NCBI GenBank assembly: GCA_021228405.1
Contig: JAJQRF010000003.1
Span: 337,581 to 401,580 of the forward strand
DNA: 64,000 bases
Source: Pyrinomonadaceae bacterium
GTDB lineage: Bacteria > Acidobacteriota > Blastocatellia > Pyrinomonadales > Pyrinomonadaceae
Direction of reading: 5' to 3'
How positions within the stretch are numbered: the stretch's first letter is position 1; the number at the start of each line of letters is the position of its first letter. This document shows positions 1-64,000 of this stretch, piece by piece. Under the pieces are notes generated by a model. It was not told the DNA's origin. It did no database searches and was given only the letters and a program-made list of their open reading frames with translations. The position numbers and the translations under genes were made by a program.

Positions 1-42
1 GATGATTCCTTGTAGTCATTTTTCAGAATCGAATCTTTTTCG

Positions 43-48
43 TAAAAT
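43..48 (+). promoter_or_regulatory. -10-like TAAAAT just ahead of the carboxypeptidase start
   Basis: The hexamer TAAAAT ends 7 nt before the ATG at 56 and there is no Shine-Dalgarno sequence between them. Transcription would therefore begin at or next to the start codon, giving a leaderless mRNA. The same arrangement recurs at 14681, 30198 and 31844. The -35 region is not convincing. Confidence 0.4.
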
Positions 49-55
49 CAAACCG

Positions 56-1738
56 ATGAGCAAAACAAACAGACTATCCCGAACCGCAGTTTTCTTTATT
101 TCCACGATTGTTTTTCTGGGAATAAATTTCGGAACGTCGGCGCAGGACACCAAACGCGACCGCGTTATTTTAAAGCCGACTCCAACGCCGAAAACTTCTC
201 CGACTCCGAAAATTTCACCGACTCCGACTCCGAAGCCGACGGCAACACCGACACCGCAGACGGCTCAAACGCTCGAAAGCTTGCAATCGAAAATCCGCCT
301 CGCGCTTTCGCGTCCCGAACTCCGGCGCGGAACAGTCGCTATAAAAATCGCTTCGCTCAATTCGGGAAAGGTTATTTTCGAGGACAGCGCGGAAAAATAT
401 GTGATGCCCGCCTCGAATATGAAAAGTTTTACGGTGGCGACCGCCCTCGAAAAACTTACGCCGAATTTTCGTTTCGTGACGAGCGTTCTCGCGAATTCAA
501 AACCCGACGAAACAGGTACGGTCAAAGGCGACCTGACGATCTTCGGGCGCGGCGACATTTCCCTTTCGACCGCATTTTACGAGGGCGATTATTTTAAAGG
601 TCTGGACGCTTTGGCGGATAAGATCGTGCAATCGGGCGTTAAAAAGATCGAAGGAAATCTCGTCGGCGATGAAAGTTATTTTTCGGGAAGCGCGATTCCG
701 TCGGGTTGGGAATGGGACGATCTGCAATGGTATTACGGCGCGGAAGTTTCCGCCCTGCCGCTTAACGACAACGCGCTCGATCTGACGGTCAAACCCGCTT
801 CGTCCGCCGGTTCGCTGTGTCTGGTTCAGCTTCAGCCGCTCAACACGGTCTATCGCGTCGTCAACAATTGCCGCACCGTCGCGGTAAACGCCAAACGCAC
901 ACTGACCGTCAAAAAAGACCTCGATCAAAATCTGCTCGAAGTTTACGGAAATCTGCCCGTCGGTGATAAAGGCTTTGCCAATTATCTGACCGTTTCGCAC
1001 CCGTCGGAACTTTTCATCTCCCTTCTGAAACAAAGATTACAGCAAAAAGGCGTGATCGTAACGGGACAAACCCGCGTTATCGGCGCAAAGGAAAAATCTT
1101 TGATGACTGTCACGACGACTGCCGCGCCCGTCGAGATTACCAAACTCGAATCGTTTCCCTTCAGCCTGATCGCCGCGAAAACGATGAAACCGAGCCAGAA
1201 TCTTTACACCGAAACGATTCTCTGGACGCTCGGCGAACAAGCCAAAAATCTGAATCTGCCGAATCTCCCCGCCAATAATCCGCTGACCAACGCCGAGGCG
1301 ACCAGCGCGGATAAGGGCTTGTTTGTCGTGCAGAACTTTTTACAGCAGATCGGAGTTCCCGACGGCGGCATCATTCAATACGACGGAAGCGGACTTTCGC
1401 GGCACAATCTCGTCACGGCGGACGCGCTCGTGCGGCTTTATACGTATATGGCAAAGCAAAGCCGTTTTTCGCAGGCGTGGCGCGATTCGCTGACCATCGG
1501 CGGAGTTGACGGAACGCTCAAAAACCGTTTTACGGGCACCGTCGCCGCCGGCAACGTGCGCGGGAAAACCGGCACGATCGATCAGGTTTCCGCGCTTTCC
1601 GGCTATGTCACGACCGCCGCGGGCGAACAGATCGTTTTCTCGATCATCGTCAACGGCGTGACAAATACACGCACGCGCACCGGCACAATGGACGAAATCG
1701 TGCTGAATCTGGCGAGTTTTAACGGAAAGATAGATTGA
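56..1738 (+). CDS. dacB: D-alanyl-D-alanine carboxypeptidase/endopeptidase, PBP4 type (peptidase S13)
   Basis: Low-molecular-weight penicillin-binding protein that trims or cleaves peptidoglycan peptide cross-links in the periplasm. The frame is open from base 2, but the ATG at 56 gives a clean signal peptide (hydrophobic residues about 11-28, ending TSAQ), so that start is chosen; the product is 560 aa. A Pro-Thr-rich linker (about residues 41-70) follows, then the catalytic fold. The active-site S-x-x-K is Ser120-Asn-Met-Lys123. A D-G-S-G-L-S-R-H-N block near residue 442 supplies the second motif, and the third is K-T-G in GKTGTIDQVS near residue 505. All S13 motifs are present, so it should be active. 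The long low-complexity linker between signal peptide and domain is typical of this genome's secreted proteins. Confidence 0.93.
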   Translation: MSKTNRLSRTAVFFISTIVFLGINFGTSAQDTKRDRVILKPTPTPKTSPTPKISPTPTPKPTATPTPQTAQTLESLQSKIRLALSRPELRRGTVAIKIASLNSGKVIFEDSAEKYVMPASNMKSFTVATALEKLTPNFRFVTSVLANSKPDETGTVKGDLTIFGRGDISLSTAFYEGDYFKGLDALADKIVQSGVKKIEGNLVGDESYFSGSAIPSGWEWDDLQWYYGAEVSALPLNDNALDLTVKPASSAGSLCLVQLQPLNTVYRVVNNCRTVAVNAKRTLTVKKDLDQNLLEVYGNLPVGDKGFANYLTVSHPSELFISLLKQRLQQKGVIVTGQTRVIGAKEKSLMTVTTTAAPVEITKLESFPFSLIAAKTMKPSQNLYTETILWTLGEQAKNLNLPNLPANNPLTNAEATSADKGLFVVQNFLQQIGVPDGGIIQYDGSGLSRHNLVTADALVRLYTYMAKQSRFSQAWRDSLTIGGVDGTLKNRFTGTVAAGNVRGKTGTIDQVSALSGYVTTAAGEQIVFSIIVNGVTNTRTRTGTMDEIVLNLASFNGKID

Positions 1739-1741
1739 AGA

Positions 1742-1861
1742 AGATTTGCCCGCGAATAAACGCGAATCAGCGCGAAATAAAAACAAAAGAAATCAAAATG
1801 AAAGCAATTTGAAATATTTTCTTTTTTTCGTGTCTATTCGCGTTTATTCGCGGGCAAATCT
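1742..1861. repeat. Long intergenic palindrome, CGCGAA family
   Basis: Perfect 26-bp inverted arms at 1742-1767 and 1836-1861 enclose a 68-nt loop. The arms repeat the word CGCGAATAAACGCGAAT. It lies between the convergent dacB and RRM genes and could act as a bidirectional terminator. It belongs to a dispersed family with related arms at 3322, 9411, 47690 and 61783. Confidence 0.85.
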
Positions 1862-1878
1862 TTCTCGGTTTCAATATA

Positions 1879-1918
1879 AAAAAGCGGAAAGTCGAATGAT
1901 TCAAACTTTCCGCTTTTA
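1879..1918 (-). terminator. Rho-independent terminator of the RRM gene
   Basis: Inverted arms AAAGCGGAAAGT (1881-1892) and ACTTTCCGCTTT (1905-1916) flank a short loop. Read on the minus strand the stem is followed by a U-rich run. It sits 22 nt past the RRM stop codon. Confidence 0.75.
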
Positions 1919-1939
1919 GATTTTGTGTTGGATTTTTGT

Positions 1940-2284
1940 CTACCAACGACCGCCGCCGCGATTTCCGCCGCCGCCGTAGCCTCCGCCGCCGCGATTTCCG
2001 CCGCCGTAGCCGCCGCGTCCGCCGCCGCCGCCGTTTTCACGCGGACGTGCTTCGTTCACGACCATATTGCGCCCGTCGTATTCTTGTCCGTTAAATTGCG
2101 AGATCGCGCTCGTTGCACCGTCTTCCGAAGCCATTTCAACGAATCCGAATCCGCGCGAACGTCCCGTTTCACGGTCGAAAACCACGTTTGCCGATTCGAC
2201 CGAACCCGCTTGTGCAAAATATTCCTCTAAATCTTCGCTGGTCACGCGAAATGATAAATTTCCAACGTATAATTTTGTGCTCAT
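1940..2284 (-). CDS. RNA-binding protein with one RRM domain and a glycine-rich tail
   Basis: 114 aa. Residues 1-80 form an RNA-recognition motif with RNP2 LYVGNL near residue 5 and RNP1 RGFGFVEM near residue 44. The C-terminal 30 residues are almost all Gly, Arg, Tyr and Asn (GGGGRGGYGGG), like the glycine-rich RNA-binding proteins of cyanobacteria and plants. Family members bind single-stranded RNA and are often cold-induced; the role here is inferred. The Gly-rich tail is encoded by GCC/GCG-like repeats whose antisense gives a long poly-Ala shadow frame, which is not a gene. Monocistronic, with its own terminator. Confidence 0.93.
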   Translation of the reverse strand: MSTKLYVGNLSFRVTSEDLEEYFAQAGSVESANVVFDRETGRSRGFGFVEMASEDGATSAISQFNGQEYDGRNMVVNEARPRENGGGGGRGGYGGGNRGGGGYGGGGNRGGGRW

Positions 2285-2652
2285 TTTCCTTAATTATCTA
2301 TATTTTATCCAAGAGAAGCTGAAAGGCAGGTAAAATGATGGAAGAAATTATCTAAAAACTCCCGATTAAAACAGCGACGCACCCGACTCAAAAAAAACAA
2401 AATGCTTCAAAATCCACTACCAAACTCTCCAACCGAACCAAAGCCGCCGCATTTTAATCTTGTTACGGACGCGTCTAACGAGACACTCTGAGAGCAAAAA
2501 CAGTTGTAAGTATGCCTTGATTTTAAAGGCTTCGCAAGCATTTTTTTTAGAAACGAATTAATTTTTCTGTAAAACCTGTTAAATAAAAATAATTACCCAG
2601 TTTTTTGCATCTAAGCAAAAGTTTTAGTCGAATATATATTACAAGGGAAAAT
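2285..2652. other. Divergent intergenic region with a hairpin and T-run
   Basis: 368 nt between the divergent RRM and ribA genes, with no credible reading frame. Stem GCTT-CGC-AAGC at 2529-2539 is followed by eight T residues, preceded by a second stem (GCCTT...AAAGGC, about 2514-2530) that overlaps it. This could be a weak terminator of a small transcript or a structured leader of ribA. The conserved blocks of an FMN riboswitch were looked for and not seen. Confidence 0.35.
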
Positions 2653-3315
2653 ATGCTTAAAAATACTGAAATAACTGCGTTTACGATTTATCCGTTTTCA
2701 AATGATTCGACCCTTGTCAGAACGGTCGAAAAGGTTGCCGATGCACGTCTTCCGACAGAATTCGGCGAGTTTCGCATCGCGGGTTACAAATCTTTAACAA
2801 GCGATGAAGAATTTGTGTGTATTTACAAAGGCGATTTGAAGGAAAATGCGGCAACGCCCGTCCGCATTCATTCGCAATGTCTGACGGGCGACGTTTTTCA
2901 TTCGACCAAATGCGATTGCGGTTTGCAATTGAAATGTGCAATGGAAACCATCGAGAAAGAAGGTCGCGGCGTGATCGTTTACCAGCAACAGGAAGGTCGC
3001 GGAATCGGAATCATCAACAAGATTCGTGCTTACGCTCTGCAAGACGAAGGCGCGGACACGATCGAGGCGAATTTGCGTCTGGGTTTGGACGTTGACGCGC
3101 GCGAATATCATCAATGCGTCGAGATTTTAAGAGATTTAGGCGTTCGCAAAGTCAAAGCAATGTCCAACAATCCCGAAAAACTTCAGGCAATGCGCGACGG
3201 CGGTCTGGAAATCGTCGAACGCGTCCCGATCGAGTTCAAACCGTCGAAAGATACCGAAAAATATCTGAGCGTGAAGAAATTTCAAATGGGACATCTTTTA
3301 AATTTGGTCAGTTAA
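2653..3315 (+). CDS. ribA: GTP cyclohydrolase II
   Basis: First step of riboflavin synthesis: opens the GTP imidazole ring, releasing formate and pyrophosphate. The ATG at 2653 is chosen because it follows AAGGGAAA at the right distance; an upstream in-frame start at 2605 would add 16 residues without similarity. The product is 220 aa, the size of stand-alone RibA rather than a RibBA fusion. The zinc-binding cysteines are in [18 protein letters not shown]. They are followed by the substrate-binding stretch [20 protein letters not shown] and the family signature of conserved NNPEK. The 20-residue N-terminal extension before the catalytic domain is slightly unusual. No other riboflavin gene is adjacent. 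Confidence 0.95.
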
Positions 3316-3321
3316 TTTTCT

Positions 3322-3395
3322 GCCTGCGAAAGAAACGAAAAAAGCGAAAAATAAGAAACAATTTTATTTTCGTTTCTTTCGTTTCTTTCGCAGGC
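3322..3395. repeat. Intergenic palindrome between ribA and mpl
   Basis: Arms GCCTGCGAAAGAAACGAAA (3322-3340) and its complement ending at 3395 form a long stem between two convergent genes. The words GAAAGAAACGAAA place it in the same CGAA-rich family as the elements at 1742, 47690 and 61783. Probable bidirectional terminator. Confidence 0.8.
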
Positions 3396-3403
3396 AATCT
3401 TCT

Positions 3404-4813
3404 TTATTTCTCTTTCAAAACATTCAAAATCTTCTCGTGAATCCCGCCGAAACCGCCGTTCGACATAACGGCGACGACATCGCCTTCCTTCAATTCGGGC
3501 GCAAGATGCTCGACGATGGCATCGGCATCGGGATAGGCAAACGCGGGTTTGCCTTGCAGTTCGATGTCTTTGACAAGCTCCTGAACGTCCAAAACCTTGC
3601 CGAGTTCGGACGCTTTTGAAGTGTTGTAAACGCCCGCAATTATCACGTAATCGGCGTAAGCAAAGGCTTTTGAATAAGGTTCCTGAAAAACCGCCAGACG
3701 CGACGACCACGAACGCGGCTCGAAAACGGCGATCAATCGTTTGTCGTGATATTTCTGCCGTAAAGCCTTCAAAGTTTCCTCGACGGCGGTCGGATGATGC
3801 GCGAAATCGTCGATCACCGTCACGCCTTTTTCCACGCCGCGCACTTCCATCCGGCGTTTGACCGATTTGAAGGTATCGAAGGCTTCCTGAATCTTCTCTT
3901 TTGAAATTCCCCAAGCGTCCGCCGCGATAATCACCGCAAGACAGTTTTTGACGTTGAATTCACCGATCAGATGCGTTTCAAATTCGCCCCACGAATGAGA
4001 ATCTTTGAAAACCGTAAACCGCGTCACGTCGCCCGAAAAATCGATATAGCGCGCCTGCCATTTGGCATCGTCCGAAGTTCCGAAAGTTTCGATCTGCGTG
4101 TGCAGTTTGCCGCTCATTTCTTCCAAAACCTCCCTTGCGACCGGCGAATCGATGCCGACGATCAAACGCCCGTTCGACGGCACGAGATTCATCAGACGCG
4201 AAAACTGAAACTTGATCTCCTGAAGGTCGCGGTAAATGTCGGCGTGGTCGAATTCGACATTGTTGACGATCGCGATTTCCGGCAGGTAGTGCATAAATTT
4301 CGGCTTTTTATCGAAATAAGCCGTGTCGTATTCGTCACCCTCGATAACGAAAAAATTGCTGTCCGTCACACGAAACGACGCGCCGAAATTCTGCACGATG
4401 CCGCCGACCAAAAACGACGGATCGAGTCCGCCCGTTTCCGTCACCCACGCGGCAATGCTCGTCGTCGTCGTTTTCCCGTGCGTTCCCGCCACGACCAGCG
4501 AACGCCGTCCGCGAATGAATTCCTCTTTCACGATTTCGGCTTGCGAACGGTAAAGCAGTTTGCGGTTCAAAACTTCTTCGAGTTCGGGATTCCCGCGTGA
4601 GATCGCATTCCCGACCACCGTGCAATCCGCACCGATGTCGGCATTTTCCGCTTTGTAGCCCGTAATGACCTCGATTCCCAACTCTTCCAACTGCGTTGAC
4701 ATCGGCGGATAGACATTCTGATCCGATCCCGTCACCTTGTGCCCGCGCGCTTGCAACATTCCCGCGAGTGAAGCCATCGCCGTCCCGCAAATTCCAATTA
4801 AATGATAGTGCAT
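3404..4813 (-). CDS. mpl: UDP-N-acetylmuramate:L-Ala-gamma-D-Glu-meso-DAP ligase
   Basis: Mur-ligase family enzyme of peptidoglycan recycling. It attaches the recovered tripeptide directly to UDP-MurNAc in the cytoplasm, using ATP. 469 aa, full length. The N-terminal domain starts HLIGICGTAMASLAGML (nucleotide-binding Gly-rich turn). The P-loop is GTHGKTTTTS near residue 111, and the central domain has the EGDEYDTA motif. The C-terminal domain contains DDFAHHPTAV, which separates Mpl from MurC. No Shine-Dalgarno sequence precedes the ATG; the AT-rich stretch before it could hold a -10 element. Presence of mpl implies meso-DAP peptidoglycan recycling. Confidence 0.94.
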   Translation of the reverse strand: MHYHLIGICGTAMASLAGMLQARGHKVTGSDQNVYPPMSTQLEELGIEVITGYKAENADIGADCTVVGNAISRGNPELEEVLNRKLLYRSQAEIVKEEFIRGRRSLVVAGTHGKTTTTSIAAWVTETGGLDPSFLVGGIVQNFGASFRVTDSNFFVIEGDEYDTAYFDKKPKFMHYLPEIAIVNNVEFDHADIYRDLQEIKFQFSRLMNLVPSNGRLIVGIDSPVAREVLEEMSGKLHTQIETFGTSDDAKWQARYIDFSGDVTRFTVFKDSHSWGEFETHLIGEFNVKNCLAVIIAADAWGISKEKIQEAFDTFKSVKRRMEVRGVEKGVTVIDDFAHHPTAVEETLKALRQKYHDKRLIAVFEPRSWSSRLAVFQEPYSKAFAYADYVIIAGVYNTSKASELGKVLDVQELVKDIELQGKPAFAYPDADAIVEHLAPELKEGDVVAVMSNGGFGGIHEKILNVLKEK

Positions 4814-4840
4814 AATATAGTTTAGATAATTGCCGTTTCA

Positions 4841-4883
4841 AGATAAAAGCCTTTAGCGTTGATCGCACTAAAGGCTTTTATCT
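4841..4883 (-). terminator. Hairpin terminator between the delta-60 gene and mpl
   Basis: Arms AGATAAAAGCCTTT (4841-4854) and AAAGGCTTTTATCT (4870-4883) are perfectly complementary. It lies 55 nt past the stop codon of the upstream minus-strand gene and ahead of mpl, so it probably ends the former transcript. Confidence 0.7.
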
Positions 4884-4937
4884 TTTGGATTTTATAAACA
4901 ATCGCAGGTTTATTCAACCTGCGAATCTTCTATTTAT

Positions 4938-7058
4938 TTACGGCAAAAAAGCCGCAGGAATTGCAACATCTCCGCTCTTTCCCCAAGTTACCGCAGAAAA
5001 ACTGTCAGACGCGCTTTGCAGTTGATACCATGCTCCGTTTCTGAAAACGGCGACATCGGTTTTGCGGTCGCCGTCGTAATCGGCGGCAATCGCGGTGTCG
5101 GTCGAGGCTCCGAAATTAACGGCTGAAAAACCTTGCGTTGAGCGTAACTGATACCAAGTTCCCGTTGTCGGACGGAAAACCGCAAGATCGGTTTTGCCGT
5201 CGCCGTCATAATCCGCCGCTGCGGGCAGATCGCCGACTGTGCCGAACTGCGCCGCGTTAAAACTGCCGTCCGAACTGTTCAGCCAATACCAATTTCCCGT
5301 AGCTTGGCGAAACACGGCAATATCGTCACGGTTATCGCCGTCAAAATCCGCGATCAAAGGCGCGTCGCCGTTCATCCCGAAATTAATTGTGCGTGCCGTT
5401 GCGGTCTTACTTTGTTTGATAAACCAGTTTCCCGTCGCCGGATTAAAAACGGAAATATCGGCTTTCCCGTCGCCGTCGAAATCCGCCGGACGAGGTAAAC
5501 TATCCGAAGTTCCAAACCGTTCCGCGACAAATCCGCCGTCCGAGCTTCGCAGATAATACCAGTCAGCCGTTGCAGGACGAAAAACCGCCGCGTCTGTTTT
5601 CCCGTCGCCGTCATAGTCCGCCGGAACGATCAGATCGCCCGTTTGTCCGAACGAAATTGTTTTGAACGAATTGTCCGCGCTTTGCAGAATATACCAGTCG
5701 CCTTCACGAAACACGGAAACATCGGCTTTGCCGTCGCCGTCGAAATCGAACGGCACATTGCCCGGAACGACCGCATCGTCGCCCAAGATACGCGCGATTG
5801 CAAAATCGTCATTATCTCCGTTATTTGCTCTGCCCGACACAAGGATTTTCCCGTCAGTTTGCAATGCCAAACCATACGCTTCTTCCCTGTTTCTTCCAAA
5901 AGAAATTATTGTATGCCCATTTCTTCCGAAACCTTCATCCAACGTTCCGTTCGAGTTAAATCTTGCCAACACAAAATTGGAAATAGGATATGTTCCGACA
6001 AATCCGCCAACGAAAAGCTTTCCGTCGGGTTGCAAAACTATCGGACTTAAGCTCGGAACACTGCCGCCCAAACCTAAATCCGTATTGACGATTCCGTTAT
6101 CTCCGAAAGTAGTATCGATTGTTTTGTCGGCATTATATCTGGCAACCGTCATATTAAAAGGCGGAAACTGTGAAAAACCGTTAATCAATATTTTCCCGTC
6201 CGGCTGAAGTGCAGTTCCCTGAATAAATATCTCGTTATATTCCAAATTCCAGTTGCTTCCCGTTTCGGGCGAACCGTCGGCATTGATGCGAATCCAGGCT
6301 CCGATCCCACTGGAGTGTCCGCCGACAATTATCTTTCCGTCGCTTTGAAGTGCAACTGAAGTTCCAACCTGATATGTTCCGGTATCCGTTTCCCCGGCAT
6401 AAACCGCACCGTTTCCGCCGCCGAAGGACGTGTCGAAACTGCCGTCGGCATTAAATCTGACGATTAAAAATCTGACATTGGCACTGTTGTTCGGTCCGAA
6501 ACGAACGAAACCGACCGCGACAATTTTTCCGTCCGGCTGAATGATGACATCGTTAAACTGGCTTTCCTGTCCGAAGGCAAAATTGACATAGCCGTTTCCG
6601 TTTCCAAAGCTTGTATCTAAAGTTCCGTCGGAATTATAACGGGCGATCAGTGTTCCCCTGAATAATTTATCGCCGACTAAGACAATCTTTCCGTCAGGCT
6701 GAATTTTCATCCCGAAACTTCGTTCAGTTTCGCCGAAATCGGTTACGACCTTGCCGCCTGTTCCGAATGAATTATCGAGCGTGCCGTTTTCGTTAAAGCG
6801 TGCCAAAAGAAAATCCGATAAAAACCCGTTTACGCCGTTTTCAGAGTATCCGTTGACCACGATCTTGCCGTCCGTTTGAACCGCAACCTTCTGTCCGATC
6901 TCGGTTCCGCCAAAATCGAGCATTGCTTTGCCGTTTCCGTTAAAGGTCGTGTCCAAATCGCCGGGCGTAGCTTTTGCAGCTTTGTTGAGGAGAAAAACCG
7001 TCGAAAATAAGATAAAAATGATGATGTATTTGTGTAAATTGATATTGTATCTGAGCAT
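4938..7058 (-). CDS. Secreted delta-60 repeat and FG-GAP/VCBS repeat protein
   Basis: 706 aa. An N-terminal hydrophobic segment (about residues 9-30) is a signal peptide. Residues about 32-430 are seven or eight delta-60 repeats, each recognisable by LDTTF/LDTSFG, a hydrophobic Q-x-DGKI-V strand and ARFNxDGxLD. After a short spacer, about six FG-GAP/VCBS-like repeats follow (about 435-700). They carry the calcium-binding loop DFDGDGKADVSVF or variants, alternating with WY.LRS strands. Such proteins are extracellular or surface beta-propellers of unknown ligand. No catalytic residues are evident and no sorting domain is visible at the C-terminus. An AGGAAA sits 3 nt before the ATG. It stands alone between a terminator and a divergent GH1 gene. 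Confidence 0.88.
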   Translation of the reverse strand: MLRYNINLHKYIIIFILFSTVFLLNKAAKATPGDLDTTFNGNGKAMLDFGGTEIGQKVAVQTDGKIVVNGYSENGVNGFLSDFLLARFNENGTLDNSFGTGGKVVTDFGETERSFGMKIQPDGKIVLVGDKLFRGTLIARYNSDGTLDTSFGNGNGYVNFAFGQESQFNDVIIQPDGKIVAVGFVRFGPNNSANVRFLIVRFNADGSFDTSFGGGNGAVYAGETDTGTYQVGTSVALQSDGKIIVGGHSSGIGAWIRINADGSPETGSNWNLEYNEIFIQGTALQPDGKILINGFSQFPPFNMTVARYNADKTIDTTFGDNGIVNTDLGLGGSVPSLSPIVLQPDGKLFVGGFVGTYPISNFVLARFNSNGTLDEGFGRNGHTIISFGRNREEAYGLALQTDGKILVSGRANNGDNDDFAIARILGDDAVVPGNVPFDFDGDGKADVSVFREGDWYILQSADNSFKTISFGQTGDLIVPADYDGDGKTDAAVFRPATADWYYLRSSDGGFVAERFGTSDSLPRPADFDGDGKADISVFNPATGNWFIKQSKTATARTINFGMNGDAPLIADFDGDNRDDIAVFRQATGNWYWLNSSDGSFNAAQFGTVGDLPAAADYDGDGKTDLAVFRPTTGTWYQLRSTQGFSAVNFGASTDTAIAADYDGDRKTDVAVFRNGAWYQLQSASDSFSAVTWGKSGDVAIPAAFLP

Positions 7059-7289
7059 TTTTCCTGTTGTTTTGAATGAAATGATTTTTGAGAATCTGCT
7101 GAGTGACCGGAAGAAGTTGAATTGTGTCCGACCAATCTAATGGTAATCTTTTTCAGTTCTGAAAATCAATGATTTTACGGAAAAAATGAAGGTAAATCCG
7201 CCGAACATCTTTACAAAATTAAATTAATAAACGAAAATCTACTCGCGGTCTAAATAAAAATCAGAACAAACAAATAAGGAGAAAACTTT

Positions 7290-8759
7290 ATGAAGGTTTC
7301 ACGGCGTGATTTTGCGAAAATCATCGGGACCGCAACGGTCGGTGCATCTGCGGTTTCGGCTTTCGGGGCGGAAAAAGGGACAAACGAACAACCGCTCATT
7401 CAACAACAAACTAGCGCAGGCAAATTTCCGAACGGATTTTTATGGGGCAGTGCGACGGCTTCGTATCAGGTCGAGGGCGCATTCGATAAAGACGGACGAA
7501 CTCCGTCGATCTGGGATACTTTTTCAAAAACACCGGGCAAAACCGTCAACGGCGCGACGGGCGACGTTTCGACCGATCATTACAACCGCTACAAGGAAGA
7601 CGTGCAGTTGATGAAAAATCTGGGTGTCAAAACCTATCGTTTTTCGATCTCGTGGTCGCGCGTTTTTCCCGACGGAACGGGCAAACCGAACCCGAAAGGT
7701 TTGGATTTCTACAACAAATTGGTCGATGAGCTTTTGAAAAACGGCATTCAGCCTTTTGCGACGCTTTACCATTGGGATTTACCGCAGATTTTGCAGGACA
7801 AATACGGCGGTTGGGAAGGACGCGAAACGTCCGAAGCCTTTGCCAATTACGCGGGCTACACGGCGGAAAAGCTGTCCGACCGCGTTAATCATTTTTTCAC
7901 GATCAACGAATTCGGCGCATTCGTCGAACTGGGTTATCGCATCGGGATTCACGCGCCCGGATTGACCTTGCCGCCCGCGCGTTTCAACCAAACGCGGCAT
8001 CACGCCGTGCTCGGTCACGGACTGGCAGTGCAAGCAATTCGCGCGAAGGCGAAAAAAGGCACGAAGATCGGACTTGCGGAAAATATGACGATCTGCGTTC
8101 CGGTCATCGAAACGCCCGAACATATCAAAGCGGCGACCGAAGCGACGCGCCAGATGAACGCGCAATATATGACCGTCATTCAGGAAGGCAAATATACCGA
8201 CCTTTACCTGAAAAAAGCCGGCAAGGACGCGCCGAAATTTACCGATGCCGAACTGAAAGCGATTTCGAGTCCGCTCGATTTCGTCGGCATCAATATCTAC
8301 ACGCCGCAATACATCCGCGCCGACGGTTCGGAGCAGGGTTTCGCCGTCGTTCCGCATCCGCCGTCGTTTCCGCATATGATCTCGCCGTGGCTTTTCGTCG
8401 GACCCGAAGCACTTTACTGGGGACCGCGTCACGTCAATAAGATATGGGGCGCAAAGGAAATCTACATCACCGAAAACGGCTGTTCGTCATCCGACATTCC
8501 GGCGGCTGACGGCAAAGTTTACGACACCGACCGCGTGATGTATCTCAGAAATTACCTGATGCACCTGCAACGCGCCACGAGCGAAGGCGTTCCCGTCAAA
8601 GGTTATTTTCTGTGGAGCCTGATGGATAATTTTGAATGGGCTGACGGCTACACGAACCGTTTCGGTCTGCACTACGTCGATTACAAAACGCAGAAACGCA
8701 CCCCGAAACTGAGCGCGGAACTCTACAGGGAAATCATCGCCCGCAACGGACTTGCTTAA
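7290..8759 (+). CDS. Tat-exported glycoside hydrolase family 1 (beta-glucosidase type)
   Basis: Retaining beta-glycosidase. 489 aa; the ATG follows AAGGAG at about 7276. The N-terminus MKVSRRDFAKIIG is a twin-arginine signal, so the folded enzyme should be exported, unusual for GH1 enzymes, which are mostly cytoplasmic. The GH1 barrel starts near residue 48 with FPNGFLWGSATASYQVEG. The nucleophile is the Glu of YITENG (near residue 394). The acid/base motif is FTINEF near residue 207: the Glu is present but the usual Pro of T-x-N-E-P is Phe. The C-terminus has the GH1 W-SLMDNFEWADGY sugar-binding motif. Substrate cannot be told from sequence. Confidence 0.92.
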   Translation: MKVSRRDFAKIIGTATVGASAVSAFGAEKGTNEQPLIQQQTSAGKFPNGFLWGSATASYQVEGAFDKDGRTPSIWDTFSKTPGKTVNGATGDVSTDHYNRYKEDVQLMKNLGVKTYRFSISWSRVFPDGTGKPNPKGLDFYNKLVDELLKNGIQPFATLYHWDLPQILQDKYGGWEGRETSEAFANYAGYTAEKLSDRVNHFFTINEFGAFVELGYRIGIHAPGLTLPPARFNQTRHHAVLGHGLAVQAIRAKAKKGTKIGLAENMTICVPVIETPEHIKAATEATRQMNAQYMTVIQEGKYTDLYLKKAGKDAPKFTDAELKAISSPLDFVGINIYTPQYIRADGSEQGFAVVPHPPSFPHMISPWLFVGPEALYWGPRHVNKIWGAKEIYITENGCSSSDIPAADGKVYDTDRVMYLRNYLMHLQRATSEGVPVKGYFLWSLMDNFEWADGYTNRFGLHYVDYKTQKRTPKLSAELYREIIARNGLA

Positions 8760-8760
8760 T

Positions 8761-8840
8761 AGTTGATAACGGATAACGGATAGTTGATAGCTGATAAATT
8801 ACATTGAAAAGTCAGTTATCCGCTATCCGTTATCCGTTGT
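8761..8840. repeat. Palindrome built of GATAACGGATAACGG words
   Basis: Starts within 2 nt of the GH1 stop codon. The left part carries AACGGATAACGGATAG (8768-8783), complementary to CTATCCGTTATCCGTT (8823-8838). The arms themselves are short direct repeats. Likely also the GH1 transcript end. Confidence 0.75.
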
Positions 8841-8874
8841 TTCAAATTTTGTATCGGGATTTACGTCAAATCAG

Positions 8875-9070
8875 TCATCTTTGATGACGAAAGAATAAAG
8901 CTACAGGTGAAGAGTCAAGCGCAACCTGTAGAAAGAATTTCCATAAATCATCAAAGCCCGTGAACACGGGCGGCAGAAACTCTGTCGCTATCTTCGATAG
9001 CTCGGAATTCCGGTTGCAACTTTACCCCACACTTGCGTGTAGGGCTAAACGCTGTCTTCATCTTCGATGA
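8875..9070. repeat. Hairpin-studded REP-like segment
   Basis: 196 nt without a reading frame, carrying at least six short stem-loops. They are TCATC-TTT-GATGA (8875-8887), CTACAGGT...ACCTGTAG (8901-8931), GCCCGTG-AA-CACGGGC (8956-8971), GCTATC-TTC-GATAGC (8987-9001), ACAC-TTGC-GTGT (9029-9040) and TCATC-TTC-GATGA (9058-9070). It also holds the palindrome CGGAATTCCG (9003-9012). First and last hairpins are near-identical, so the segment is framed by them. This looks like a non-autonomous element or remnant recognised as folded DNA; no transposase is nearby. Confidence 0.55.
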
Positions 9071-9139
9071 CTTTTAATGCAAAAACCGACCCGGCTTTGC
9101 ACCTGAACCCTAAAATTTTAAGCGGTTTAAGTGCAAATT

Positions 9140-9204
9140 GTTCAGAGTTCAAATTTCTGTTTGGACTTCTTAGCGAAATTCAAACTGAAATTTGAACTCT
9201 GAAC
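9140..9204. repeat. Perfect 17-bp inverted repeat
   Basis: GTTCAGAGTTCAAATTT (9140-9156) and its exact complement (9188-9204) flank 31 nt. The word AGTGCAAATTGT precedes it (about 9130) and recurs near 9234, giving a direct repeat around the hairpin. Confidence 0.7.
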
Positions 9205-9252
9205 GCCTTCGAGTAACTTCAATTCATTGATTGAGTGCAAATTGTCTTTTTT

Positions 9253-9529
9253 AACGTCAGTTCGGGATCAGGAAGTTTTAGAACTCATCTCATATATAAT
9301 TTTTAAGCGTTGAGAGTCCCGCGTTTACGCGGCAAATACTCAGCGAATAGCCTTCTAAAGAAGGGACTCTGAACTTGCTCCAATCGAAATTCTGAAAATT
9401 ATATTCGATCCTGCCCGCGAAACACGCGCAGATCGTCGATCCAATATTATAAAATCCGGGCTTCTTATTTCTTTTTTTCGTGTCTTTCGCGTGTTTCGCG
9501 GTTAAACTTTCCTGATCCGAACTGACGTT
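9253..9529. mobile_element. MITE-like unit with about 27-bp terminal inverted repeats
   Basis: Ends at 9253-9280 and 9503-9529 are inverted copies (core AACGTCAGTTCGG-GATCAGG) with one indel and few mismatches. The 277-bp unit encodes nothing credible. It contains a REP-like copy (9304-9374), a small hairpin near 9381-9410 and a CGCGAA-family palindrome (9411-9501). Target-site duplications are not obvious. A composite of several palindromic elements is the alternative explanation. Confidence 0.45.
9304..9374. repeat. REP-like unit, copy 1
   Basis: Two adjacent stem-loops, CCGCG-TTTA-CGCGG (9319-9332) and CCTTC-TAAA-GAAGG (9351-9364), framed by GTTGAGAGTCC and GGACTCTGAAC. A diverged copy with the same spacing and compensatory stem changes lies at 27286-27342. 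Confidence 0.6.
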
Positions 9530-9567
9530 TTTTTTAAGCATTTTTTGGGCAAAGCCCTTAATCCGTT

Positions 9568-9819
9568 ATTGCGTCAAGTTCATACTACTTTGCGTGGAAT
9601 AGCGTTAGCTTTGCGCGACATTTCAATGTCTTTGCGTGGAATAGTTATTGTTTTGCGTGAGATTTAATAAGTTTTGCGTAGTATTGCAGTAGTTTTGCGT
9701 GAGATTTAACCTGCTTTGCGTGGTATCGCACATTTTTTGCGTGGGATTGTAATAATTTTGCGCGGGATTGCATACTCTTTGCGTGGAATCGCATACTCTT
9801 TGCGTGGGATTGTAAAATC
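9568..9819. repeat. 21-bp tandem repeat array 1 (12 units)
   Basis: Twelve consecutive 21-bp units with no insertion or deletion. TTTGCG begins at 9589, 9610, 9631, 9652, 9673, 9694, 9715, 9736, 9757, 9778 and 9799, with a degenerate ATTGCG at 9568. Each unit has a conserved 12-bp part (TTTGCGTGGGAT, positions 7-10 tolerating change) and a 9-bp part that differs from unit to unit. Stop codons occur in the plus frames and in the most open minus frame, so it is not coding. It ends 47 nt before the HTH gene, whose likely -10 (TAAAAT, 9834-9839) follows directly. Confidence 0.93.
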
Positions 9820-9866
9820 TATTTGTTTTATCGTAAAATCTTCTCGAAAATCTGGAGGTTTAAGCT

Positions 9867-10229
9867 ATGTTAATCTTTAATCCGAAAAGGATTTTTGCCC
9901 TGCGCGGTGTCGAAAGTGCTTCGGGAATGCTCGCCCGCAACGGTTTTCTGCCGTCAACCGCGACGCGCTTTCTGCAGGCAGACACGTCGCTCGTCAAGAT
10001 CAGAAGCATCGAAAAGGTTTGCGTCCTGATGAACTGCACGCCCAACGATCTGTTTGAATGGAAGCCCGACAATAAGACGGTTCTGGCGGAAAATCATCCG
10101 CTCAACACGCTCAAGCGCGAAGGACAAATGAAAAATCTCCGCGAACTGCTTCAGGATATGCCCGTCGAGAAGCTCGCGGAAGTGGAAAACTTCGTGAATA
10201 ATCTGAAAAAAGAAGAAACCGCGCCGTAA
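9867..10229 (+). CDS. Small HTH (XRE-like) DNA-binding protein
   Basis: 120 aa; the ATG follows a strong GGAGGTT 6 nt upstream. Residues 1-68 resemble the short XRE/Cro-type helix-turn-helix proteins known from Bacteroidota and Acidobacteriota: a start like FNPKRIFALRG, a central GFLPSTATRFL recognition region and a closing LMNCTPNDLFEW. The C-terminal half (about 85-118) is charged, predicted helical and without known motif (LRELLQDMPVEKLAEVENFV). Probably a transcriptional regulator. The 21-bp repeat array directly upstream is a candidate operator region, which is inference only. It converges on the GDPD gene with only 3 nt between stop codons. Confidence 0.8.
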   Translation: MLIFNPKRIFALRGVESASGMLARNGFLPSTATRFLQADTSLVKIRSIEKVCVLMNCTPNDLFEWKPDNKTVLAENHPLNTLKREGQMKNLRELLQDMPVEKLAEVENFVNNLKKEETAP

Positions 10230-10232
10230 TTA

Positions 10233-11150
10233 TTATTTCTTTTTGAGTAAATCCAGCAGACGGTCGGGATAATCGGTCATAATGCCGTCCACGCCGACAT
10301 CGAGCAGACGTTTCATATCGTCCGTTTCGTTGATCGTCCAGACGTGAACCTGAAGATTCAATTTTCGGGCGGTTGCGACGAAATCCTTGGAAACGATCTG
10401 CAACGCGCCGAGCCGTTCGGGAATCTGCAAAACCTGCATCGGCGGCGTATAGGTTTCGCCCAAGCCGACTTTATACAAAGCCAGAAACTCGCTCACTTCC
10501 GAAGGCGTTGCGGACGTGGCGACTTCCACGCATTCGGCGCGAAATTCGTCGATTGCTTCCTGTCTGAACGAACCGACGATGACTTTATCCGTCATTTTCC
10601 GCGCACGAATCATCTCGCAGAGCGGTTTGACGACCGACGGCTCGGCTTGTTTCGGTTCGACGTTAAAATGTTTGTCGGGAAGCGCGTCGAATATCTCTTG
10701 AAGTGTCGGAATCGTGATGCCTTTGCCGCGAAACGGGAAGGTCTGCCCGCCGTCGCGCGAAAAAAGATAGCCCGCATCGAGTTTTTTGAGGTCGGCAAGC
10801 GTAAAATCATTGATCTTTCCACTGCCGTTCGTGGTGCGGTCAACGCGTGAATCGTGCATCACGACAAGCGCGCCGTCAGCCGTCGAATGAATGTCCAACT
10901 CCAGCACGTCAACGCCCATTTGCGCCGAATATCGAAAGGCTTCGAGCGTGTTTTCGGGAAAAAGCCCGCCGCCGCCGCGATGCGCGAACACGAGCGGATG
11001 CGCTTTTTCGATATTTTGAAAGATCGCTCTTTCAACCGCCGGTTTTCCAGTCCGCATCGCCAGATAAATATAAACTCCCGCCAGAATCACCATCACGCCG
11101 AGCGTGAAATAGCCGAGAAATTTCAGAAATTTACGCAGAAAATTACGCAT
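10233..11150 (-). CDS. Glycerophosphodiester phosphodiesterase family protein, membrane-anchored
   Basis: 305 aa. One N-terminal membrane segment (about residues 11-32), then a GDPD TIM-barrel facing the outside. The active-site signature is HRGGGGLFPENTLEAF near residue 57, followed by the metal-binding ELDIHSTADG and VVMHDSRVDRTTNG. Family enzymes hydrolyse glycerophosphodiesters to sn-glycerol-3-phosphate and an alcohol. The conserved His pair, Glu and Asp are present, so activity is expected. The single-span anchor instead of a cleaved signal is the notable feature. Its stop lies 3 nt from that of the convergent HTH gene. Confidence 0.9.
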   Translation of the reverse strand: MRNFLRKFLKFLGYFTLGVMVILAGVYIYLAMRTGKPAVERAIFQNIEKAHPLVFAHRGGGGLFPENTLEAFRYSAQMGVDVLELDIHSTADGALVVMHDSRVDRTTNGSGKINDFTLADLKKLDAGYLFSRDGGQTFPFRGKGITIPTLQEIFDALPDKHFNVEPKQAEPSVVKPLCEMIRARKMTDKVIVGSFRQEAIDEFRAECVEVATSATPSEVSEFLALYKVGLGETYTPPMQVLQIPERLGALQIVSKDFVATARKLNLQVHVWTINETDDMKRLLDVGVDGIMTDYPDRLLDLLKKK

Positions 11151-11164
11151 TTAATTTAAAGCCG

Positions 11165-11253
11165 GAACGCGGATTGGGCGAATCAGGCTGAGTGAAACGG
11201 ATTTCATAAATAATTATCCGTGTAAATCTGCCGAATCTGCCCAATCCGCGTTC
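11165..11253. repeat. Intergenic palindrome, GCGGATTTGGC family (copy 1)
   Basis: Arms GAACGCGGATTGGGC (11165-11179) and GCCCAATCCGCGTTC (11239-11253) with further weaker pairing inside. Same family as 16042, 31745 and 59485. Located between two minus-strand genes. Confidence 0.85.
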
Positions 11254-11270
11254 AAAAAACCATTTACAAA

Positions 11271-13343
11271 CTACTTTCCGGTCAATTCGTTCGCTAAATT
11301 TTCCGCATCGTAAAGCTTTCGCAAGGCTTCGAGAATTCCCGCGCTGTGAACGGCAACGGCGCGTGAACCTTCTTCCTCTTCGATATACCAGTAACGGTTC
11401 GAGAGTTTTTGAATGTTGCTGTCGAAATTGATGCCGACGAATTCGGCGTTGCGATTAATGACGGGCGAACCCGACATTCCGCCGATGGTGTCCGCCGAAT
11501 AAACGAAATTCAGCGGTGTCGAAAGATTCAAACGGTCGCGTCTTTCCTTGTATCTCGCCGGAAGATCGTAAGGCGGTTTTTCACCGAAACTTTCGGCGCG
11601 GTCGTAAAGCCCGAAAAATGTAGTCTTATACGGCACGAGCGTGGTGTCTTCTTCGTAACCTTTCACTTTTCCAAATGTGATGCGCAGATTGAAATTCGCA
11701 TCGGGCGCGATCGTTCTGCCGTAAACCGCAAAACGCGCCTTCGCGATCTTTTCGCCCGCGCGCGCATCGACGCTCAAGATTTTTTCCTCGTTCCAAGCGC
11801 GAAGCTCGCGGATGATCGGTTCGACTCTGCGTGCCAATGTCACCATCGGATCGGTCGATTTCGCAATCGCGTCCGCGCCGCCGTCGAGCAGTGCTTTTCT
11901 TTCCGCAATGTCCTTCAATTTCGTTTCATTGACGGCGCGTTTGACGACCTCGGAAACTTCCGCGTCGCCGATCGCGGCTTTGATGAACGGATCGTTTACG
12001 CCGAGCGTTTTCTTCGCTTCTTCGAGCCACGCAGTCAGCAGAAATTCTTCCATTTCGGGATAGATCGGTGCCGGTGAAAGCAGATTTGCTTTGAAAGATT
12101 CAAGCCGCGCATCGCCGAATTCGGGATAGCGTTCGTTATTCGGCTTTTTGATCTCATCGCCGTAACGCACGAGCGACGAAGCGATCGTGCCGAGCCGCGA
12201 CGCGGAAAGATTAGAGAACGCAATGCGATTTGCATATTTCGGAAGTTCTGTGTAAGCATCGGAAATCTGTTTCCAAGCCGGCGCAAGCTCTTTCTCGAGC
12301 GCGGAATTTTTCGCCAAACCTTCTTTCAGAGCTTTTTCTTCCGCTTCTTTTTTGGCGAACATACGCGGATTCATCAAGCCGTCCTGCTGTCCCGTCAAAC
12401 GTTTGAGCGAGTTATTGAACGAACGAATCGCGCCGCTCGCCTGTCTTGCCTGTTCGGTTCCGCGTTTTGAATATTCTTCGAGCGCATCGAGCCGCGAAGT
12501 CCAGACCTGTTTCTGCAAAGGATTGCCGAAATCGCGTTGATAAGCGAGTTGTGCAACCGTCAAAAGCCGCGCCGTCGAACCCGGATAACCCGTCGCGATA
12601 ACGAATTCTTCATCCTTCGGTCCGGTTTCCGACCATTTCAGATATTGCGGAGTTTTCGCGGGCTGACCGTTTTCGTAAACACGCAGGATCGTGATGTCGA
12701 GATCGTGACGCGGAAACGTGAAATTGTCGTAATCTCCGCCGAAAAACGCGGCTTGTTCCTCGGGCGCGAAAACAACGCGCACATCGGTAAATTTTTTGTT
12801 GCGGTAGAGCCAATATTCACCGCCGTTGTAAAGCGAAATGACTTCGCTCTTCAAGCCCGTTTTATCGGTCGATTCCTTTTCGATCACCGAAATTGCGGCG
12901 CGGCGTTGCGCGTTTGCGTCCTTGTCGGTCGCGCCCGCTTTCACGGCGGATTGAACGCGCTCGGTCACGTTTTCATACGACACGAGCATATTCACTTCCA
13001 GATCGGCGGTTTTCAGTTCGTCCGCCCGCGTCGGCGCGTAAAAGCCGTTTTTTATCAAATCTCTTTCTTTGGTCGAGAGCTTGGTCAATTGTCCGCTCGC
13101 CACGTGCTGATTCGTTATCAGCAAACCTTCGGACGAAACGAAACTGCCCGAACCGCCGTCGTTCAAACGAACCGAAGCCAGACGGACTTTTTCAAGCCAT
13201 TCGGCACTCGGTTCAAAATTGTAGCGTTCTTTCCATTGCTTCAGAGGCGGATTGTCAAACGTCCACATTCCCTCATCCGCCAGCGTGAGCGGAACATTTA
13301 TCAAAAAACTTGCCAACAATAAAAAGACTGATATTTTTTTCAT
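11271..13343 (-). CDS. S46 family dipeptidyl-peptidase (DPP7/DPP11 type)
   Basis: 690 aa, the usual size of S46 exopeptidases that remove N-terminal dipeptides in the periplasm. Signal peptide residues 1-22, cut after LTLA. The mature protein starts DEGMWTFDNPP, the family hallmark. The catalytic triad is visible as His in TNQHVASG (near residue 79), Asp in FPRHDLDI (near 212) and Ser in GGMSGSPV (near 625). The intervening region is helical, as expected for the S46 cap domain. The residue that sets DPP7 or DPP11 specificity was not assigned. It probably provides dipeptides from external protein, together with the metalloprotease at 36584. Confidence 0.93.
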   Translation of the reverse strand: MKKISVFLLLASFLINVPLTLADEGMWTFDNPPLKQWKERYNFEPSAEWLEKVRLASVRLNDGGSGSFVSSEGLLITNQHVASGQLTKLSTKERDLIKNGFYAPTRADELKTADLEVNMLVSYENVTERVQSAVKAGATDKDANAQRRAAISVIEKESTDKTGLKSEVISLYNGGEYWLYRNKKFTDVRVVFAPEEQAAFFGGDYDNFTFPRHDLDITILRVYENGQPAKTPQYLKWSETGPKDEEFVIATGYPGSTARLLTVAQLAYQRDFGNPLQKQVWTSRLDALEEYSKRGTEQARQASGAIRSFNNSLKRLTGQQDGLMNPRMFAKKEAEEKALKEGLAKNSALEKELAPAWKQISDAYTELPKYANRIAFSNLSASRLGTIASSLVRYGDEIKKPNNERYPEFGDARLESFKANLLSPAPIYPEMEEFLLTAWLEEAKKTLGVNDPFIKAAIGDAEVSEVVKRAVNETKLKDIAERKALLDGGADAIAKSTDPMVTLARRVEPIIRELRAWNEEKILSVDARAGEKIAKARFAVYGRTIAPDANFNLRITFGKVKGYEEDTTLVPYKTTFFGLYDRAESFGEKPPYDLPARYKERRDRLNLSTPLNFVYSADTIGGMSGSPVINRNAEFVGINFDSNIQKLSNRYWYIEEEEGSRAVAVHSAGILEALRKLYDAENLANELTGK

Positions 13344-13383
13344 ATTTTTGCTTATCGAAATTTCTCAAAAAATAAGATGCTTT

Positions 13384-14541
13384 TTACTTCAAAGCCGTGC
13401 GGATTTTTTCCATCGCGCCTTCTAAAATTTCATCTTCGCGGGCGATGCAGATGCGCATATGTGCGTCCCACGTATCGGAATCGGCAAACGCACTGCCGGG
13501 CGTTGCGCCGACACCGTTCTGCATCAGCAATTCGTTGAACTTGATCGCGTCCGTAAATTCTTCGGGAATGCGCGTCCAGATGTAGAATGCCGAACCCGAA
13601 TCGTAATTTTTGAAACCGAGATCGGTTAAGGCTTCGCCGACGAAACGGCGTTTTCCTTCAAACTTTTCGCGCAGATCGTTGTAATAATTTTCCTTTGCCA
13701 TCAAAACACGCGCGAGCGCGGCTTGGAGCGGCGTTGCCGGACAGACATTGACGATGTTCGCGACGTTATTGATCGGCTGAATCAGATTTCCCGGTCCGTA
13801 GGCGTAACCCAAACGCCAGCCCGAAATATTCCACGATTTCGAGAAGGAATTAACGGTTACGGTTCTGTCCCACATTCCGGGCAAAGAGGCGATCGGAATG
13901 TGCGGATTTTCGCCGTAAACGTAATGCTCGTAAACTTCATCGGAAACGACCATCAGATCGAGTTCCTGCGCAACGTCGGAAATCGCTTCGAGTTCGGTCT
14001 GCGTCATCACTTTTCCCGAAGGATTTGCGGGCGTGCAGACGATGATCGCCTTCAAAGGAAATTCGGTGCGATCTTTCAATTCTTTACACTTCGCCAGCAG
14101 TGCGTCTTTTGAAAAAGACAGATTTTCATCAAGTTCAAACGCTTCCGTCTTTCCGCCGAACTCTTCCAGGATTTTACGGTGATACGGGTAATAAGGTTCA
14201 AAAACGAGCGCAGATTTTCCGCGCAGAAACGATTGCGCGATGCCGATCAGCGCACCCGTTCCGCCGTTAGTAATCATTACTTCAAACGGTCGCGCGTCAA
14301 CATTGACGGAAATGCCGTTATATTTTTCGATCTTTTCCGCGACGGCTTTACGAAGATTTGCGTCGCCTTCCGAACCGCCGTAATGATTCTGGCTGGCGGC
14401 AATGATTTCCGCCGCTTCTTTCGCCAATTGCGGATCGATCGGAAGCTCCGATTGACCTTGAACAAGATTGCCGCTCGGCGGCACGAGGCGCGTGATCGCG
14501 CGAATATCGGGTTTGACTTTCGTTGGTTTTGCTTCTGACAT
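13384..14541 (-). CDS. PLP-dependent aminotransferase, class I/II
   Basis: 385 aa, fold-type I. The substrate-binding N-terminal helix carries PSGNLVQGQSELPID. The cofactor loop TNGGTGALIG, the CTPANPSGKVM segment and the SDEVYEHYVYG Asp-Tyr pair are present. The PLP lysine is in VNSFSKSWNISGWRLGY. The C-terminal arginine is in HMRICIAREDE. The family includes aspartate, aromatic and alanine transaminases; the amino donor cannot be assigned. It shares architecture but low identity with the second aminotransferase at 17702-18883. Upstream lies the S46 peptidase, separated by only 40 nt, possibly one transcript. Confidence 0.9.
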   Translation of the reverse strand: MSEAKPTKVKPDIRAITRLVPPSGNLVQGQSELPIDPQLAKEAAEIIAASQNHYGGSEGDANLRKAVAEKIEKYNGISVNVDARPFEVMITNGGTGALIGIAQSFLRGKSALVFEPYYPYHRKILEEFGGKTEAFELDENLSFSKDALLAKCKELKDRTEFPLKAIIVCTPANPSGKVMTQTELEAISDVAQELDLMVVSDEVYEHYVYGENPHIPIASLPGMWDRTVTVNSFSKSWNISGWRLGYAYGPGNLIQPINNVANIVNVCPATPLQAALARVLMAKENYYNDLREKFEGKRRFVGEALTDLGFKNYDSGSAFYIWTRIPEEFTDAIKFNELLMQNGVGATPGSAFADSDTWDAHMRICIAREDEILEGAMEKIRTALK

Positions 14542-14592
14542 AAGTCTATAAAATATCAGTTTTGCGCGAAAATTTCTAAAAGCGAGAAGAAA

Positions 14593-14670
14593 ATTAACAG
14601 GGATGGCAGGATAAATAAGATAATAAAGAAATTATAAAATATCCTTGTTAATCCTGTTATCCCTGTTAAT
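14593..14670. repeat. Palindrome of AACAGGGATGGCAGGAT words
   Basis: ATTAACAGGGATGGCAGGAT (14593-14612) pairs with ATCCTGTTATCCCTGTTAAT (14651-14670) with two mismatches. It lies between the divergent aminotransferase and P450 genes, so it is not a simple terminator. Confidence 0.75.
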
Positions 14671-14680
14671 CTCTTTCTGT

Positions 14681-14686
14681 TAAAAT
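14681..14686 (+). promoter_or_regulatory. -10-like TAAAAT ahead of the P450 gene
   Basis: TAAAAT ends exactly 6 nt before the ATG at 14693 and no Shine-Dalgarno sequence is present, pointing to a leaderless transcript. No clear -35. Confidence 0.4.
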
Positions 14687-14692
14687 CAACTT

Positions 14693-16036
14693 ATGAAAGC
14701 AGTTGAAACCAAATCGCCGCCGACCGTCAAAACCGATCTTTTCGGCGGACATTTTCGCTCTTTTCGCAAAGATGCGACCGCATTTATCACAAAAATGTCG
14801 AAGCTCGGCGACGTTTCGACCTTCAAACTCGGCAATATTCCCGTTTTTCTCATCAATCATCCCGATCTGATCCGCGATCTGCTTATCACCAGTCATCACA
14901 AATTCGTCAAAGGTCGCGCTTTGCAACAGGCAAAAAGACTCGTCGGCGAAGGGCTTTTGACGAGTGAGAAGGAATTTCACCTGCGTCAACGCCGGATGAT
15001 TCAGCCATCGTTTCACCGTGCGCGAATCGCCGAATACGGTAAAACGATGATCGGATTCGGCGAAAAAATGGCGGACGAATGGTGCGACGGTGAAACCATC
15101 GATATTGATAAGGAAATGATGCGTTTGACGCTCTGGATCGTCGGCAAAACCTTGTTCGGCGCAAATGTCGAGGACGACGCGAACGAAGTCGGGCAAGCGA
15201 TGACAACGATCATTTCGATGTTTAATTTCATCCTTTTACCTTATTCCGAATACTTGGAAAAACTCCCGCTTCCGCCCGTCAAAAAACTCAAAAATGCACG
15301 AAAAACGCTCGATGAAGTAATTTACAAGATCATCGAAACACGCCGCAGTTCGGGCGAAGACAACGGCGATCTGCTCTCGATGTTATTAAACGCGCAGGAC
15401 GAGGAAACCGGCGGCACGATGACCGATAAACAAGTGCGCGACGAATGTCTGACTCTCTTTCTCGCCGGACACGAAACGACCGCCAACGCAATGGCGTGGA
15501 CGTTTTATCTTTTGTCGCAAAACACGCAGGCGGAAGCGAAATTTCACGCGGAACTCGACGAAATTCTCGGCGAAAATGCGGTCACACCCGACGTTTACGG
15601 AAAATTGAAATACACCGAACAAGTCTTCGCTGAATCGATGCGGCTTTTTCCGCCCGCGTGGACGATCGGAAGACTCACGACCGAAACGCACGAATTTGGC
15701 GGCTACGAAGTTCCGCCGAAATCTCTGGTTCTGGCAAGCCAATACGTAATGCACCGCGACCCGCGATTCTGGGAACAGCCGGACGAGTTTCTGCCCGAAC
15801 GTTGGGAAAAGCTTTCGATCAAGGAAGCGGGCAACAAATTTATTTATTTCCCTTTCAGCAAAGGCGTGCGAAGCTGTATCGGCGAGGGTTTCGCGTGGAT
15901 GGAAGGTGTTTTGCTCTTAGCCGTCCTCGGCAGAAAATGGAAACTGAAGCTTGCCGAAAAGCAAAAGATCGCGCTTCAGGCGATGGTCACTCTGCGCCCG
16001 AAACACGGCATCAAAATGATTCTCGAAAAAAGATAA
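14693..16036 (+). CDS. Cytochrome P450
   Basis: 447 aa heme-thiolate monooxygenase, soluble by sequence (no membrane anchor). The I-helix oxygen-activation motif is AGHETTANAM (near residue 257), K-helix E-x-x-R is ESMR (near 316), the PERW motif is present, and the heme-ligand loop FPFSKGVRSCIGEGFA puts the proximal Cys near residue 395. It faces a CrtI-type carotenoid oxidoreductase across a palindrome. P450s of this general type hydroxylate beta-carotene in Thermus (CYP175A1), so carotenoid hydroxylation is a reasonable guess, but fatty acid or other substrates are equally possible from sequence. No ferredoxin or reductase is adjacent. Confidence 0.94.
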   Translation: MKAVETKSPPTVKTDLFGGHFRSFRKDATAFITKMSKLGDVSTFKLGNIPVFLINHPDLIRDLLITSHHKFVKGRALQQAKRLVGEGLLTSEKEFHLRQRRMIQPSFHRARIAEYGKTMIGFGEKMADEWCDGETIDIDKEMMRLTLWIVGKTLFGANVEDDANEVGQAMTTIISMFNFILLPYSEYLEKLPLPPVKKLKNARKTLDEVIYKIIETRRSSGEDNGDLLSMLLNAQDEETGGTMTDKQVRDECLTLFLAGHETTANAMAWTFYLLSQNTQAEAKFHAELDEILGENAVTPDVYGKLKYTEQVFAESMRLFPPAWTIGRLTTETHEFGGYEVPPKSLVLASQYVMHRDPRFWEQPDEFLPERWEKLSIKEAGNKFIYFPFSKGVRSCIGEGFAWMEGVLLLAVLGRKWKLKLAEKQKIALQAMVTLRPKHGIKMILEKR

Positions 16037-16041
16037 GATTT

Positions 16042-16135
16042 TTGGAACGCGGATTTGGCAGATTCGGTGGATTTTACTGATTTTTTTAGAATTTTATCCG
16101 TGAAATCTGCCCTAACTGCCAAATCCGCGTTCCAA
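16042..16135. repeat. Intergenic palindrome, GCGGATTTGGC family (copy 2)
   Basis: TTGGAACGCGGATTTGGCAG (16042-16061) pairs with the segment ending at 16135. An inner part (GGATTTTACTGAT / ATCCGTGAAATCTGCC) is shared with the copies at 31745 and 59485. It fills the whole gap between the convergent P450 and CrtI genes and touches the CrtI stop codon. Confidence 0.88.
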
Positions 16136-17593
16136 TTATTTTCCGCGCATAATCATTTCCGCCGTCATTTTTCCCGACAGCAGAACGAGCGGAATACCGC
16201 CGCCCGGATGCGTTGCACCGCCCGCGAAATACAGATTTTCAACGTCTTTCGCTTTGTTCGGAACGCGCAGAAACGCCGAAAAAATCCCGTTTGAAGAAAT
16301 GCCGTAGATCGAACCTTTGTTGGCACGATATTTCGTTTCAAAATCCGTCGGCGTAATTATCCGCTCGAAATCTATCGAGTCGTTCAATCCTTCCAGACCG
16401 AATTTTTCGAGTTTTTTTACAATTAAATCGCGGTAATTTTGCTTTTCCTTTTCCCAATCGACTTTTGCGTTCGTGTAGGGCGCATTTATCAAAACGAAGA
16501 GATTTTCGTGATCTTCAGGTGCCTGGCTTTCGTCGGTGCGCGACGTTGCACAGATGTAGATCGTCGGGTGCGGCGCGGGAATTTTTTCCTTGAAGATCGC
16601 GTCGAATTCGGCTTTATAATCATCCGAAAAAAAGATGTTGTGATGCGCCAATTGACCGAATTTCTTGCGCGTTCCGAGCAGTAAAACGAAACCGCTGCAC
16701 GAAGGCTCACGCGCTTCGATCTTTCGGTTTTCGACGGGCAGAAGCTCGCGGTAAGTTTCGACCGCGTCGGCGTTTGAAACGATAATGTCCGCCGCAAAAA
16801 TCTCGCCGCCGACCTTTACGCCGACCGCTTTGCCGTTTTCGACGACAATTTCTTCGACTTCCGATTCGGTGTAAATCTTCACGCCCGATTCGGTCGCCAA
16901 TCTTTCGAGCGCGCTCGGAATCTGATACATTCCGCCGCGCACATACCACGCGCCCAAACCGAATTCGACATAAGGGATCAAGGCAAAGGTCGCGGGCGTT
17001 TGGTATGGCGACGAACCGTTGTAAGTCGCAAAACGATTGAATAATTGCCTTAATTTTTCGGATTTGAAATAGTTTGCGTTGTGTTTGTCGAGCGTTTTCA
17101 GCGTCGAAATCCTGAGCAGATCGGGCAGGTTTTTCGGCGTGAGAAGCTGCGGCAGATCGTTCAGGCTTTTTGCCAGAAACGTTCTCTCGGAGATTTCATA
17201 TTTCCGCTTTGAATCGGCTAAATACCGGCGGAAATTTTCAACGTCCTGCGGTTCTAGTTTTTCGATCTCACTTTCGGTTTTTTCTATATTTTGCGAAGCG
17301 TCGAACGCAGTTCCGTCCGTCCAAAAATATCGGCAGATCGGTTCGAGCGGCAAAATTTCCAGATAATCTTCAATGCGTTTTTCGCAAAATTCAAACAAAT
17401 CTTTGAGAACGTGCCGCATCGTCAAAAGGCTTGCACCCGTGTCGAATTTATAACCGTCGGCTTCGACAATGTTCACCTTTCCGCCGACGGTTTCATTTTT
17501 CTCCAAAACACTGACCGAAAATCCCGCCTTCGCCAAACGGCAAGCCGCTGAAAGCCCGCCCAAGCCCGCGCCGATAATGATAATTTCCTTCAC
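16136..17593 (-). CDS. Phytoene desaturase/carotenoid oxidoreductase (CrtI family)
   Basis: 485 aa FAD enzyme. Start is GTG, with an in-phase N-terminus MKEIIIIGAGLGGLSAACRL. This holds the dinucleotide-binding G-x-G-x-x-G at residue 9, and VLEKNETVGGKVN supplies the ribose-binding Glu. The C-terminal flavoprotein signature YFAGGATHPGGGIPLVLLSG is intact. Family members desaturate phytoene or oxidise carotenes (CrtI, CrtN, CrtD, CrtO); the exact reaction cannot be read from sequence. No phytoene synthase or cyclase is in the window, so the rest of the pathway must lie elsewhere. The adjacent P450 may act on the same pigment. Confidence 0.92.
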   Translation of the reverse strand: MKEIIIIGAGLGGLSAACRLAKAGFSVSVLEKNETVGGKVNIVEADGYKFDTGASLLTMRHVLKDLFEFCEKRIEDYLEILPLEPICRYFWTDGTAFDASQNIEKTESEIEKLEPQDVENFRRYLADSKRKYEISERTFLAKSLNDLPQLLTPKNLPDLLRISTLKTLDKHNANYFKSEKLRQLFNRFATYNGSSPYQTPATFALIPYVEFGLGAWYVRGGMYQIPSALERLATESGVKIYTESEVEEIVVENGKAVGVKVGGEIFAADIIVSNADAVETYRELLPVENRKIEAREPSCSGFVLLLGTRKKFGQLAHHNIFFSDDYKAEFDAIFKEKIPAPHPTIYICATSRTDESQAPEDHENLFVLINAPYTNAKVDWEKEKQNYRDLIVKKLEKFGLEGLNDSIDFERIITPTDFETKYRANKGSIYGISSNGIFSAFLRVPNKAKDVENLYFAGGATHPGGGIPLVLLSGKMTAEMIMRGK

Positions 17594-17619
17594 ATCAAAA
17601 CATTAACATCAAAAAGAGA

Positions 17620-17696
17620 ATAGCCGCAAAAAGGCACAGAAAGCACGAAAATAAAGAAATTTTTATTCTGCGTTTTCTGTGCCTTTTGCGGCTATT
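17620..17696. repeat. Palindrome of GCCGCAAAAGGCAC type (copy 1)
   Basis: AATAGCCGCAAAAAGGCACAGAAAGCACG on the left pairs with the complement ending GTGCCTTTTGCGGCTATT at 17696. A related element lies at 30846-30910. It sits between two minus-strand genes and can end the aminotransferase transcript. Confidence 0.82.
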
Positions 17697-17701
17697 GATT
17701 C

Positions 17702-18883
17702 TTAAAGTTTTTTGACGAATTTGCGGATTCTTTCGAGCGCGGTTTCGATCTGTGTGTATGATTTGCAGTAGGCGATGCGGACGTGATTTTCGCCGCCTTT
17801 GCCGAATGCGCTTCCCGGCACGACGGCGACGCGTTCTTCATTGATAAGTCTTTCCGCGAAGGTTTCGTCGTCCAATCCCGTTTTGGCAATTGACGGGAAA
17901 GTGTAAAACGCGCCTTTCGGCTCAAAGCAATCCAAACCCATTTCATTACAGGCGGAAACGACCAGTTTACGGCGTTTGTTATATTCGGCGTGCATTTCCT
18001 GAACGAAAGGTTCGCCGATTTCGAGCGCATTTAACGCCACGAATTGAGAAATTGTCGGTGCGCTCATCACGTCGTATTGATGAATTTTCCCGAAGGCTTC
18101 CATCAATTCCGCGTTTGCGCAAACATAGCCGACGCGCCAGCCCGTCATCGCATAATCTTTTGAAAACCCGCCGAGCAAAACCGTGCGCTCCTTCATATTC
18201 GGAAGCGCGGAAAAGCAGACGTGTTCCGCGCCGTAAACGAGGCGGTCGTAAATCTCGTCGGAAATGACGAGCAGATCGTGTTTTTCGGCAAGCGCGGCAA
18301 TTTTCAAAGCGTTTTCACGCGAAAGAACCGCACCGGTCGGATTGTTCGGATAGCCGATAAAAATCGCCTTCGTTTTCGGTGTAATGCGCGGTTCGATCTC
18401 TTCCGCCGTGATCTCGAAGTTGTTTTCGGCTTTGCATTGCACGGTCACGGGAATGCCGTCGGCGAATAAAATTTCGGGTTCGTAAGCGACAAAACACGGG
18501 GTCGGAACGATGATCTCGTCGCCCGGATTGCAAATCGCACCGAAAACACAACGCATCGCTTCGCTCACACCGACCGTGATGACGATTTCGCCTTCGGGAT
18601 TATAAGAAACACCGTAAAGATTTTGGAGATGTTCGGCGAGTTTTTCGCGCAGTTCCATCAAGCCCGAATTTGCCGTGTAATTTGTCACGCCGCGCAAAAC
18701 CGAATCGAATCCGGCTTGAAAAAGCGGTTGCGGAGTCGTGAAATCGGGTTCGCCGATGCCGAGCGAGATCACGTCGGGCATTTTCGCGGCAATTCCGAAA
18801 AAGCGGCGGATTCCCGAAGGCTTTACTTTATAAATGCGGTCGGCGATAAAACGATTTTTTTCCGTGGATAATTTCGGTGTCAT
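17702..18883 (-). CDS. PLP-dependent aminotransferase, class I/II (AspC/AraT-like)
   Basis: 393 aa from the ATG at 18883; an in-frame TTG at 18898 would add five residues and neither has a good ribosome-binding site. Fold-type I enzyme: SLGIGEPDFTTP substrate segment, TVGVSEAMRC cofactor loop, GYPNNPTGAVL, SDEIYDRLVYG, and PLP lysine in GGFSKDYAMTGWRVGY. The C-terminal Arg is in NHVRIAYCKSY. Close in pattern to the thermophile-type aspartate/aromatic aminotransferases (subfamily I-gamma). Two such enzymes in 5 kb suggests different substrates. Confidence 0.9.
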   Translation of the reverse strand: MTPKLSTEKNRFIADRIYKVKPSGIRRFFGIAAKMPDVISLGIGEPDFTTPQPLFQAGFDSVLRGVTNYTANSGLMELREKLAEHLQNLYGVSYNPEGEIVITVGVSEAMRCVFGAICNPGDEIIVPTPCFVAYEPEILFADGIPVTVQCKAENNFEITAEEIEPRITPKTKAIFIGYPNNPTGAVLSRENALKIAALAEKHDLLVISDEIYDRLVYGAEHVCFSALPNMKERTVLLGGFSKDYAMTGWRVGYVCANAELMEAFGKIHQYDVMSAPTISQFVALNALEIGEPFVQEMHAEYNKRRKLVVSACNEMGLDCFEPKGAFYTFPSIAKTGLDDETFAERLINEERVAVVPGSAFGKGGENHVRIAYCKSYTQIETALERIRKFVKKL

Positions 18884-19094
18884 AAAAACTATAAGCAATA
18901 ATTTGCGCTTGCATCATTCAAACTGATAGCAAACTAAAAAGCTAGATTGTGCCATACCGTTTGCAGAATTGAAATTTGCCGAAACGGATTTTTCCAAAAA
19001 GCCTTTCGATTCGCAGATTTCGGTAAAATAGTGCTAAAATCCAAGAGTAAGAAAGCTGATTAAATCTTACTCCCAACATATTTATCTGAAATCT

Positions 19095-20156
19095 ATGAAA
19101 TTTTGCCCGACCTGTCAGAGAGAATACGATGAAGAGATTTTGCGTTTTTGTATGAAGGACGGCACGCCTTTGCTCGAAAAAGCCGCGCCGAATTTTATCG
19201 AAATGCCGAGCGAAAGCATTGACTCAGCCGAGGACGATTTCGGCGAAGAAACCATCATCCGCCGCAAACCGCCGACCAATCCGATTCCGCCGCCGCCGCC
19301 CGCGATCGAAGAAACTTATACCAGAAACTCCGCCGAACGTATCGTTATCCCGACGGTTGAAGAACAACGCGATCAGCAGGTCAGAACCAGAAGCGGCGGA
19401 GCGTATCAACCGCCGCCGCCGCCGAAATCGAACACGGCGAAAGTAGTTTTATTGACGATTCTCGGCACGATTTTCGTGCTCGGCGCAGGCGCGGGCGTTT
19501 TTTGGATGTTGCAGAAGGACACGCCGACCGCCACAAATACAAATACAAACACGAATCTTCCGAATATTGACACGAACACGACCACCAATCTCAATATCGG
19601 CAATTTCGATTTCAATACCAACACCAACACGAACATAAACTCGAACGTCAATACAAATCTGAATGCCAATTTGAAAACTCCGACCCCGACTCCGAAACCG
19701 AGCCCGAGTCCGTCGCCAAGCCCGTCGCCGACGGCAAATGCGAACGTCAACGCCAACGTTTCAAACAGCAATATAAACACAAACTCGGCAACTCCGCGCC
19801 CGAGTCCGACCGCTTCGCCGCGCACGTCGCCGACCCCTTTGCGAACGCCGACTCCAAACAGCGCGCCCGCAAATCGTCCCGTCAATTCGGGCGATCTGAT
19901 CGGACGCGCCATAAATCTGCCGAAACCCGCTTATCCTTCGTCGGCACGGGCGGTTCGCGCTTCGGGTTCGGTAATAGTCCAGCTTTCGCTCGACGAAAGC
20001 GGAAGAGTAATTTCAGCCAGAGCAGTGAGCGGTCATCCGCTCCTGCGCTCTTCGGCGGAAGCTTCCGCCCGCCAAGCCAGATTTTCGCCCGTCCGCGTCG
20101 GAAATCAAGCCGTTTCTTCAAACGGAACTCTCGTTTACAACTTCGTCGCCAACTAA
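19095..20156 (+). CDS. Zinc-ribbon membrane protein with Asn/Thr-rich linker and TonB C-terminal domain
   Basis: 353 aa. The N-terminus has a CPTC...FC zinc-ribbon (residues 4-19). A Pro-rich cytoplasmic segment follows, then one transmembrane helix (about residues 115-136). A long low-complexity stretch comes next (about 140-260), first nearly pure Asn/Thr and then Pro-Ser-Thr repeats. Residues about 270-353 form a TonB_C energy-transducing domain (KPAYPSSARAVRASGSV...VISARAVSGHPLLR...ASARQARFSP). The order matches TonB: inner-membrane anchor, periplasm-spanning linker, receptor-contacting domain. No ExbB/ExbD is adjacent. Two TAAAAT hexamers lie at 19024 and 19035, and the leader folds as GAGTAAG...CTTACTC. 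Stop overlaps the convergent DinB-like gene by 4 nt (CTAA). Confidence 0.88.
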   Translation: MKFCPTCQREYDEEILRFCMKDGTPLLEKAAPNFIEMPSESIDSAEDDFGEETIIRRKPPTNPIPPPPPAIEETYTRNSAERIVIPTVEEQRDQQVRTRSGGAYQPPPPPKSNTAKVVLLTILGTIFVLGAGAGVFWMLQKDTPTATNTNTNTNLPNIDTNTTTNLNIGNFDFNTNTNTNINSNVNTNLNANLKTPTPTPKPSPSPSPSPSPTANANVNANVSNSNINTNSATPRPSPTASPRTSPTPLRTPTPNSAPANRPVNSGDLIGRAINLPKPAYPSSARAVRASGSVIVQLSLDESGRVISARAVSGHPLLRSSAEASARQARFSPVRVGNQAVSSNGTLVYNFVAN

Positions 20157-20650
20157 GACACGCCTTTCGACCTGTCCCAGTTTCCCTGCAGTTTTCTGAT
20201 AACTACGATCTGTCCGCCGTGATGCGAATTGTGCTGAAAAATATTTGAAAGCATCGTCGCCCAAGTCCTTTCACTCGATGCGGAAACCGTTTCGTCAAAC
20301 TTTGCCTCGTCCGCCGCTCCGAGCACAACGCGCCATTCATTCATAATCGCTTCAAATCTTGTGATTTCAGTCTGCCAATCCGCATCCGAAACATTCTCCG
20401 CCGCTTCAAACGTCGCGTCGTTGTCGGCTTTCGGATAAACGTAATCGATTCCCTTAAATCTTTCGAGATAAGCAAAATTGTAATAATTCAGATGCGCCAA
20501 AATCTCCCAAATCGAATTGTCGAGATTTTCAGGTTTCCAAGCCGCTTCTTCCGCCGTTAGATTGTTCAGCGTATTTTTCAAAGCGACAAACCAGCCGTTT
20601 TCGTCGTAGGAAATTGCAAATTGTTTTAGAAAAAGTTCTTTCTGCGTCAT
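20153..20650 (-). CDS. DinB-like metalloprotein
   Basis: 165 aa four-helix-bundle protein of the DinB/YfiT superfamily. The putative metal-binding histidines are His in AHLNYYNF (near residue 53) and the pair in HNSHHGGQIVVIR (near 140). Family members include bacillithiol and mycothiol S-transferases, many with unknown substrates. A strong GGGAGG precedes the ATG. Its stop codon shares bases with the stop of the convergent TonB_C gene. Confidence 0.88.
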   Translation of the reverse strand: MTQKELFLKQFAISYDENGWFVALKNTLNNLTAEEAAWKPENLDNSIWEILAHLNYYNFAYLERFKGIDYVYPKADNDATFEAAENVSDADWQTEITRFEAIMNEWRVVLGAADEAKFDETVSASSERTWATMLSNIFQHNSHHGGQIVVIRKLQGNWDRSKGVS

Positions 20651-20678
20651 TTTTTCCTCCCTTTATTCGTAAATAAAT

Positions 20679-20721
20679 GAAAAAGTTCGTCATCGTAATC
20701 AATACAAAGACGAACTTTTTC
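20679..20721 (-). terminator. Terminator of the transketolase operon
   Basis: GAAAAAGTTCGTC (20679-20691) pairs with GACGAACTTTTTC (20709-20721); the minus-strand transcript then runs into U-rich sequence. It lies 19 nt past the tkt stop. Confidence 0.78.
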
Positions 20722-20739
20722 TACTTGCTTATTTGTAAA

Positions 20740-22767
20740 TTATAAAAGTTTCTTTGCCTTTTTGATGACATTTTCGACCGTAAAACCGTAATCGCGGAAA
20801 ACGTCTTCGGCAGGTGCGCTTGCGCCGAATTTATCGACGGTCAAAGTGTCGCCTTCGAGTCCGACGTATTTTGCCCAACCTAATGAAACTCCGGCTTCGA
20901 TTGCCAGACGCGCTTTCACGTTTGACGGCAGAACGGATTCTCTATATTTATCCGATTGTTCGTCGAAAAATTCCCAGCAAGGCATCGAAACAACACGCGT
21001 CGGCGTTCCCGAAGCATTGAGTTTTTCGCGCGCTTCCATCGCCAGTCCGACTTCCGAACCGGTCGCAATGATTATCAATTTCGGCTCGGTTCGCTCGCCT
21101 TTTTTGGTTTCGGCTTCGGCTAAAACATACGCGCCTTTGTGCAAACCTTTAGCATCGGCATATTTTTTGCGGTCGATGACGGCGACTTTTTGCCGCGAAA
21201 AGGCAAACGCGGTCGGTGCGCAATCCCGTTTCAAAGCGGCGCGCCAGGCTTCGCGCGTTTCGTGCGCGTCACACGGACGAATAACGGCAAGGTTCGGAAT
21301 CGCCCGAAGCGCGGCGAGATGTTCGACCGATTGATGAGTCGGTCCGTCTTCGCCGAGTCCGATCGAATCGTGCGTGAAAACGAACAAAACCTGGATGTGC
21401 GAAAGCGCGGCGAGGCGAATCGTCGGACGCATATAATCGGAAAACGTCTGGAAAGTTCCGCCGTATGGAATCACACTTCCATACAAAGCCATTCCGTTCA
21501 TCGCCGCGCCCATCGCGTGTTCGCGGATGCCGTAATGCAGATTTCGACCGTTGTATTTGCCGAATTGGAAATCGGTCGAATCTTTTATCATCGTATTGTT
21601 CGACGGCGCGAGGTCAGCCGAACCGCCGATCAGCTGCGGGATTTTGTCGGCAATCGCGTTGATGATCTCGCCTGAATAAGCGCGGGTCGCTTTGGCTTCA
21701 ACACCGTCGAATTTCGGCAGGGCTTTTTCCCAACCGTCGGGCAATTCGCCGCTTCGCGTGTCCTTCAAAACAGTCCCAAGTTCGGGAAATTCCTTTTCGT
21801 ATTTTTTGACCAAAGCCTCCCAATCTTTTTCCAACTTCGCGCCGTTTTTGACGGCTTCGCGGAAATGCGCCTGAACTTCCTTCGGAATGTAGAAAGTTTT
21901 ATCTTCGGGCATTCCCAAGTTTCGTTTCGTTTCCTTGACAGCTTCTTCGCCCGGCGCGTCCGAGTGGGCTTTCGACGTGCCCTGTTTCGGCATTCCGAAG
22001 CCGATGATCGTTTTCACGCGAATGAGTTTCGGTTTGTCCTTAATTTTTTGTGCTTCTTTGATCGCTTTTTCGATCGCCTTCAGATCGTTTCCGTCTTCGA
22101 CAATCGAAACGTGCCAACCCGCCGCTTCAAAGCGTTGCGTCACATCTTCGGTAAACGCGAGATCGGTCGAACCGTCGATCGTGATATTGTTGTCGTCGTA
22201 AAGATAGATGAGATTGTCGAGTTTTAAATGTCCTGCCAAACTCGCTGATTCGTAACTTATGCCTTCCATCAGATCGCCGTCCGAACAGATGCAGTAAATA
22301 AAATGATCGATGACGGGAAAACCTTTTTTATTAAACAACGCTTCGAGATGCTTTTGCGCGATTCCCATCCCGACACCGTTCGCAAACCCCTGACCCAACG
22401 GTCCGGTCGTGATCTCAACGCCCGGCGTTAAGATATTTTCGGGATGTCCGGGCGTTTTTGAATGAAGCTGACGAAAATTTTTCAGTTCCGAAAGCGGCAG
22501 ATCGTAGCCCGTCAAATGAAGCAAAGAATAGATCAGCATCGAACCGTGTCCGGCGGAGAGCAGAAAGCGGTCGCGGTTGAACCATTTCGGATTTTTCGGA
22601 TTGTGGCGCATAAATTTCGTCCACAAAACATAAGCCGTCGGAGCCATTCCGAGCGGAAGCCCCGGATGCCCCGAATTCGCCTTCTGAATCGCATCGAGCG
22701 ATAAAGTTCTGATCGTATTGATACAAAGTTGGTCTAAATCTGTTTTCGTTTTAGTTGCGGTTGTCAT
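20740..22767 (-). CDS. tkt: Transketolase
   Basis: 675 aa, usual length. Thiamine-diphosphate enzyme that moves two-carbon units between sugar phosphates in the pentose phosphate pathway. The N-terminal ThDP domain has [26 protein letters not shown] and the [12 protein letters not shown] cofactor motif. The pyrimidine-binding domain has [15 protein letters not shown] with the catalytic Glu, and the C-terminal domain has ATGSEVGLA. The GTG/ATG start overlaps the stop of the upstream sugar kinase by 4 nt (ATGA), showing translational coupling in one operon. Confidence 0.97.
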
Positions 22768-24245
22768 AAATTTTTATTTTCAAAAATTAGATTATAAAAC
22801 TGTTCGTGTCTTGTGCGCGCTTTTTGGTAGATCGCCTTTCGTTTTTTATCAAATTTGAATTCGCGTCCTTTCGGCGTTTCCAGCGTTTCGATGCTTTCTA
22901 TTTTGCCGATTGTTTCGAGCGCAAGCAACACTGCGCCGCGCGAAGATGCTTCGTGCGTGTCGGGCAACGACATATTATGCTGTAAAACGTCGGCGATGAT
23001 CTGCGTCCAGACGGGCGATTCGCGCAGTGCGCCGCCCGACGCGATGATCGTTTTCAGTTTGCAGACTGAATTGATCTGGTCGTAAATTTCGGCGAAACGA
23101 TACGCGACGGCTTCGAGCGCGGCTTGAACGATGTCGATCGTGTCGGTCGCGGATTTCAATCCCAGAACCGCGCCGTGCGCTGTTTCGTGATAGCCCGTCG
23201 AGCGTTCGCCCGCGAGAAACGGCAGAAACGTCAAACCGTGCGCGTCGGGTTCGCGTTTTTCTATCTCGTCTTCGGTGCAATCGTCGTCGTCGGTCAGGCG
23301 AAAATTATCCTTCAGCCAACGGTAAAGCCCGCCGCCGTCCGACAATGCGCCGCCCATAATCACGCGTTTGCGGTCGATCCGGTAACACCACAAGCCGCTC
23401 GGAATCCGCTTCGGCGCATCGCCCTGAAATGCCACGCGCATCGCGCCCGAAGTTCCGATCATCAGCGCGGCTTTGTCTTTTCGCACACAGCCCGCGCCGA
23501 TATTGTTTGCCGCGCCGTCGCCGATTGCGAGAAACCATTTGGCGTTTTTCAGCCTCGCCCAACGCTTTTGATATTTGGAACTCAGTTGAAATGTCTGTGC
23601 GTCCGTTTGGACGATTTCGGGCAGGTTTTCTTTTTTCAATTTGAGAAATTTCAACAATTCCACGTCCCAATCGTTTGCGCGAATGTCGAAAATTCCTGTC
23701 GCCGAAGCCATCGAAACACTCGAAACCGCTTCGCCGAAAAGTTTCAGCGCGACGAAATCGCTGAACGAGAGCCATTTGTCGGTTCGTTTGAAAACTTCGG
23801 CAGATTCCTTTTTCAACCAAAGAAGTTTTGCCGTCCAAAAGCTCGAATGGAAACGCGCGCCGGTGCGGTTATGGATTTCCGCTTCGTTCAGTTTTTCCCT
23901 TAAATGAGAAACATATTTTCTACTGCGCGTATCCGCCCAACCGAAAACCTTCGTCGTCGGTTTGCTTTTTTTGTCAACTCCGACCAGGCTGTGCCAGAAC
24001 GACGAAGCGGCGACATATTCGATCTCGCCTTTTATTTTTGCGGATTTTTTCAAAACGTCTTCGATTGCCGTTTCGATCTGTTTGAAGGCTTCGGGAGCGT
24101 CGATCTCCGCGCCGCCGTCTTCGGTCGCGGTCAGAGTTCGTTCGTTTTTAACGAAACTTTCGGGCAAAACATTGCCTTTTGCGTCATAAAGCGCGGCGCG
24201 CACGCTCGAAGTTCCGATGTCTAAGGCTAAGATCAGAGATTTCAT
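22764..24245 (-). CDS. FGGY-family carbohydrate kinase (gluconokinase- or xylulokinase-like)
   Basis: 493 aa. ASKHA-fold sugar kinase. The N-terminal ATPase motif is [18 protein letters not shown] (residue 4 on). Catalytic Asp is in a later GWADTRS or SFSDFVA region, and the second phosphate motif is [25 protein letters not shown] and [20 protein letters not shown] complete the FGGY C-terminal domain. Translational coupling with transketolase supports a substrate entering the pentose phosphate pathway (gluconate, xylulose or ribulose). Which one is not decided by sequence. Confidence 0.88.
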
Positions 24246-24429
24246 TTTTCCGTAAAATTAACGTCAAGTTTAAATGAAAAACCGCCGCGAAGAAAGAACG
24301 ATTTTTCAAATAATGCCTTGAAAACCTTTTTAGGTTAAGATATGGCTGACGAACTCGAAGTAAATATTATTAAATTCATTTTCTTTATCCGTGTTCATTT
24401 GCGGATAATTTTTCGGAGGTTTGAACGAG

Positions 24430-25266
24430 ATGAAATATTGCCGGAATTGCGGAAATGAAAACGCCGACACGATGAGCTTTTGCGGGCAATGCGGCGGGCG
24501 TTTTTCCGAACCGCACCCAGCGACGTGGAACCAGGGCGACATTCCGACGGCTTCGTTTGGCGAAACGCCGACGACGGTGCGCCCGCGAAACGTGGAAACG
24601 GAAACGTTTCAGCGTAATTTTTCCGCTTCCGTGCCGCCCAAAAGCAACAAAAAACTGTTCATCGTTTTCGGCGGCATCGCGGCTCTGGTCATTTTGCTCG
24701 GCGGTGTGGTGATTTTCGGTGCTTTGTTCGTATTTTTGCAGAAACCGTCCGATCCGGGTCAGCCGCAAGTCCCGCTTCGTGCGAACAATAATTCCGTCGT
24801 GCCGAATGTTTCAAAGCCGCCCGAAGCTCCGCAGGTTTCCTTTACCCCGCCGACCGAACCGACCAGAAATGGAAATTTTACGGTTTATGCGAATGCGGGT
24901 TGGCAATTGTCCGACATCGACACGGTTTCGCGGGAAACTTTTACGACTTCCGTGGTCGGAAAGATCGATCTCGACGGCATCAAAACGGGCGTTTCGTCAA
25001 GCGGCGTGAACGATGCGAAAACGAAATCGCGCCGTCTTTATCCCGAATATCCGACGGGCGCGCTCCTGATGCGGACGCGTTATGCGGACGGAAAGTTTTC
25101 AAATATTGCGGCGGTCACGGCGGGAAGCGCGACGGGACAATGGCAAAATTATCCCGGCGAACGCGGAAAGATAGAATTTTGCATCAACGACAACACGCCC
25201 GAAAAAAACGGCGGACAATTTACGGTCACAGTTAATTTTATCGACGCACCGAAAGACGCAAAATAA
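24430..25266 (+). CDS. Zinc-ribbon, single-span membrane protein with LecA (PA-IL)-like domain
   Basis: 278 aa from the ATG at 24430, preceded by GGAGG. Residues 3-22 are a zinc-ribbon with two C-x-x-C pairs (CRNC, CGQC). A transmembrane helix spans about 78-103 (FIVFGGIAALVILLGGVVIF). After a Pro-rich spacer, residues about 145-273 resemble the galactose-binding lectin PA-IL: VYANAGWQLSDID, TGALLMRTR, IEFCINDNTPEKNGGQFTVTV match PA-IL strands around the calcium/sugar site. The similarity is by eye. Inferred topology is cytoplasmic zinc-ribbon and external sugar-binding domain. Not in an operon; a repeat array follows. Confidence 0.75.
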   Translation: MKYCRNCGNENADTMSFCGQCGGRFSEPHPATWNQGDIPTASFGETPTTVRPRNVETETFQRNFSASVPPKSNKKLFIVFGGIAALVILLGGVVIFGALFVFLQKPSDPGQPQVPLRANNNSVVPNVSKPPEAPQVSFTPPTEPTRNGNFTVYANAGWQLSDIDTVSRETFTTSVVGKIDLDGIKTGVSSSGVNDAKTKSRRLYPEYPTGALLMRTRYADGKFSNIAAVTAGSATGQWQNYPGERGKIEFCINDNTPEKNGGQFTVTVNFIDAPKDAK

Positions 25267-25363
25267 ACGAATTTACAATTTTCGGGAACGCGTTTGATTG
25301 AAAAATCGGCGCGAAACGGCTTTTCCGCCGCGCTTTTTCTTCTGACGGAAGGGTAAAACATCT

Positions 25364-25613
25364 TGCTAATTGCGACGAACACCTTGCAAGTAACGCCAAA
25401 CAGTTTGCAGATACCTCCGAACGGCTTGCAAGTGTCGTGGTGCGCCGCGCAAGTGCCTCGGTGCGGACTGCAAGTGCCGTGGTGCGGACTGCAAGTGCCT
25501 CGGTGCGCGTTTTTTTGTCGTGGTGCGGCTTGCAAGTGCCTCGGTGCGGATTGCAAGTGCCGTGGTGCGGCGTTTAGCGTCGTGGTGCGGGATTTATTTA
25601 ACGCGGTGCGGAC
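25364..25613. repeat. 21-bp tandem repeat array 2 (12 units)
   Basis: Twelve units, all 21 bp except two of 20 bp. The TGCAAG-type core starts at 25364, 25385, 25406, 25427, 25448, 25469, 25490, 25531 and 25552, with degenerate units at 25511, 25573 and 25593. A unit reads TGCAAGTGCC-(GTG/TCG)-GTGCGG plus two or three variable bases. The first three units are strongly diverged, the inner ones nearly alike. Frames run open through it only because 21 is a multiple of three; nothing suggests a protein. The rest of the 25267-25678 gap holds no gene. Confidence 0.92.
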
Positions 25614-25678
25614 ATAAATCGGCGCAAACACACCAAATCAATGTGCCTGCGCCGATATATCGAACTGAATTCCAAAAA

Positions 25679-25981
25679 TTACTTCCCGCCGAAGGTTTTT
25701 TTGAACCACCAGCGCAAGCCCACGAAAAGAAATCGGTAATCCTTCAGAAATTCGGGCGGTTTTCCTTCAAAATAATGCCCGATAAACTGGAAAATCCAGC
25801 CGACGACAAACAATCCGAGCGCGATGCGCCAAAATCCTGCGACAAAGAACGAAACCGGAATCAGCAACAGCGAAACCGCGATCATCGGAATCCCGATCTT
25901 ATGCGTCAACTGATTGATCGGATGCTGATGCGATTCGGAATATTCCTCGATCCATTCATCCCAACTTTTTCCGCCCATCAT
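25679..25981 (-). CDS. Mpo1-like (DUF962) membrane protein
   Basis: 100 aa, full length for short bacterial DUF962 proteins. Begins W-DEWIEEYSESHQHPINQLTHKIGIP, holding the family's conserved His residues. Two hydrophobic segments follow (about residues 34-50 and 53-68), then GHYFEGKPPEF and a basic end. Yeast Mpo1 of this family is an iron-dependent dioxygenase that shortens 2-hydroxy fatty acids; bacterial roles are mostly untested. A GGAG lies about 10 nt before the start. Confidence 0.85.
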   Translation of the reverse strand: MMGGKSWDEWIEEYSESHQHPINQLTHKIGIPMIAVSLLLIPVSFFVAGFWRIALGLFVVGWIFQFIGHYFEGKPPEFLKDYRFLFVGLRWWFKKTFGGK

Positions 25982-26045
25982 AGATTTTTTTCTCCTTTTC
26001 GATTTTCCGCGATTTTACAACGAAATCGGTTTCCGGGCAATTATT

Positions 26046-26714
26046 TTAACCGCAACAGTACGAAACGGAAATATTCGTATTTTGCAAAGGATTTATTTTT
26101 TTCTTTTCTTCCCAACTTAAATCCGAGTTCCACCACTGTTTATACGCGGGAATGACAATCGGAGCGGCTTTTTCGTCAAACCATTTTCGATAATCTTCGA
26201 CGGTGGTAAATTTCGGAAGTTCGACACTTTCACGTGAAAACCCAACCGAGCCTTTGCCGAGATGTTTATTGCTCCGAACTTCTTCGAGAAGCATAAGTTT
26301 TCCGCCGATATTCTTCTCGTCTTCCAACTGCTTTACTAAAGTTTCGACAATTTTCGGTTTGACATCCTCTTGAAGATTTTCAAAATACCCGATTCGATGA
26401 CTTTCAGCGTGTAAAACATACAGACCAACAATGGCTGAAATTTCATCCCTATCATTTGAATTTGAAATTTTATCGATCAGAAATTCGCTTACCTCGGTAG
26501 GAAGATAATTGTTATGAATATCTCTGCGGGCAGGAGAATAGAAATCGAGAAAAACTTTTTTCGACGGAGTTATTTCATAAACTACCTTGAATATTGCAAC
26601 ATTTACCGGATGCTGGGGAAAAAACCACAAAAATACGCATCCGACGGCTAAAGAAAAGAACAAAAATATCGAAATGAGAACGGTTAAAAATATTCTGAAT
26701 TTTGAGCGGAACAT
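26046..26714 (-). CDS. Hypothetical protein with N-terminal membrane anchor
   Basis: 222 aa, not recognised. A single strongly hydrophobic segment (about residues 8-32) is a signal anchor, so the rest is outside the cytoplasm. The remainder is mostly helical and charged, with a region (about 75-150) that could be HEAT-like helical pairs, and it ends in SVSYCCG with adjacent cysteines. It starts 4 nt after the folA stop codon, so it is probably co-transcribed with folA, but nothing links the functions. Confidence 0.7.
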   Translation of the reverse strand: MFRSKFRIFLTVLISIFLFFSLAVGCVFLWFFPQHPVNVAIFKVVYEITPSKKVFLDFYSPARRDIHNNYLPTEVSEFLIDKISNSNDRDEISAIVGLYVLHAESHRIGYFENLQEDVKPKIVETLVKQLEDEKNIGGKLMLLEEVRSNKHLGKGSVGFSRESVELPKFTTVEDYRKWFDEKAAPIVIPAYKQWWNSDLSWEEKKKINPLQNTNISVSYCCG

Positions 26715-26718
26715 CTTT

Positions 26719-27195
26719 TTACTTCCTTTGAAAAGCTTTCACGAACAGAACGTCGGCAAGTTGCATTTTATCCGTTAAATTAAAATTCTCCAAAAAATCG
26801 TGCGGCATAAACGCGTCGGCATCTGCGACCGATTCGGGAATTTCCGTGACCAACCATTTTTCGATCACGTCGGCAAAATTTTTATAAGTTTCCGCGCCGC
26901 CGATGATATACAGATCGCAGTTCAAATATTTCGCCAACGCGAGAACTTCTTCACGGCTTCGCACAAGCAAAACATTCGGCTGATGTGCGAGCGAATTTGA
27001 ACGCGAAAGCACGATATTCAAACGCTTCGGCAAGGGCTTGCCGATCGATTTCCACGTATTGAATCCCATCACGACCGCGTTTTGAAGCGTCGTTTCCTTG
27101 AAAAATTTCAAATCCGCCGAATAATGCCAGGGCAGTTTGCCGTCCTTTCCGATCGCAAAATTTTGCGCGATTGCCACAATTCCGATTATTGACAT
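26719..27195 (-). CDS. folA: Dihydrofolate reductase
   Basis: 158 aa. Reduces dihydrofolate to tetrahydrofolate with NADPH. Starts SIIGIVAIAQNFAIGKDGKLPWHYSAD, where the loop and Trp are typical and the catalytic acid is the Asp after HYSA. NADPH-binding segments are VVMGFNTWKSIGKPLP and LYIIGGAETYKNF. Thymidylate synthase, its usual neighbour, is not present here. First gene of a probable two-gene unit with the anchored hypothetical protein. Confidence 0.95.
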   Translation of the reverse strand: MSIIGIVAIAQNFAIGKDGKLPWHYSADLKFFKETTLQNAVVMGFNTWKSIGKPLPKRLNIVLSRSNSLAHQPNVLLVRSREEVLALAKYLNCDLYIIGGAETYKNFADVIEKWLVTEIPESVADADAFMPHDFLENFNLTDKMQLADVLFVKAFQRK

Positions 27196-27202
27196 AGTGA
27201 AA

Positions 27203-27427
27203 AATTGATAATTGATATTTGATAATTAAGTGGAATCTTCAATATAAGTAATCGTGCAAAATAAAAATCGAATCTGCGCTTAAGTTGCGCCTTTAGGCGG
27301 CTGATCTGTAGCGAACATTCTGCTGAAGCAGGAACTCTAAACTTTGAATTTATTTTGATAGGTTACTTAATTGATATTTGATATTTAAATGGAATTTTCA
27401 ATTATCCATTATCAACTATCAATTATC
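27203..27427. repeat. Palindromic region with a 32-bp direct repeat around a REP-like unit
   Basis: The left side repeats TTGATAATTGATATTTG words and the right side (27400-27427) carries their complement. Separately, 27212-27243 and 27371-27402 are a 32-bp direct repeat with three mismatches that brackets the REP-like unit. The right arm runs into the DUF2071 gene and supplies its last codons. Confidence 0.7.
27286..27342. repeat. REP-like unit, copy 2
   Basis: Matches the unit at 9304-9374 in order and spacing: stem GCC-TTTA-GGC, then AGCGAA, then stem CTGC-TGAA-GCAG, then ACTCTAAAC. Stem bases changed in pairs relative to copy 1, so folding is kept. Confidence 0.6.
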
Positions 27428-28119
27428 TTAGCTCCCTTGTAAACGGCAATTTCCGAACCTTTTGCCATTAAAACGGAATGCGGCTCGGTGTCGGAAAGAA
27501 AATCGAACTCCGCGCCGTAAACCTTGCCGAAATCAACGTCGATTTCCGCATAAGTTACCTCGAAAATTTCCCATTTCGGATGTTCGACCTTGTATTCGTC
27601 GGTGCGATTCGTGCCGCGTTTCGTGTAGCCCCAATAATGTTCGATGATGAATTCGCCGTGTGAATTTTCCGCCGGAACGCCGAGATTTTTACCCGTTTCG
27701 ACCAAAATACTACTCCTGCAACCGTCTTTTTCCCACGTGTAGCCGACTTCCTTTTCCGTCCGCGTGTGCGACATTTTCCAGCATTCGTAAGGTTCGCCGT
27801 AAACAATGTCGGCAACCTTTGCGATCGCCAAACGCGGCACGATCTCCTTCACGAAACAAACGCCGCGCTTCGTTTCCGTTTCGGTTTCACGTTTGACGTA
27901 GAAACGCAGATTTACTTCCTCAAAATTAACGTGAAAAGGAATCGGAACGCTCAAAACGCGCGTGTCCAAAAACATAAAACCGACCAGACTGACAAAAAGT
28001 TTGTCTTCGTGAAAATCGAACGAAACGCCTTTCGGCAAACGTTTTTCGAGCAGTTCGGGCGCGACTTCATAATTCGCCATCACCAGATCGTGCCATTTTG
28101 CGGTCAGAAATTTTTGCAT
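27412..28119 (-). CDS. DUF2071 (YqjF-like) protein
   Basis: 235 aa from the ATG at 28119; an in-frame ATG at 28161 lies inside the terminator hairpin and is rejected. DUF2071 proteins share the acetoacetate-decarboxylase-like barrel; function is generally unknown. Features seen are the family N-terminus FLTAKWHDLVMANYEVAPELLEKRLP, VSLVGFMFLDTRVLSVPIPFH and NLRFYVK, and a C-terminal half with GFVEHYWGY-like FIIEHYWGYTKRG. The final residues IIDS are encoded by the arm of the palindrome downstream. Transcribed in the same direction as selB. Confidence 0.85.
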   Translation of the reverse strand: MQKFLTAKWHDLVMANYEVAPELLEKRLPKGVSFDFHEDKLFVSLVGFMFLDTRVLSVPIPFHVNFEEVNLRFYVKRETETETKRGVCFVKEIVPRLAIAKVADIVYGEPYECWKMSHTRTEKEVGYTWEKDGCRSSILVETGKNLGVPAENSHGEFIIEHYWGYTKRGTNRTDEYKVEHPKWEIFEVTYAEIDVDFGKVYGAEFDFLSDTEPHSVLMAKGSEIAVYKGAKIIDS

Positions 28120-28128
28120 ATTTTTTTT

Positions 28129-28163
28129 GATTGAAGCGCAGCCAGTTTGCCTGCGCTTCAATC
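28129..28163 (-). terminator. selB terminator hairpin
   Basis: GATTGAAGCGCAG (28129-28141) and CTGCGCTTCAATC (28151-28163) are perfectly complementary with a 9-nt loop; on the minus strand a U/A-rich tract follows. It overlaps the last base of selB. Confidence 0.8.
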
Positions 28164-30076
28164 TATAAAATCAATCTTTTATCGCCGGCGCGTCGTGTCA
28201 CGCGTTCACGGTCGAAATATTCGAGCAAAGGAATCGCGTATTTACGCGAAATTCCCGCCATCTCTTTGAATTTCGGAACATCTATAAGTTTGTCGGATGA
28301 ACTCTGGGCAAACGTTTTCAGTTTTGCAATCAGATTATCTATCTCATTTTTGGCAAAGTAAAATTCATCGGTGATCTTGACCAGCTCGCCCGAATTTATC
28401 AAAAGCTGAAAGACTTTTCGGGCGTGATTTTTGTCCGATTTCGTGCCTTTGACGGCTTCGAGCAACGCCTCATCGAGTTTCGGAACTTCGAGTTTAGCCG
28501 TTTTATAGACCGCCGAGAGCCTCTCGCGCAGAATTTTTTCGTCGTTCGAGAGTTCGAGATTGTGCGAAACGGCGCGGACGAAATCTTTTTCCGCGATTGT
28601 TTTCTTTTCCGTTTCGAGCGCGGTCAGAATGCTTTTGAAAATCTCGTTCGGCAGATGCGAAAAGACTTTTTCGCGCAGAGTTTCGCGCAGAATCCCCTTT
28701 GAAAGCGGTTCTTTTTTATGAAAATTTTCGATCTCCGCGAAAGTTTTCGCCTTTAAATTCTCAAACGGCGTTCGCGCAACCAGAAAACTTTCGGCTTCGA
28801 TGACAGCCTTTTTCACAATATTTTCCCTGACTGCTTCCTGCAAAATATCGCTCCGCCAACCCGTCCGTGCCCGCAAATCCCTAAAAGTCTGTCCGTTTTC
28901 GTTTGCCGTTTCGAGATAAAATTTAATTTGTTTCGCCTTGTCCGACGCGATCAAATTAGTCAGATACTTTCTGACATTTTCCACGTCTTTACGGCGATGC
29001 TTGGCGGGCAAATTATCCAGAATCTTCCCTCCCGCGACCGTGATCTGCGGCGAAAACGAACGCAAAATAAAACGCTCTTCGGGAATACAAACGACAGGAA
29101 TTTCCAGGCGTAACTGCACGAAATCTTTTTCTCCCTGCTTGATTTCATTTGCTACATTAAGAATTTGGACACGCGCCAGAGCCTCGACCGTTCCGAGGTG
29201 AACGCGCACGCGCTGACGCGATTTGAGAGATTTCTTCGCCGTCTTTAAAACTTCGATCACGGCATCGAAAATCTGCGTCGGGCGCAAAATTCCGACTTCC
29301 GCCAGAACCATCCCTCGCGTGATCTCCGCGTGTTCGATGCCGCCCAGATTAACCGCGGTGCGCTGTCCCGAATGTGCCGATCTAACTTGTTTTCCGTGCG
29401 TTTGCAATCCGCGCACACGCACTTTTTTGTTCAGCGGCAAAATTTCCAAATCTTGTGTTTCGTGAATTTCACCCGAAATCAAAGTTCCCGTGACGACCGC
29501 GCCGAAACCTTTGACGGTAAAGCTTCGGTCGATCGGCAAACGCGCGATTGCTTCATTGTTGCGGTGCGGCATTTCGGCGGTAAGCATTTTGAGTTTTTCC
29601 TTTAACTCGTCGATTCCCTCGCCCGTTTTCGCCGAAACCGCGACGATCGGCGCGTTTTGCAAAAACGAATCCGCGACGAGTTCGGCAACCTCCAGATTTA
29701 CCAGTTCAAGCAATTCGTCATCGACCAAATCCTTTTTCGTCAAAACGATCAAACCCGCCTTTGTTTCAAGCAGACGGCAAATCTCGAAATGTTCACGCGT
29801 TTGCGGCATCACGCCTTCGTCGGCGGAAATCACGAGCAAAACGAGATCGATCCCGCTTGCGCCCGCAAGCATATTCTTGACGAATTTTTCGTGACCCGGA
29901 ACATCGACGAAACCGATGCTTATTTCGCCGAGATCGAGTTCGGCAAAACCGATGTCGATCGTGATGCCGCGCTGTTTTTCTTCGGGCAGACGATCTGCGT
30001 CGATGCCCGTCAACGCCTTGACGAGCGCGGTTTTCCCGTGGTCGATATGTCCTGCCGTGCCGACGATTATATCCAT
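28163..30076 (-). CDS. selB: Selenocysteine-specific translation elongation factor
   Basis: 637 aa. GTPase that delivers selenocysteinyl-tRNA to UGA codons followed by a SECIS hairpin. G1 motif AGHIDHGKT is at residue 8, switch [14 protein letters not shown] and G4 TKKD follow. EF-Tu-like domains II and III run to about residue 340. The C-terminal part (about 380-637) has the winged-helix repeats that bind SECIS RNA. This and the length separate it from EF-Tu. selA, selD and tRNA-Sec are not in the window. Its presence implies that this organism makes selenoproteins, so UGA-interrupted frames elsewhere deserve care. Confidence 0.94.
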
Positions 30077-30197
30077 AAAAAGAAATGAAATTTTAGCATT
30101 TTTTCAAAATAAACTCAGAAATCTCAACGGTCGATCAAATCGGTTGTGCGGTCAAAAGCATTTAACTTCTTATTTTTAATAATTCGCCGTTGTTCGG

Positions 30198-30203
30198 TAA
30201 AAT
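30198..30203 (+). promoter_or_regulatory. -10-like TAAAAT ahead of the response regulator
   Basis: TAAAAT ends exactly 6 nt before the ATG at 30210; no Shine-Dalgarno sequence. Suggests a leaderless transcript. Confidence 0.4.
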
Positions 30204-30209
30204 TGAGAA

Positions 30210-30848
30210 ATGACGGATAATCCAAAAATGATTCGCGTTTTGCTGATCGAAAATCAAACGCTCACGCGCATCGGAATCAAAACGGTTTTGAACGCGAAAG
30301 ACGATCTCGAAATAGTCGGGGAAGCGGAAACGGGTGCGGAAGGTTTCGCGCTTTTCAAACAATTGAATCCCGACGTGACGATTTTGAGTCTTCGTTTGCC
30401 CGATTCGTGTGCGATCGACACTTTAGCGAGTTATTTTGAAACCGACAAACGCGCGAAAATTCTCGTTCTCGCAGATACGGCGGGCGATGCGGAAATCAGC
30501 AAAGCTTTGAAAAAAGGCGCGGCGGGCTACGTCTGCAAAGACATTTCGCCCGACGAGCTAGTTAAAGCGATTCGCGTCGTGAATGCGGGCAAAAAATACA
30601 TCCCGAACGACATTGCCGAAATTCTGAGCGAAAATCTTTTTCAGGAAGAATTGACCGCGACTGAAACCCGCATCTTACAGCAGATCGTCGCCGGAAAATC
30701 CAACAAGGAAATCGCCTACAACCTGAACATTTCCGAAAACACCGTCAAAACACACGTCAAAAACGTCTTTGAAAAACTCGGCGTTTCAGACCGCACTTCT
30801 GCCGCAACTTTAGCAATAAGACGTGGACTTGTCAGAATTCATTTATAA
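30210..30848 (+). CDS. LuxR/NarL-type response regulator lacking the phospho-acceptor Asp
   Basis: 212 aa. Receiver-like domain (residues 8-125) and a LuxR-type HTH (about 145-210: LTATETRILQQIVAGKSNKEIAYNLNISENTVKTHVKNVFEKLGV). The usual phosphorylation site D is Ser60 (PDVTILSLRLP in place of PDVVLLDLRMP) and the acidic pocket D-D is Glu14-Asn15. The conserved Lys of GYVCKD remains. It therefore cannot be activated by the normal Asp phosphorylation and may act constitutively, bind another ligand or be controlled by expression. There is no histidine kinase next to it. The HTH looks intact. Confidence 0.9.
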   Translation: MTDNPKMIRVLLIENQTLTRIGIKTVLNAKDDLEIVGEAETGAEGFALFKQLNPDVTILSLRLPDSCAIDTLASYFETDKRAKILVLADTAGDAEISKALKKGAAGYVCKDISPDELVKAIRVVNAGKKYIPNDIAEILSENLFQEELTATETRILQQIVAGKSNKEIAYNLNISENTVKTHVKNVFEKLGVSDRTSAATLAIRRGLVRIHL

Positions 30849-30910
30849 CCGCAAAAGGCACAAAAGATGCAAAGAAATATTTTTGTGCTTTTTGTGCATC
30901 TTTGCCGCTA
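30846..30910. repeat. Palindrome of GCCGCAAAAGGCAC type (copy 2)
   Basis: CCGCAAAAGGCACAAAAGATGC on the left pairs imperfectly with GTGCATCTTTGCCGC on the right; it begins in the stop codon of the response regulator. Same family as 17620-17696. Possible terminator. Confidence 0.65.
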
Positions 30911-31039
30911 TTCTCTCACCCGAAAGTATGAGAAAAAGTTCATTGCAATTGATGATTACAGACTTGTTTTTCTTCGGTAAACTGGAAACATAGATCGGAA
31001 AATGAAAGATTTTCCGAAGAAACATTGAGGAGAAAAGAT

Positions 31040-31738
31040 ATGATTAAAATCAGAAGAAGCAAAGAAAGAGGACACGCAAACTACGGTTGGCTCGATACAA
31101 ATTACACGTTTTCATTCAGCAATTATTACGATCCGCGTTTTATGGGTTTCCGCGATCTGCGCGTGATTAACGAAGATTTCATCGCGCCCGATCAGGGTTT
31201 CCCGACGCACGGTCATCGCGATATGGAAATCATCACGTATGTGATCGCCGGTGAACTTTCGCACAAAGATTCGATGGGCAACGGCACGACGATCCTGCCG
31301 AACGAAGTTCAGCGAATGACCGCCGGAACGGGCGTTTTGCACAGCGAATACAGCTCGCCGACCGACAAAACGCATCTTTTGCAGATTTGGATTTTGCCCG
31401 AAGAAGAAAATCTAACGCCGGGCTATGAACAAACATATTTCGCACCCGAAGACAAAAAGGGCAAGCTCAAGCTCGTCGCTTCGCGTGCCGGAACGGACGG
31501 TTCGGTGACGATTCATCAGGACGTAAATCTTTACAGTTCGATTCTTGCAAAAGATGAAGAAGTTTCACATGAACTCGCGGAAAATCGTCACGCCTGGATC
31601 CAGGTCATCAAAGGCGAAATTTTCCTGAAAGGCGACGTTTTAAGCGCAGGCGACGGCGCGGCGGTCAGCGAAGAAACTCTGCTCAAGATCAAATCGCTGG
31701 CAGACGAAACCGAATTTCTGCTGTTCGATTTGAACTGA
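31040..31738 (+). CDS. Pirin family protein (bicupin)
   Basis: 232 aa from the ATG at 31040, 7 nt after GAGGAG; an upstream TTG at 31025 would overlap that site. Two cupin domains. The N-terminal one has the metal ligands of pirins in FPTHGHRDMEIITYVIAGEL (His-x-His and Glu) and HKDSMGNG, with a further His in TGVLHSEYS. The C-terminal domain is shorter (SVTIHQDVNLYSS...). YhaK/YhhW-type bacterial pirins have quercetin 2,3-dioxygenase activity in vitro; the natural role is unclear. Stands alone between two palindromes. Confidence 0.93.
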   Translation: MIKIRRSKERGHANYGWLDTNYTFSFSNYYDPRFMGFRDLRVINEDFIAPDQGFPTHGHRDMEIITYVIAGELSHKDSMGNGTTILPNEVQRMTAGTGVLHSEYSSPTDKTHLLQIWILPEEENLTPGYEQTYFAPEDKKGKLKLVASRAGTDGSVTIHQDVNLYSSILAKDEEVSHELAENRHAWIQVIKGEIFLKGDVLSAGDGAAVSEETLLKIKSLADETEFLLFDLN

Positions 31739-31744
31739 TTTTCC

Positions 31745-31833
31745 GAACGCGGATTTGGCGGATTTGGCGGATTTTACGGATATTTATTAAATAATTGTCC
31801 GTGAAATCTGCCTGACTCGTTTTATCCGCGTTC
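31745..31833. repeat. Intergenic palindrome, GCGGATTTGGC family (copy 3)
   Basis: GAACGCGGAT (31745-31754) pairs with ATCCGCGTTC (31824-31833). Inner words GGCGGATTTGGCGGATTT and TCCGTGAAATCTGCC match the copies at 16042 and 59485. A run of seven T follows, so it can terminate the pirin transcript. Confidence 0.85.
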
Positions 31834-31843
31834 TTTTTTTGCG

Positions 31844-31849
31844 TAAAAT
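31844..31849 (+). promoter_or_regulatory. -10-like TAAAAT ahead of the Nudix/MBL gene
   Basis: TAAAAT ends exactly 6 nt before the GTG start at 31856; no ribosome-binding site. It directly follows the palindrome's T-run. Confidence 0.4.
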
Positions 31850-31855
31850 CTTCTC

Positions 31856-33400
31856 GTGAACCAAAAATCTGCAACGCCGAAAGACGCTTCGGCGGTAATT
31901 TTAATTAAAGACGGCAAAGTTCTCTGGGCACAGCGCAATCCGAATTTGAAATTTCTCGGCGGCTGGCACGCTTTTCCGGGCGGAAAAACCGAAAATTCGG
32001 ATGCGGAGATCGAAGTCAGAAATTGCAAAGATAAAGAATTGGAAAGATTTATCGTTTCGGCAGTCCGCGAATGTTTCGAGGAAGTCGGTGTTTTGCTTGT
32101 CCGCAACGGCGAAAAATTGACGAAAGGACAACGCGCTTCACTTCACGACGATCTGATCTCGGGCAGAAACTCGTTCAAGGAAATTCTCGACCATTGGGGA
32201 CTTTGGATCGATGCGGAAGATTTCGTTTACACGGGCTTTTGGACAACGCCGCAGTTTTCACCGATTCGTTTCAAAACGCGATTTTTTATCGCAAATTGTC
32301 CCGAAAAACAAACGCCTTACGCCGCGATTACGGAACTTCAAGACATCGAATTCATCACGCCGAAAGACGCGCTCGAACGTTGGGAAAATTCCGAAGTTCT
32401 CATCTCGCCGCCTGTTTTGATTTCTCTGCAAGTATTAGCGGAAGAAGAAAATTTATCCACAGATGCACACGGATTCACACACATAAAGAATGATTCTGAA
32501 AGCAAAGACCAAAAGCCGAAGACCAAAGACCAAATTTTATTGGAAAAATCCGGAAATCTCGACGGAATTATCGCTTATCTCGAACTGAATCCGCACATCA
32601 TCGTTTTTCCATTGCGCACCGAAACGCTTCCGCCGGCGACGCACACGAACTGTTTTATTGTCGGCAATAAAGAATTTATCGTGATCGACGCGGCTTCAAA
32701 GGATGAAGACGAACTTGCCAAACTTTTTGAATTGATTGACTCAATGATCGAAAACGGCGCGGTTTGCAAAGAGATCGTCGTTTCGCATTTGCATCCCGAC
32801 CATTTCGGCGGAGAAACCGTTTTACAGAAACATCTGAAGGAAAAATTCGGATTGGAAATCTCTCTCTCCGCACACAAGGTCACGGCGGAAAGTTTGCAGG
32901 GAAAAGTCGTATTTCAAAAATTTATCGCGGACGAACAAATTTTCACTTTGAAGGACAAAAACGGAGAAACTTTTGAAATAAAAGCACTACACACGCCCGG
33001 GCACGCGCGCGGACATCTTTGTTTTTATGATGAATCGAAATGTTTTTTACTGTCTTCCGATAACGTCATCGCGACGGGTTCGGTCGTCATCGCACCGCCC
33101 GAAGGCAATCTGGTCGACTATCTCGCATCGCTCGAAAGGATGAAAAATCTGCCGAATCTGCGCTTTCTTTGCGGTTCGCACGGTTCGGCGATATTTAACG
33201 GAACGGCGAAGATCGAAGAATACATCACGCATCGGCTTGAGCGCGAAAAACAGATCGTCGAAGCAATTGAATCAGGCGCGAAAACTCCGGGTGAGATAGT
33301 CGCAAAGGTTTACGTCGGATTGGACGAAAAACTCGTTCGTTTAGCTGAAAAATCGGTCGAAGCGCATCTGGAAAAACTTCGAGCAGAAGCCCAAGCGTAA
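31856..33400 (+). CDS. Fused Nudix hydrolase and metallo-beta-lactamase protein
   Basis: 514 aa; GTG start placed by the promoter-like TAAAAT and by the Nudix fold beginning at once. Residues about 8-195 are a Nudix domain of the NUDT19-like kind: GGK...SAVRECFEEVGVLL, with an insertion splitting the Nudix box. NUDT19 hydrolyses CoA derivatives. Residues about 230-450 are a metallo-beta-lactamase fold with zinc motif SHLHPDHFGG, later His in HTPGHARGHL and Asp in LLSSDNV. The last 50 residues look like the LACTB2-type winged helix. Between the domains is a Lys/Asp-rich linker (about residues 199-226) made of micro-repeats such as AAAGACCAAAAGCCGAAGAC. Its final residues AEAQA lie in a palindrome arm. 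Substrate unknown. Confidence 0.88.
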   Translation: MNQKSATPKDASAVILIKDGKVLWAQRNPNLKFLGGWHAFPGGKTENSDAEIEVRNCKDKELERFIVSAVRECFEEVGVLLVRNGEKLTKGQRASLHDDLISGRNSFKEILDHWGLWIDAEDFVYTGFWTTPQFSPIRFKTRFFIANCPEKQTPYAAITELQDIEFITPKDALERWENSEVLISPPVLISLQVLAEEENLSTDAHGFTHIKNDSESKDQKPKTKDQILLEKSGNLDGIIAYLELNPHIIVFPLRTETLPPATHTNCFIVGNKEFIVIDAASKDEDELAKLFELIDSMIENGAVCKEIVVSHLHPDHFGGETVLQKHLKEKFGLEISLSAHKVTAESLQGKVVFQKFIADEQIFTLKDKNGETFEIKALHTPGHARGHLCFYDESKCFLLSSDNVIATGSVVIAPPEGNLVDYLASLERMKNLPNLRFLCGSHGSAIFNGTAKIEEYITHRLEREKQIVEAIESGAKTPGEIVAKVYVGLDEKLVRLAEKSVEAHLEKLRAEAQA

Positions 33401-33474
33401 GTGCGCGGGCGGAAAATTTACGATCTTTAAATGAAAATGGTGCGTCCGCCGCGCACTTACGCTTGGGCTTCTGC
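33383..33474. repeat. Palindrome that encodes the C-termini of two convergent genes
   Basis: A perfect 25-bp inverted repeat, 33383-33407 and 33450-33474 (GCAGAAGCCCAAGCGTAAGT at the left end). Each arm contains the last codons and stop of one gene, so both proteins end in AEAQA. The arm word AGAAGCCC-AGCGTAAG is related to the intragenic element at 40986-41066. Confidence 0.9.
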
Positions 33475-34161
33475 CTTTAAAACCAGACGAAACGGGAAAA
33501 TTCTTTTTATCCCAATATTTTTCAGGTTTGCCTTTTCCGCCAATCGCGCTAACTCGTCAGCTTTGAACGAACGCAAAACCGACAGCGAACCGTCTTCCGT
33601 AACGAGTTTGGAAATGCGAAATGTCTTACAGAAAACTTTGTAGGAAAAATAAGCGAACGGATGCCGGTGCAGATCGATGACGAAAATTCCGCGCCGTGAA
33701 ATGCGATTCATTTCCGTCAAAATTTCGACTATTTTTTCATCGGTAAAGTGATGTGTGAAAAGCGAGCAGATCGCGTAATCGAAGGAATTTTCGGCAAACG
33801 GAAGTTTTAGAGCATCGCCGCGAATCGAATTTATTTCGGCAAAATCCTTTGATTCGCGCAAAATCGAATCAGCGGAAATTTCGTTCAATTCCAAACCGTA
33901 AAGCCGCGCTTTGCGATTCGTTTTTCGCGCAAATTTAGCGATTTCACGCAAAAATTCGCCCGACCCCGCGCCGACATCGAGCACGGAAAATTCCTTTAAA
34001 TTTTTCTTTTCTATTTCCCGGAAAAGCGACTTTTTCAGAGCGCGAATGTCGCCGAGAAAGCGGTTGATAAAACTTATCTCGCGCAGAAATCGCTTGTATT
34101 CTTCGGTCGTGTAATCGCCCGTGTCGATGCGTTCGAGTTTTTCACTGCGCGTTTGAAACAT
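33457..34161 (-). CDS. SAM-dependent methyltransferase, class I
   Basis: 234 aa. Rossmann-type methyltransferase: motif I VLDVGAGSGEFLREI near residue 60, acidic end of strand 2 in YGLELNEIS, motif with Asp in GDALKLPFAENSFDYAICSLFTHHF. This resembles the Methyltransf_11/25 groups that act on small molecules. Substrate unknown; about 58 residues before motif I are charged and helical. C-terminal AEAQA comes from the shared palindrome. Its own start has no strong ribosome-binding site. Confidence 0.88.
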   Translation of the reverse strand: MFQTRSEKLERIDTGDYTTEEYKRFLREISFINRFLGDIRALKKSLFREIEKKNLKEFSVLDVGAGSGEFLREIAKFARKTNRKARLYGLELNEISADSILRESKDFAEINSIRGDALKLPFAENSFDYAICSLFTHHFTDEKIVEILTEMNRISRRGIFVIDLHRHPFAYFSYKVFCKTFRISKLVTEDGSLSVLRSFKADELARLAEKANLKNIGIKRIFPFRLVLKAEAQA

Positions 34162-34184
34162 AAAAATAAGAATAGCAAATAGAA

Positions 34185-34228
34185 AAAAAACCGTCTTTCA
34201 AAAAGGCGAAAGACGGTTTTTCTTTTTT
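34185..34228 (-). terminator. Rho-independent terminator of the DUF1501 gene
   Basis: AAAAACCGTCTTTC and GAAAGACGGTTTTT pair around an 8-nt loop at 34186-34221. Read on the minus strand the stem ends in a run of U. It lies between the DUF1501 stop and the methyltransferase start. Confidence 0.82.
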
Positions 34229-34244
34229 TGCTTTGGAGGAGCAC

Positions 34245-35504
34245 TTAACTCAGAAAGCCCTTGAAATCGGCAGGTTTTGCCGTGTAATTCGGGAAAAGTT
34301 TGGTTAAATCCTTCGCGCCCATTTGTTTCTGGGCGACTTCGGCGAAAACGTCGCGGAAATCGGTCGTGACGGCGAGATCGCGTCCTTCGTTAAGCTGGTC
34401 GTTTTTCAAGCCTTTCCAATCGCCGTAAACTTTACCGCCTTTGACGGTGTTTCCGAGAACAAACATCGCGTTTCCGTGCCCGTGGTCGGTTCCGCGTGTG
34501 CCGTTTTCCTTCGCGGTTCTGCCGAATTCCGACATCGTTAAAAGCACGACATCGTCCATTCGTTTGCCGAGATCGGTCGCAAAAGCGGCGATGGATGCGC
34601 CGAAATCGCGCAAAAGATTTGCCATTTGTCCGCGCGCGCCGCCTTCGTTGATGTGCGTGTCCCAATTGTTCGATTCGGCAAAAGCGACTTCAAGCCCGAC
34701 ACCTGCTTTTATCAACTGCGCGATCTGGCGAAGCGAGTTTCCGAGCTGTGTATTCGGATAAACCGCACCGTTTTCGGGTTTATATTGAGCCGGATTCGCT
34801 TCCTTCAAAAAATTAACGGCTTGGAAAGTTTCCGCGCCTGTTTCCGACAAAGAATCTTTCGCGCTTTCCTGCCAGATTCCTTCAAAACCGCCCTGCACCG
34901 CTTTCGTGTAAACGCCTGCTTTGATCGCAAAATCTGAAAGATTCGTCATCGAAACCGACGGCGCGCGCCCGTAAAGCGAGCGCGGCAAGCTCGAAGTCAT
35001 CGAAACGGCGCGAAACGGTGAAACCTCCTTGTCGGTTTTCGCTTGCAGAACGCGGTTCAGCCAGCCGTCACGCGTCGATTTCACGCCCGGCGTTGCCGAT
35101 TCCATATAATCCTGCGCGTCGAAATGAGAACGCGTATTGTCGGGCGAACCTGCCGAATGAATGACCGCCAACTGTTTCGATTTCCAGAAAGATTCGAGCG
35201 GTTTTAATGCCGGATGAAGTCCGAAATAGCCGTCGAGATCGACCGCGCCGTCCGTTTTGCCGGGTTGTTGAATCGCAATCGTGCGGCGCAGATTGTAATA
35301 ATTGTCGTCGCCGTAAGGCACGACCATATTCAGCCCGTCGACCGCGCCGCGTTGAAATATCGTGACCAGCACTTTTTTCCTGCCGAAGCCCTTATTTAAC
35401 GCGGCGGCGTTGGCAAATTGATGTAAAAAATCAGGTGCCGCCGCCATCAATCCAAAACTTGCGAGCGAGATTCCGCTTGATTTCAAAAAAAATCTTCTAT
35501 CCAT
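34245..35504 (-). CDS. DUF1501 protein, Tat-exported
   Basis: 419 aa. Starts MDRRFFLKSSGISLASFGLMA, a twin-arginine signal. DUF1501 proteins have an alkaline-phosphatase/sulfatase-like fold and are common in Planctomycetota and Acidobacteriota. The conserved pieces are seen: ILFQRGAVDGLN-like TIFQRGAVDGLNMV, HSAGSPDNTRSHFDAQDYM, SNNWDTHINEGG, TMSEFGRTAKENGTRGTDHGHG and the final GLNEGRDLAVTTDFRDVF-like block. The partner DUF1800 gene is often next door but is absent here. Role is unknown in the family. Confidence 0.9.
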   Translation of the reverse strand: MDRRFFLKSSGISLASFGLMAAAPDFLHQFANAAALNKGFGRKKVLVTIFQRGAVDGLNMVVPYGDDNYYNLRRTIAIQQPGKTDGAVDLDGYFGLHPALKPLESFWKSKQLAVIHSAGSPDNTRSHFDAQDYMESATPGVKSTRDGWLNRVLQAKTDKEVSPFRAVSMTSSLPRSLYGRAPSVSMTNLSDFAIKAGVYTKAVQGGFEGIWQESAKDSLSETGAETFQAVNFLKEANPAQYKPENGAVYPNTQLGNSLRQIAQLIKAGVGLEVAFAESNNWDTHINEGGARGQMANLLRDFGASIAAFATDLGKRMDDVVLLTMSEFGRTAKENGTRGTDHGHGNAMFVLGNTVKGGKVYGDWKGLKNDQLNEGRDLAVTTDFRDVFAEVAQKQMGAKDLTKLFPNYTAKPADFKGFLS

Positions 35505-35683
35505 TATTGCTACCTCTTAAAAATACCCGTATGAATTTGCTGAAAATTTGTCAGCCAATTTATTAGACGAAATAAAACGCGATTTGGTCAGTTTTTATTT
35601 TTCCGCTGTTGTCGTCAGCCGCGTTTCAGCATAAACTTTAGACAATTCCGGCGATTTTAGGAACCAGATATTATTCGAGAACG

Positions 35684-36496
35684 ATGAAAGAGAAACTTAT
35701 AAATTTAATACTTGAAAGATTAGATAAAGAAGCGGAAAAGGTCAGTGCGGATTTTGCCGCCGACAAAGGATTGCCGACGCGTTTCACGGCGATCGACGAG
35801 CTTTTGCCCGAAGATATTGCGCGTAAAATTTATGCCGCTTTCCCGAATCCCGACGAAATGCGTCTGATGGACACCTTCCGCGAACGCAAGTTTACTTCCA
35901 AATCTCTCGAAAAATTTGACCCTCTCATTTCCGACATAACTTTTGCATTCCAGGACGAACGCATCATTCAAAAGGTCGCCGAACTAACCGGAATCAAGGA
36001 TGCGAAAGGCGATCCGCATCTTTACGCGGGCGGCATCAGCGCGATGGTGAGAGGACATTATCTCCAGCCGCATCTCGACAATTCGCACGATATGGAACAG
36101 GAAAATTACCGCGTGCTGAATTTGCTTTACTACATCACGCCCGACTGGAACCCCGAAAACGGCGGAAATCTTGAACTCTGGGATGTCGAAGTCACCAAAC
36201 CCGTGGAGATTCCAAGCATTTTCAACCGTCTTGTTTTAATGGCGACGAACGATAAATCGTATCATTCGGTCAATGAAGTAAAAGTTGACGGTATGCGTTG
36301 CTGTATTTCCAATTATTATTTTTCGCCACATTCGCCGAACGGTTACGAAACGACGCACGTTACTTATTTCCAAGCCCGTCCCGAACAGAAAGTCCGCCGT
36401 ATTTTTACGAAGGTTGACAGCGATCTGCGAACGGCTCTGCGAAAAGTGAAAAAGACGGGTTTCAGCAAAAAAGACGTTTACGAAGGCGAAAAGTAG
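35684..36496 (+). CDS. 2-oxoglutarate/Fe(II) oxygenase, prolyl 4-hydroxylase-like
   Basis: 270 aa. Double-stranded beta-helix dioxygenase. The iron triad is visible as His-x-Asp in QPHLDNSHD (near residue 128) and distal His in KSYHSVNEV (near 188), with the 2-oxoglutarate Arg in MRCCISNYYFS (near 204). Similar proteins hydroxylate proline in peptides or small molecules, or modify sugars in polysaccharide synthesis; the target is unknown. The first 35 residues are a charged helical extension. Monocistronic with 180 nt of non-coding DNA upstream. Confidence 0.86.
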   Translation: MKEKLINLILERLDKEAEKVSADFAADKGLPTRFTAIDELLPEDIARKIYAAFPNPDEMRLMDTFRERKFTSKSLEKFDPLISDITFAFQDERIIQKVAELTGIKDAKGDPHLYAGGISAMVRGHYLQPHLDNSHDMEQENYRVLNLLYYITPDWNPENGGNLELWDVEVTKPVEIPSIFNRLVLMATNDKSYHSVNEVKVDGMRCCISNYYFSPHSPNGYETTHVTYFQARPEQKVRRIFTKVDSDLRTALRKVKKTGFSKKDVYEGEK

Positions 36497-36583
36497 ATTT
36501 TTATCAAAAAAAATTAGACTTCGTGCGCTATTAGTTCTATATTATCCGCAAGCATAATTTGGCAAGGAGTTAAGAAACTAATA

Positions 36584-38911
36584 ATGAAACGAGTTCTCTG
36601 CGTTTTCACGATTGTTCTGGGTTTAAATGCGATTTCTATTTTTGCCGCCGGGCAAAAGCAAAAATCTCCCAATAAACTTTGGACGGAAATAAGTGAAAAT
36701 TCCATACGAAACGACGGTCGCGAAAGACTGATCGTTCCCGACTATTACCGTGTCTTTGCGCTCGATAAAGCCGCACTGAAAGACATCTTAAATCGTGCGC
36801 CGTTCGAGTTTACGGACGAAGCGCGAAACGTAAATCTGCTTTTGAGTCTGCCTCTTCCGAACGGCGTTCTGGCGCGTTTCCGCATCGAAGAATCGCCGGT
36901 AATGGAAGAAGGTCTGGCGAAAAAATTCCCCGAAATCAAAACTTATCGCGGTCAAGGCATCGACGATCCGACCGCTTCCGTCAGGTTCGATCTGATGCCG
37001 ACGGGTTTTCACGCGATGATTCTTTCGCCGCGCGGAACGGTTTTGATCGATCCGTATGCGAAAAACGACACGGAAAACTACATCACTTATTTCAAACAGG
37101 ACGCGACCCGAACGGAAGATTTTGCCTGTCATTTCGACGGCGAAAAGGAATTTGAATCGATCTATAAAAGCGATTCGGCTTACACGCTTCCCGATACGTC
37201 GAACGTGATTTCAGGCACGACTTTGCGGACTTACCGTCTGGCTCTAGCCGCGACGGGCGAATACACGGCGGCGGTCGGCGGCGGAACGGTCGCGGGCGCA
37301 CTTGCCGCGCAAGTTTTGATAATGAACCGCGTCAACGGCGTTTACGAACGCGATCTGGCGATCAGAATGGTAATTATCGCCAATAATAATCTGATAATTT
37401 ACACCAACGCCGCAACCGACCCTTACACGAACAACAACGGGACGACGATGCTCGGACAAAACACGACGAATCTTAATGCGGTCATCGGTTCGGCAAATTA
37501 CGACATCGGACACGTTTTTTCGACCGGCGGCGGCGGCGTGGCGACCTTGAACGCGCCTTGCAGTTCAAACAAAGCGCGCGGCGTGACGGGTTTGACAAAT
37601 CCCGTCGGCGACGCTTTTGCGATCGATTATGTCGCACACGAAATGGGTCATCAATTCGGTGCAAATCACACGTTTAACGGAATCGTCGGAAGTTGCGGCG
37701 GCGGAAACCGCAGTTCGGGTTCGGCTTATGAACCGGGCAGCGGCATCACGATTATGGCTTACGCGGGCATTTGCGGAAATCAGGATTTAGCGCGAAACAG
37801 CATCGACACTTTCCACGTCCGCAGTCTGGAAGCGATCACGGCTTTCAGCACGAATGCCGCAACGGGCGGTTCGTGTTCGGTCAATACCGCGACGGGAAAT
37901 ACTCCGCCGACGGTTTCAGCGGTCGGCGGCACGATCTTCAATATCCCGAAACAAACGCCTTTTGCTCTGACCGCCACGGCATCTGACGCAAATAACGATT
38001 CGATCACATACGATTGGCAGGAATACGTCAACGGCGGCGCAACGGGAACGAGCACGATTCCGAATTCGGATGCGGATTCAACGGCGCGACCGATTCTGCG
38101 ACCGTATCTGCCGACAACGAGCGCGACGCGACTTTTCCCGTCATTGCAATATATTTTGAACAATGCCAACGTTCCGCCCGCAACTTTCGATTGCGGACGC
38201 ACGACCGCTTGTTTGACGGGCGAACTGCTTCCGTCGATCGGGCGCACGATGGCTTTTCAGGTCGTGGCGCGTGACAATCGCGCAAGCGGCGGCGGAATCA
38301 ACTCCGCAACCGTCAACGTCGTGATTGACCCGAACAGCGGACCGTTCAGCATCACTTCGCAAAACGCGCTTGCACCGTCTTTGGTCTGGATCGGCGGCTC
38401 GAATCAATTGGTCACGTGGAACGTCGCCAACACGACCGCTTCGCCGATCAACGCGGCAAACGTAAAAATCTCGCTTTCGACCGACGGCGGGCAAACTTTC
38501 CCGACCGTTTTGCTGGCTTCGACACCGAACGACGGCTCGGAATTCGTCACCGTACCGAACATCAGCGCGAGTCAGGCACGTTTGAAGATAGAAGCGACGA
38601 ACAATATTTTCTTCGATATTTCCGACATCAATTTTTCGATCTCGGTCGTTACGGCGGCAAATGCTTCGATCAGCGGAAAAGTGGTTTCAGCCGACGGGCG
38701 CGGCATCAATCGGGCGCAGGTTTTCCTGACAAATTCGGCGGGCGAAACGCGAACGGCGACGACGAATCAATTCGGTTTTTACCGTTTCAGCGAATTGCTC
38801 TCGGGCGAAACATATATTTTGAGCGCGAAAAGCAAATCGTATCGATTCGGAACTTCCACCATCTTCCTGAACGAAAGCCTGGAAAATTACGAGATCACGG
38901 CTCTGCCGTAA
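36584..38911 (+). CDS. Secreted reprolysin-like (M12B-type) metalloprotease
   Basis: 775 aa. Signal peptide residues 1-22 (ending IFAAG). A propeptide-like region runs to about 205 (ends near DTSNVISGTTLRTYRLALAATGEYT). The metzincin catalytic domain has zinc motif HEMGHQFGANHTF near residue 356, followed by Cys-rich GSCGGGN and a Met-turn in TIMAYAGICG. Then come Ig-like modules (about 440-700) and a C-terminal carboxypeptidase-regulatory-like domain (about 705-775, ASISGKVVSADGRGINRAQV). Expected to digest extracellular proteins, complementing the S46 peptidase. It ends against the convergent GH92 gene with a shared terminator. Confidence 0.92.
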   Translation: MKRVLCVFTIVLGLNAISIFAAGQKQKSPNKLWTEISENSIRNDGRERLIVPDYYRVFALDKAALKDILNRAPFEFTDEARNVNLLLSLPLPNGVLARFRIEESPVMEEGLAKKFPEIKTYRGQGIDDPTASVRFDLMPTGFHAMILSPRGTVLIDPYAKNDTENYITYFKQDATRTEDFACHFDGEKEFESIYKSDSAYTLPDTSNVISGTTLRTYRLALAATGEYTAAVGGGTVAGALAAQVLIMNRVNGVYERDLAIRMVIIANNNLIIYTNAATDPYTNNNGTTMLGQNTTNLNAVIGSANYDIGHVFSTGGGGVATLNAPCSSNKARGVTGLTNPVGDAFAIDYVAHEMGHQFGANHTFNGIVGSCGGGNRSSGSAYEPGSGITIMAYAGICGNQDLARNSIDTFHVRSLEAITAFSTNAATGGSCSVNTATGNTPPTVSAVGGTIFNIPKQTPFALTATASDANNDSITYDWQEYVNGGATGTSTIPNSDADSTARPILRPYLPTTSATRLFPSLQYILNNANVPPATFDCGRTTACLTGELLPSIGRTMAFQVVARDNRASGGGINSATVNVVIDPNSGPFSITSQNALAPSLVWIGGSNQLVTWNVANTTASPINAANVKISLSTDGGQTFPTVLLASTPNDGSEFVTVPNISASQARLKIEATNNIFFDISDINFSISVVTAANASISGKVVSADGRGINRAQVFLTNSAGETRTATTNQFGFYRFSELLSGETYILSAKSKSYRFGTSTIFLNESLENYEITALP

Positions 38912-38925
38912 AGCGGAAAGCAGAT

Positions 38926-38970
38926 AAAAAAGAAAAGACTTTGCAACGAACTGCAAAGTCTTTTCTTTTT
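38926..38970. terminator. Bidirectional terminator
   Basis: AAAAAGAAAAGACTTTGCA and its complement TGCAAAGTCTTTTCTTTTT flank a 7-nt loop. A-runs on one side and T-runs on the other suit both convergent genes. Confidence 0.85.
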
Positions 38971-38984
38971 ATTTGAACAATCTT

Positions 38985-41900
38985 TTAATCGATAAAAATT
39001 TCGTCTACAAAAATAAACGCATCGAAACCCGCACCGGGATGCCACGCAGGAATTTTGCCTAAATTTATAGCTTTCACGCGCACGTAGCGCGCTTTGGCCG
39101 GTGCGATGTTTTGAAAATAATCCTTTATCTGCGGTTTCATATCTTCGGGCGCAACGTCCGTTTTGATCCCGGCAATTTTCGTAAAATTTTCGCCGTCGTT
39201 TGACGTTTCAAACTCGATGCGCGTCGGCATCCAAATCCACGGTCGCGCATCCTGCAAAAACCCGCCGCCGACGCGTTTGATCTCGGTTTCGCGTTTCAGA
39301 TCGATCACGGCAACAAAATCCTGATCTTGATAGCCCTGCCATTCGCCCGAAGCGAAATTGAGCGTTCCGCGAATGCCGTCGATCAAACCTTCATCGCCGC
39401 CGCCCGTGTATTGCCGATTGTATTTTGACAAAATCTTTACCGTCCAATCGTGCGGAAGCCTGGTAAATTTCGCTTCGACAGGAAAACTTTTCGCCCCTTT
39501 TTTATTGACGGCAACGGCTTTGACCGTCGCCGTTTTATCGACTGTAAAAGGTCTTTTGTATTCTGTTTTCGGTTCGCCGCCGTCAATCGAATAAAGAATT
39601 TTCGCAGTCATTAAATTTACAGCCAAAGGATCGGTCGAATTCAAACGTAAAGAAACCGTCGTCGAATCCGTAAAAACTCTGTCCTTTGCTTCGATCGTCG
39701 GAATCGCGACAAATCCCGTTTCGCTGATCGCAGTTTTTGAAAACTCGCGCGGCTTCCAAGCCAATTCAGCATCGGTCATATTAAATGCCAAAACGCCGCC
39801 TTTTATAATGTCCGAATGCTCGAAAAACGTCTTTGAATGTTCTTTCCCGTTGAGTTCGACCGATTCGACGTAAATATTTTTGTTTGAAACATTCGGAGCT
39901 TTGATCGTAAAAGTTTTACCGTTTTCGAGATTGATCTTCGCTTCCCTGAAAAGCGGCGTGCCGATGTCGTAACGCGGAATCGAAGGTGCGACCTGATAAA
40001 AACCGAGCGCACTCATAATATACCAAGCCGACATCTGCCCGCAGTCTTCGTTTCCGATCAAACCGTCAGGCTGATTTTTGTAAAATTCATTCAGAATTCT
40101 GTGAACCAATTCCTGCGTGCGCCAGGGCTGTTCGACATAATTAAATAAATAAGCGATGTGGTGCGAAGGCTCGTTGCCGTGTGCGTATTGCCCGATAAGT
40201 CCTGTAATATCAGGCTGTTCGCGTCCCGTTAATTCATCTTCGGTCGTGAAAAGCTGATCTAATTTTTTCGCAAAATTTCCTTTTCCGCCTTGCAGTTCGA
40301 TCAAACCCGAAACGTCGTGCGGAACGAAAAACGAATAAACCCAACTGTTTCCTTCCGTAAAATGAAACGTCACCTCGTTCGGTTGAAAAGGCGAAACAAA
40401 ACCGCCGTTTTTGCGCGGACGCATAAATCCCGTCTGAACATCGAAAAGATTTTTGTAATATTGAGCGCGTTTGAAATATTTCAGAGAATCAGTTCTTAAC
40501 AGCTGTAGATATTTTTCGTCGGAATACCAGCCAAATTTCCCTAACCTTTTTTCATTTATTTCTTTATTAGTTAATATCTGCGCCATCTGTGCGATGCAGA
40601 AATCGTTGTAAGCGTATTCAAGCGTTTTAGAAACGCCTTCGTTTTCGTCTTCCATCGAAATGTAGCCGCGTTTTTTGTAAGCCGAAAGTCCGAAATGATC
40701 GAGTTCCGCCGAATGTTTTGCGGCTATATAAGCCTTTTCATAATCGAAACCTTCGATGCCTTTCGCCATCGCGTCGGCAATTACGGAAACGGCGTGATAA
40801 CCGATCATCGTGTCGGTTTCGTTTCCCGCGAGTTCCCAAACGGGCAATCTGCCGCCTTGTTCGTATTGGCGAATAAAAGTATTGATAAAATCCGCCGTTC
40901 GCTTTTCATCAATAACCGTGTAAAGCGGATGCGCCGCGCGAAATGTGTCCCAAAGCGAGAAAACTGTGTAGTTTTCGGATTTCTGCGTGTCAGTAGCCCG
41001 ACCGTTAGGAAGGGCTTTGTTCTTTGAGTCGTTTGAGCCCTTGCTTACGCGCGGGCTACTGACACGATTTTCGTTGAGATTGTGGATTTTTCTGTCCAAT
41101 CCGAGATAGTTTCCGTCAACGTCCGAGAAAATATTCGGCTGAATATTCAAATGATAAAGCGCGGTGTAAAAATTTGTCATTTGCTCATCGGTTCCGCCAG
41201 AAACTTCGATCTTTGAAAGTTCTTTATTCCATTTCGCTTTGGCATCATTGCGAATTTTATCAAAATTCCAACCGGGAATTTCCGCCGCTAAATTCTTTCT
41301 CGCGCCTTCGATGCTGACTGGCGAAATGGCGACTTTCAAGAGAATTTTTTCGTTATCAGAAGTTTGAAAGCGAAACGATGCTTTTATGTCGTTTCCTTCG
41401 TAAACAAGCTGTTTTTGTTTATTTTGTTGCCAATCTGTCGTTTGAAGATTTTCGCCCGTTTTAACAACTGAAGATTCAAAAGGTTTGGAAAATTCGGCGA
41501 CGAAATAAACGATTTGATCTTTCGCCCAGCTCGATGAACGACGATGACCTTCGATACGATTTGTGCCGGCAATTTTCATTTCCGAACCCAAAACCTTATC
41601 GCGCCATTTTAAGTCAAGAAATATATTTGCCGTTTTGCCTTTGGGAAAAGTGTAACTATGAAATCCGACCCTTTCGCTCGCCGTCAGTTCCGCCGTGATG
41701 CCGTTGTCTAATTTCACCGCATAATAACCGGCTTCCGCTTTTTCGTTGGTATGCGAAAAGGTCGATTTATAATCGTAGAAGTCCACGCTTTCACCGACAT
41801 TCGGCGCGAAAAGTATGTCGCAGTAATCGGGAATTCCCGTTCCGCTCAAATGCGTGTGCGAAAAGCCGTAAATTATTGAATCGGAATAATGATAGCCCGA

Positions 41901-42128
41901 ACTTCCGTCCCAGTTGTCGAGGCGCGTGTCGGGCGAAAGCTGAACCATTCCGAACGGAACCGTCGCGCCGGGAAACGTGTGCCCGTGTCCGCCCGTGCCG
42001 ATGAAAGGATTGACGTATTTCGTGAAATCCTTGGTCTGCGCGGAAAGATTAAAGTAAAAAGTAAAAAGTAAAAAGGCAAAAATAAAACCCTTCTTAAATT
42101 GTTTGATGGCACATTTATCTCGTTTCAT
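38985..42128 (-). CDS. GH92 alpha-1,2-mannosidase with discoidin-like domain
   Basis: 1047 aa. Signal peptide residues about 12-30. GH92 starts at TKYVNPFIGTGGHGHTFPGATVPFGMVQLSPDTR. Other family blocks are GYHYSDSIIYGFSHTHLSGTG, AGNETDTMIGYHAV, FTEGNSWVYSFFVPHD and GNEDCGQMSAWYIMSALGFY. GH92 enzymes are calcium-dependent exo-mannosidases that trim N-glycans or yeast mannan. After about residue 770 a chitobiase/FN3-like stretch and an F5/8-type (discoidin) domain (about 890-1045) follow, likely for binding. Codons 355-381 are an in-frame palindromic insertion (see repeat). The start codon overlaps the end of the GH35 gene by 14 nt, so the two are co-transcribed. Confidence 0.93.
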   Translation of the reverse strand: MKRDKCAIKQFKKGFIFAFLLFTFYFNLSAQTKDFTKYVNPFIGTGGHGHTFPGATVPFGMVQLSPDTRLDNWDGSSGYHYSDSIIYGFSHTHLSGTGIPDYCDILFAPNVGESVDFYDYKSTFSHTNEKAEAGYYAVKLDNGITAELTASERVGFHSYTFPKGKTANIFLDLKWRDKVLGSEMKIAGTNRIEGHRRSSSWAKDQIVYFVAEFSKPFESSVVKTGENLQTTDWQQNKQKQLVYEGNDIKASFRFQTSDNEKILLKVAISPVSIEGARKNLAAEIPGWNFDKIRNDAKAKWNKELSKIEVSGGTDEQMTNFYTALYHLNIQPNIFSDVDGNYLGLDRKIHNLNENRVSSPRVSKGSNDSKNKALPNGRATDTQKSENYTVFSLWDTFRAAHPLYTVIDEKRTADFINTFIRQYEQGGRLPVWELAGNETDTMIGYHAVSVIADAMAKGIEGFDYEKAYIAAKHSAELDHFGLSAYKKRGYISMEDENEGVSKTLEYAYNDFCIAQMAQILTNKEINEKRLGKFGWYSDEKYLQLLRTDSLKYFKRAQYYKNLFDVQTGFMRPRKNGGFVSPFQPNEVTFHFTEGNSWVYSFFVPHDVSGLIELQGGKGNFAKKLDQLFTTEDELTGREQPDITGLIGQYAHGNEPSHHIAYLFNYVEQPWRTQELVHRILNEFYKNQPDGLIGNEDCGQMSAWYIMSALGFYQVAPSIPRYDIGTPLFREAKINLENGKTFTIKAPNVSNKNIYVESVELNGKEHSKTFFEHSDIIKGGVLAFNMTDAELAWKPREFSKTAISETGFVAIPTIEAKDRVFTDSTTVSLRLNSTDPLAVNLMTAKILYSIDGGEPKTEYKRPFTVDKTATVKAVAVNKKGAKSFPVEAKFTRLPHDWTVKILSKYNRQYTGGGDEGLIDGIRGTLNFASGEWQGYQDQDFVAVIDLKRETEIKRVGGGFLQDARPWIWMPTRIEFETSNDGENFTKIAGIKTDVAPEDMKPQIKDYFQNIAPAKARYVRVKAINLGKIPAWHPGAGFDAFIFVDEIFID
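40986..41066. repeat. In-frame palindromic element inside the GH92 gene
   Basis: 81 bp, exactly 27 codons, in phase with codons 355-381. Perfect 15-bp ends CGTGTCAGTAGCCCG and CGGGCTACTGACACG, with a second inner pairing AGGGCT/AGCCCT. It encodes a polar, structureless segment (begins RVSSPRVSKG). The word AGTAGCCCGCGCGTAAGC is related to the palindrome at 33383-33474. Confidence 0.88.
42051..42080. repeat. Short word repeat within the GH92 signal peptide
   Basis: AAAGTAAAAAGTAAAAAGT continues for three to four copies of AGTAAAA. Read on the minus strand it encodes part of the hydrophobic core of the signal peptide (LLFTFYFNL). Confidence 0.6.
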
Positions 42129-43929
42129 ACAAAATCTCTTTTCCGCTTTTGATCGTGCGGTTTCCTTTGTTTTCCAAATCCAGAACGACGATCGAATTTT
42201 TGCCCTTTTTGAGCCAGCCGACCGGAACGTAAAGCGATTGTTGCGGTCCGATTTGCCAGAAACGTCCGAGGTGATGACCGTTTACCCAAACGTGACCTTT
42301 GCCCCAGTTTCGCATATCCAGAAACGTGTCGCCTGTTTCATTGAGCGAGAATTCCCCACGAAAAAAGACGGGATTTTCGACCGACTTTTTCGAGAATTTT
42401 ATCTTCGACAGATCATCGAAAGGCAGTGAAAAGATTTCCCAATTCTTTAACTCTTTGCCGTCGAACGAAACTTTTTCGGTAATGCCTTTGCGGTCGTAAA
42501 TAAAGTCTTTGCCGAAGTTTATGCGTCCCATATTTTCGACCAGCACATCCAGAACGTCGTCTTTTTTCGCGTTGAGATCGATCGATTGCTCGCGCAAACG
42601 GCGGTCGAGTTTGCCGACGAAATTTCGATTGACGAAAACGTGTGAATAATCGCGTTGTTCTTTGAATTCGACTTTGCCGTTCACGTCTGAATCCAGTTTC
42701 CGGCGATACAAAACGAAACCGTGATTTTGACCGAAAGATTCCATCGGCAGAGGATTTTTTGAGCGAACTGCTTTCGGCAATTTTATGCCGTCGAAAAGAT
42801 TTGCGGATTCATTCAATTCAAACGCAGGTATTTCGATAAATTTCGTATCGTCAGTGACTTCAGGCAATTTTTCATTCTTCAAATACCGCTTCATCACTCC
42901 ACGAATCGCGTTATATTTCGGCGTTGTTCGTCCGCCTGCGTCCAAAGCCGAATCGTAATCGTAATCGGAAATGTCAGGCTCATAAGGCGAACGCCGCGAA
43001 TAATTTGCGCCCGCCATATAACCGAAAGACCAGCCGCCGTGAAACATATAAAGATTGAACGAAATATCGTTTTGAAGATAAGATTCGACACCGCGCGCGA
43101 CAATTTCCGCTTCGACTTTGTGGTGTTTTTCGCCCCAATGATCGAACCAGCCGATCCAATATTCGCCGACCATCCGCGGAACTTTACTGCGAAAATCTCT
43201 GAAATTTTTGAATTGTTCGCTGATATTATCGTCTGCGCCGAAATTTATGACCGATGCAACGTCGGGCAATGTTCCGCCTTTCAAAAGCTTTTCCGAAGGT
43301 CCGTCGGAAGTAAAAAGCGGAACGCTGAAACCTGCTTTTTGAAGGCTTTCCCTGATCGCCTCCATATATTCGTGGTCGTCGCCGAAAGAACCGTATTCGT
43401 TTTCGACCTGAACCATAATGATATTTCCGCCTTTGTGAATTTCGAGCGGCGCAAGACGTTTGCCGACCTCGCGCATATATCGTTCGTTTGCGGCGAGAAA
43501 CCTTTTGTCCTTCGTGCGAACCTGCATATCTTTTTCGCGCAAAAGCCACGGCGGAATTCCGCCGAAATCCCATTCGGTGCAGATATACGGACCGGGACGC
43601 ACGATCATTAAAAGCCCTTCTTCTTTAGCAATTTTCGCGTATTCGACAATATCTGAATTTCCCGAAAAATCGAATTTTCCCTGCCGTTTTTCGTGCAGAT
43701 TCCAGAAAACATAAGTCGTGATCGTATTGAGTCCTAACGCTTTCGCCTTTTTGAAACGATCGCGCCAATGTTCGCGCGGAACTCTTGGATAGTGCATTTC
43801 ACCCGAACGAATCAAAAAAGGTTTCCCATCGAGCATAAAATTTTCGCCCTGAATCGAAAACGTGCGGTGTTGCGCAAGGGAAAAGCCCGCCGCCAGGAGC
43901 AAAATTGCCAAGATGATAACAGTCTTCAT
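42115..43929 (-). CDS. GH35 beta-galactosidase
   Basis: 604 aa with a signal peptide (residues 1-19, AGFSLAQ). GH35 barrel begins at FMLDGKPFLIRSGEMHYPRVPREHW. The proton donor is in QVENEYGSFG (near residue 174), and the nucleophile in GEYWIGWFDHWG (near 252). C-terminal jelly-roll beta domains end with MRNWGKGHVWVNGHHLGRFW. Removes terminal beta-galactose, for instance from glycoprotein glycans. Middle gene of a run of four exported glycosidases, directly ahead of GH92. Confidence 0.94.
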   Translation of the reverse strand: MKTVIILAILLLAAGFSLAQHRTFSIQGENFMLDGKPFLIRSGEMHYPRVPREHWRDRFKKAKALGLNTITTYVFWNLHEKRQGKFDFSGNSDIVEYAKIAKEEGLLMIVRPGPYICTEWDFGGIPPWLLREKDMQVRTKDKRFLAANERYMREVGKRLAPLEIHKGGNIIMVQVENEYGSFGDDHEYMEAIRESLQKAGFSVPLFTSDGPSEKLLKGGTLPDVASVINFGADDNISEQFKNFRDFRSKVPRMVGEYWIGWFDHWGEKHHKVEAEIVARGVESYLQNDISFNLYMFHGGWSFGYMAGANYSRRSPYEPDISDYDYDSALDAGGRTTPKYNAIRGVMKRYLKNEKLPEVTDDTKFIEIPAFELNESANLFDGIKLPKAVRSKNPLPMESFGQNHGFVLYRRKLDSDVNGKVEFKEQRDYSHVFVNRNFVGKLDRRLREQSIDLNAKKDDVLDVLVENMGRINFGKDFIYDRKGITEKVSFDGKELKNWEIFSLPFDDLSKIKFSKKSVENPVFFRGEFSLNETGDTFLDMRNWGKGHVWVNGHHLGRFWQIGPQQSLYVPVGWLKKGKNSIVVLDLENKGNRTIKSGKEILYETR

Positions 43930-44017
43930 ATTTACTCAGCTTTTTTGAAAACGACCCGCTGTAAGGAATCGATAGAATATTTCGTAATTCCTGCCGTTTC
44001 GCCGATTTTTTTCAAAT

Positions 44018-45355
44018 TCATTTCAAATTGTCGCGTTTTTCCATCCATTTTCCGCGTGTGAAATCGGGAAATTTGATCGGCATCGAACCTTTCGCGACCG
44101 ATTCGGCAGACATCGGAAACGGAGCCGACCAAGCCGCGCCGTCGTAAACGTCGAGGTCGGGAACCAAACCTTCGTTAAAGCCCTGCACGATGCGCCAAGC
44201 CATTACGAAATCCATTCCGCCGTGTCCCGCGTTTTCAGCTTTTTCACCCAATTTTTTCCAGAGCCAATGTTCGTATTTGTCCTTTACTTTGCTCAAATCC
44301 GTCCAACGATGACTGCGTTCGCCCGTGTCGATGTAGAGTCTGCCCGGAAAATCGGTGAAAGTTCCTTTTGTGCCTTGAATATGGTTGTGGCGCGTGTATG
44401 GTCGCGGCGTGGAAACGTCGTGTTGAAGCATTATCGAAACGCCTTTTGCCGTTTTTATCATCGATGTGTTCATATCGCCGCAAATATATTTTTCACGCCA
44501 TTTCGGGCTTTCTTTCGGGACGGTCTTTGTGCGGTAAGCGTCCAGAGATTTCGACGGCGACGACATCGAAACGAGATAATCGAACCGATCTCCGCGATTG
44601 ATGTCGAGGTAATTCGCCACAGGTCCGAGTCCGTGCGTCGGGTAAAGATTTCCGTTCACTTTCGTGTGCCAGCCTCGCCGCCACAAACCTTCGCTTCTGC
44701 CTTCGTTGACGATCCAGCGCAGATCGTGAATATAGGCGGCTTCGGCGTGCGTCAATTCGCCGAAAACACCGTCCCGCACCATATTTAAAACAAGCAATTC
44801 GTTATAACTGAAACAACAATTTTCGAGCATTATGCAATGCTTGCGCGTTCTTTCGGAAGTATCGACGATCTTCCACAAATCCTTCATCGTCGTTGCCATC
44901 GGAACTTCCACGCCAACGTGTTTTCCGGCTTCCATCGCGGCAAGTGCCTGCGGCGCGTGCCATTCCCAGGGTGTGGCGATGTAAACGAAATCAATGTCGT
45001 CACGGGTGACGAGCTTTTGAAAAGCGTAATCGCCATCTGTGTAAAGTTCGGGCGATTTGCGACCTTTTTTCTCGATGACCGCTTTGCATTCTTCGGCATT
45101 TTTCCTGACGTTGTCGCAAAGCGCGACGATTTCGAGATTGTCGATACCGAGAAAATCATTGACCATCGATTTTCCGCGTTCGCCGCAACCGATGATGCCG
45201 AAACGCACTTTTTCCCTGCGCTCGAACGGAACACCGATCATCGTTTTTGAAACCGCTTTCGGTTCGTTCGCCAAAACTTCCGCACTTGTCAAAGATGCCG
45301 TAATGCCTGCCAAAGCACCCGTTTTCAACAAATCGCGTCTTGATATTTTGCTCAT
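44018..45355 (-). CDS. Tat-exported Gfo/Idh/MocA protein, GH109 (alpha-N-acetylgalactosaminidase) type
   Basis: 445 aa. Twin-arginine signal MSKISRRDLLKTGALAG. NAD-binding Rossmann motif FGIIGCGERGKSM near residue 53, then EVPMATTMKD in place of the usual E-K-P. The GH109 hallmark NLYPTHGLGPVANYLDINRGDR and the GHGGMDF motif are both present, and these separate GH109 from ordinary dehydrogenases. Characterised GH109 enzymes remove terminal alpha-GalNAc with bound NAD as a catalytic cofactor, which explains Tat export of a folded, cofactor-loaded enzyme. Lies between GH20 and GH35 in one strand run. Confidence 0.88.
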   Translation of the reverse strand: MSKISRRDLLKTGALAGITASLTSAEVLANEPKAVSKTMIGVPFERREKVRFGIIGCGERGKSMVNDFLGIDNLEIVALCDNVRKNAEECKAVIEKKGRKSPELYTDGDYAFQKLVTRDDIDFVYIATPWEWHAPQALAAMEAGKHVGVEVPMATTMKDLWKIVDTSERTRKHCIMLENCCFSYNELLVLNMVRDGVFGELTHAEAAYIHDLRWIVNEGRSEGLWRRGWHTKVNGNLYPTHGLGPVANYLDINRGDRFDYLVSMSSPSKSLDAYRTKTVPKESPKWREKYICGDMNTSMIKTAKGVSIMLQHDVSTPRPYTRHNHIQGTKGTFTDFPGRLYIDTGERSHRWTDLSKVKDKYEHWLWKKLGEKAENAGHGGMDFVMAWRIVQGFNEGLVPDLDVYDGAAWSAPFPMSAESVAKGSMPIKFPDFTRGKWMEKRDNLK

Positions 45356-45368
45356 ATTTTTCTGGTTT

Positions 45369-47675
45369 TTAATTGTAAAACTCGCTTCCGTTCAAGCGGC
45401 GCAGAGCCTGACCCTTCAGACCGAAGCGCAGATTCAAAACCGCATCGCCGCCCGCCTGAAAATATTTCAGACGAACTTTGTAGAAACCTTTTTTCAGCGG
45501 AACAATTCCCGAAGCCGTCATTTTTCCGTGAAGCCCGTCGAGATCGACGATCGCTTCTTCGCCGACGATAAAAACCGCGCCGTCGTCGGAATCCATTTCA
45601 AATTCGTAAAGCCCGTCTGCCTGGATTTCCAGAAATCCGTCAAAGATCACGCCGAAAGATTCCTTTAATTTGTCGGTTTTATCGTTAAATTGCTGTAATG
45701 AAATAGATTTCGTCATACCGCTTTCGGTTGCTTCGGCAACGTCCAATTCTTTGACCGTTTTGAACGAATTTTTGTAAAACGCAAAATTGACGACGTTATT
45801 TTTTTCGAGCGGTTTGGCAAAAGGTTCGAGCGGCGGACGACGCAAAAGCGTCGCTGAATAAACACTGCTCTTTCGTTTGTTAGGTAAAATTACGATAGTT
45901 TTCAGCTCGCGTTTTTCGTTTTGAGCGAGCGAAACTTCAAACGCGCCTTTATATTCCGTTCCGTTTTCGTCAGGTGCGGTTCCGTCCAAAGTGTAAAGAA
46001 TTTTCGCGTTTGCAACGGTCGGTTTCAATTCGATTTTCGCGTTGCTTTCATTACTCAAAACGATATTTTGTAAGCCTTCGGGCGCGGGAATGCGGTAATT
46101 GACGTTTTGCCTGTCGAGTTTCGGAAAATGCGCGGAAAGTCTTTGTTGAAAATCCGTATAATTTTTGCGTTCATTCGGCGACCAATTCACTTCCGCAAGC
46201 GCGATCATTCTCGGAAATGCCATATATTCAATATTTTCCGGATTTTTCAAAAACTCCGTCCAGATGTTTGCCTGCGCACCGAGAATGTATTTTTTCTCGT
46301 CTTCGGTCAAATCTTTCGGAATCGGGTCGTAAGAATAAACCTTTTCGAGTGGAATAAATGAGCCGATGTTGAGCGGTTCGGTTTTCGGGTCGCCCTGCCC
46401 GTAATCAAAGTAAAGAAACGTGTTCGGAGTCATAATCACGTCGTGTTTCGCCTTTGCCGCATCGATTCCGCCCTTCTCACCGCGCCACGACATAATCGTC
46501 GCATTCGGCGCAACGCCGCCTTCCAAAATCTCGTCCCAACCGATTATTTTCTTGCCTTTGGAATTGATGAACTTTTCGATCCGGCGAATAAAATAACTCT
46601 GAACTTCGTGTTCGTCTTTCAGATTTTCCTTCGCCTTAAGTTCCTGAACGAACGCCGATTCCTTCCAGAAATCCTTCAAAACCTCGTCGCCGCCGATGTG
46701 AATGTAAGGCGAATCGGGAAAAAGCGTGATGGTTTCCGCTAAAACGTCTTCGAGAAACTTGAATGTCGATTCGGTCGGGCAGAAAACTTCCTTGAAAATT
46801 CCCCACGTCGTCTGCACCTTGTATTGATAATTTTCCTTACAGCCGAGTTCGGGATAAGCGGTAAGCGCGGCGGAAGAATGTCCGGGCAATTCGATCTCGG
46901 GAATCACGTTGATTTTCCGCGCTTTGGCAAAGGCAACAACGTCTTTGATCTCTTCCTGCGTGTAAAATCCACTGACCGGAACGCCGTCGCCGACATAAGG
47001 ATCACGATTTTTTTCTTTCTGCGTTTCACTCCGTTTCGAGCCGATCCCGGTCAGCTTCGGATATTTTTTGATTTCGATACGCCAGCCCTGATCGTCGGTC
47101 AAATGCCAGTGAAACTGATTAAATTTATACTGCGACATCAGTTCTATATATTTTTTGACGAACGAAACAGGCATAAAATGACGCGAAACGTCCAGGTGCA
47201 TTCCGCGATAGCCGAAACGCGGTTCGTCCGCAATATCAACGGCGGGAATTTTTGCTTCTCCCTTAAAGTCGGGCGGCAAAATCTGCATCAACGTTTGAAT
47301 CGCATAAAATTGTCCCGTTTCATTTCCGTAAACCAAAACGCCTTTCGGAATAATATTTAAGCCGTAACCTTCCTTCGGCATTTTATCAACGGGAAAACCT
47401 TTCGAGATAAAAATGATCGCGTTTTCTTTCTGCTCTTTGTTCGTAAATTCGAGCTTGAAACCGTAATTTTTCAGTAACAGATCGTTCAAAATCCCCGCCG
47501 ATCTGCGTCCCGCTTCATCCGTTGCAACGATCCTTGTTTTCAAATTGAAATTAAATTCACCCTTCAATTCGGTTAAAGATTTCGGCTGGGGAATAATGTT
47601 CAGTTTAGTATTTTGAGCAACTGTGAACACACTCAAAAACATACAAAAAATAAAAGCCAAAGTTAGATTTTTCAT
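45369..47675 (-). CDS. GH20 beta-N-acetylhexosaminidase with PA14-like domain
   Basis: 768 aa from the ATG at 47675, which gives a proper signal peptide (TLAFIFCMFLSVFTVAQ). An upstream in-frame start at 47747 would read through a palindrome and is rejected. N-terminal GH20b domain, then the barrel beginning RGMHLDVSRHFMPV. It has HWHLTDDQGWRIEI and the catalytic Asp-Glu pair in YIHIGGDEVLKDFW. After about residue 520 come a chitobiase C-terminal/FN3-like part and a PA14-like domain (about 660-760: FLEIQADGLYEFEMDSDDGAVFIV). Removes terminal beta-GlcNAc or GalNAc. First gene of the glycosidase run; 14 nt to the GH109 gene. Confidence 0.93.
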   Translation of the reverse strand: MKNLTLAFIFCMFLSVFTVAQNTKLNIIPQPKSLTELKGEFNFNLKTRIVATDEAGRRSAGILNDLLLKNYGFKLEFTNKEQKENAIIFISKGFPVDKMPKEGYGLNIIPKGVLVYGNETGQFYAIQTLMQILPPDFKGEAKIPAVDIADEPRFGYRGMHLDVSRHFMPVSFVKKYIELMSQYKFNQFHWHLTDDQGWRIEIKKYPKLTGIGSKRSETQKEKNRDPYVGDGVPVSGFYTQEEIKDVVAFAKARKINVIPEIELPGHSSAALTAYPELGCKENYQYKVQTTWGIFKEVFCPTESTFKFLEDVLAETITLFPDSPYIHIGGDEVLKDFWKESAFVQELKAKENLKDEHEVQSYFIRRIEKFINSKGKKIIGWDEILEGGVAPNATIMSWRGEKGGIDAAKAKHDVIMTPNTFLYFDYGQGDPKTEPLNIGSFIPLEKVYSYDPIPKDLTEDEKKYILGAQANIWTEFLKNPENIEYMAFPRMIALAEVNWSPNERKNYTDFQQRLSAHFPKLDRQNVNYRIPAPEGLQNIVLSNESNAKIELKPTVANAKILYTLDGTAPDENGTEYKGAFEVSLAQNEKRELKTIVILPNKRKSSVYSATLLRRPPLEPFAKPLEKNNVVNFAFYKNSFKTVKELDVAEATESGMTKSISLQQFNDKTDKLKESFGVIFDGFLEIQADGLYEFEMDSDDGAVFIVGEEAIVDLDGLHGKMTASGIVPLKKGFYKVRLKYFQAGGDAVLNLRFGLKGQALRRLNGSEFYN

Positions 47676-47689
47676 AAAGACAGATAGGA

Positions 47690-47802
47690 AATTTGCCTGC
47701 GAAATACACGAAAACAATTCGTAAACGGTTAATTGTTTTTCTGCCAACTAACCCTTTACAATCAACTATTCACCAAACTTAGTTTGTTTCGTAGGCTAAA
47801 TT
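47690..47802. repeat. Composite intergenic palindrome, CGAA family
   Basis: AATTTGCCTGCGAAATACAC (47690-47709) pairs with the segment 47782-47802 with three mismatches. Inside lies a second partial inverted repeat of GGTTAATTG words (47728-47775). Located between rluD and the GH20 gene. Confidence 0.65.
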
Positions 47803-47808
47803 GTATTT

Positions 47809-48810
47809 TTAAAGCAATTCAAGAAAATCGGACAATTCCGACGGTATTTCTACGCGAAAGTTCATTTTCTCATTTGTTTGCGGGTGCGTAAAACTCAGGC
47901 GTTCGGCGTGGAGAAAAAATCTGCCTAAATGTTCGATGGCTTTGCGGATCGTCAGATTAAAAACGGTTTTGTCGCGTCCCGCGTTGTAAAGCTCGTCGCC
48001 GACAATCGGGTGATTCAAATGCGCAAGATGCACGCGTATCTGGTGCGTTCTGCCTGTTTTTATCTCGACTTTCAAAAGGGTAAACTTTTCAAATCTTTCA
48101 CGCACGCTCCATAAACTCACGGCGTTGCGTCCGTGTGCGCGAACCGCCATTTTCGTGCGGTTGTGTTTTTCACGTGCAATCGGCGCGTCAATCGTGCCGT
48201 TTTCTTCGTAAATTTCACCGTGAGCGAGCGCGACATAAGATTTGTAAACTTCACGATTGCGAAACTGTTCGCTCAGTTTTTCGTGAATCTCGTCCGATTT
48301 GGCGATGACGATCAAACCCGAAGTGTCTTTATCCAAACGATGCACAATGCCGATGCGATTTTTGATTCCGGATTCCGGATTCCGGATTCCGGATTCCAAT
48401 TCGGATATGTTTTCGCTTTCCAATTTGGAATCCGGAATCTGGAATTTAAAGTGATATGCAATCGCATTTGCCAAAGTGCCGTTCGGAACGCCCGCGCCGG
48501 GATGAACGACCATTCCTGCGGGTTTATTGATAACCGCCAGAAATTCGTCCTCGTAAACAATGTCGAGCGGAATGTCTTCGGGTGTGAAACCTTCGACGAT
48601 CTCTTCGGTCAATTCGACTTCGATCTCGTCATTTTCACGGAGTTTGTAAGAAGATTTCGACGTTTTCCCGTTCACCAGAACATCACCGTCGTCAATTGAT
48701 TTCTGTATGCTCGAACGCGAACGTTTCTCAATATTTTCCGCCAGAAAAGCGTCAAGACGCTTTCCGCTTTGTTCCGGTGCGACGACAAAATTTAACGATT
48801 CTTCACTCAT
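47809..48810 (-). CDS. rluD: 23S rRNA pseudouridine synthase, RluD type
   Basis: 333 aa. S4 RNA-binding domain (residues about 15-75, KRLDAFLAE...GDVLVNGK) and catalytic domain with INKPAGMVVHPG and the catalytic Asp in GIVHRLDKDTSGLIVIAK. Further motifs GRTHQIRVHL and HAERLSFTHP. Converts specific uridines in helix 69 of 23S rRNA in the best-studied member. Residues about 121-150, immediately before the catalytic loop, are an extra segment (FKFQIPDSKLESENISELES and on) absent from ordinary RluD and encoded by a palindromic repeat. The loop accepts it at the surface, so the enzyme may still work. Confidence 0.93.
   Translation of the reverse strand: MSEESLNFVVAPEQSGKRLDAFLAENIEKRSRSSIQKSIDDGDVLVNGKTSKSSYKLRENDEIEVELTEEIVEGFTPEDIPLDIVYEDEFLAVINKPAGMVVHPGAGVPNGTLANAIAYHFKFQIPDSKLESENISELESGIRNPESGIKNRIGIVHRLDKDTSGLIVIAKSDEIHEKLSEQFRNREVYKSYVALAHGEIYEENGTIDAPIAREKHNRTKMAVRAHGRNAVSLWSVRERFEKFTLLKVEIKTGRTHQIRVHLAHLNHPIVGDELYNAGRDKTVFNLTIRKAIEHLGRFFLHAERLSFTHPQTNEKMNFRVEIPSELSDFLELL
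48362..48450. repeat. In-frame GGATTCC-word palindrome inside rluD
   Basis: GATTCCGGATTCCGGATTCC is repeated five times on the left and faces AATTTGGAATCCGGAATCTG on the right. It adds about 30 codons in phase, corresponding to ESGIRNPESGI and neighbours. The arms are internally repetitive like those of the intergenic palindromes. Confidence 0.85.
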
Positions 48811-48835
48811 ATTTGCGGTAAAATTTTACGATTTT

Positions 48836-49888
48836 TTATTTTACCGCTTCGCCAAGTAAATGAATAACAGACATTTGCGATTTGCCGAAAGCCTTTTTCT
48901 GCCATTTCGGGAGAAGCTGATCGATCAGCAGAAAAAGCCCGATGCCTTCGTCCTGCGACCAGTATTTTCCGCCGCGCCGGATGAGTTTCACGGCTTCCGT
49001 CCGATTCAACCCCTGATCGATCGCCGACCGGTAAGCCGCCCAATTTGCCGCGCCTTCCATCGTTAGAAAAATTTCCTCGACCTCTTCGTAAATTGCGTTT
49101 TCATTTATGTAAAAACGGCTTCGACGCGATTTTACCGCCTCAAAAACAGACTTCGCCAGTTCGCGTTTTCTCTTCAGATCGTCTTCGGCAACGGCTTGAT
49201 ACAACAATTCGTGTTCTTTCTCGTAAGCCTGCCGAAATCCGTCATTTTTCGCGAAAGTATTTTGAATAATATCGTCGTCAAAATTTTCTACTTCCTTCAA
49301 CTTCTTTTCCAATACATCCAATTTCGCGTGATATTTTTGATGAAAAATGTGCGTCATTTCGTGAACGAAAACGCTCCGAACCAGCGCGTCGACGTTTTTT
49401 TCTTCCTTCAAATGCGGCGCATTTTTCCAGATCGACGGCATCGCCGAAACCAGAAATGCTTTTTCCGCGTTGCCGTAATTCGACGCAAAACTTATCAATT
49501 GCGCCGGAATTTTGCCGTTTTTGGGAAGTGAAATTTTTCCTTCGTGCTTTGACGCGAAAACTTCGTAAGATTTTTTGTTGAAAACGAGTTTATCTTTTAT
49601 TGAATTCTGTGCGGAAAATTCGGAAGCGTCGGGATTTATGTTCCAAACGCAATTTTCATCAAAAACAATCAACCACGGAAGTTTTTGCGAAGAAATATTT
49701 AACGAATCTGTGCGGACTTTTTCCCATATAGCGACCGTCTTTTCGATCCAGATTCGATCAGTCGTTTGCAATTTGCAAACCGAACCTGCAAAAGTTTGCT
49801 GTAAGTTCGCCGACCACAAAATAATCGCGGCGACAACCAGCGATCTACTGAAATTACGAAAAATAAAAGACAAAAAAATAAACGGCAT
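48836..49888 (-). CDS. Secreted HEMTH-motif putative zinc metalloprotease
   Basis: 350 aa from the ATG at 49888, 7 nt after GAGAGG. Signal peptide residues about 14-35. Zinc-binding H-E-x-x-H is VHEMTHIFHQ (near residue 174). A downstream Glu in FLTMEGAANWAAYR (near 285) could be the third ligand, as in gluzincins. The rest has long charged helices. No closer family recognised. It is followed by rluD after 25 nt and preceded by lgt on the same strand. Confidence 0.75.
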   Translation of the reverse strand: MPFIFLSFIFRNFSRSLVVAAIILWSANLQQTFAGSVCKLQTTDRIWIEKTVAIWEKVRTDSLNISSQKLPWLIVFDENCVWNINPDASEFSAQNSIKDKLVFNKKSYEVFASKHEGKISLPKNGKIPAQLISFASNYGNAEKAFLVSAMPSIWKNAPHLKEEKNVDALVRSVFVHEMTHIFHQKYHAKLDVLEKKLKEVENFDDDIIQNTFAKNDGFRQAYEKEHELLYQAVAEDDLKRKRELAKSVFEAVKSRRSRFYINENAIYEEVEEIFLTMEGAANWAAYRSAIDQGLNRTEAVKLIRRGGKYWSQDEGIGLFLLIDQLLPKWQKKAFGKSQMSVIHLLGEAVK

Positions 49889-49939
49889 AAGCAAACCTCT
49901 CGTTTCCTTACGCCGATATTTTCGTTCAAGTTCCGATGT

Positions 49940-50749
49940 TTATTGAATTACTTCAGTTTTTTTTGCCGATTTAAGCCTGATTATCATAAAAATAACCGCT
50001 CCGAACGCAACCAGAAGGCTGATGATCTGCGAAGTTGAAAGTCCCGTCAGAGTCGTCAGACCGAGAATATCGCCGCGCGGATCGTCGCGGAAAAATTCGA
50101 TGGTGAAACGCACGATACCGTAAATTATTCCGTATGCGATCAAAACCTGACCATCGAAACGTTTCTTTTTGTGCAGATAAACCAGAATAAAGAAAACGAT
50201 TATCATCGTCAGCGATTCGTAAAGCTGTGTCGGATGCAGATGAAGCGGTGTGATGCCGTCGTCGCCGTAGATCGGAACGCCCGTAAATTGGTGCGCTTGT
50301 TCGGTAAATTGAACGCCGAAAGCCGAATCGGTCGGTTTTCCCCAACAACAGCCCGCCGCAAAACAGCCTTGCCGCCCGAAAACTTGTCCGAGCGCAACGC
50401 CGGGCGCGAAAGCGTCGGCAACTTTCCAGAATGAAAGTTTATAAAAACGGATCAAAAAGACGAGCGCGAAAAATCCGCCTAAGAAACCGCCGTAATAAAC
50501 GCCGCCCGACCGCAGAAAATCGAGCGAAAAGATATTAACGTTCTCTTCGGTAAAAAACATCAATATTTTCGAGCCGAGAAGCCCGCCGATGATCGTCCAG
50601 AGTCCGAGATCGTAAATCCGTTCGCGCGGAAGCCCGTCACGTGCCGCGAGTTTTGCCGCGACGACGAGTGCAAGCATCAAGCCGACGGCAAGCAAAACGC
50701 CGTATGTATTGATGGGAAAATTCCCGATTCTAAATAATTCAGGATACAT
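49940..50749 (-). CDS. lgt: Prolipoprotein diacylglyceryl transferase
   Basis: 269 aa, polytopic (about seven membrane segments). Moves diacylglycerol from phosphatidylglycerol to the lipobox Cys of prolipoproteins. Signature GGLLGSKI, RSGGVYYGGFLGG and FGRQGCFAAGCCWGKPT, then HPTQLYESL and a C-terminal FRDDPRGDILGL. The lgt-lspA pair, 8 nt apart, holds two successive steps of lipoprotein maturation, so co-transcription makes sense. Confidence 0.96.
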   Translation of the reverse strand: MYPELFRIGNFPINTYGVLLAVGLMLALVVAAKLAARDGLPRERIYDLGLWTIIGGLLGSKILMFFTEENVNIFSLDFLRSGGVYYGGFLGGFFALVFLIRFYKLSFWKVADAFAPGVALGQVFGRQGCFAAGCCWGKPTDSAFGVQFTEQAHQFTGVPIYGDDGITPLHLHPTQLYESLTMIIVFFILVYLHKKKRFDGQVLIAYGIIYGIVRFTIEFFRDDPRGDILGLTTLTGLSTSQIISLLVAFGAVIFMIIRLKSAKKTEVIQ

Positions 50750-50757
50750 TGTGCTTG

Positions 50758-51321
50758 TTAGTTGTTCGTGGGTGTTTGTTCGTTGTTTGCCGTTTCATCC
50801 GCCGCTTTTTTCTTTGATAAAAACATATCGATTATCAAAATTCCCGCACCGATGACGATTGCTGTATCGGCAACATTGAAGGTCGGATAATGCCAGTTTC
50901 CGAACTGCACGTCGATAAAATCAATTACGAATCCGAGCCGCGCACGGTCAACGACGTTGCCGACGATTCCGGCTAAAAGAAGCGCGAGAGCACCCAGAAT
51001 GCGGTCGTCCGAACGCGGGGTTTTCCAGAAAAAATAAAGCACCAGAGTTGCCGCCACGAACGCCACCACCGAAAGTCCCCAACGTCCGGCATTGCCGTGA
51101 TCGTCGAGCATCGAAAAGGCAACGCCCGTATTTTGCGCGTAAGCAAAATTCAGAAACCCCGGAATTACTTCCTTTATATCGCCGAAACGAAGCCGCCGAA
51201 CCGCCCAGGCTTTCGTCGTCTGGTCGATCATAAAAACCGCGCCCGATGCCAGCAAATAGCCCAATTTCCAGAAAAACTCTTTTTTATTCACAATAAATCT
51301 CTCAATAAAAAATGAATCCAC
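50758..51321 (-). CDS. lspA: Lipoprotein signal peptidase (signal peptidase II)
   Basis: 187 aa from the ATG at 51321; a GTG at 51291 preceded by GAGAG would give 177 aa and is also plausible, since the first ten residues have no family match. Four membrane helices. The catalytic Asp pair is in GNVVDRARLGFVIDFI and PTFNVADTAIVIG. Other conserved pieces are VFMIDQTTKAW and YAQNTGVAFSML. Cleaves signal peptides of diacylated prolipoproteins. Lies between ileS and lgt, the common ileS-lspA order. Confidence 0.95.
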   Translation of the reverse strand: MDSFFIERFIVNKKEFFWKLGYLLASGAVFMIDQTTKAWAVRRLRFGDIKEVIPGFLNFAYAQNTGVAFSMLDDHGNAGRWGLSVVAFVAATLVLYFFWKTPRSDDRILGALALLLAGIVGNVVDRARLGFVIDFIDVQFGNWHYPTFNVADTAIVIGAGILIIDMFLSKKKAADETANNEQTPTNN

Positions 51322-51411
51322 AGATTATCACATCTTAGATACGGATATAAATCAACGCGGTTCGTATCTATTTGTAAAGTTTTCGTGGATTCGCCTGATT
51401 TTTAATTTAAA

Positions 51412-54255
51412 TTACGCCGACGCGCTCTGCCGAATCTGGCTCAAAGCCTCGAAACAGCGTTCGCAAACGGTCGGAAATTCGGGAAATTCGCCGACGCGAA
51501 CCGAATAATTCCAACAGCGTTCACATTTTTCGCCTGCGGCTTTTCGGATTTCGACCTTAAACTCGTCGCCCTCGTGAACTTCGACCTGCGAAACGATGAA
51601 AATGTAACGCAAATCTTCGTAATAAGGCAGTAAAAATCGCGTCGTTTCCTTGTCAGCGGTCAGGATAACTTTTGCCTCCAAGCCCGAACCGATCAATTTT
51701 TCGTTGCGCGATTCTTCGAGTTTTTTCAAAACTTCGTCGCGAATTGCGAAAATCCTTTCCCAGTTTGCAAGCAGAGTTTCGTCCTTCACGCCCGCCACTT
51801 TCGGAAAATCGGCAAGATGCACCGACGACAAAGTTTGTGCGGGAAGATTTTCAAAAGCTTCGTCCGCCGTAAACGTCAAAACCGGCGCAAGCAGACGGCA
51901 AAGCGTGTCCGTGATCTGATAAAGCGCGGTTTGCGCCGAGCGGCGTTCGACGCTTTTCGGCGCAGAAATGTAAAGACGGTCTTTCAAAATGTCGAAATAT
52001 CGCGCCGAAAGCGTGACCGTGCAGAAATGATAAAGATTTGAATAAACGACCTGAAAATCGTAAGTTTCAAAACCTTTCAGGACTTTTTCGGTCAATTCGT
52101 CAAGACTCGCCAGAGCCCAGCGGTCGAGTTCCTGCATTTCCGAAAGCGCGACGGTATCCGTGTCGGGATTGAACCCGTCCAGATTTCCGAGTGCGTAACG
52201 AAGCGTGTTTCTGATCTTGCGGTAAGCGTCTGTGACGCGATCCAAAATCTCTTTTGAACAGCGCATATCTTCCGTATAATCGACCGCCGCCGCCCACAGA
52301 CGCAGAATTTCCGCGCCGGATTGTTTGACGATCTCGTTCGGCGACGTAACGTTTCCGAGCGATTTCGATTGTTTGCGACCTTCGCCGTCCACAACCCAAC
52401 CGTGCGTCAAAATCTGCTTGTAAGGTGCTTCATCGTGCGCGGCAATTCCGCACATCAAGCTTGAATTAAACCAGCCGCGATATTGATCGCCGCCTTCGAG
52501 ATAAACGTCTGCCGGGAAACGTAAGGTTTCGCCGCGCGTTTCCAAAACGGCAACGCAGGACGAACCCGAATCGAACCAAACGTCCAAAATATCCGATTCC
52601 TTCGTAAAATTCGCGCCTGAACATTTCGCGCATTTGTAGCCTTCGGGCAAAAGCTCGGCGGCTTCGCGGTTATACCAGGCATCGGCGGTTTCCTTCGCAA
52701 AAATGTCGGCGACGTGATAGATGACGTTTGCATCGATCACGACTTCGCCGCAATCGTCGCAATGAAACGCGACGATCGGAACGCCCCAAACCCGTTGACG
52801 CGAAACGCACCAATCGGGACGACCTTTGAGCATATTCGCCATTCTGCCTTCGCCCCACGTGGGATGCCATTTTACTTTTTCGACTTCGCGCAAACCTTGC
52901 GAACGCAGAGATTCATCGCCGCCGTTGTCCATCGAGATAAACCATTGCGGCGTGGCGCGATAGATCACGGGTTTGTGCGAACGCCAGCCGTGCGCGTAAC
53001 GGTGTGAATAATCTTCCGCGAAAAGAAGCGAACCGTTTTCGCGCATAAACTCGACGATCTTCGGATTTGCCTTGAACACGAATTCGCCCGCAAAATGCTC
53101 GACTTCCGCCGTAAATTTTCCGCCGTTATCGACCGGGCAATAAACCGCAAGCCCGTAACGCTGACCGATGTAAAAGTCGTCCGTTCCGTGTCCGGGCGCG
53201 GTGTGAACCAAACCCGTTCCGGCGGTTTTGTCAGAAGATTTCGCATCTTCGTCGCCTGCCGTGTTGTCGCCGAGAGTGACGTGTTCGCCCGTCATCAAAA
53301 GCGAATCGCGCTCGATCCAAGGATGTTTTGCAACGAGTTTGTCGAGTTTTTCGCCTTTGAATTTTGCGATTTCATTACTCGCATCAAAACCGATTTTTGC
53401 CGCAACTTCCTTAACCAAATCGGTCGCAAAGATCAAAACCTCATCGCCGACTTCGATCGCCGAGTAATCGAAATTCGGATTGACCGAAATTCCGAGATTC
53501 GCCGGAAGCGTCCACGGCGTGGTCGTCCAGATCACGAATTTCACGTTTCTGCCCGCCAGCGCAGGATCGACTGTGCTCATATCCGATTTCGCCGGAAATT
53601 TCACATAAACCGAAGGCGAAACAACGTCTTTATATTCGACTTCGGCTTCCGCCAACGCAGTTTGATCGTAAACGTCCCAATAAACCGGACGCGCACCGCG
53701 ATAGACGTAGCCGCGTTCGACATATTTTCCGAAAAGACGCGCCGTTTCCGCTTCGTATTCGTGCGACATCGTTAAATACGGATTTTCCCAATCGCCGAAA
53801 ACGCCCAAACGCCTGAAATCGCGCGTTTGATTGTTCATCGCCGTCGAAGCGTGGTCGCGGCAGATTTTGCGGAATGTGTTCGTCGGAATATCATCCTTAT
53901 TTTTGCCTTTTTCCTTTAACTTGCGTTCGACGTAATTTTCGATCGGCAACCCGTGACAATCGTAACCCGGCACATACGGCGCATTGAAACCCATCATCGA
54001 ACGCGATTTGACGACGAAATCTTTCAGAATCTTATTGAGCGCGGTTCCGATGTGAATGTCGGCGTTGGCATACGGCGGTCCGTCGTGCATTACAAATTTC
54101 GGCGCGTCTTTACGGTTTTCCAAAATCTGCTCGTAAAGCTTTGCGTCGTTCCATTTTTGCAGACGTACAGGTTCCGATTGACCGAGATTCGCCTTCTGCG
54201 CGAAATTGGTCTTTGGTAAATTAACGGTTTTCTTCAGTTCTAAAGGTTCAGACAT
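51412..54255 (-). CDS. ileS: Isoleucyl-tRNA synthetase
   Basis: 947 aa class I synthetase. The HIGH site reads HIGT in PPYANADIHIGTALNK (near residue 72), a variant. The KMSKS site is KQSKS in GEGRKQSKSLGN (near 629). Editing domain CP1 (about 200-400) includes IWTTTPWTLPANLGI and GLVHTAPGHGTDD. The anticodon-binding region follows and the C-terminus has a zinc finger (CERCWNY...CERC). First gene of the ileS-lspA-lgt group. Confidence 0.97.
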   Translation of the reverse strand: MSEPLELKKTVNLPKTNFAQKANLGQSEPVRLQKWNDAKLYEQILENRKDAPKFVMHDGPPYANADIHIGTALNKILKDFVVKSRSMMGFNAPYVPGYDCHGLPIENYVERKLKEKGKNKDDIPTNTFRKICRDHASTAMNNQTRDFRRLGVFGDWENPYLTMSHEYEAETARLFGKYVERGYVYRGARPVYWDVYDQTALAEAEVEYKDVVSPSVYVKFPAKSDMSTVDPALAGRNVKFVIWTTTPWTLPANLGISVNPNFDYSAIEVGDEVLIFATDLVKEVAAKIGFDASNEIAKFKGEKLDKLVAKHPWIERDSLLMTGEHVTLGDNTAGDEDAKSSDKTAGTGLVHTAPGHGTDDFYIGQRYGLAVYCPVDNGGKFTAEVEHFAGEFVFKANPKIVEFMRENGSLLFAEDYSHRYAHGWRSHKPVIYRATPQWFISMDNGGDESLRSQGLREVEKVKWHPTWGEGRMANMLKGRPDWCVSRQRVWGVPIVAFHCDDCGEVVIDANVIYHVADIFAKETADAWYNREAAELLPEGYKCAKCSGANFTKESDILDVWFDSGSSCVAVLETRGETLRFPADVYLEGGDQYRGWFNSSLMCGIAAHDEAPYKQILTHGWVVDGEGRKQSKSLGNVTSPNEIVKQSGAEILRLWAAAVDYTEDMRCSKEILDRVTDAYRKIRNTLRYALGNLDGFNPDTDTVALSEMQELDRWALASLDELTEKVLKGFETYDFQVVYSNLYHFCTVTLSARYFDILKDRLYISAPKSVERRSAQTALYQITDTLCRLLAPVLTFTADEAFENLPAQTLSSVHLADFPKVAGVKDETLLANWERIFAIRDEVLKKLEESRNEKLIGSGLEAKVILTADKETTRFLLPYYEDLRYIFIVSQVEVHEGDEFKVEIRKAAGEKCERCWNYSVRVGEFPEFPTVCERCFEALSQIRQSASA

Positions 54256-54567
54256 AAAATTGTTAATGGTTAATTGTTTGCGCTTTTAGTCAGAATTGCA
54301 AAGCTAAAATTTTATCATTCATTTCATAAAAATCCGCAATCGCAAAGCTAAAATCCAAAATTAAAAAGTCCCGAGTTTTAATTAACTCGGGACTTTTCAG
54401 ACAAACTTCAAGCATCGGCTCGACTGTTCAAGTAAAGTCCCTGTTCGTGCTAATGCTGATTATTAATGTAAATCTCATAAAATATTCCAATTCATTTATG
54501 CCAATAATTTCTGATTTAGTCAATGCAAAATTAAATGAAGCGAACTTCTCCTGAAGTTTTCATCGCC
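54256..54567. other. Intergenic region upstream of ileS
   Basis: 312 nt without a gene. Contains GTTAATGGTTAATTG words (54263-54278), a direct repeat GCAAAGCTAAAAT (about 54298 and 54344), and a terminator hairpin AAAAAGTCCCGAGTT/AACTCGGGACTTTT at 54363-54397. The hairpin ends the upstream minus-strand gene or attenuates ileS. T-box features were sought and not found. Confidence 0.6.
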
Positions 54568-55170
54568 TTATCTCGCCTCGCATTGCCACTTATATTCGCG
54601 GGTTGAAAATTTGGGTATCGTCACATTGTTCACTACCCAGTAATTGATTCTTTCAACATTTAAATATGCCATGCAGTTCATATCCAATGTTTGATCGAGA
54701 ATCGGCGGCGCGTTCGGAAAATCACTTTCACGCTTCCATAATCTTATTCTTAAATATTGAGTGTCTGCATTTCTCGAAAAAGTTATTCTCCTCTGCCCGT
54801 AATACTTGTTTAGATAAACTGAAGGCACAGTATAAATCATCTCCAGAGAACCGACGACCCAATCATATTTAACTCCGTCAATATTAAGATCGGCGGCACC
54901 TCTGATCGGGAGATAGCCGATTCCCGTTGACGTTCTGACAATCGATAAAGGAATTTCGGTTCCCGAATCGCACGGCAGACGGCAACGCCACCAGCCCGGA
55001 TCGAATTCTCCGCGTATCGATGTCGAACTGATATTATCGCCATTGACCGAAACGTAATTGGAATCAGGATAAGACGGCTCGATAACTAACGACTTAATTT
55101 TTACGTTTTGAGCCTGTATGGAAATTATCAGGAAAAATGATATACAGAAAAATTTCAAGAGTGATTTCAT
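54568..55170 (-). CDS. Hypothetical secreted protein
   Basis: 200 aa, not recognised. A clear signal peptide (residues 1-20, FFCISFFLIISIQA). The mature part is beta-rich with few charged clusters and four cysteines (WWRCRLPCDSG, MNCMAYL, KWQCEAR) that may form disulfides. Base composition is more AT-rich than neighbours, and codon use is less biased, which could mean recent gain. Flanked by terminators, monocistronic. Confidence 0.72.
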   Translation of the reverse strand: MKSLLKFFCISFFLIISIQAQNVKIKSLVIEPSYPDSNYVSVNGDNISSTSIRGEFDPGWWRCRLPCDSGTEIPLSIVRTSTGIGYLPIRGAADLNIDGVKYDWVVGSLEMIYTVPSVYLNKYYGQRRITFSRNADTQYLRIRLWKRESDFPNAPPILDQTLDMNCMAYLNVERINYWVVNNVTIPKFSTREYKWQCEAR

Positions 55171-55260
55171 AAATTAACCTCTGCTTACAAATTAGACTTT
55201 CCGTAATTATATTTCTAAAAAGAATTTATTACCAATAATTTATCGAAATAAATCTAATTT

Positions 55261-56610
55261 TCATTCGATCAGCTTATTAACTTTTTGCTCGACGATTTCA
55301 CGAATCCTCGCCAGATTTTCTTCCGAATCGGCTTCAAATCTCAAAACCAGAATCGCCTGCGTATTCGAGGCGCGAACCAAGCCCCAACCGTTCTCAAACA
55401 AGATGCGCGCACCGTCGATCGTGATGACCTCGTTCGTTTTCGCAAATTCTTCGGCAATTTTGGCGACGACTTCAAATTTTTCCTCATCAGCACAATCAAC
55501 TCTCAGCTCGGGAGTTGAAAATGTTTCCGGCAAATCCGAAAGTAATTCCGATAAGGTTTTGTCGGTTTTTGAAAGAATTTCCAAAACTCTCGCACCTGCA
55601 TAGGTTGCGTCGTCGAAACCGTAAAATTTGTCGGCAAAAAAGATGTGTCCGCTCATTTCGCCCGCAAGCGCGGCGTGCGTTTCCTTCATCTTCGATTTGA
55701 TGATCGAATGTCCGGCTTTCCACATAATCGGATTTCCGCCGTGCGCGGCGATGTCGTCGAAAAGATTTTGCGAACATTTTACTTCTGCAATGATCGTTGC
55801 GCCCGCGTTTTCCTTCAAAATTTCCCGCGAAAGCAAAACCATCAATTCATCGCCCCAAATGATTCTGCCCGTTTCATCGACAACGCCGATGCGGTCGCCG
55901 TCGCCGTCGAAGGCGATTCCCAAGTCTGCGCCTGTTTTCCTGACAGATTTGATGCAGTCCTGCAAATTTTCCGTGACGGTCGGGTCGGGATGATGATTCG
56001 GAAAGTTCGAGTCGGGTTCGGTAAACAGTTTGACAAGCTCGAATCCTAAACTTTCATAAACGGGAACGCCCGTCACGCCGCCCATTCCGTTGCCGCCATC
56101 AACGACCACCTTTAAGCGTTTTTCACCTAAATTTATCTTCGATTTTATGTCGGCTTCATATTCCGCTAAAACTTCGATCTCTTCGGTCTTACCTGCGCCT
56201 TCGGCAAATTCGCCCGCCAGCGCGATCTGTTTTATTTCCTGAATCTGCGAACCGAAAAGCGTTTGTTTTCCCAGACAAATCTTGAATCCGTTATGATCGG
56301 GCGGATTGTGCGAACCCGTAATCATCACGCCGCCGTCAACGTCTTTGGTAAAAACCGTGTGATACAAAACCGGGGTCGGAACCCTGCCGATCAAAACCGC
56401 GTCGCATCCGGTCGCGTTGAAACCTTTGACGAGCAGATCGCGAAAACGCGTGCCGCTCTCCCGCGCATCGTAACCGACGGCAATGCGTTTTGCGCCGTTT
56501 CGTTTGAAAAAAGTGCCCAATGCCAAACCGATCTTTTCAACCGTTTCGTCAGTTAGTTGCTCACCGACGATCCCGCGAATGTCGTATTCTCTGAAAATAT
56601 TCTGATTCAT
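55261..56610 (-). CDS. Phosphomannomutase/phosphoglucomutase
   Basis: 449 aa alpha-D-phosphohexomutase. Starts NQNIFREYDIRGIVGE. The phosphoserine loop is GGVMITGSHNPPDHNGFK (Ser near residue 98). The metal loop is IAFDGDGDRIGVVD (near 235). Sugar-binding loop is GEMSGHIFF, and phosphate-binding loop is GLVRASNTQAILVLRFE. Interconverts mannose or glucose 6-phosphate and 1-phosphate for sugar nucleotide synthesis (AlgC/ManB group). No sugar-nucleotide partner gene is next to it. Confidence 0.94.
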   Translation of the reverse strand: MNQNIFREYDIRGIVGEQLTDETVEKIGLALGTFFKRNGAKRIAVGYDARESGTRFRDLLVKGFNATGCDAVLIGRVPTPVLYHTVFTKDVDGGVMITGSHNPPDHNGFKICLGKQTLFGSQIQEIKQIALAGEFAEGAGKTEEIEVLAEYEADIKSKINLGEKRLKVVVDGGNGMGGVTGVPVYESLGFELVKLFTEPDSNFPNHHPDPTVTENLQDCIKSVRKTGADLGIAFDGDGDRIGVVDETGRIIWGDELMVLLSREILKENAGATIIAEVKCSQNLFDDIAAHGGNPIMWKAGHSIIKSKMKETHAALAGEMSGHIFFADKFYGFDDATYAGARVLEILSKTDKTLSELLSDLPETFSTPELRVDCADEEKFEVVAKIAEEFAKTNEVITIDGARILFENGWGLVRASNTQAILVLRFEADSEENLARIREIVEQKVNKLIE

Positions 56611-56613
56611 AAG

Positions 56614-56745
56614 TGTTAGTTAATGGTTAATTGTAAATGGTTAATGGTTAATGGTAAAAAAGCGTTTCGCATTTTCCTTTTTGCGAAAATCTATATACGC
56701 CGAAAGACGCAACTAACAATTAACCATTTACAATTAACCATTTAC
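56614..56745. repeat. Long palindrome of GTTAATGGTTAATTG words
   Basis: The left arm starts 4 nt upstream of the phosphomannomutase start codon and repeats TTAATGGTTAATTGTAAATG. The right arm (56711-56745) is its complement. The loop holds GCGTTTCGC and related inner pairings. It lies between divergent genes, in the position of a promoter region, so it is not a terminator. Confidence 0.8.
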
Positions 56746-56845
56746 TGCACTTTTGTTATACTTTCCATTTGCAATCGGGCAACAATCGCCCCTTAAAAAG
56801 CATCGAAAGGTGCGTCTGACACAGAAAATTTTCAAATAACCGGTT

Positions 56846-57832
56846 ATGAAAAATTTGTTTCGCTTTATCAGTTTCCAGTTTGTCTTCCTGTTTGCGGCTT
56901 CGGCAATTTTTGCGCAAACGCCGACCCCATCGCCGACTCCGAATCAGAACGAAGTTGTCGACACTTCAAAGACATTCGAGGTTCGTCTGCCCGTTACCGT
57001 TACGGGAAAAAAGGACGCGCTCGTTTCGGGTTTGCAGAAAGGCGATTTCGTCGTGCTTGAAGACGGCGTTCCGCAGGAAGTCACGTTTTTCTCCGACGAA
57101 AAAACGAATCCGTCCGTCTATGTCGGTGTTTTGATGGACACTTCGGAATCGACGAAAGGAAAAATGCAGTTTTCAAAAGAAGCCGCGCGAAATTTTATCT
57201 ACACCGTCACGCGTCTTCGCAAGGATAAAGCCGCCTTTATGACCTTCGATCACGAAGTGAAACTGGTTCAGGATTTTACCGATAAACTCGACCTGCTCGA
57301 CAAAGCCGTTGACCGCGTTAACAAATTCGGTTCGCAAACCGCGCTTTACGATGCGGTCTGGGAATTTTCCGACCAGAAACTCCGCAATGCACCGGGCAGA
57401 CGCGTGATCGTTATCATCACGGACGGCGACGATACTTTCAGCCGCGCCGAATTAAGAGATGCGATCGACATTGCACAGCGAACCGAAACCACTGTTTTTG
57501 CCATCTCTACAAAGGAAGCTTTTCTCGGCTCGGTTCCGGGAGTTGAAGCCGGAACGATCAAAGACAAAGGCGATAAATATTTGACGCAACTTTGCGAAGA
57601 AACCGGCGGCGAAGCATTTTTTACGGGCGATATGCTGGCGTTGGAAAAAGCCTTCAAAGCAATTTCGGAGGAGCTTAAATCGCAATACATCATTACTTAT
57701 CGCCCGGCAAATCAAAATTACGACGGAAAAACGCGGAAAATTCAGGTGAAGCTGACCGATAAGGAAAAAGCGGATAAATACAAGATTCGCACGAAAAACA
57801 GTTACCGCGCGATCAGGGACAGCCTGAAATAG
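56846..57832 (+). CDS. Secreted VWFA-domain protein (first of a pair)
   Basis: 328 aa. Signal peptide (residues 1-23, ending AIFAQ), Thr-Pro linker, an acidobacterial VWFA-related N-terminal beta domain (residues about 40-85: FEVRLPVTVTGKKDALVSGL). The VWFA fold follows with MIDAS DTSES (near residue 98), Thr/Asp in SQTALYDAVW and ITDGDDTFS. Binds a metal-dependent partner outside the cytoplasm; ligand unknown. Followed after 27 nt by a paralogue with the same architecture. Confidence 0.9.
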   Translation: MKNLFRFISFQFVFLFAASAIFAQTPTPSPTPNQNEVVDTSKTFEVRLPVTVTGKKDALVSGLQKGDFVVLEDGVPQEVTFFSDEKTNPSVYVGVLMDTSESTKGKMQFSKEAARNFIYTVTRLRKDKAAFMTFDHEVKLVQDFTDKLDLLDKAVDRVNKFGSQTALYDAVWEFSDQKLRNAPGRRVIVIITDGDDTFSRAELRDAIDIAQRTETTVFAISTKEAFLGSVPGVEAGTIKDKGDKYLTQLCEETGGEAFFTGDMLALEKAFKAISEELKSQYIITYRPANQNYDGKTRKIQVKLTDKEKADKYKIRTKNSYRAIRDSLK

Positions 57833-57859
57833 TTTTGCAGATTCAGAGAGTTTTTTATT

Positions 57860-58951
57860 ATGAAGTGGAAAAATAAATTATTGGTTTTAACATTCGTTTC
57901 GTTATTTATCGGCGTTGCGCTTTTCGGTTTCGATTTTACGAACGCCCAGCAAATGCCGGCGAATAGTTCCGCTTCACCAACGCCGACCCCGACACCTGCG
58001 GACGACGAAATTCCGATCGAAGACGACGAAGTTATCAAGATCGATACCGAGGTCGTCAATGTTCTGTTTACGGCGCAGGACAAAAATCGGCGGCTTTTGA
58101 CCGATCTGAAACAATCCGACGTGCGTCTGATCGAAGACGGGCAAACTCAGGAGATCGTCGCTTTTTCACGACAGGTCGATCTGCCTTTGAGTTTGACGAT
58201 CCTGATCGATACGAGCGCATCGCAGGAACGCACTTTGCCCGAAGAAAAAGCGGCGGCAACGTCGTTTCTGGAATCAGTGATTCGTCCCGCGAAAGACGAA
58301 GTTGCGATCATTTCATTCACGGGCGAAGCCACGCTCGAACAAGGAATGACAAATAATATGAATCGCCTGCGCCGTGCGATCGAGCGTGTCGAATTCGTTC
58401 CGCCTTCGGGTTATGTCGGCGGCGGCGTGATCGTCGGAACTCCGCCGATCTCGGGAAGAAATCAGGCGACGCAAGGTTCGACCGCGATCTGGGATGCGAT
58501 CTGGGTGACGGCGGCAGAAGTTCTCGGACCTGCGCCGGAAAAAACGCGCCGCGCCATCATTCTGCTTTCCGACGGCGTTAACACTTACGGGCAGAAAAAG
58601 CTCGACGAAGCCGTGCAAGCCGCGCAGAAAAGCGAAGCCGTCATTTATTCGATCGGCATCGGCGACAATTTTTACGACGGCGTTGACGAAGGCGCGCTTC
58701 GCAAAATTTCCGAACGCACCGGCGGACGCGCATTTTTCCCGCGTGACGAAGCCGAACTCCGACAGGCTTTTCGCCTGATTCAGGAAGAAATGCGTTCGCA
58801 GTATTTGATCGCCTATGAACCGACCAACCAGAAACGCGACGGTTCATACCGCAAGATCGATATTCAATTGACCAACGCGGAAATGCAGAAGCAAAAAGTA
58901 AAACTCACGCACCGCGAAGGTTATTTTGCAAAGACCGAACCCAAAAAGTAA
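57860..58951 (+). CDS. Secreted VWFA-domain protein (second of a pair)
   Basis: 363 aa. Same order as the upstream gene: signal peptide (residues about 6-30), Pro-Thr linker, beta domain VVNVLFTAQDKNRRLLTDLKQ, VWFA with MIDAS DTSAS (near residue 115), STAIWDAIWV and LLSDGVNTYGQ. Shared C-terminal motif SQYLIAYEPTNQKRDGSYRKI versus SQYIITYRPANQNYDGKTRKI shows tandem duplication. This copy has an insertion of about 20 residues after the second MIDAS region. Confidence 0.9.
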   Translation: MKWKNKLLVLTFVSLFIGVALFGFDFTNAQQMPANSSASPTPTPTPADDEIPIEDDEVIKIDTEVVNVLFTAQDKNRRLLTDLKQSDVRLIEDGQTQEIVAFSRQVDLPLSLTILIDTSASQERTLPEEKAAATSFLESVIRPAKDEVAIISFTGEATLEQGMTNNMNRLRRAIERVEFVPPSGYVGGGVIVGTPPISGRNQATQGSTAIWDAIWVTAAEVLGPAPEKTRRAIILLSDGVNTYGQKKLDEAVQAAQKSEAVIYSIGIGDNFYDGVDEGALRKISERTGGRAFFPRDEAELRQAFRLIQEEMRSQYLIAYEPTNQKRDGSYRKIDIQLTNAEMQKQKVKLTHREGYFAKTEPKK

Positions 58952-58956
58952 TTTTT

Positions 58957-59006
58957 GACGAATAATGGATTAACGGATGGCTGATAGTGATTTATCATTA
59001 TTCGTC
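58957..59006 (+). terminator. Hairpin after the VWFA pair
   Basis: GACGAATAATG (58957-58967) and CATTATTCGTC (58996-59006) are perfectly complementary; a CCTTTTTTC run follows. It resembles a terminator, though it also carries the GGATTAACGGAT words seen in other palindromes. Confidence 0.65.
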
Positions 59007-59020
59007 ATCCTTTTTTCGTT

Positions 59021-59485
59021 ATGAACCATTATGAATTCGTTTCGATCTGGCATTTTGACGAACCGCTCGAAAAAGTTTGGGAAGAAATAAAAAACTCCGA
59101 AACGTGGCACGAATGGTGGAAGGGCGTTTTGCGCGTCGAGGAATTAAAAAGCGGCAATGAAAGCGGTGTCGGGAAAATTGTCCGTTCAACGTGGAAAAGC
59201 GCGTTGCCGTATAAACTTATTTTCGACTCCGAAATTATGCGCGTCGAAGAATTAAAGCTCATCGAAGCCCGCGCGTTCGGCGAACTCGAAGGCATCGGGC
59301 TTTGGCAATTTTCCGCCGAAACTCCCGGCAAGACCTGCGTTCGATACGATTGGAAAGTCCGCACGACAAAATCGTGGATGAACTTTATCGCACCGCTTGC
59401 AAAACCTTTTTTCCGCTGGAATCACGACATAATTATGAATTGGGGCGAAGAAGGTTTACGGAAAAGATTGCAGGAAAAGAGGTAG
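59021..59485 (+). CDS. SRPBCC-superfamily (polyketide cyclase-like) protein
   Basis: 154 aa. START/Bet v1-like helix-grip fold: N-terminal strand with FVSIWHFDEPLEKVWEEIKN, central strand KIVRSTWKSALPYKLIFDSEI and the long C-terminal helix FFRWNHDIIMNWGEEGLRKRL. The fold makes a hydrophobic pocket for a lipid or small ligand; ligand unknown. No catalytic motif. Its stop codon overlaps the start of a palindrome. Confidence 0.82.
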   Translation: MNHYEFVSIWHFDEPLEKVWEEIKNSETWHEWWKGVLRVEELKSGNESGVGKIVRSTWKSALPYKLIFDSEIMRVEELKLIEARAFGELEGIGLWQFSAETPGKTCVRYDWKVRTTKSWMNFIAPLAKPFFRWNHDIIMNWGEEGLRKRLQEKR

Positions 59486-59653
59486 AACGCGGATTTGGCG
59501 GATTCGGCAGATTTTATCGGATAATTTTTCAGATAAAATTTCCCTTTCTTTCAAACAAATTTCCTCACCTGATTCAAATATCTGCTCTTTACAAATTTAT
59601 TTCCAAATCAAAAAATCCGCGCTTATCCGCCCGATCTGACCAATCCGCGTTCC
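59485..59653. repeat. Intergenic palindrome, GCGGATTTGGC family (copy 4)
   Basis: GAACGCGGATTTGGC on the left (59485-59499) pairs with the region ending CAATCCGCGTTC at 59652. The loop is longer than in other copies and ends with AATCCGCGCTTATCCGCCCGA, a partly repeated arm, so it may be two copies merged. Confidence 0.75.
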
Positions 59654-59716
59654 AAACTATCCCAAAATCATTTTCGCATCTGTAAACTCTTTGTTCGCTG
59701 TGATAAATTTCAATTG

Positions 59717-60907
59717 ATGAACACGGAAATTAAAAATAATGTTCTGAAATCATTGGCGCGTCTGCTCGGCGAAAACAAATCGGAGATCGTCGCGGCAAAC
59801 AAGCTCGACCTCGCGCATTGCCCGAAAGATGATCTGGTCATTTTCGACCGTTTGAAGGTTGACGAAGCAAAGGTCGAAAAGATGATCGCATCGGTCGAGA
59901 GCGTCATAAACGCGCCCGATCCGGTCGGGAAAATTATTTCTTCGCACACACGCGAAAACGGGTTACGCATCGAAAACCGCACGGTTCCCTTCGGCACGAT
60001 CTTGATAATTTACGAAGCGCGTCCCGATGTTTCGATCGAAGCCGCGATCATTGCCTTAAAAGCCGGAAACAAAATTTTATTAAAAGGCGGCAAGGAAGCG
60101 CGAAACACGAATCTTTGCCTGGCAGATTTGTGGCAAAAATCTCTGGAAGAAAACGGCGCGGATAAGTATTTCGTCAAATACCTCGATATTTCGCGCGAAG
60201 AAACGCAAGCATTAATAAAAGGCGAAACCGAAAAGTTCGACATCGTGATTCCACGCGGCGGCGAAACCTTGATCGATTTCGTTTTGAAAAACTCGAAATC
60301 GCCCGTGATCGTTTCTGGGCGTGGAAATAATTTTGCATTTGTCGATGCCGAAGCGGATTTTGAAAAAGCACTCGCAATCATCCTTAACGGCAAATCGCGT
60401 TTGAGCGTCTGCAACGCGCTCGACAAAGTTTTGCTCGACGAAAAACTTCCCGACTTGCAAAACAAGATCGATGCAATTGTCGAAGCGTTACACGCCGCAA
60501 GTATCGAGGTTTCGGGCGATGCGTCCGTGCATTACGCGAATCCGTCCGTGCGTCTTTTCGGTGATGAAGAAACGTTGTTTGAAGAATTTTTGTCCGCCAA
60601 AATGGTCGTCGCAGTCGTTGCGGGTATGGATGAAGCCATCGCAAAGATAAACAAGTATTCGGGAGGACATTCGGCGGTCATCATTACGGAAAACGCCGAA
60701 AAAGCCGCAAGATTTATGCACGAAACGGACAGCGCGGCGGTTTATCACAACGCTTCCGTAAGATTTACCGACGGCGGCGAATTCGGACTCGGTGCGGAAA
60801 TCGCCATTTCGACACAAAAACTGCATTTTCGCGGACCGCTCGGCGCAGAACATCTTTTAACCAACAAATGGTTCGTCTTCGGCGACGGGCAAATCCGTAA
60901 GAGTTGA
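59717..60907 (+). CDS. proA: Gamma-glutamyl phosphate reductase
   Basis: 396 aa from the ATG at 59717 (a TTG lies immediately before). Second enzyme of proline synthesis: reduces gamma-glutamyl phosphate to the semialdehyde with NADPH. Aldehyde-dehydrogenase fold; catalytic Cys in NGKSRLSVCNALDK (near residue 235), with conserved FGTILIIYEARPDVS, GGKEARNTN and FGLGAEIAISTQK. No Shine-Dalgarno sequence. A palindrome begins in its stop codon region and separates it from proB. Confidence 0.95.
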   Translation: MNTEIKNNVLKSLARLLGENKSEIVAANKLDLAHCPKDDLVIFDRLKVDEAKVEKMIASVESVINAPDPVGKIISSHTRENGLRIENRTVPFGTILIIYEARPDVSIEAAIIALKAGNKILLKGGKEARNTNLCLADLWQKSLEENGADKYFVKYLDISREETQALIKGETEKFDIVIPRGGETLIDFVLKNSKSPVIVSGRGNNFAFVDAEADFEKALAIILNGKSRLSVCNALDKVLLDEKLPDLQNKIDAIVEALHAASIEVSGDASVHYANPSVRLFGDEETLFEEFLSAKMVVAVVAGMDEAIAKINKYSGGHSAVIITENAEKAARFMHETDSAAVYHNASVRFTDGGEFGLGAEIAISTQKLHFRGPLGAEHLLTNKWFVFGDGQIRKS

Positions 60908-60993
60908 CAGAGTTGCAGAGTTGACAGGGTTGAGAGTTAAAAACATTCATCCAACCCTGTCAACTCTGCAACTCCTGTCAACTCTGTTAACTC
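60901..60993. repeat. GAGTTGACAGAGTTGCAG palindrome between proA and proB
   Basis: Left arm 60901-60933 repeats GTTGACAGAGTTGCAGAG; right arm 60953-60993 is its complement with one small gap. The proA stop lies in the left arm. It ends 7 nt before the proB start, so it could regulate passage from proA to proB. Confidence 0.85.
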
Positions 60994-61000
60994 TTAATCA

Positions 61001-61765
61001 ATGAAAAAGAAACTCGTTCTAAAGATCGGCACATCGACCCTAACAAACGGCACGAAACTTATTTCGCGCGGCAAGGTCGAAGACATCGGGCGGCAGATTC
61101 TCGAATTGCACGGTGAATTCGACATTATTCTCGTTTCGTCGGGCGCGATTGCCGCCGCGCGTCAACGGATAAATTTTATGGACGAAGGAAGAGTGATCGA
61201 ATCGAAACAAGCTCTCGCCGCCATCGGTCAGCCTCTTTTAATGCGTATTTACAACGAAATCTTTACCGATTTCGGTATTCGCGCCGCCCAATGTTTGATG
61301 ACCTACCGCGATTTTGAAAACGAAACGTCGCGCCTGAACACGCTCAACACGCTCAACGAACTAATCAAATATTCCTACATTCCGATCATCAACGAAAACG
61401 ACACGACCGCCGTCGAAGAAATCATTCTCGGCGACAACGACAAGCTTTCCGCGCTCGTCGCCGCACTGTTAAAGGCTGATCTGCTTGTCCTTGCAAGCGA
61501 TATTGACGGGGTTTTCGACAAAAATCCGCATCTTCATACGGACGCTAAATTGATTTCTGAAATTAAGAACATCGAAGAAGCCCGGAAGCTTGTCGAAGAA
61601 CGCGATTCGGGACTCGGCACGGGCGGAATGAATTCAAAACTGGAAGCCGCGATCATCTGCCAGCGCGAAAATATCGAAACCTGGATCATCAACGGCGGAA
61701 AAAACAATTTCGTTATTAACGCCATCGAAGGAAAAGTTCCGTTCACCAAATTCACTAAATCTTGA
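61001..61765 (+). CDS. proB: Glutamate 5-kinase
   Basis: 254 aa. First committed step of proline synthesis: ATP-dependent phosphorylation of glutamate. Amino-acid kinase fold: KIGTSTLTNG at residue 8, SSGAIAAARQRI, INENDTTAVEEIILGDND and GLGTGGMNSKLEAA. The C-terminal PUA domain of many ProB proteins is missing, as in the shorter family members; the kinase domain is whole. Gene order proA-proB, same strand, with a palindrome between. Confidence 0.95.
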   Translation: MKKKLVLKIGTSTLTNGTKLISRGKVEDIGRQILELHGEFDIILVSSGAIAAARQRINFMDEGRVIESKQALAAIGQPLLMRIYNEIFTDFGIRAAQCLMTYRDFENETSRLNTLNTLNELIKYSYIPIINENDTTAVEEIILGDNDKLSALVAALLKADLLVLASDIDGVFDKNPHLHTDAKLISEIKNIEEARKLVEERDSGLGTGGMNSKLEAAIICQRENIETWIINGGKNNFVINAIEGKVPFTKFTKS

Positions 61766-61782
61766 AACTTTTCAGATAGTTT

Positions 61783-62029
61783 TTTGCCCACGAAATACAC
61801 GAAAATCACGAAAATAAAACAAAAGATATTTATGTATGATTTTAGAATTATGCAAGACAACTTTCGGAATAAGTGACAAGTGAAAAGTAATAAGTGATAG
61901 TTTTTACTTGTCACTTGTCACCTTTCACTTATTACTTATTCCGAAATAGTTTGTATTTCACTCATCTGAAAATTGTTCTAATTTTTTGTTTTTTCTTTTT
62001 TCGTTTCTTTCGTGTATTTCGTGGGCAAA
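61783..62029. repeat. Outer palindrome of a nested pair, CGAA family
   Basis: TTTGCCCACGAAATACACGA (61783-61802) pairs with the segment ending GTGGGCAAA at 62029, and the further words CACGAAAATCACGAAA face TTTCGTTTCTTTCGTG. The loop contains the second palindrome 61862-61947. Confidence 0.82.
61862..61947. repeat. Inner palindrome, AAGTGACAAGTGAAAAGTAA words
   Basis: TTTCGGAATAAGTGACAAGT and further repeats on the left pair with the complement ending TTATTCCGAAA at 61946. It sits wholly in the loop of the outer palindrome, consistent with one element inserted into another. Confidence 0.82.
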
Positions 62030-62059
62030 TTCTTAATCTTTCTTTCTTTATTTCCAAAA

Positions 62060-62569
62060 TCAATATTCGACTACTTTATCTTCCGTTTTGTTTCCCTTGA
62101 CCGTGATAAAAAAAGCTTTGTTGTATTCGTTGTCGTCGAGGGCTTTGTATTTTTCCTGTTTGATGAGCAGATTTGCCAGTTCGGGCGTGGTCGTATTATG
62201 CCCGACGACCAAAACGCAACGCGCTCTTATTTGCCGTAATTGCGCGGCAAACGCTTCCAGTTCGCCGTAATCGTAAAACTGCATCTGCAAACGGTAATTC
62301 GGAACGATGCTTTCCGCCGTCGGAGTTGCGGTGGCAATTGTGCGTTTAAAAATGGTCGTAAAAATATGCGCCGGACGGCATTCCTTAACCAAAGCAGATA
62401 ATCTTACTGCCCGTCGTTTCCCTTCTTCAGTTAATTCGGGATTACTTTTGCTTGCGGTCGGTGAAGTATCCTTTTCCGCGTGCCTGACTAAAATAAAGGT
62501 CGTGTTCTGCCCGAAAACATTAAGGCTTGCCGATAATAAAAAACAAAAGAAAAATGCCCTCAATCTCAT
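62060..62569 (-). CDS. Histidine phosphatase family protein, exported
   Basis: 169 aa with a signal peptide (residues 1-20, ending NVFGQ). Catalytic R-H-G-type motif reads LVRHAEK (near residue 28); second His in LVVGHNTTTPELAN (near 120), and an Arg in FKRTIATA. Family enzymes remove phosphate through a phospho-histidine intermediate; the short SixA-like form acts on proteins or small phosphoesters. Export suggests phosphate scavenging or a periplasmic role. Confidence 0.88.
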   Translation of the reverse strand: MRLRAFFFCFLLSASLNVFGQNTTFILVRHAEKDTSPTASKSNPELTEEGKRRAVRLSALVKECRPAHIFTTIFKRTIATATPTAESIVPNYRLQMQFYDYGELEAFAAQLRQIRARCVLVVGHNTTTPELANLLIKQEKYKALDDNEYNKAFFITVKGNKTEDKVVEY

Positions 62570-62686
62570 AGTTTTTCGATTATAGTTGATGAAAATTCAA
62601 TATTGAAACAGTAAATTGATAACGAAAAGAAATTTGCTTGTAAAAAGGATAATTCTTTGCAAATCGGAGCATATTTTTTCTTGCCC

Positions 62687-62854
62687 GGTGTGTCTGATTT
62701 ATTATCGGGTGTGCTTTCCGCATAATTTTTTAAATACAATTTGCTTTCTGGTGTATATGATTTATTGTTCGGTGTATATGATTTACTGTGCGGTGTATAT
62801 TTTTTACTATCGGGTGTATAAAAAAAATAATTCGGAAAGCACACCTGATAACAA
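62687..62854. repeat. 21-bp tandem repeat array 3 (about seven units) with inverted-repeat edges
   Basis: GGTGT begins at 62687, 62708, 62750, 62771, 62792 and 62813; the missing position 62729 holds a degenerate unit, so every step is 21 or 42. Core GGTGTATATGATTTA is followed by six variable bases. A near 31-bp inverted repeat (62703-62733 and about 62819-62850; core GGTGTGCTTTCCG/CGGAAAGCACACC, perfect over 13 bp) places four units in the loop. No protein is likely; the rest of 62570-62910 holds no gene. Confidence 0.9.
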
Positions 62855-62910
62855 ATCGTTACTTTCCGAATCGTTTTTGTAAATTCAAGGATATTTATTT
62901 AATTATTCGT

Positions 62911-63291
62911 TTATCCGCCATTGTTATTTCCACTCTTGTTCCCGCTGTTTTTACTTTTCGACTGCGGAATCAGATTGCTTCTGAGCCTTGCCGCTTCTTT
63001 CGCCGCCGGAGTATCTTTTCCGAGTATTCCGATCACAGCATCGAGCCTTGAAGAAAGTTTTGAATAAGTTCTCTTTTTATTGGTTTGAACCTCTTTTGTC
63101 TTTTCTTTTCTCGCCGCTGTCAGATTATCGCGCTCATTTTCGCTTACGACAATCGAAGTTTTATCGGCATTGGTTTCTTCATCCCAACCCGTAACATCCA
63201 ACCCTTTCGCCTTCAACTCAGTTTTCGCCGTTTGAAGAAATTGCACAAACTGTTCACATAAACCGATTGTTTCAGTAGTAGAAATTGACAT
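62911..63291 (-). CDS. Hypothetical helical protein
   Basis: 126 aa, not recognised. Strong TTGGAGG precedes the ATG. No signal peptide or membrane segment. Residues 1-95 are mostly charged and helical (QFLQTAKTELKAKG, NERDNLTAARKEKTKEVQ, TYSKLSSRLDAVIGILG). The last 25 residues are Ser/Asn/Gly/Lys-rich and disordered. Lies between the third 21-bp array and the methylase. Confidence 0.7.
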   Translation of the reverse strand: MSISTTETIGLCEQFVQFLQTAKTELKAKGLDVTGWDEETNADKTSIVVSENERDNLTAARKEKTKEVQTNKKRTYSKLSSRLDAVIGILGKDTPAAKEAARLRSNLIPQSKSKNSGNKSGNNNGG

Positions 63292-63389
63292 CTCAAATAA
63301 CCTCCAAATAAATAGAATTAAATTTATTCGACACCAATTTACGCCTTTTTGTTTTTTAAGTCAATACTTTTTTTAAAATTTTCGTAAAA

Positions 63390-64000
63390 TTATTTTTTTT
63401 CCAGAATATGCAGATATTCGGTGGTTTCGGTTGCCTTATGATTTCTGTTTTCGGTTTTGTCGGCTTTGAATCTCTGATATTCGGTAGTTGCTAAATCGTA
63501 TCTGCCATATTTCTCCATAATCTTTCTAACTTCGGTTTCAGACATCAACCCTTCGTTGTTATAACTCAAAAAGATGTGTTTGAAATTGGCATTTTTAATT
63601 AAATCTTCAAAAACGAGTGAAACTTCACGTTTTTGGCAATAGCGTGAGCGTTGATAATCTCTCAATCCCGTTTTTCCAGTCGGAACAAAATTATCATACA
63701 AGGCAATCGTATTAAGTAAATGATAATTTGAACCATATTGACGCGCATTATAAGGCGGATCGAGATAAAGCACATCTCCTTCTATTTCATTAATTAAAAT
63801 ATTTGCATCTTTATTATAAACTTCGTGCTTGGCTTCATTTATCGCAAATTCAGCCCCTTTGAGTATTAACGGTTTTTGTGCGGATTTTTTCAAATGTTTA
63901 AGAAAAGCACCGTAAACGCTTGCCGTGTTTGCCACGGCATCGGCATCTTCGAGTAAACTTGTCAGTAAAAAATAATATTGCTTTCTACTTATATAGCCGA
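63390..64000 (-). CDS. DNA adenine methylase, Dam/D12 type (N-terminus beyond the window)
   Basis: The minus-strand frame stays open to the window edge (it reads GYISRKQYYFLLTSLLEDA before the first in-window candidate start at 63935), so the gene is cut, not short. The visible part has VANTASVYGAFLKHLK, the catalytic D-P-P-Y in LYLDPPYNARQYGSNYHLLN, and a C-terminal FLSYNNEGLMSETEV. This is the N6-adenine amino-methyltransferase class (D12). Whether it is a Dam-like orphan or part of a restriction system cannot be seen; no endonuclease is in the window on this side. Confidence 0.88.
   Translation of the reverse strand, partial: GYISRKQYYFLLTSLLEDADAVANTASVYGAFLKHLKKSAQKPLILKGAEFAINEAKHEVYNKDANILINEIEGDVLYLDPPYNARQYGSNYHLLNTIALYDNFVPTGKTGLRDYQRSRYCQKREVSLVFEDLIKNANFKHIFLSYNNEGLMSETEVRKIMEKYGRYDLATTEYQRFKADKTENRNHKATETTEYLHILEKK

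Follow-up and report, generated by a model that had tools for sequence, protein, structure and literature searches.

Within the 64,000-nucleotide stretch of Pyrinomonadaceae DNA analysed here (hereafter the window), a tandem array with a strict 21-bp step lies directly upstream of a gene for a small Cro/C1-type helix-turn-helix (HTH) protein. From sequence comparison, we consider it probable (roughly 0.68) that this is a cognate head-to-tail operator array autoregulating the HTH protein encoded directly downstream. The binding of the protein to the array, the head-to-tail geometry, the sign of regulation and the biological purpose are the parts of this reading that we infer.

The earlier note had described TTTGCG as recurring eleven times at exact 21-bp steps without an indel, and this was borne out: the hexamer starts at 9589, 9610, 9631, 9652, 9673, 9694, 9715, 9736, 9757, 9778 and 9799, that is, in ten 21-bp steps. 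The single degenerate unit that it listed stands for the one at the 5′ end but not as a complete count, since a second degenerate unit, whose final 8 bases are those of the preceding unit, closes the array at its 3′ end (Table 1). Of the 21 columns, scored for information across the 11 good units, 8 are invariant (TTTGCG plus A11 and T12), 3–4 more reach 1.1–1.6 bits and the remainder 0.2–1.1 bits, by which the description of 12 fixed and 9 variable bases per unit is a fair simplification. The autocorrelation of 9568–9819 was 0.63, 0.68 and 0.66 at 21, 42 and 63 bp, whereas first-order Markov shuffling, repeated 2000 times and evaluated at all periods from 10 to 63, gave 0.44 at best; Tandem Repeats Finder detected the array too. 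The region that separates the array from the glycosidase gene contains two long inverted repeats (8759–8849 and 9139–9206 of the window); their matches to Rfam microRNA models stay below the gathering scores and are probably due to no more than a hairpin shape.

Table 1. Features of the array–HTH locus in the window, and loci of two further array-associated protein families elsewhere in the genome
Feature	Position	Strand	Remarks
Degenerate first unit	9568–9588	+	ATTGCGTCA... / ATTGCGTCAAGTTCATACTAC; in register with the array
Eleven 21-bp units TTTGCGYGRNATNNNNNNNNN	9589–9819	+	core TTTGCG..NAT, proposed HTH site; exact 21-bp steps
Degenerate last unit TATTTGTTTTATCGTAAAATC	9820–9840	+	overlaps the putative core promoter
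Sigma-70-like promoter candidate TTGTAA-18-TAAAAT	9810–9839	+	not above chance (2 found vs 1.0 expected)
Shine-Dalgarno-like GGAGG	9854–9858	+	8 bases before the ATG; candidate from sequence
HTH gene, 120 aa	9867–10229	+	Cro/C1-type HTH_26 domain (about residues 1–66) and conserved C-terminal helices (78–118)
222-aa helical family	L168:16803–17471, L207:3949–4611, L253:1369–2001, L186:11199–11870, L170:5577–6251		20- or 21-bp-step array upstream
Coiled-coil family	L250:15005–15379, L177:4655–5017, L195:8234–8611, L173:7647–8006, L191:2707–3135		tail YG.DS.EY...G..KKSE, basic end

The protein encoded behind the array matched Pfam HTH_26 above the gathering score (E 5.5e-7, 30.2 bits against a cut-off of 22), and its AlphaFold model reached a pLDDT of 89.6 with a 65-row alignment and of 43 without an alignment. 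In the model a small beta pair is followed by the HTH helices, of which the one at about residues 29–36 is the recognition helix, and then by helices at 78–82, 91–96 and 100–118. As a five-helix HTH fold, 63–66 residues superpose on Stl and CylR2 at 1.5–2.9 Å, and the best structural relatives (Foldseek/VIA) are the HTH of SaPI2 Stl (Z 8.4) and CylR2 (Z 7.1–7.3), over about residues 1–67 only; the model is a confident prediction of an XRE HTH. Neighbours of the locus in the window are glycosidase, GDPD and S46 peptidase genes. The HTH gene stands alone: of 69 loci, 41 have a convergent gene after it and only 4 have a co-directional one within 60 bp. A toxin–antitoxin pair was rejected, no close co-directional gene of at least 90 aa being present in 60 of the 64 loci with the next gene in range. 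A ParR/TubR partition site was likewise rejected, the next gene being convergent or distant in most loci and no ParM, ParA or TubZ partner being found among the window neighbours.

Relatives were collected by a search of 119 same-family genomes and a scan of named genome contigs, which placed members of the HTH family in other Acidobacteriota and in Bacteroidota, the latter including Spirosoma, Flavobacterium, Chryseobacterium, Epilithonimonas, Aquimarina, Imperialibacter and Prolixibacteraceae. After removal of proteins more than 90% alike, 67 members remained, and an array was sought within 600 bp upstream of each. A significant array was present in 57 of them (20/20 Acidobacteriota and 37/47 Bacteroidota) and in none of 28 other XRE genes; in these 57 the array lies in the promoter region of its own regulator gene, the promoter itself being putative. 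The best period was 21 bp at 42 loci, 42 bp at 13, and 20 and 41 bp at one each, with no other period. The earlier note had named relatives without 21-bp periodicity, or a freely varying period, as evidence against selection on spacing, and the outcome was the opposite; its reading of an operator array on one helix face is supported. No more than about 60 bp separate the array end from the gene start in most relatives. In the closest relative (L018), whose HTH protein is 71% identical, the gene and the neighbour downstream of it can be aligned with the window, but the array cannot; the array nevertheless retains 21-bp steps, with TTGCGT as its core. TTTTATCGTAARAT terminates the L018 array as well.

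In ten Bacteroidota members no array was detected within 600 bp upstream. At one locus, L093, the array is displaced to ~580 bp upstream of the HTH family gene, and the arrays of the other array-less members may have decayed. Two loci (L021 and L068) carry a 41-bp array about 370–490 bp upstream instead of a 21-bp array near the gene. A clear 12-unit 21-bp array was also observed in Aquimarina sediminis (L095, 2580–2842), and the HTH family gene that it precedes by about 2.2 kb has no array nearby; an array in Bacteroidota is thus not always accompanied by an adjacent HTH gene. Arrays elsewhere in the Bacteroidota loci are rare (2 in 449 kb, one being the displaced array of L093), and a −7 promoter element was found there little above chance.

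Divergence was examined in one ortholog group (L082, L087, L088 and L089), in which ten units align without an indel. Core columns diverge by a mean of 0.08 (several by 0.00), third codon positions by 0.12 and variable columns by 0.29; together with the missing indels, these values indicate that spacing and core are held, while the variable positions resemble filler. Compared with each of its three orthologs, L082 is similar in DNA from the first unit (−212 to −220) to 12 bp past the stop codon and has unrelated flanks, which delimits array plus gene as one module of ~580 bp. Around the module of L088, repeats at 2015–2197, 5613–5761, 6444–6591 and 9401–9586 end in AACGTTATG and resemble integron attC sites; this module may be part of a gene cassette array or adjoin one.

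The unit motif follows the recognition helix of the adjacent protein. For pairs with a recognition-helix identity of at least 0.5, same-strand similarity of the unit motifs averaged 1.87 against 0.41 expected (0 of 2000 permutations), whereas opposite-strand similarity was unremarkable (p 0.48). Taken across every pair, motif and helix similarity correlate only weakly (Spearman 0.06, Mantel p 0.12), with the signal residing in the closer pairs, and common descent contributes to it as a confounder. XRE proteins usually bind palindromes as dimers; the HTH-linked units, by contrast, are non-palindromic and share a common orientation, with no dyad symmetry (mean z 0.19 across 45 arrays). A palindromic operator was accordingly rejected for them, whereas dyad units, for example TTTCAAGTTTGAAA or TTCAGCACGTGCTGAA, occur in about one in three of the genome's remaining arrays. 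The suggestion that the HTH protein may bind the array is supported as probable by this strand-specific agreement and by the family-wide linkage.

The source genome comprises 5.72 Mb in 20 contigs and encodes eight full-length members of the HTH family, all eight with a tandem array at the 5′ side (seven with a period of 21 bp and one of 20 bp) whose end lies some 0–200 bp from the ATG. Every paralog array has its own unit, such as TTTGCGTGGRAT, CATTCGAAG..GTATGGAA, AGTCTGTCTTTCAAATATTTC, TATCATCCTGAAAGTCGC or ACCGATCTGTTTAAT. When the eight motifs were scanned over the 2.44 Mb of this genome covered by our scans, each scored 45–50 at its own tandem sites and 21–31 at the best site elsewhere, and for none of the eight was a second tandem site near its own strength found in that sequence.

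Under the proposed operator-array reading, the recognition helix would read the conserved 9–12 base core of each unit, and successive molecules or dimers would sit head-to-tail on one face of the DNA, two helical turns apart. Protein contacts independent of the DNA sequence would hold neighbouring molecules together, which is our proposed reason why spacing is kept across phyla while the letters change. The filled array would then switch expression of the HTH gene itself; we propose cooperative autorepression as the likeliest effect because the array runs into the putative promoter region. Each paralog would form an orthogonal, self-contained circuit with its own code. If this is right, operator geometry has been kept across two phyla while the DNA code was rewritten in nearly every copy, and the family offers dozens of natural protein–DNA pairs for the Cro/C1 recognition code as well as ready orthogonal autoregulated switches. 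It would also become testable why a regulator needs 8–12 sites and what purpose the roughly 80 further 21-bp arrays of the same genome serve.

Those other arrays emerged from a periodicity scan of the 2.44 Mb, which returned 64 arrays of period 21, 10 of period 20 and 18 of period 42, with at most 8 for each other period. In total, 98 arrays have a period of 20–22 or 40–42 bp; about 83 are non-coding (on contigs C4, C13, C18, C19 and C20 of G000, loci L145–L264), and their units are nearly all unrelated. Convergent genes flank 25 of the 83 non-coding arrays, an enrichment over the 63 of 403 intergenic gaps of at least 250 bp. Only a minority of the 21-bp arrays in this genome adjoin an HTH gene, so the period alone is no proof of HTH binding. 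The window itself holds two more arrays with a 21-bp step: one of the GGTGCGGACTGCAAGTGCCTC type at 25339–25588, flanked by convergent genes for a zinc-ribbon and an Mpo1-like protein with no HTH gene adjacent, and one with GGTGTATATGATTTAYTGTTC at 62695–62861, which lies 3′ of the gene for a 126-aa protein (62911–63291, minus strand) and upstream of a histidine phosphatase gene.

In this genome, four protein families have an array 5′ of each member that was found: the HTH family (8/8), a helical family of 222 aa (5/5), coiled-coil proteins with a basic tail (6/6 in the scanned sequence, with 21- or 42-bp arrays) and a family starting with MNxRQEAKLTMFR (3/3). The 222-aa family reaches up to 12 matches per genome, and its upstream array is kept in most testable relatives from other genomes (L296–L318). 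For these three non-HTH families, no convincing NCBIfam, PHROG or PADLOC match was found, and Pfam returned only generic Ig-like or fn3 tails; the coiled-coil family is without a Pfam assignment. We tentatively raise the possibility that array and HTH gene belong to a large undescribed class of self-contained, transferable modules, each a 20–21-bp (two-turn) step array with a small-protein gene. A shared physical principle would fix the step, while the sequences of array and protein would diversify together. This class would comprise the HTH and several unnamed helical families, with tens to hundreds of arrays per genome, and its role might go beyond promoter control, for example to nucleoprotein scaffolds or chromosome organisation.

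An unlikely alternative is that the array serves mainly as a structural platform, in which the HTH protein coats a block of 200–300 bp in a centromere-like or nucleoid-organising role and autoregulation is secondary. Eight to twelve sites far exceed what a promoter switch needs, and up to eight orthogonal arrays are scattered through one genome, each module standing alone, which speaks for such a platform; yet the position of the array end close to the gene start in most relatives is what promoter control predicts, and an ATPase or partition gene was found neither by Pfam among the genes around the array in the window nor among recurrent neighbours. Less likely still, the arrays could be by-products of a mechanism that duplicates DNA at a fixed step, with HTH genes merely adjacent to some of them. 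The abundance of non-coding arrays with unrelated units, many between convergent genes, would suit this explanation, but chance linkage is untenable given the eight of eight paralogs and 57 of 67 relatives, the Bacteroidota loci are almost devoid of arrays elsewhere, the core is constrained and the motifs track the recognition helix. We give an equally low probability to use of the array by another protein, or by intrinsic curvature from phased tracts, with the HTH protein not binding. A host factor recognising spacing is conceivable given the several non-HTH families with 5′ arrays of the same step; against it, units differ from array to array, ranging from GC-rich to AT-rich with no shared sequence or tract pattern, and the motifs linked to HTH genes vary with the recognition helix in a strand-specific way.

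The earlier note had also considered a transcribed array or a guide-like system, which we regard as very improbable: a constant and a variable part superficially resemble repeat–spacer arrays, but on neither strand does the array fold better than shuffled sequence (z −0.32 and +1.43), it has no Rfam match, its repeats are not identical, and in the one ortholog group examined the variable bases change faster than third codon positions do. No Cas-like gene was within reach among the ten neighbouring proteins, as had been stated, and PADLOC recognised no defence system among these ten apart from one weak match to a desaturase-type model. A CRISPR array was rejected, there being no block of identical repeats of CRISPR size and only about 9 bases between cores.

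Several known systems share parts of this arrangement. Plasmid iterons are tandem direct repeats of 19–22 bp beside the gene of the Rep protein that binds them, and Rep is often autoregulated; here, in contrast, the array is chromosomal and the protein has only an HTH_26 domain and no Rep domain. An iteron–Rep replicon was rejected, no plasmid or phage record matching (viral contigs gave motif-level matches only) and no sign of an origin being found. Omega protein heptad arrays and MraZ boxes are short direct repeats in the regulator's own promoter, but they involve RHH or SpoVT folds, a fixed recognition sequence and a shorter step. AraC/XylS regulators use direct, non-palindromic half-sites with 21-bp centre spacing on one helix face, with two sites rather than the 8–12 seen here and an unrelated protein family. 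Among Cro/C1 proteins with solved structures, CylR2 and SaPI2 Stl fold like the N-terminal 65 residues (Z 7.1–8.4), but the matches barely cover the C-terminal helices (78–118), and we know of no array of this type for either protein. A mechanistic parallel is offered by BldC of Streptomyces and RdfS of Mesorhizobium, small winged HTH regulators that form head-to-tail oligomers on DNA; the sites of BldC are direct repeats, and it builds filaments with one molecule per DNA turn, and RdfS negatively autoregulates its own promoter (PMC11963761). Those proteins use a winged HTH and a one-turn step, whereas a Cro/C1 fold and a two-turn step are found here, and a family-wide, sequence-changing array before every family gene is not described there (PMC11963761). 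Operator arrays as such, iterons and HTH filaments assembled head-to-tail are known kinds. In the open-access literature we found neither a regulator family that conserves a two-turn step across phyla while the sequence changes in each copy nor a genome-wide class of such arrays.
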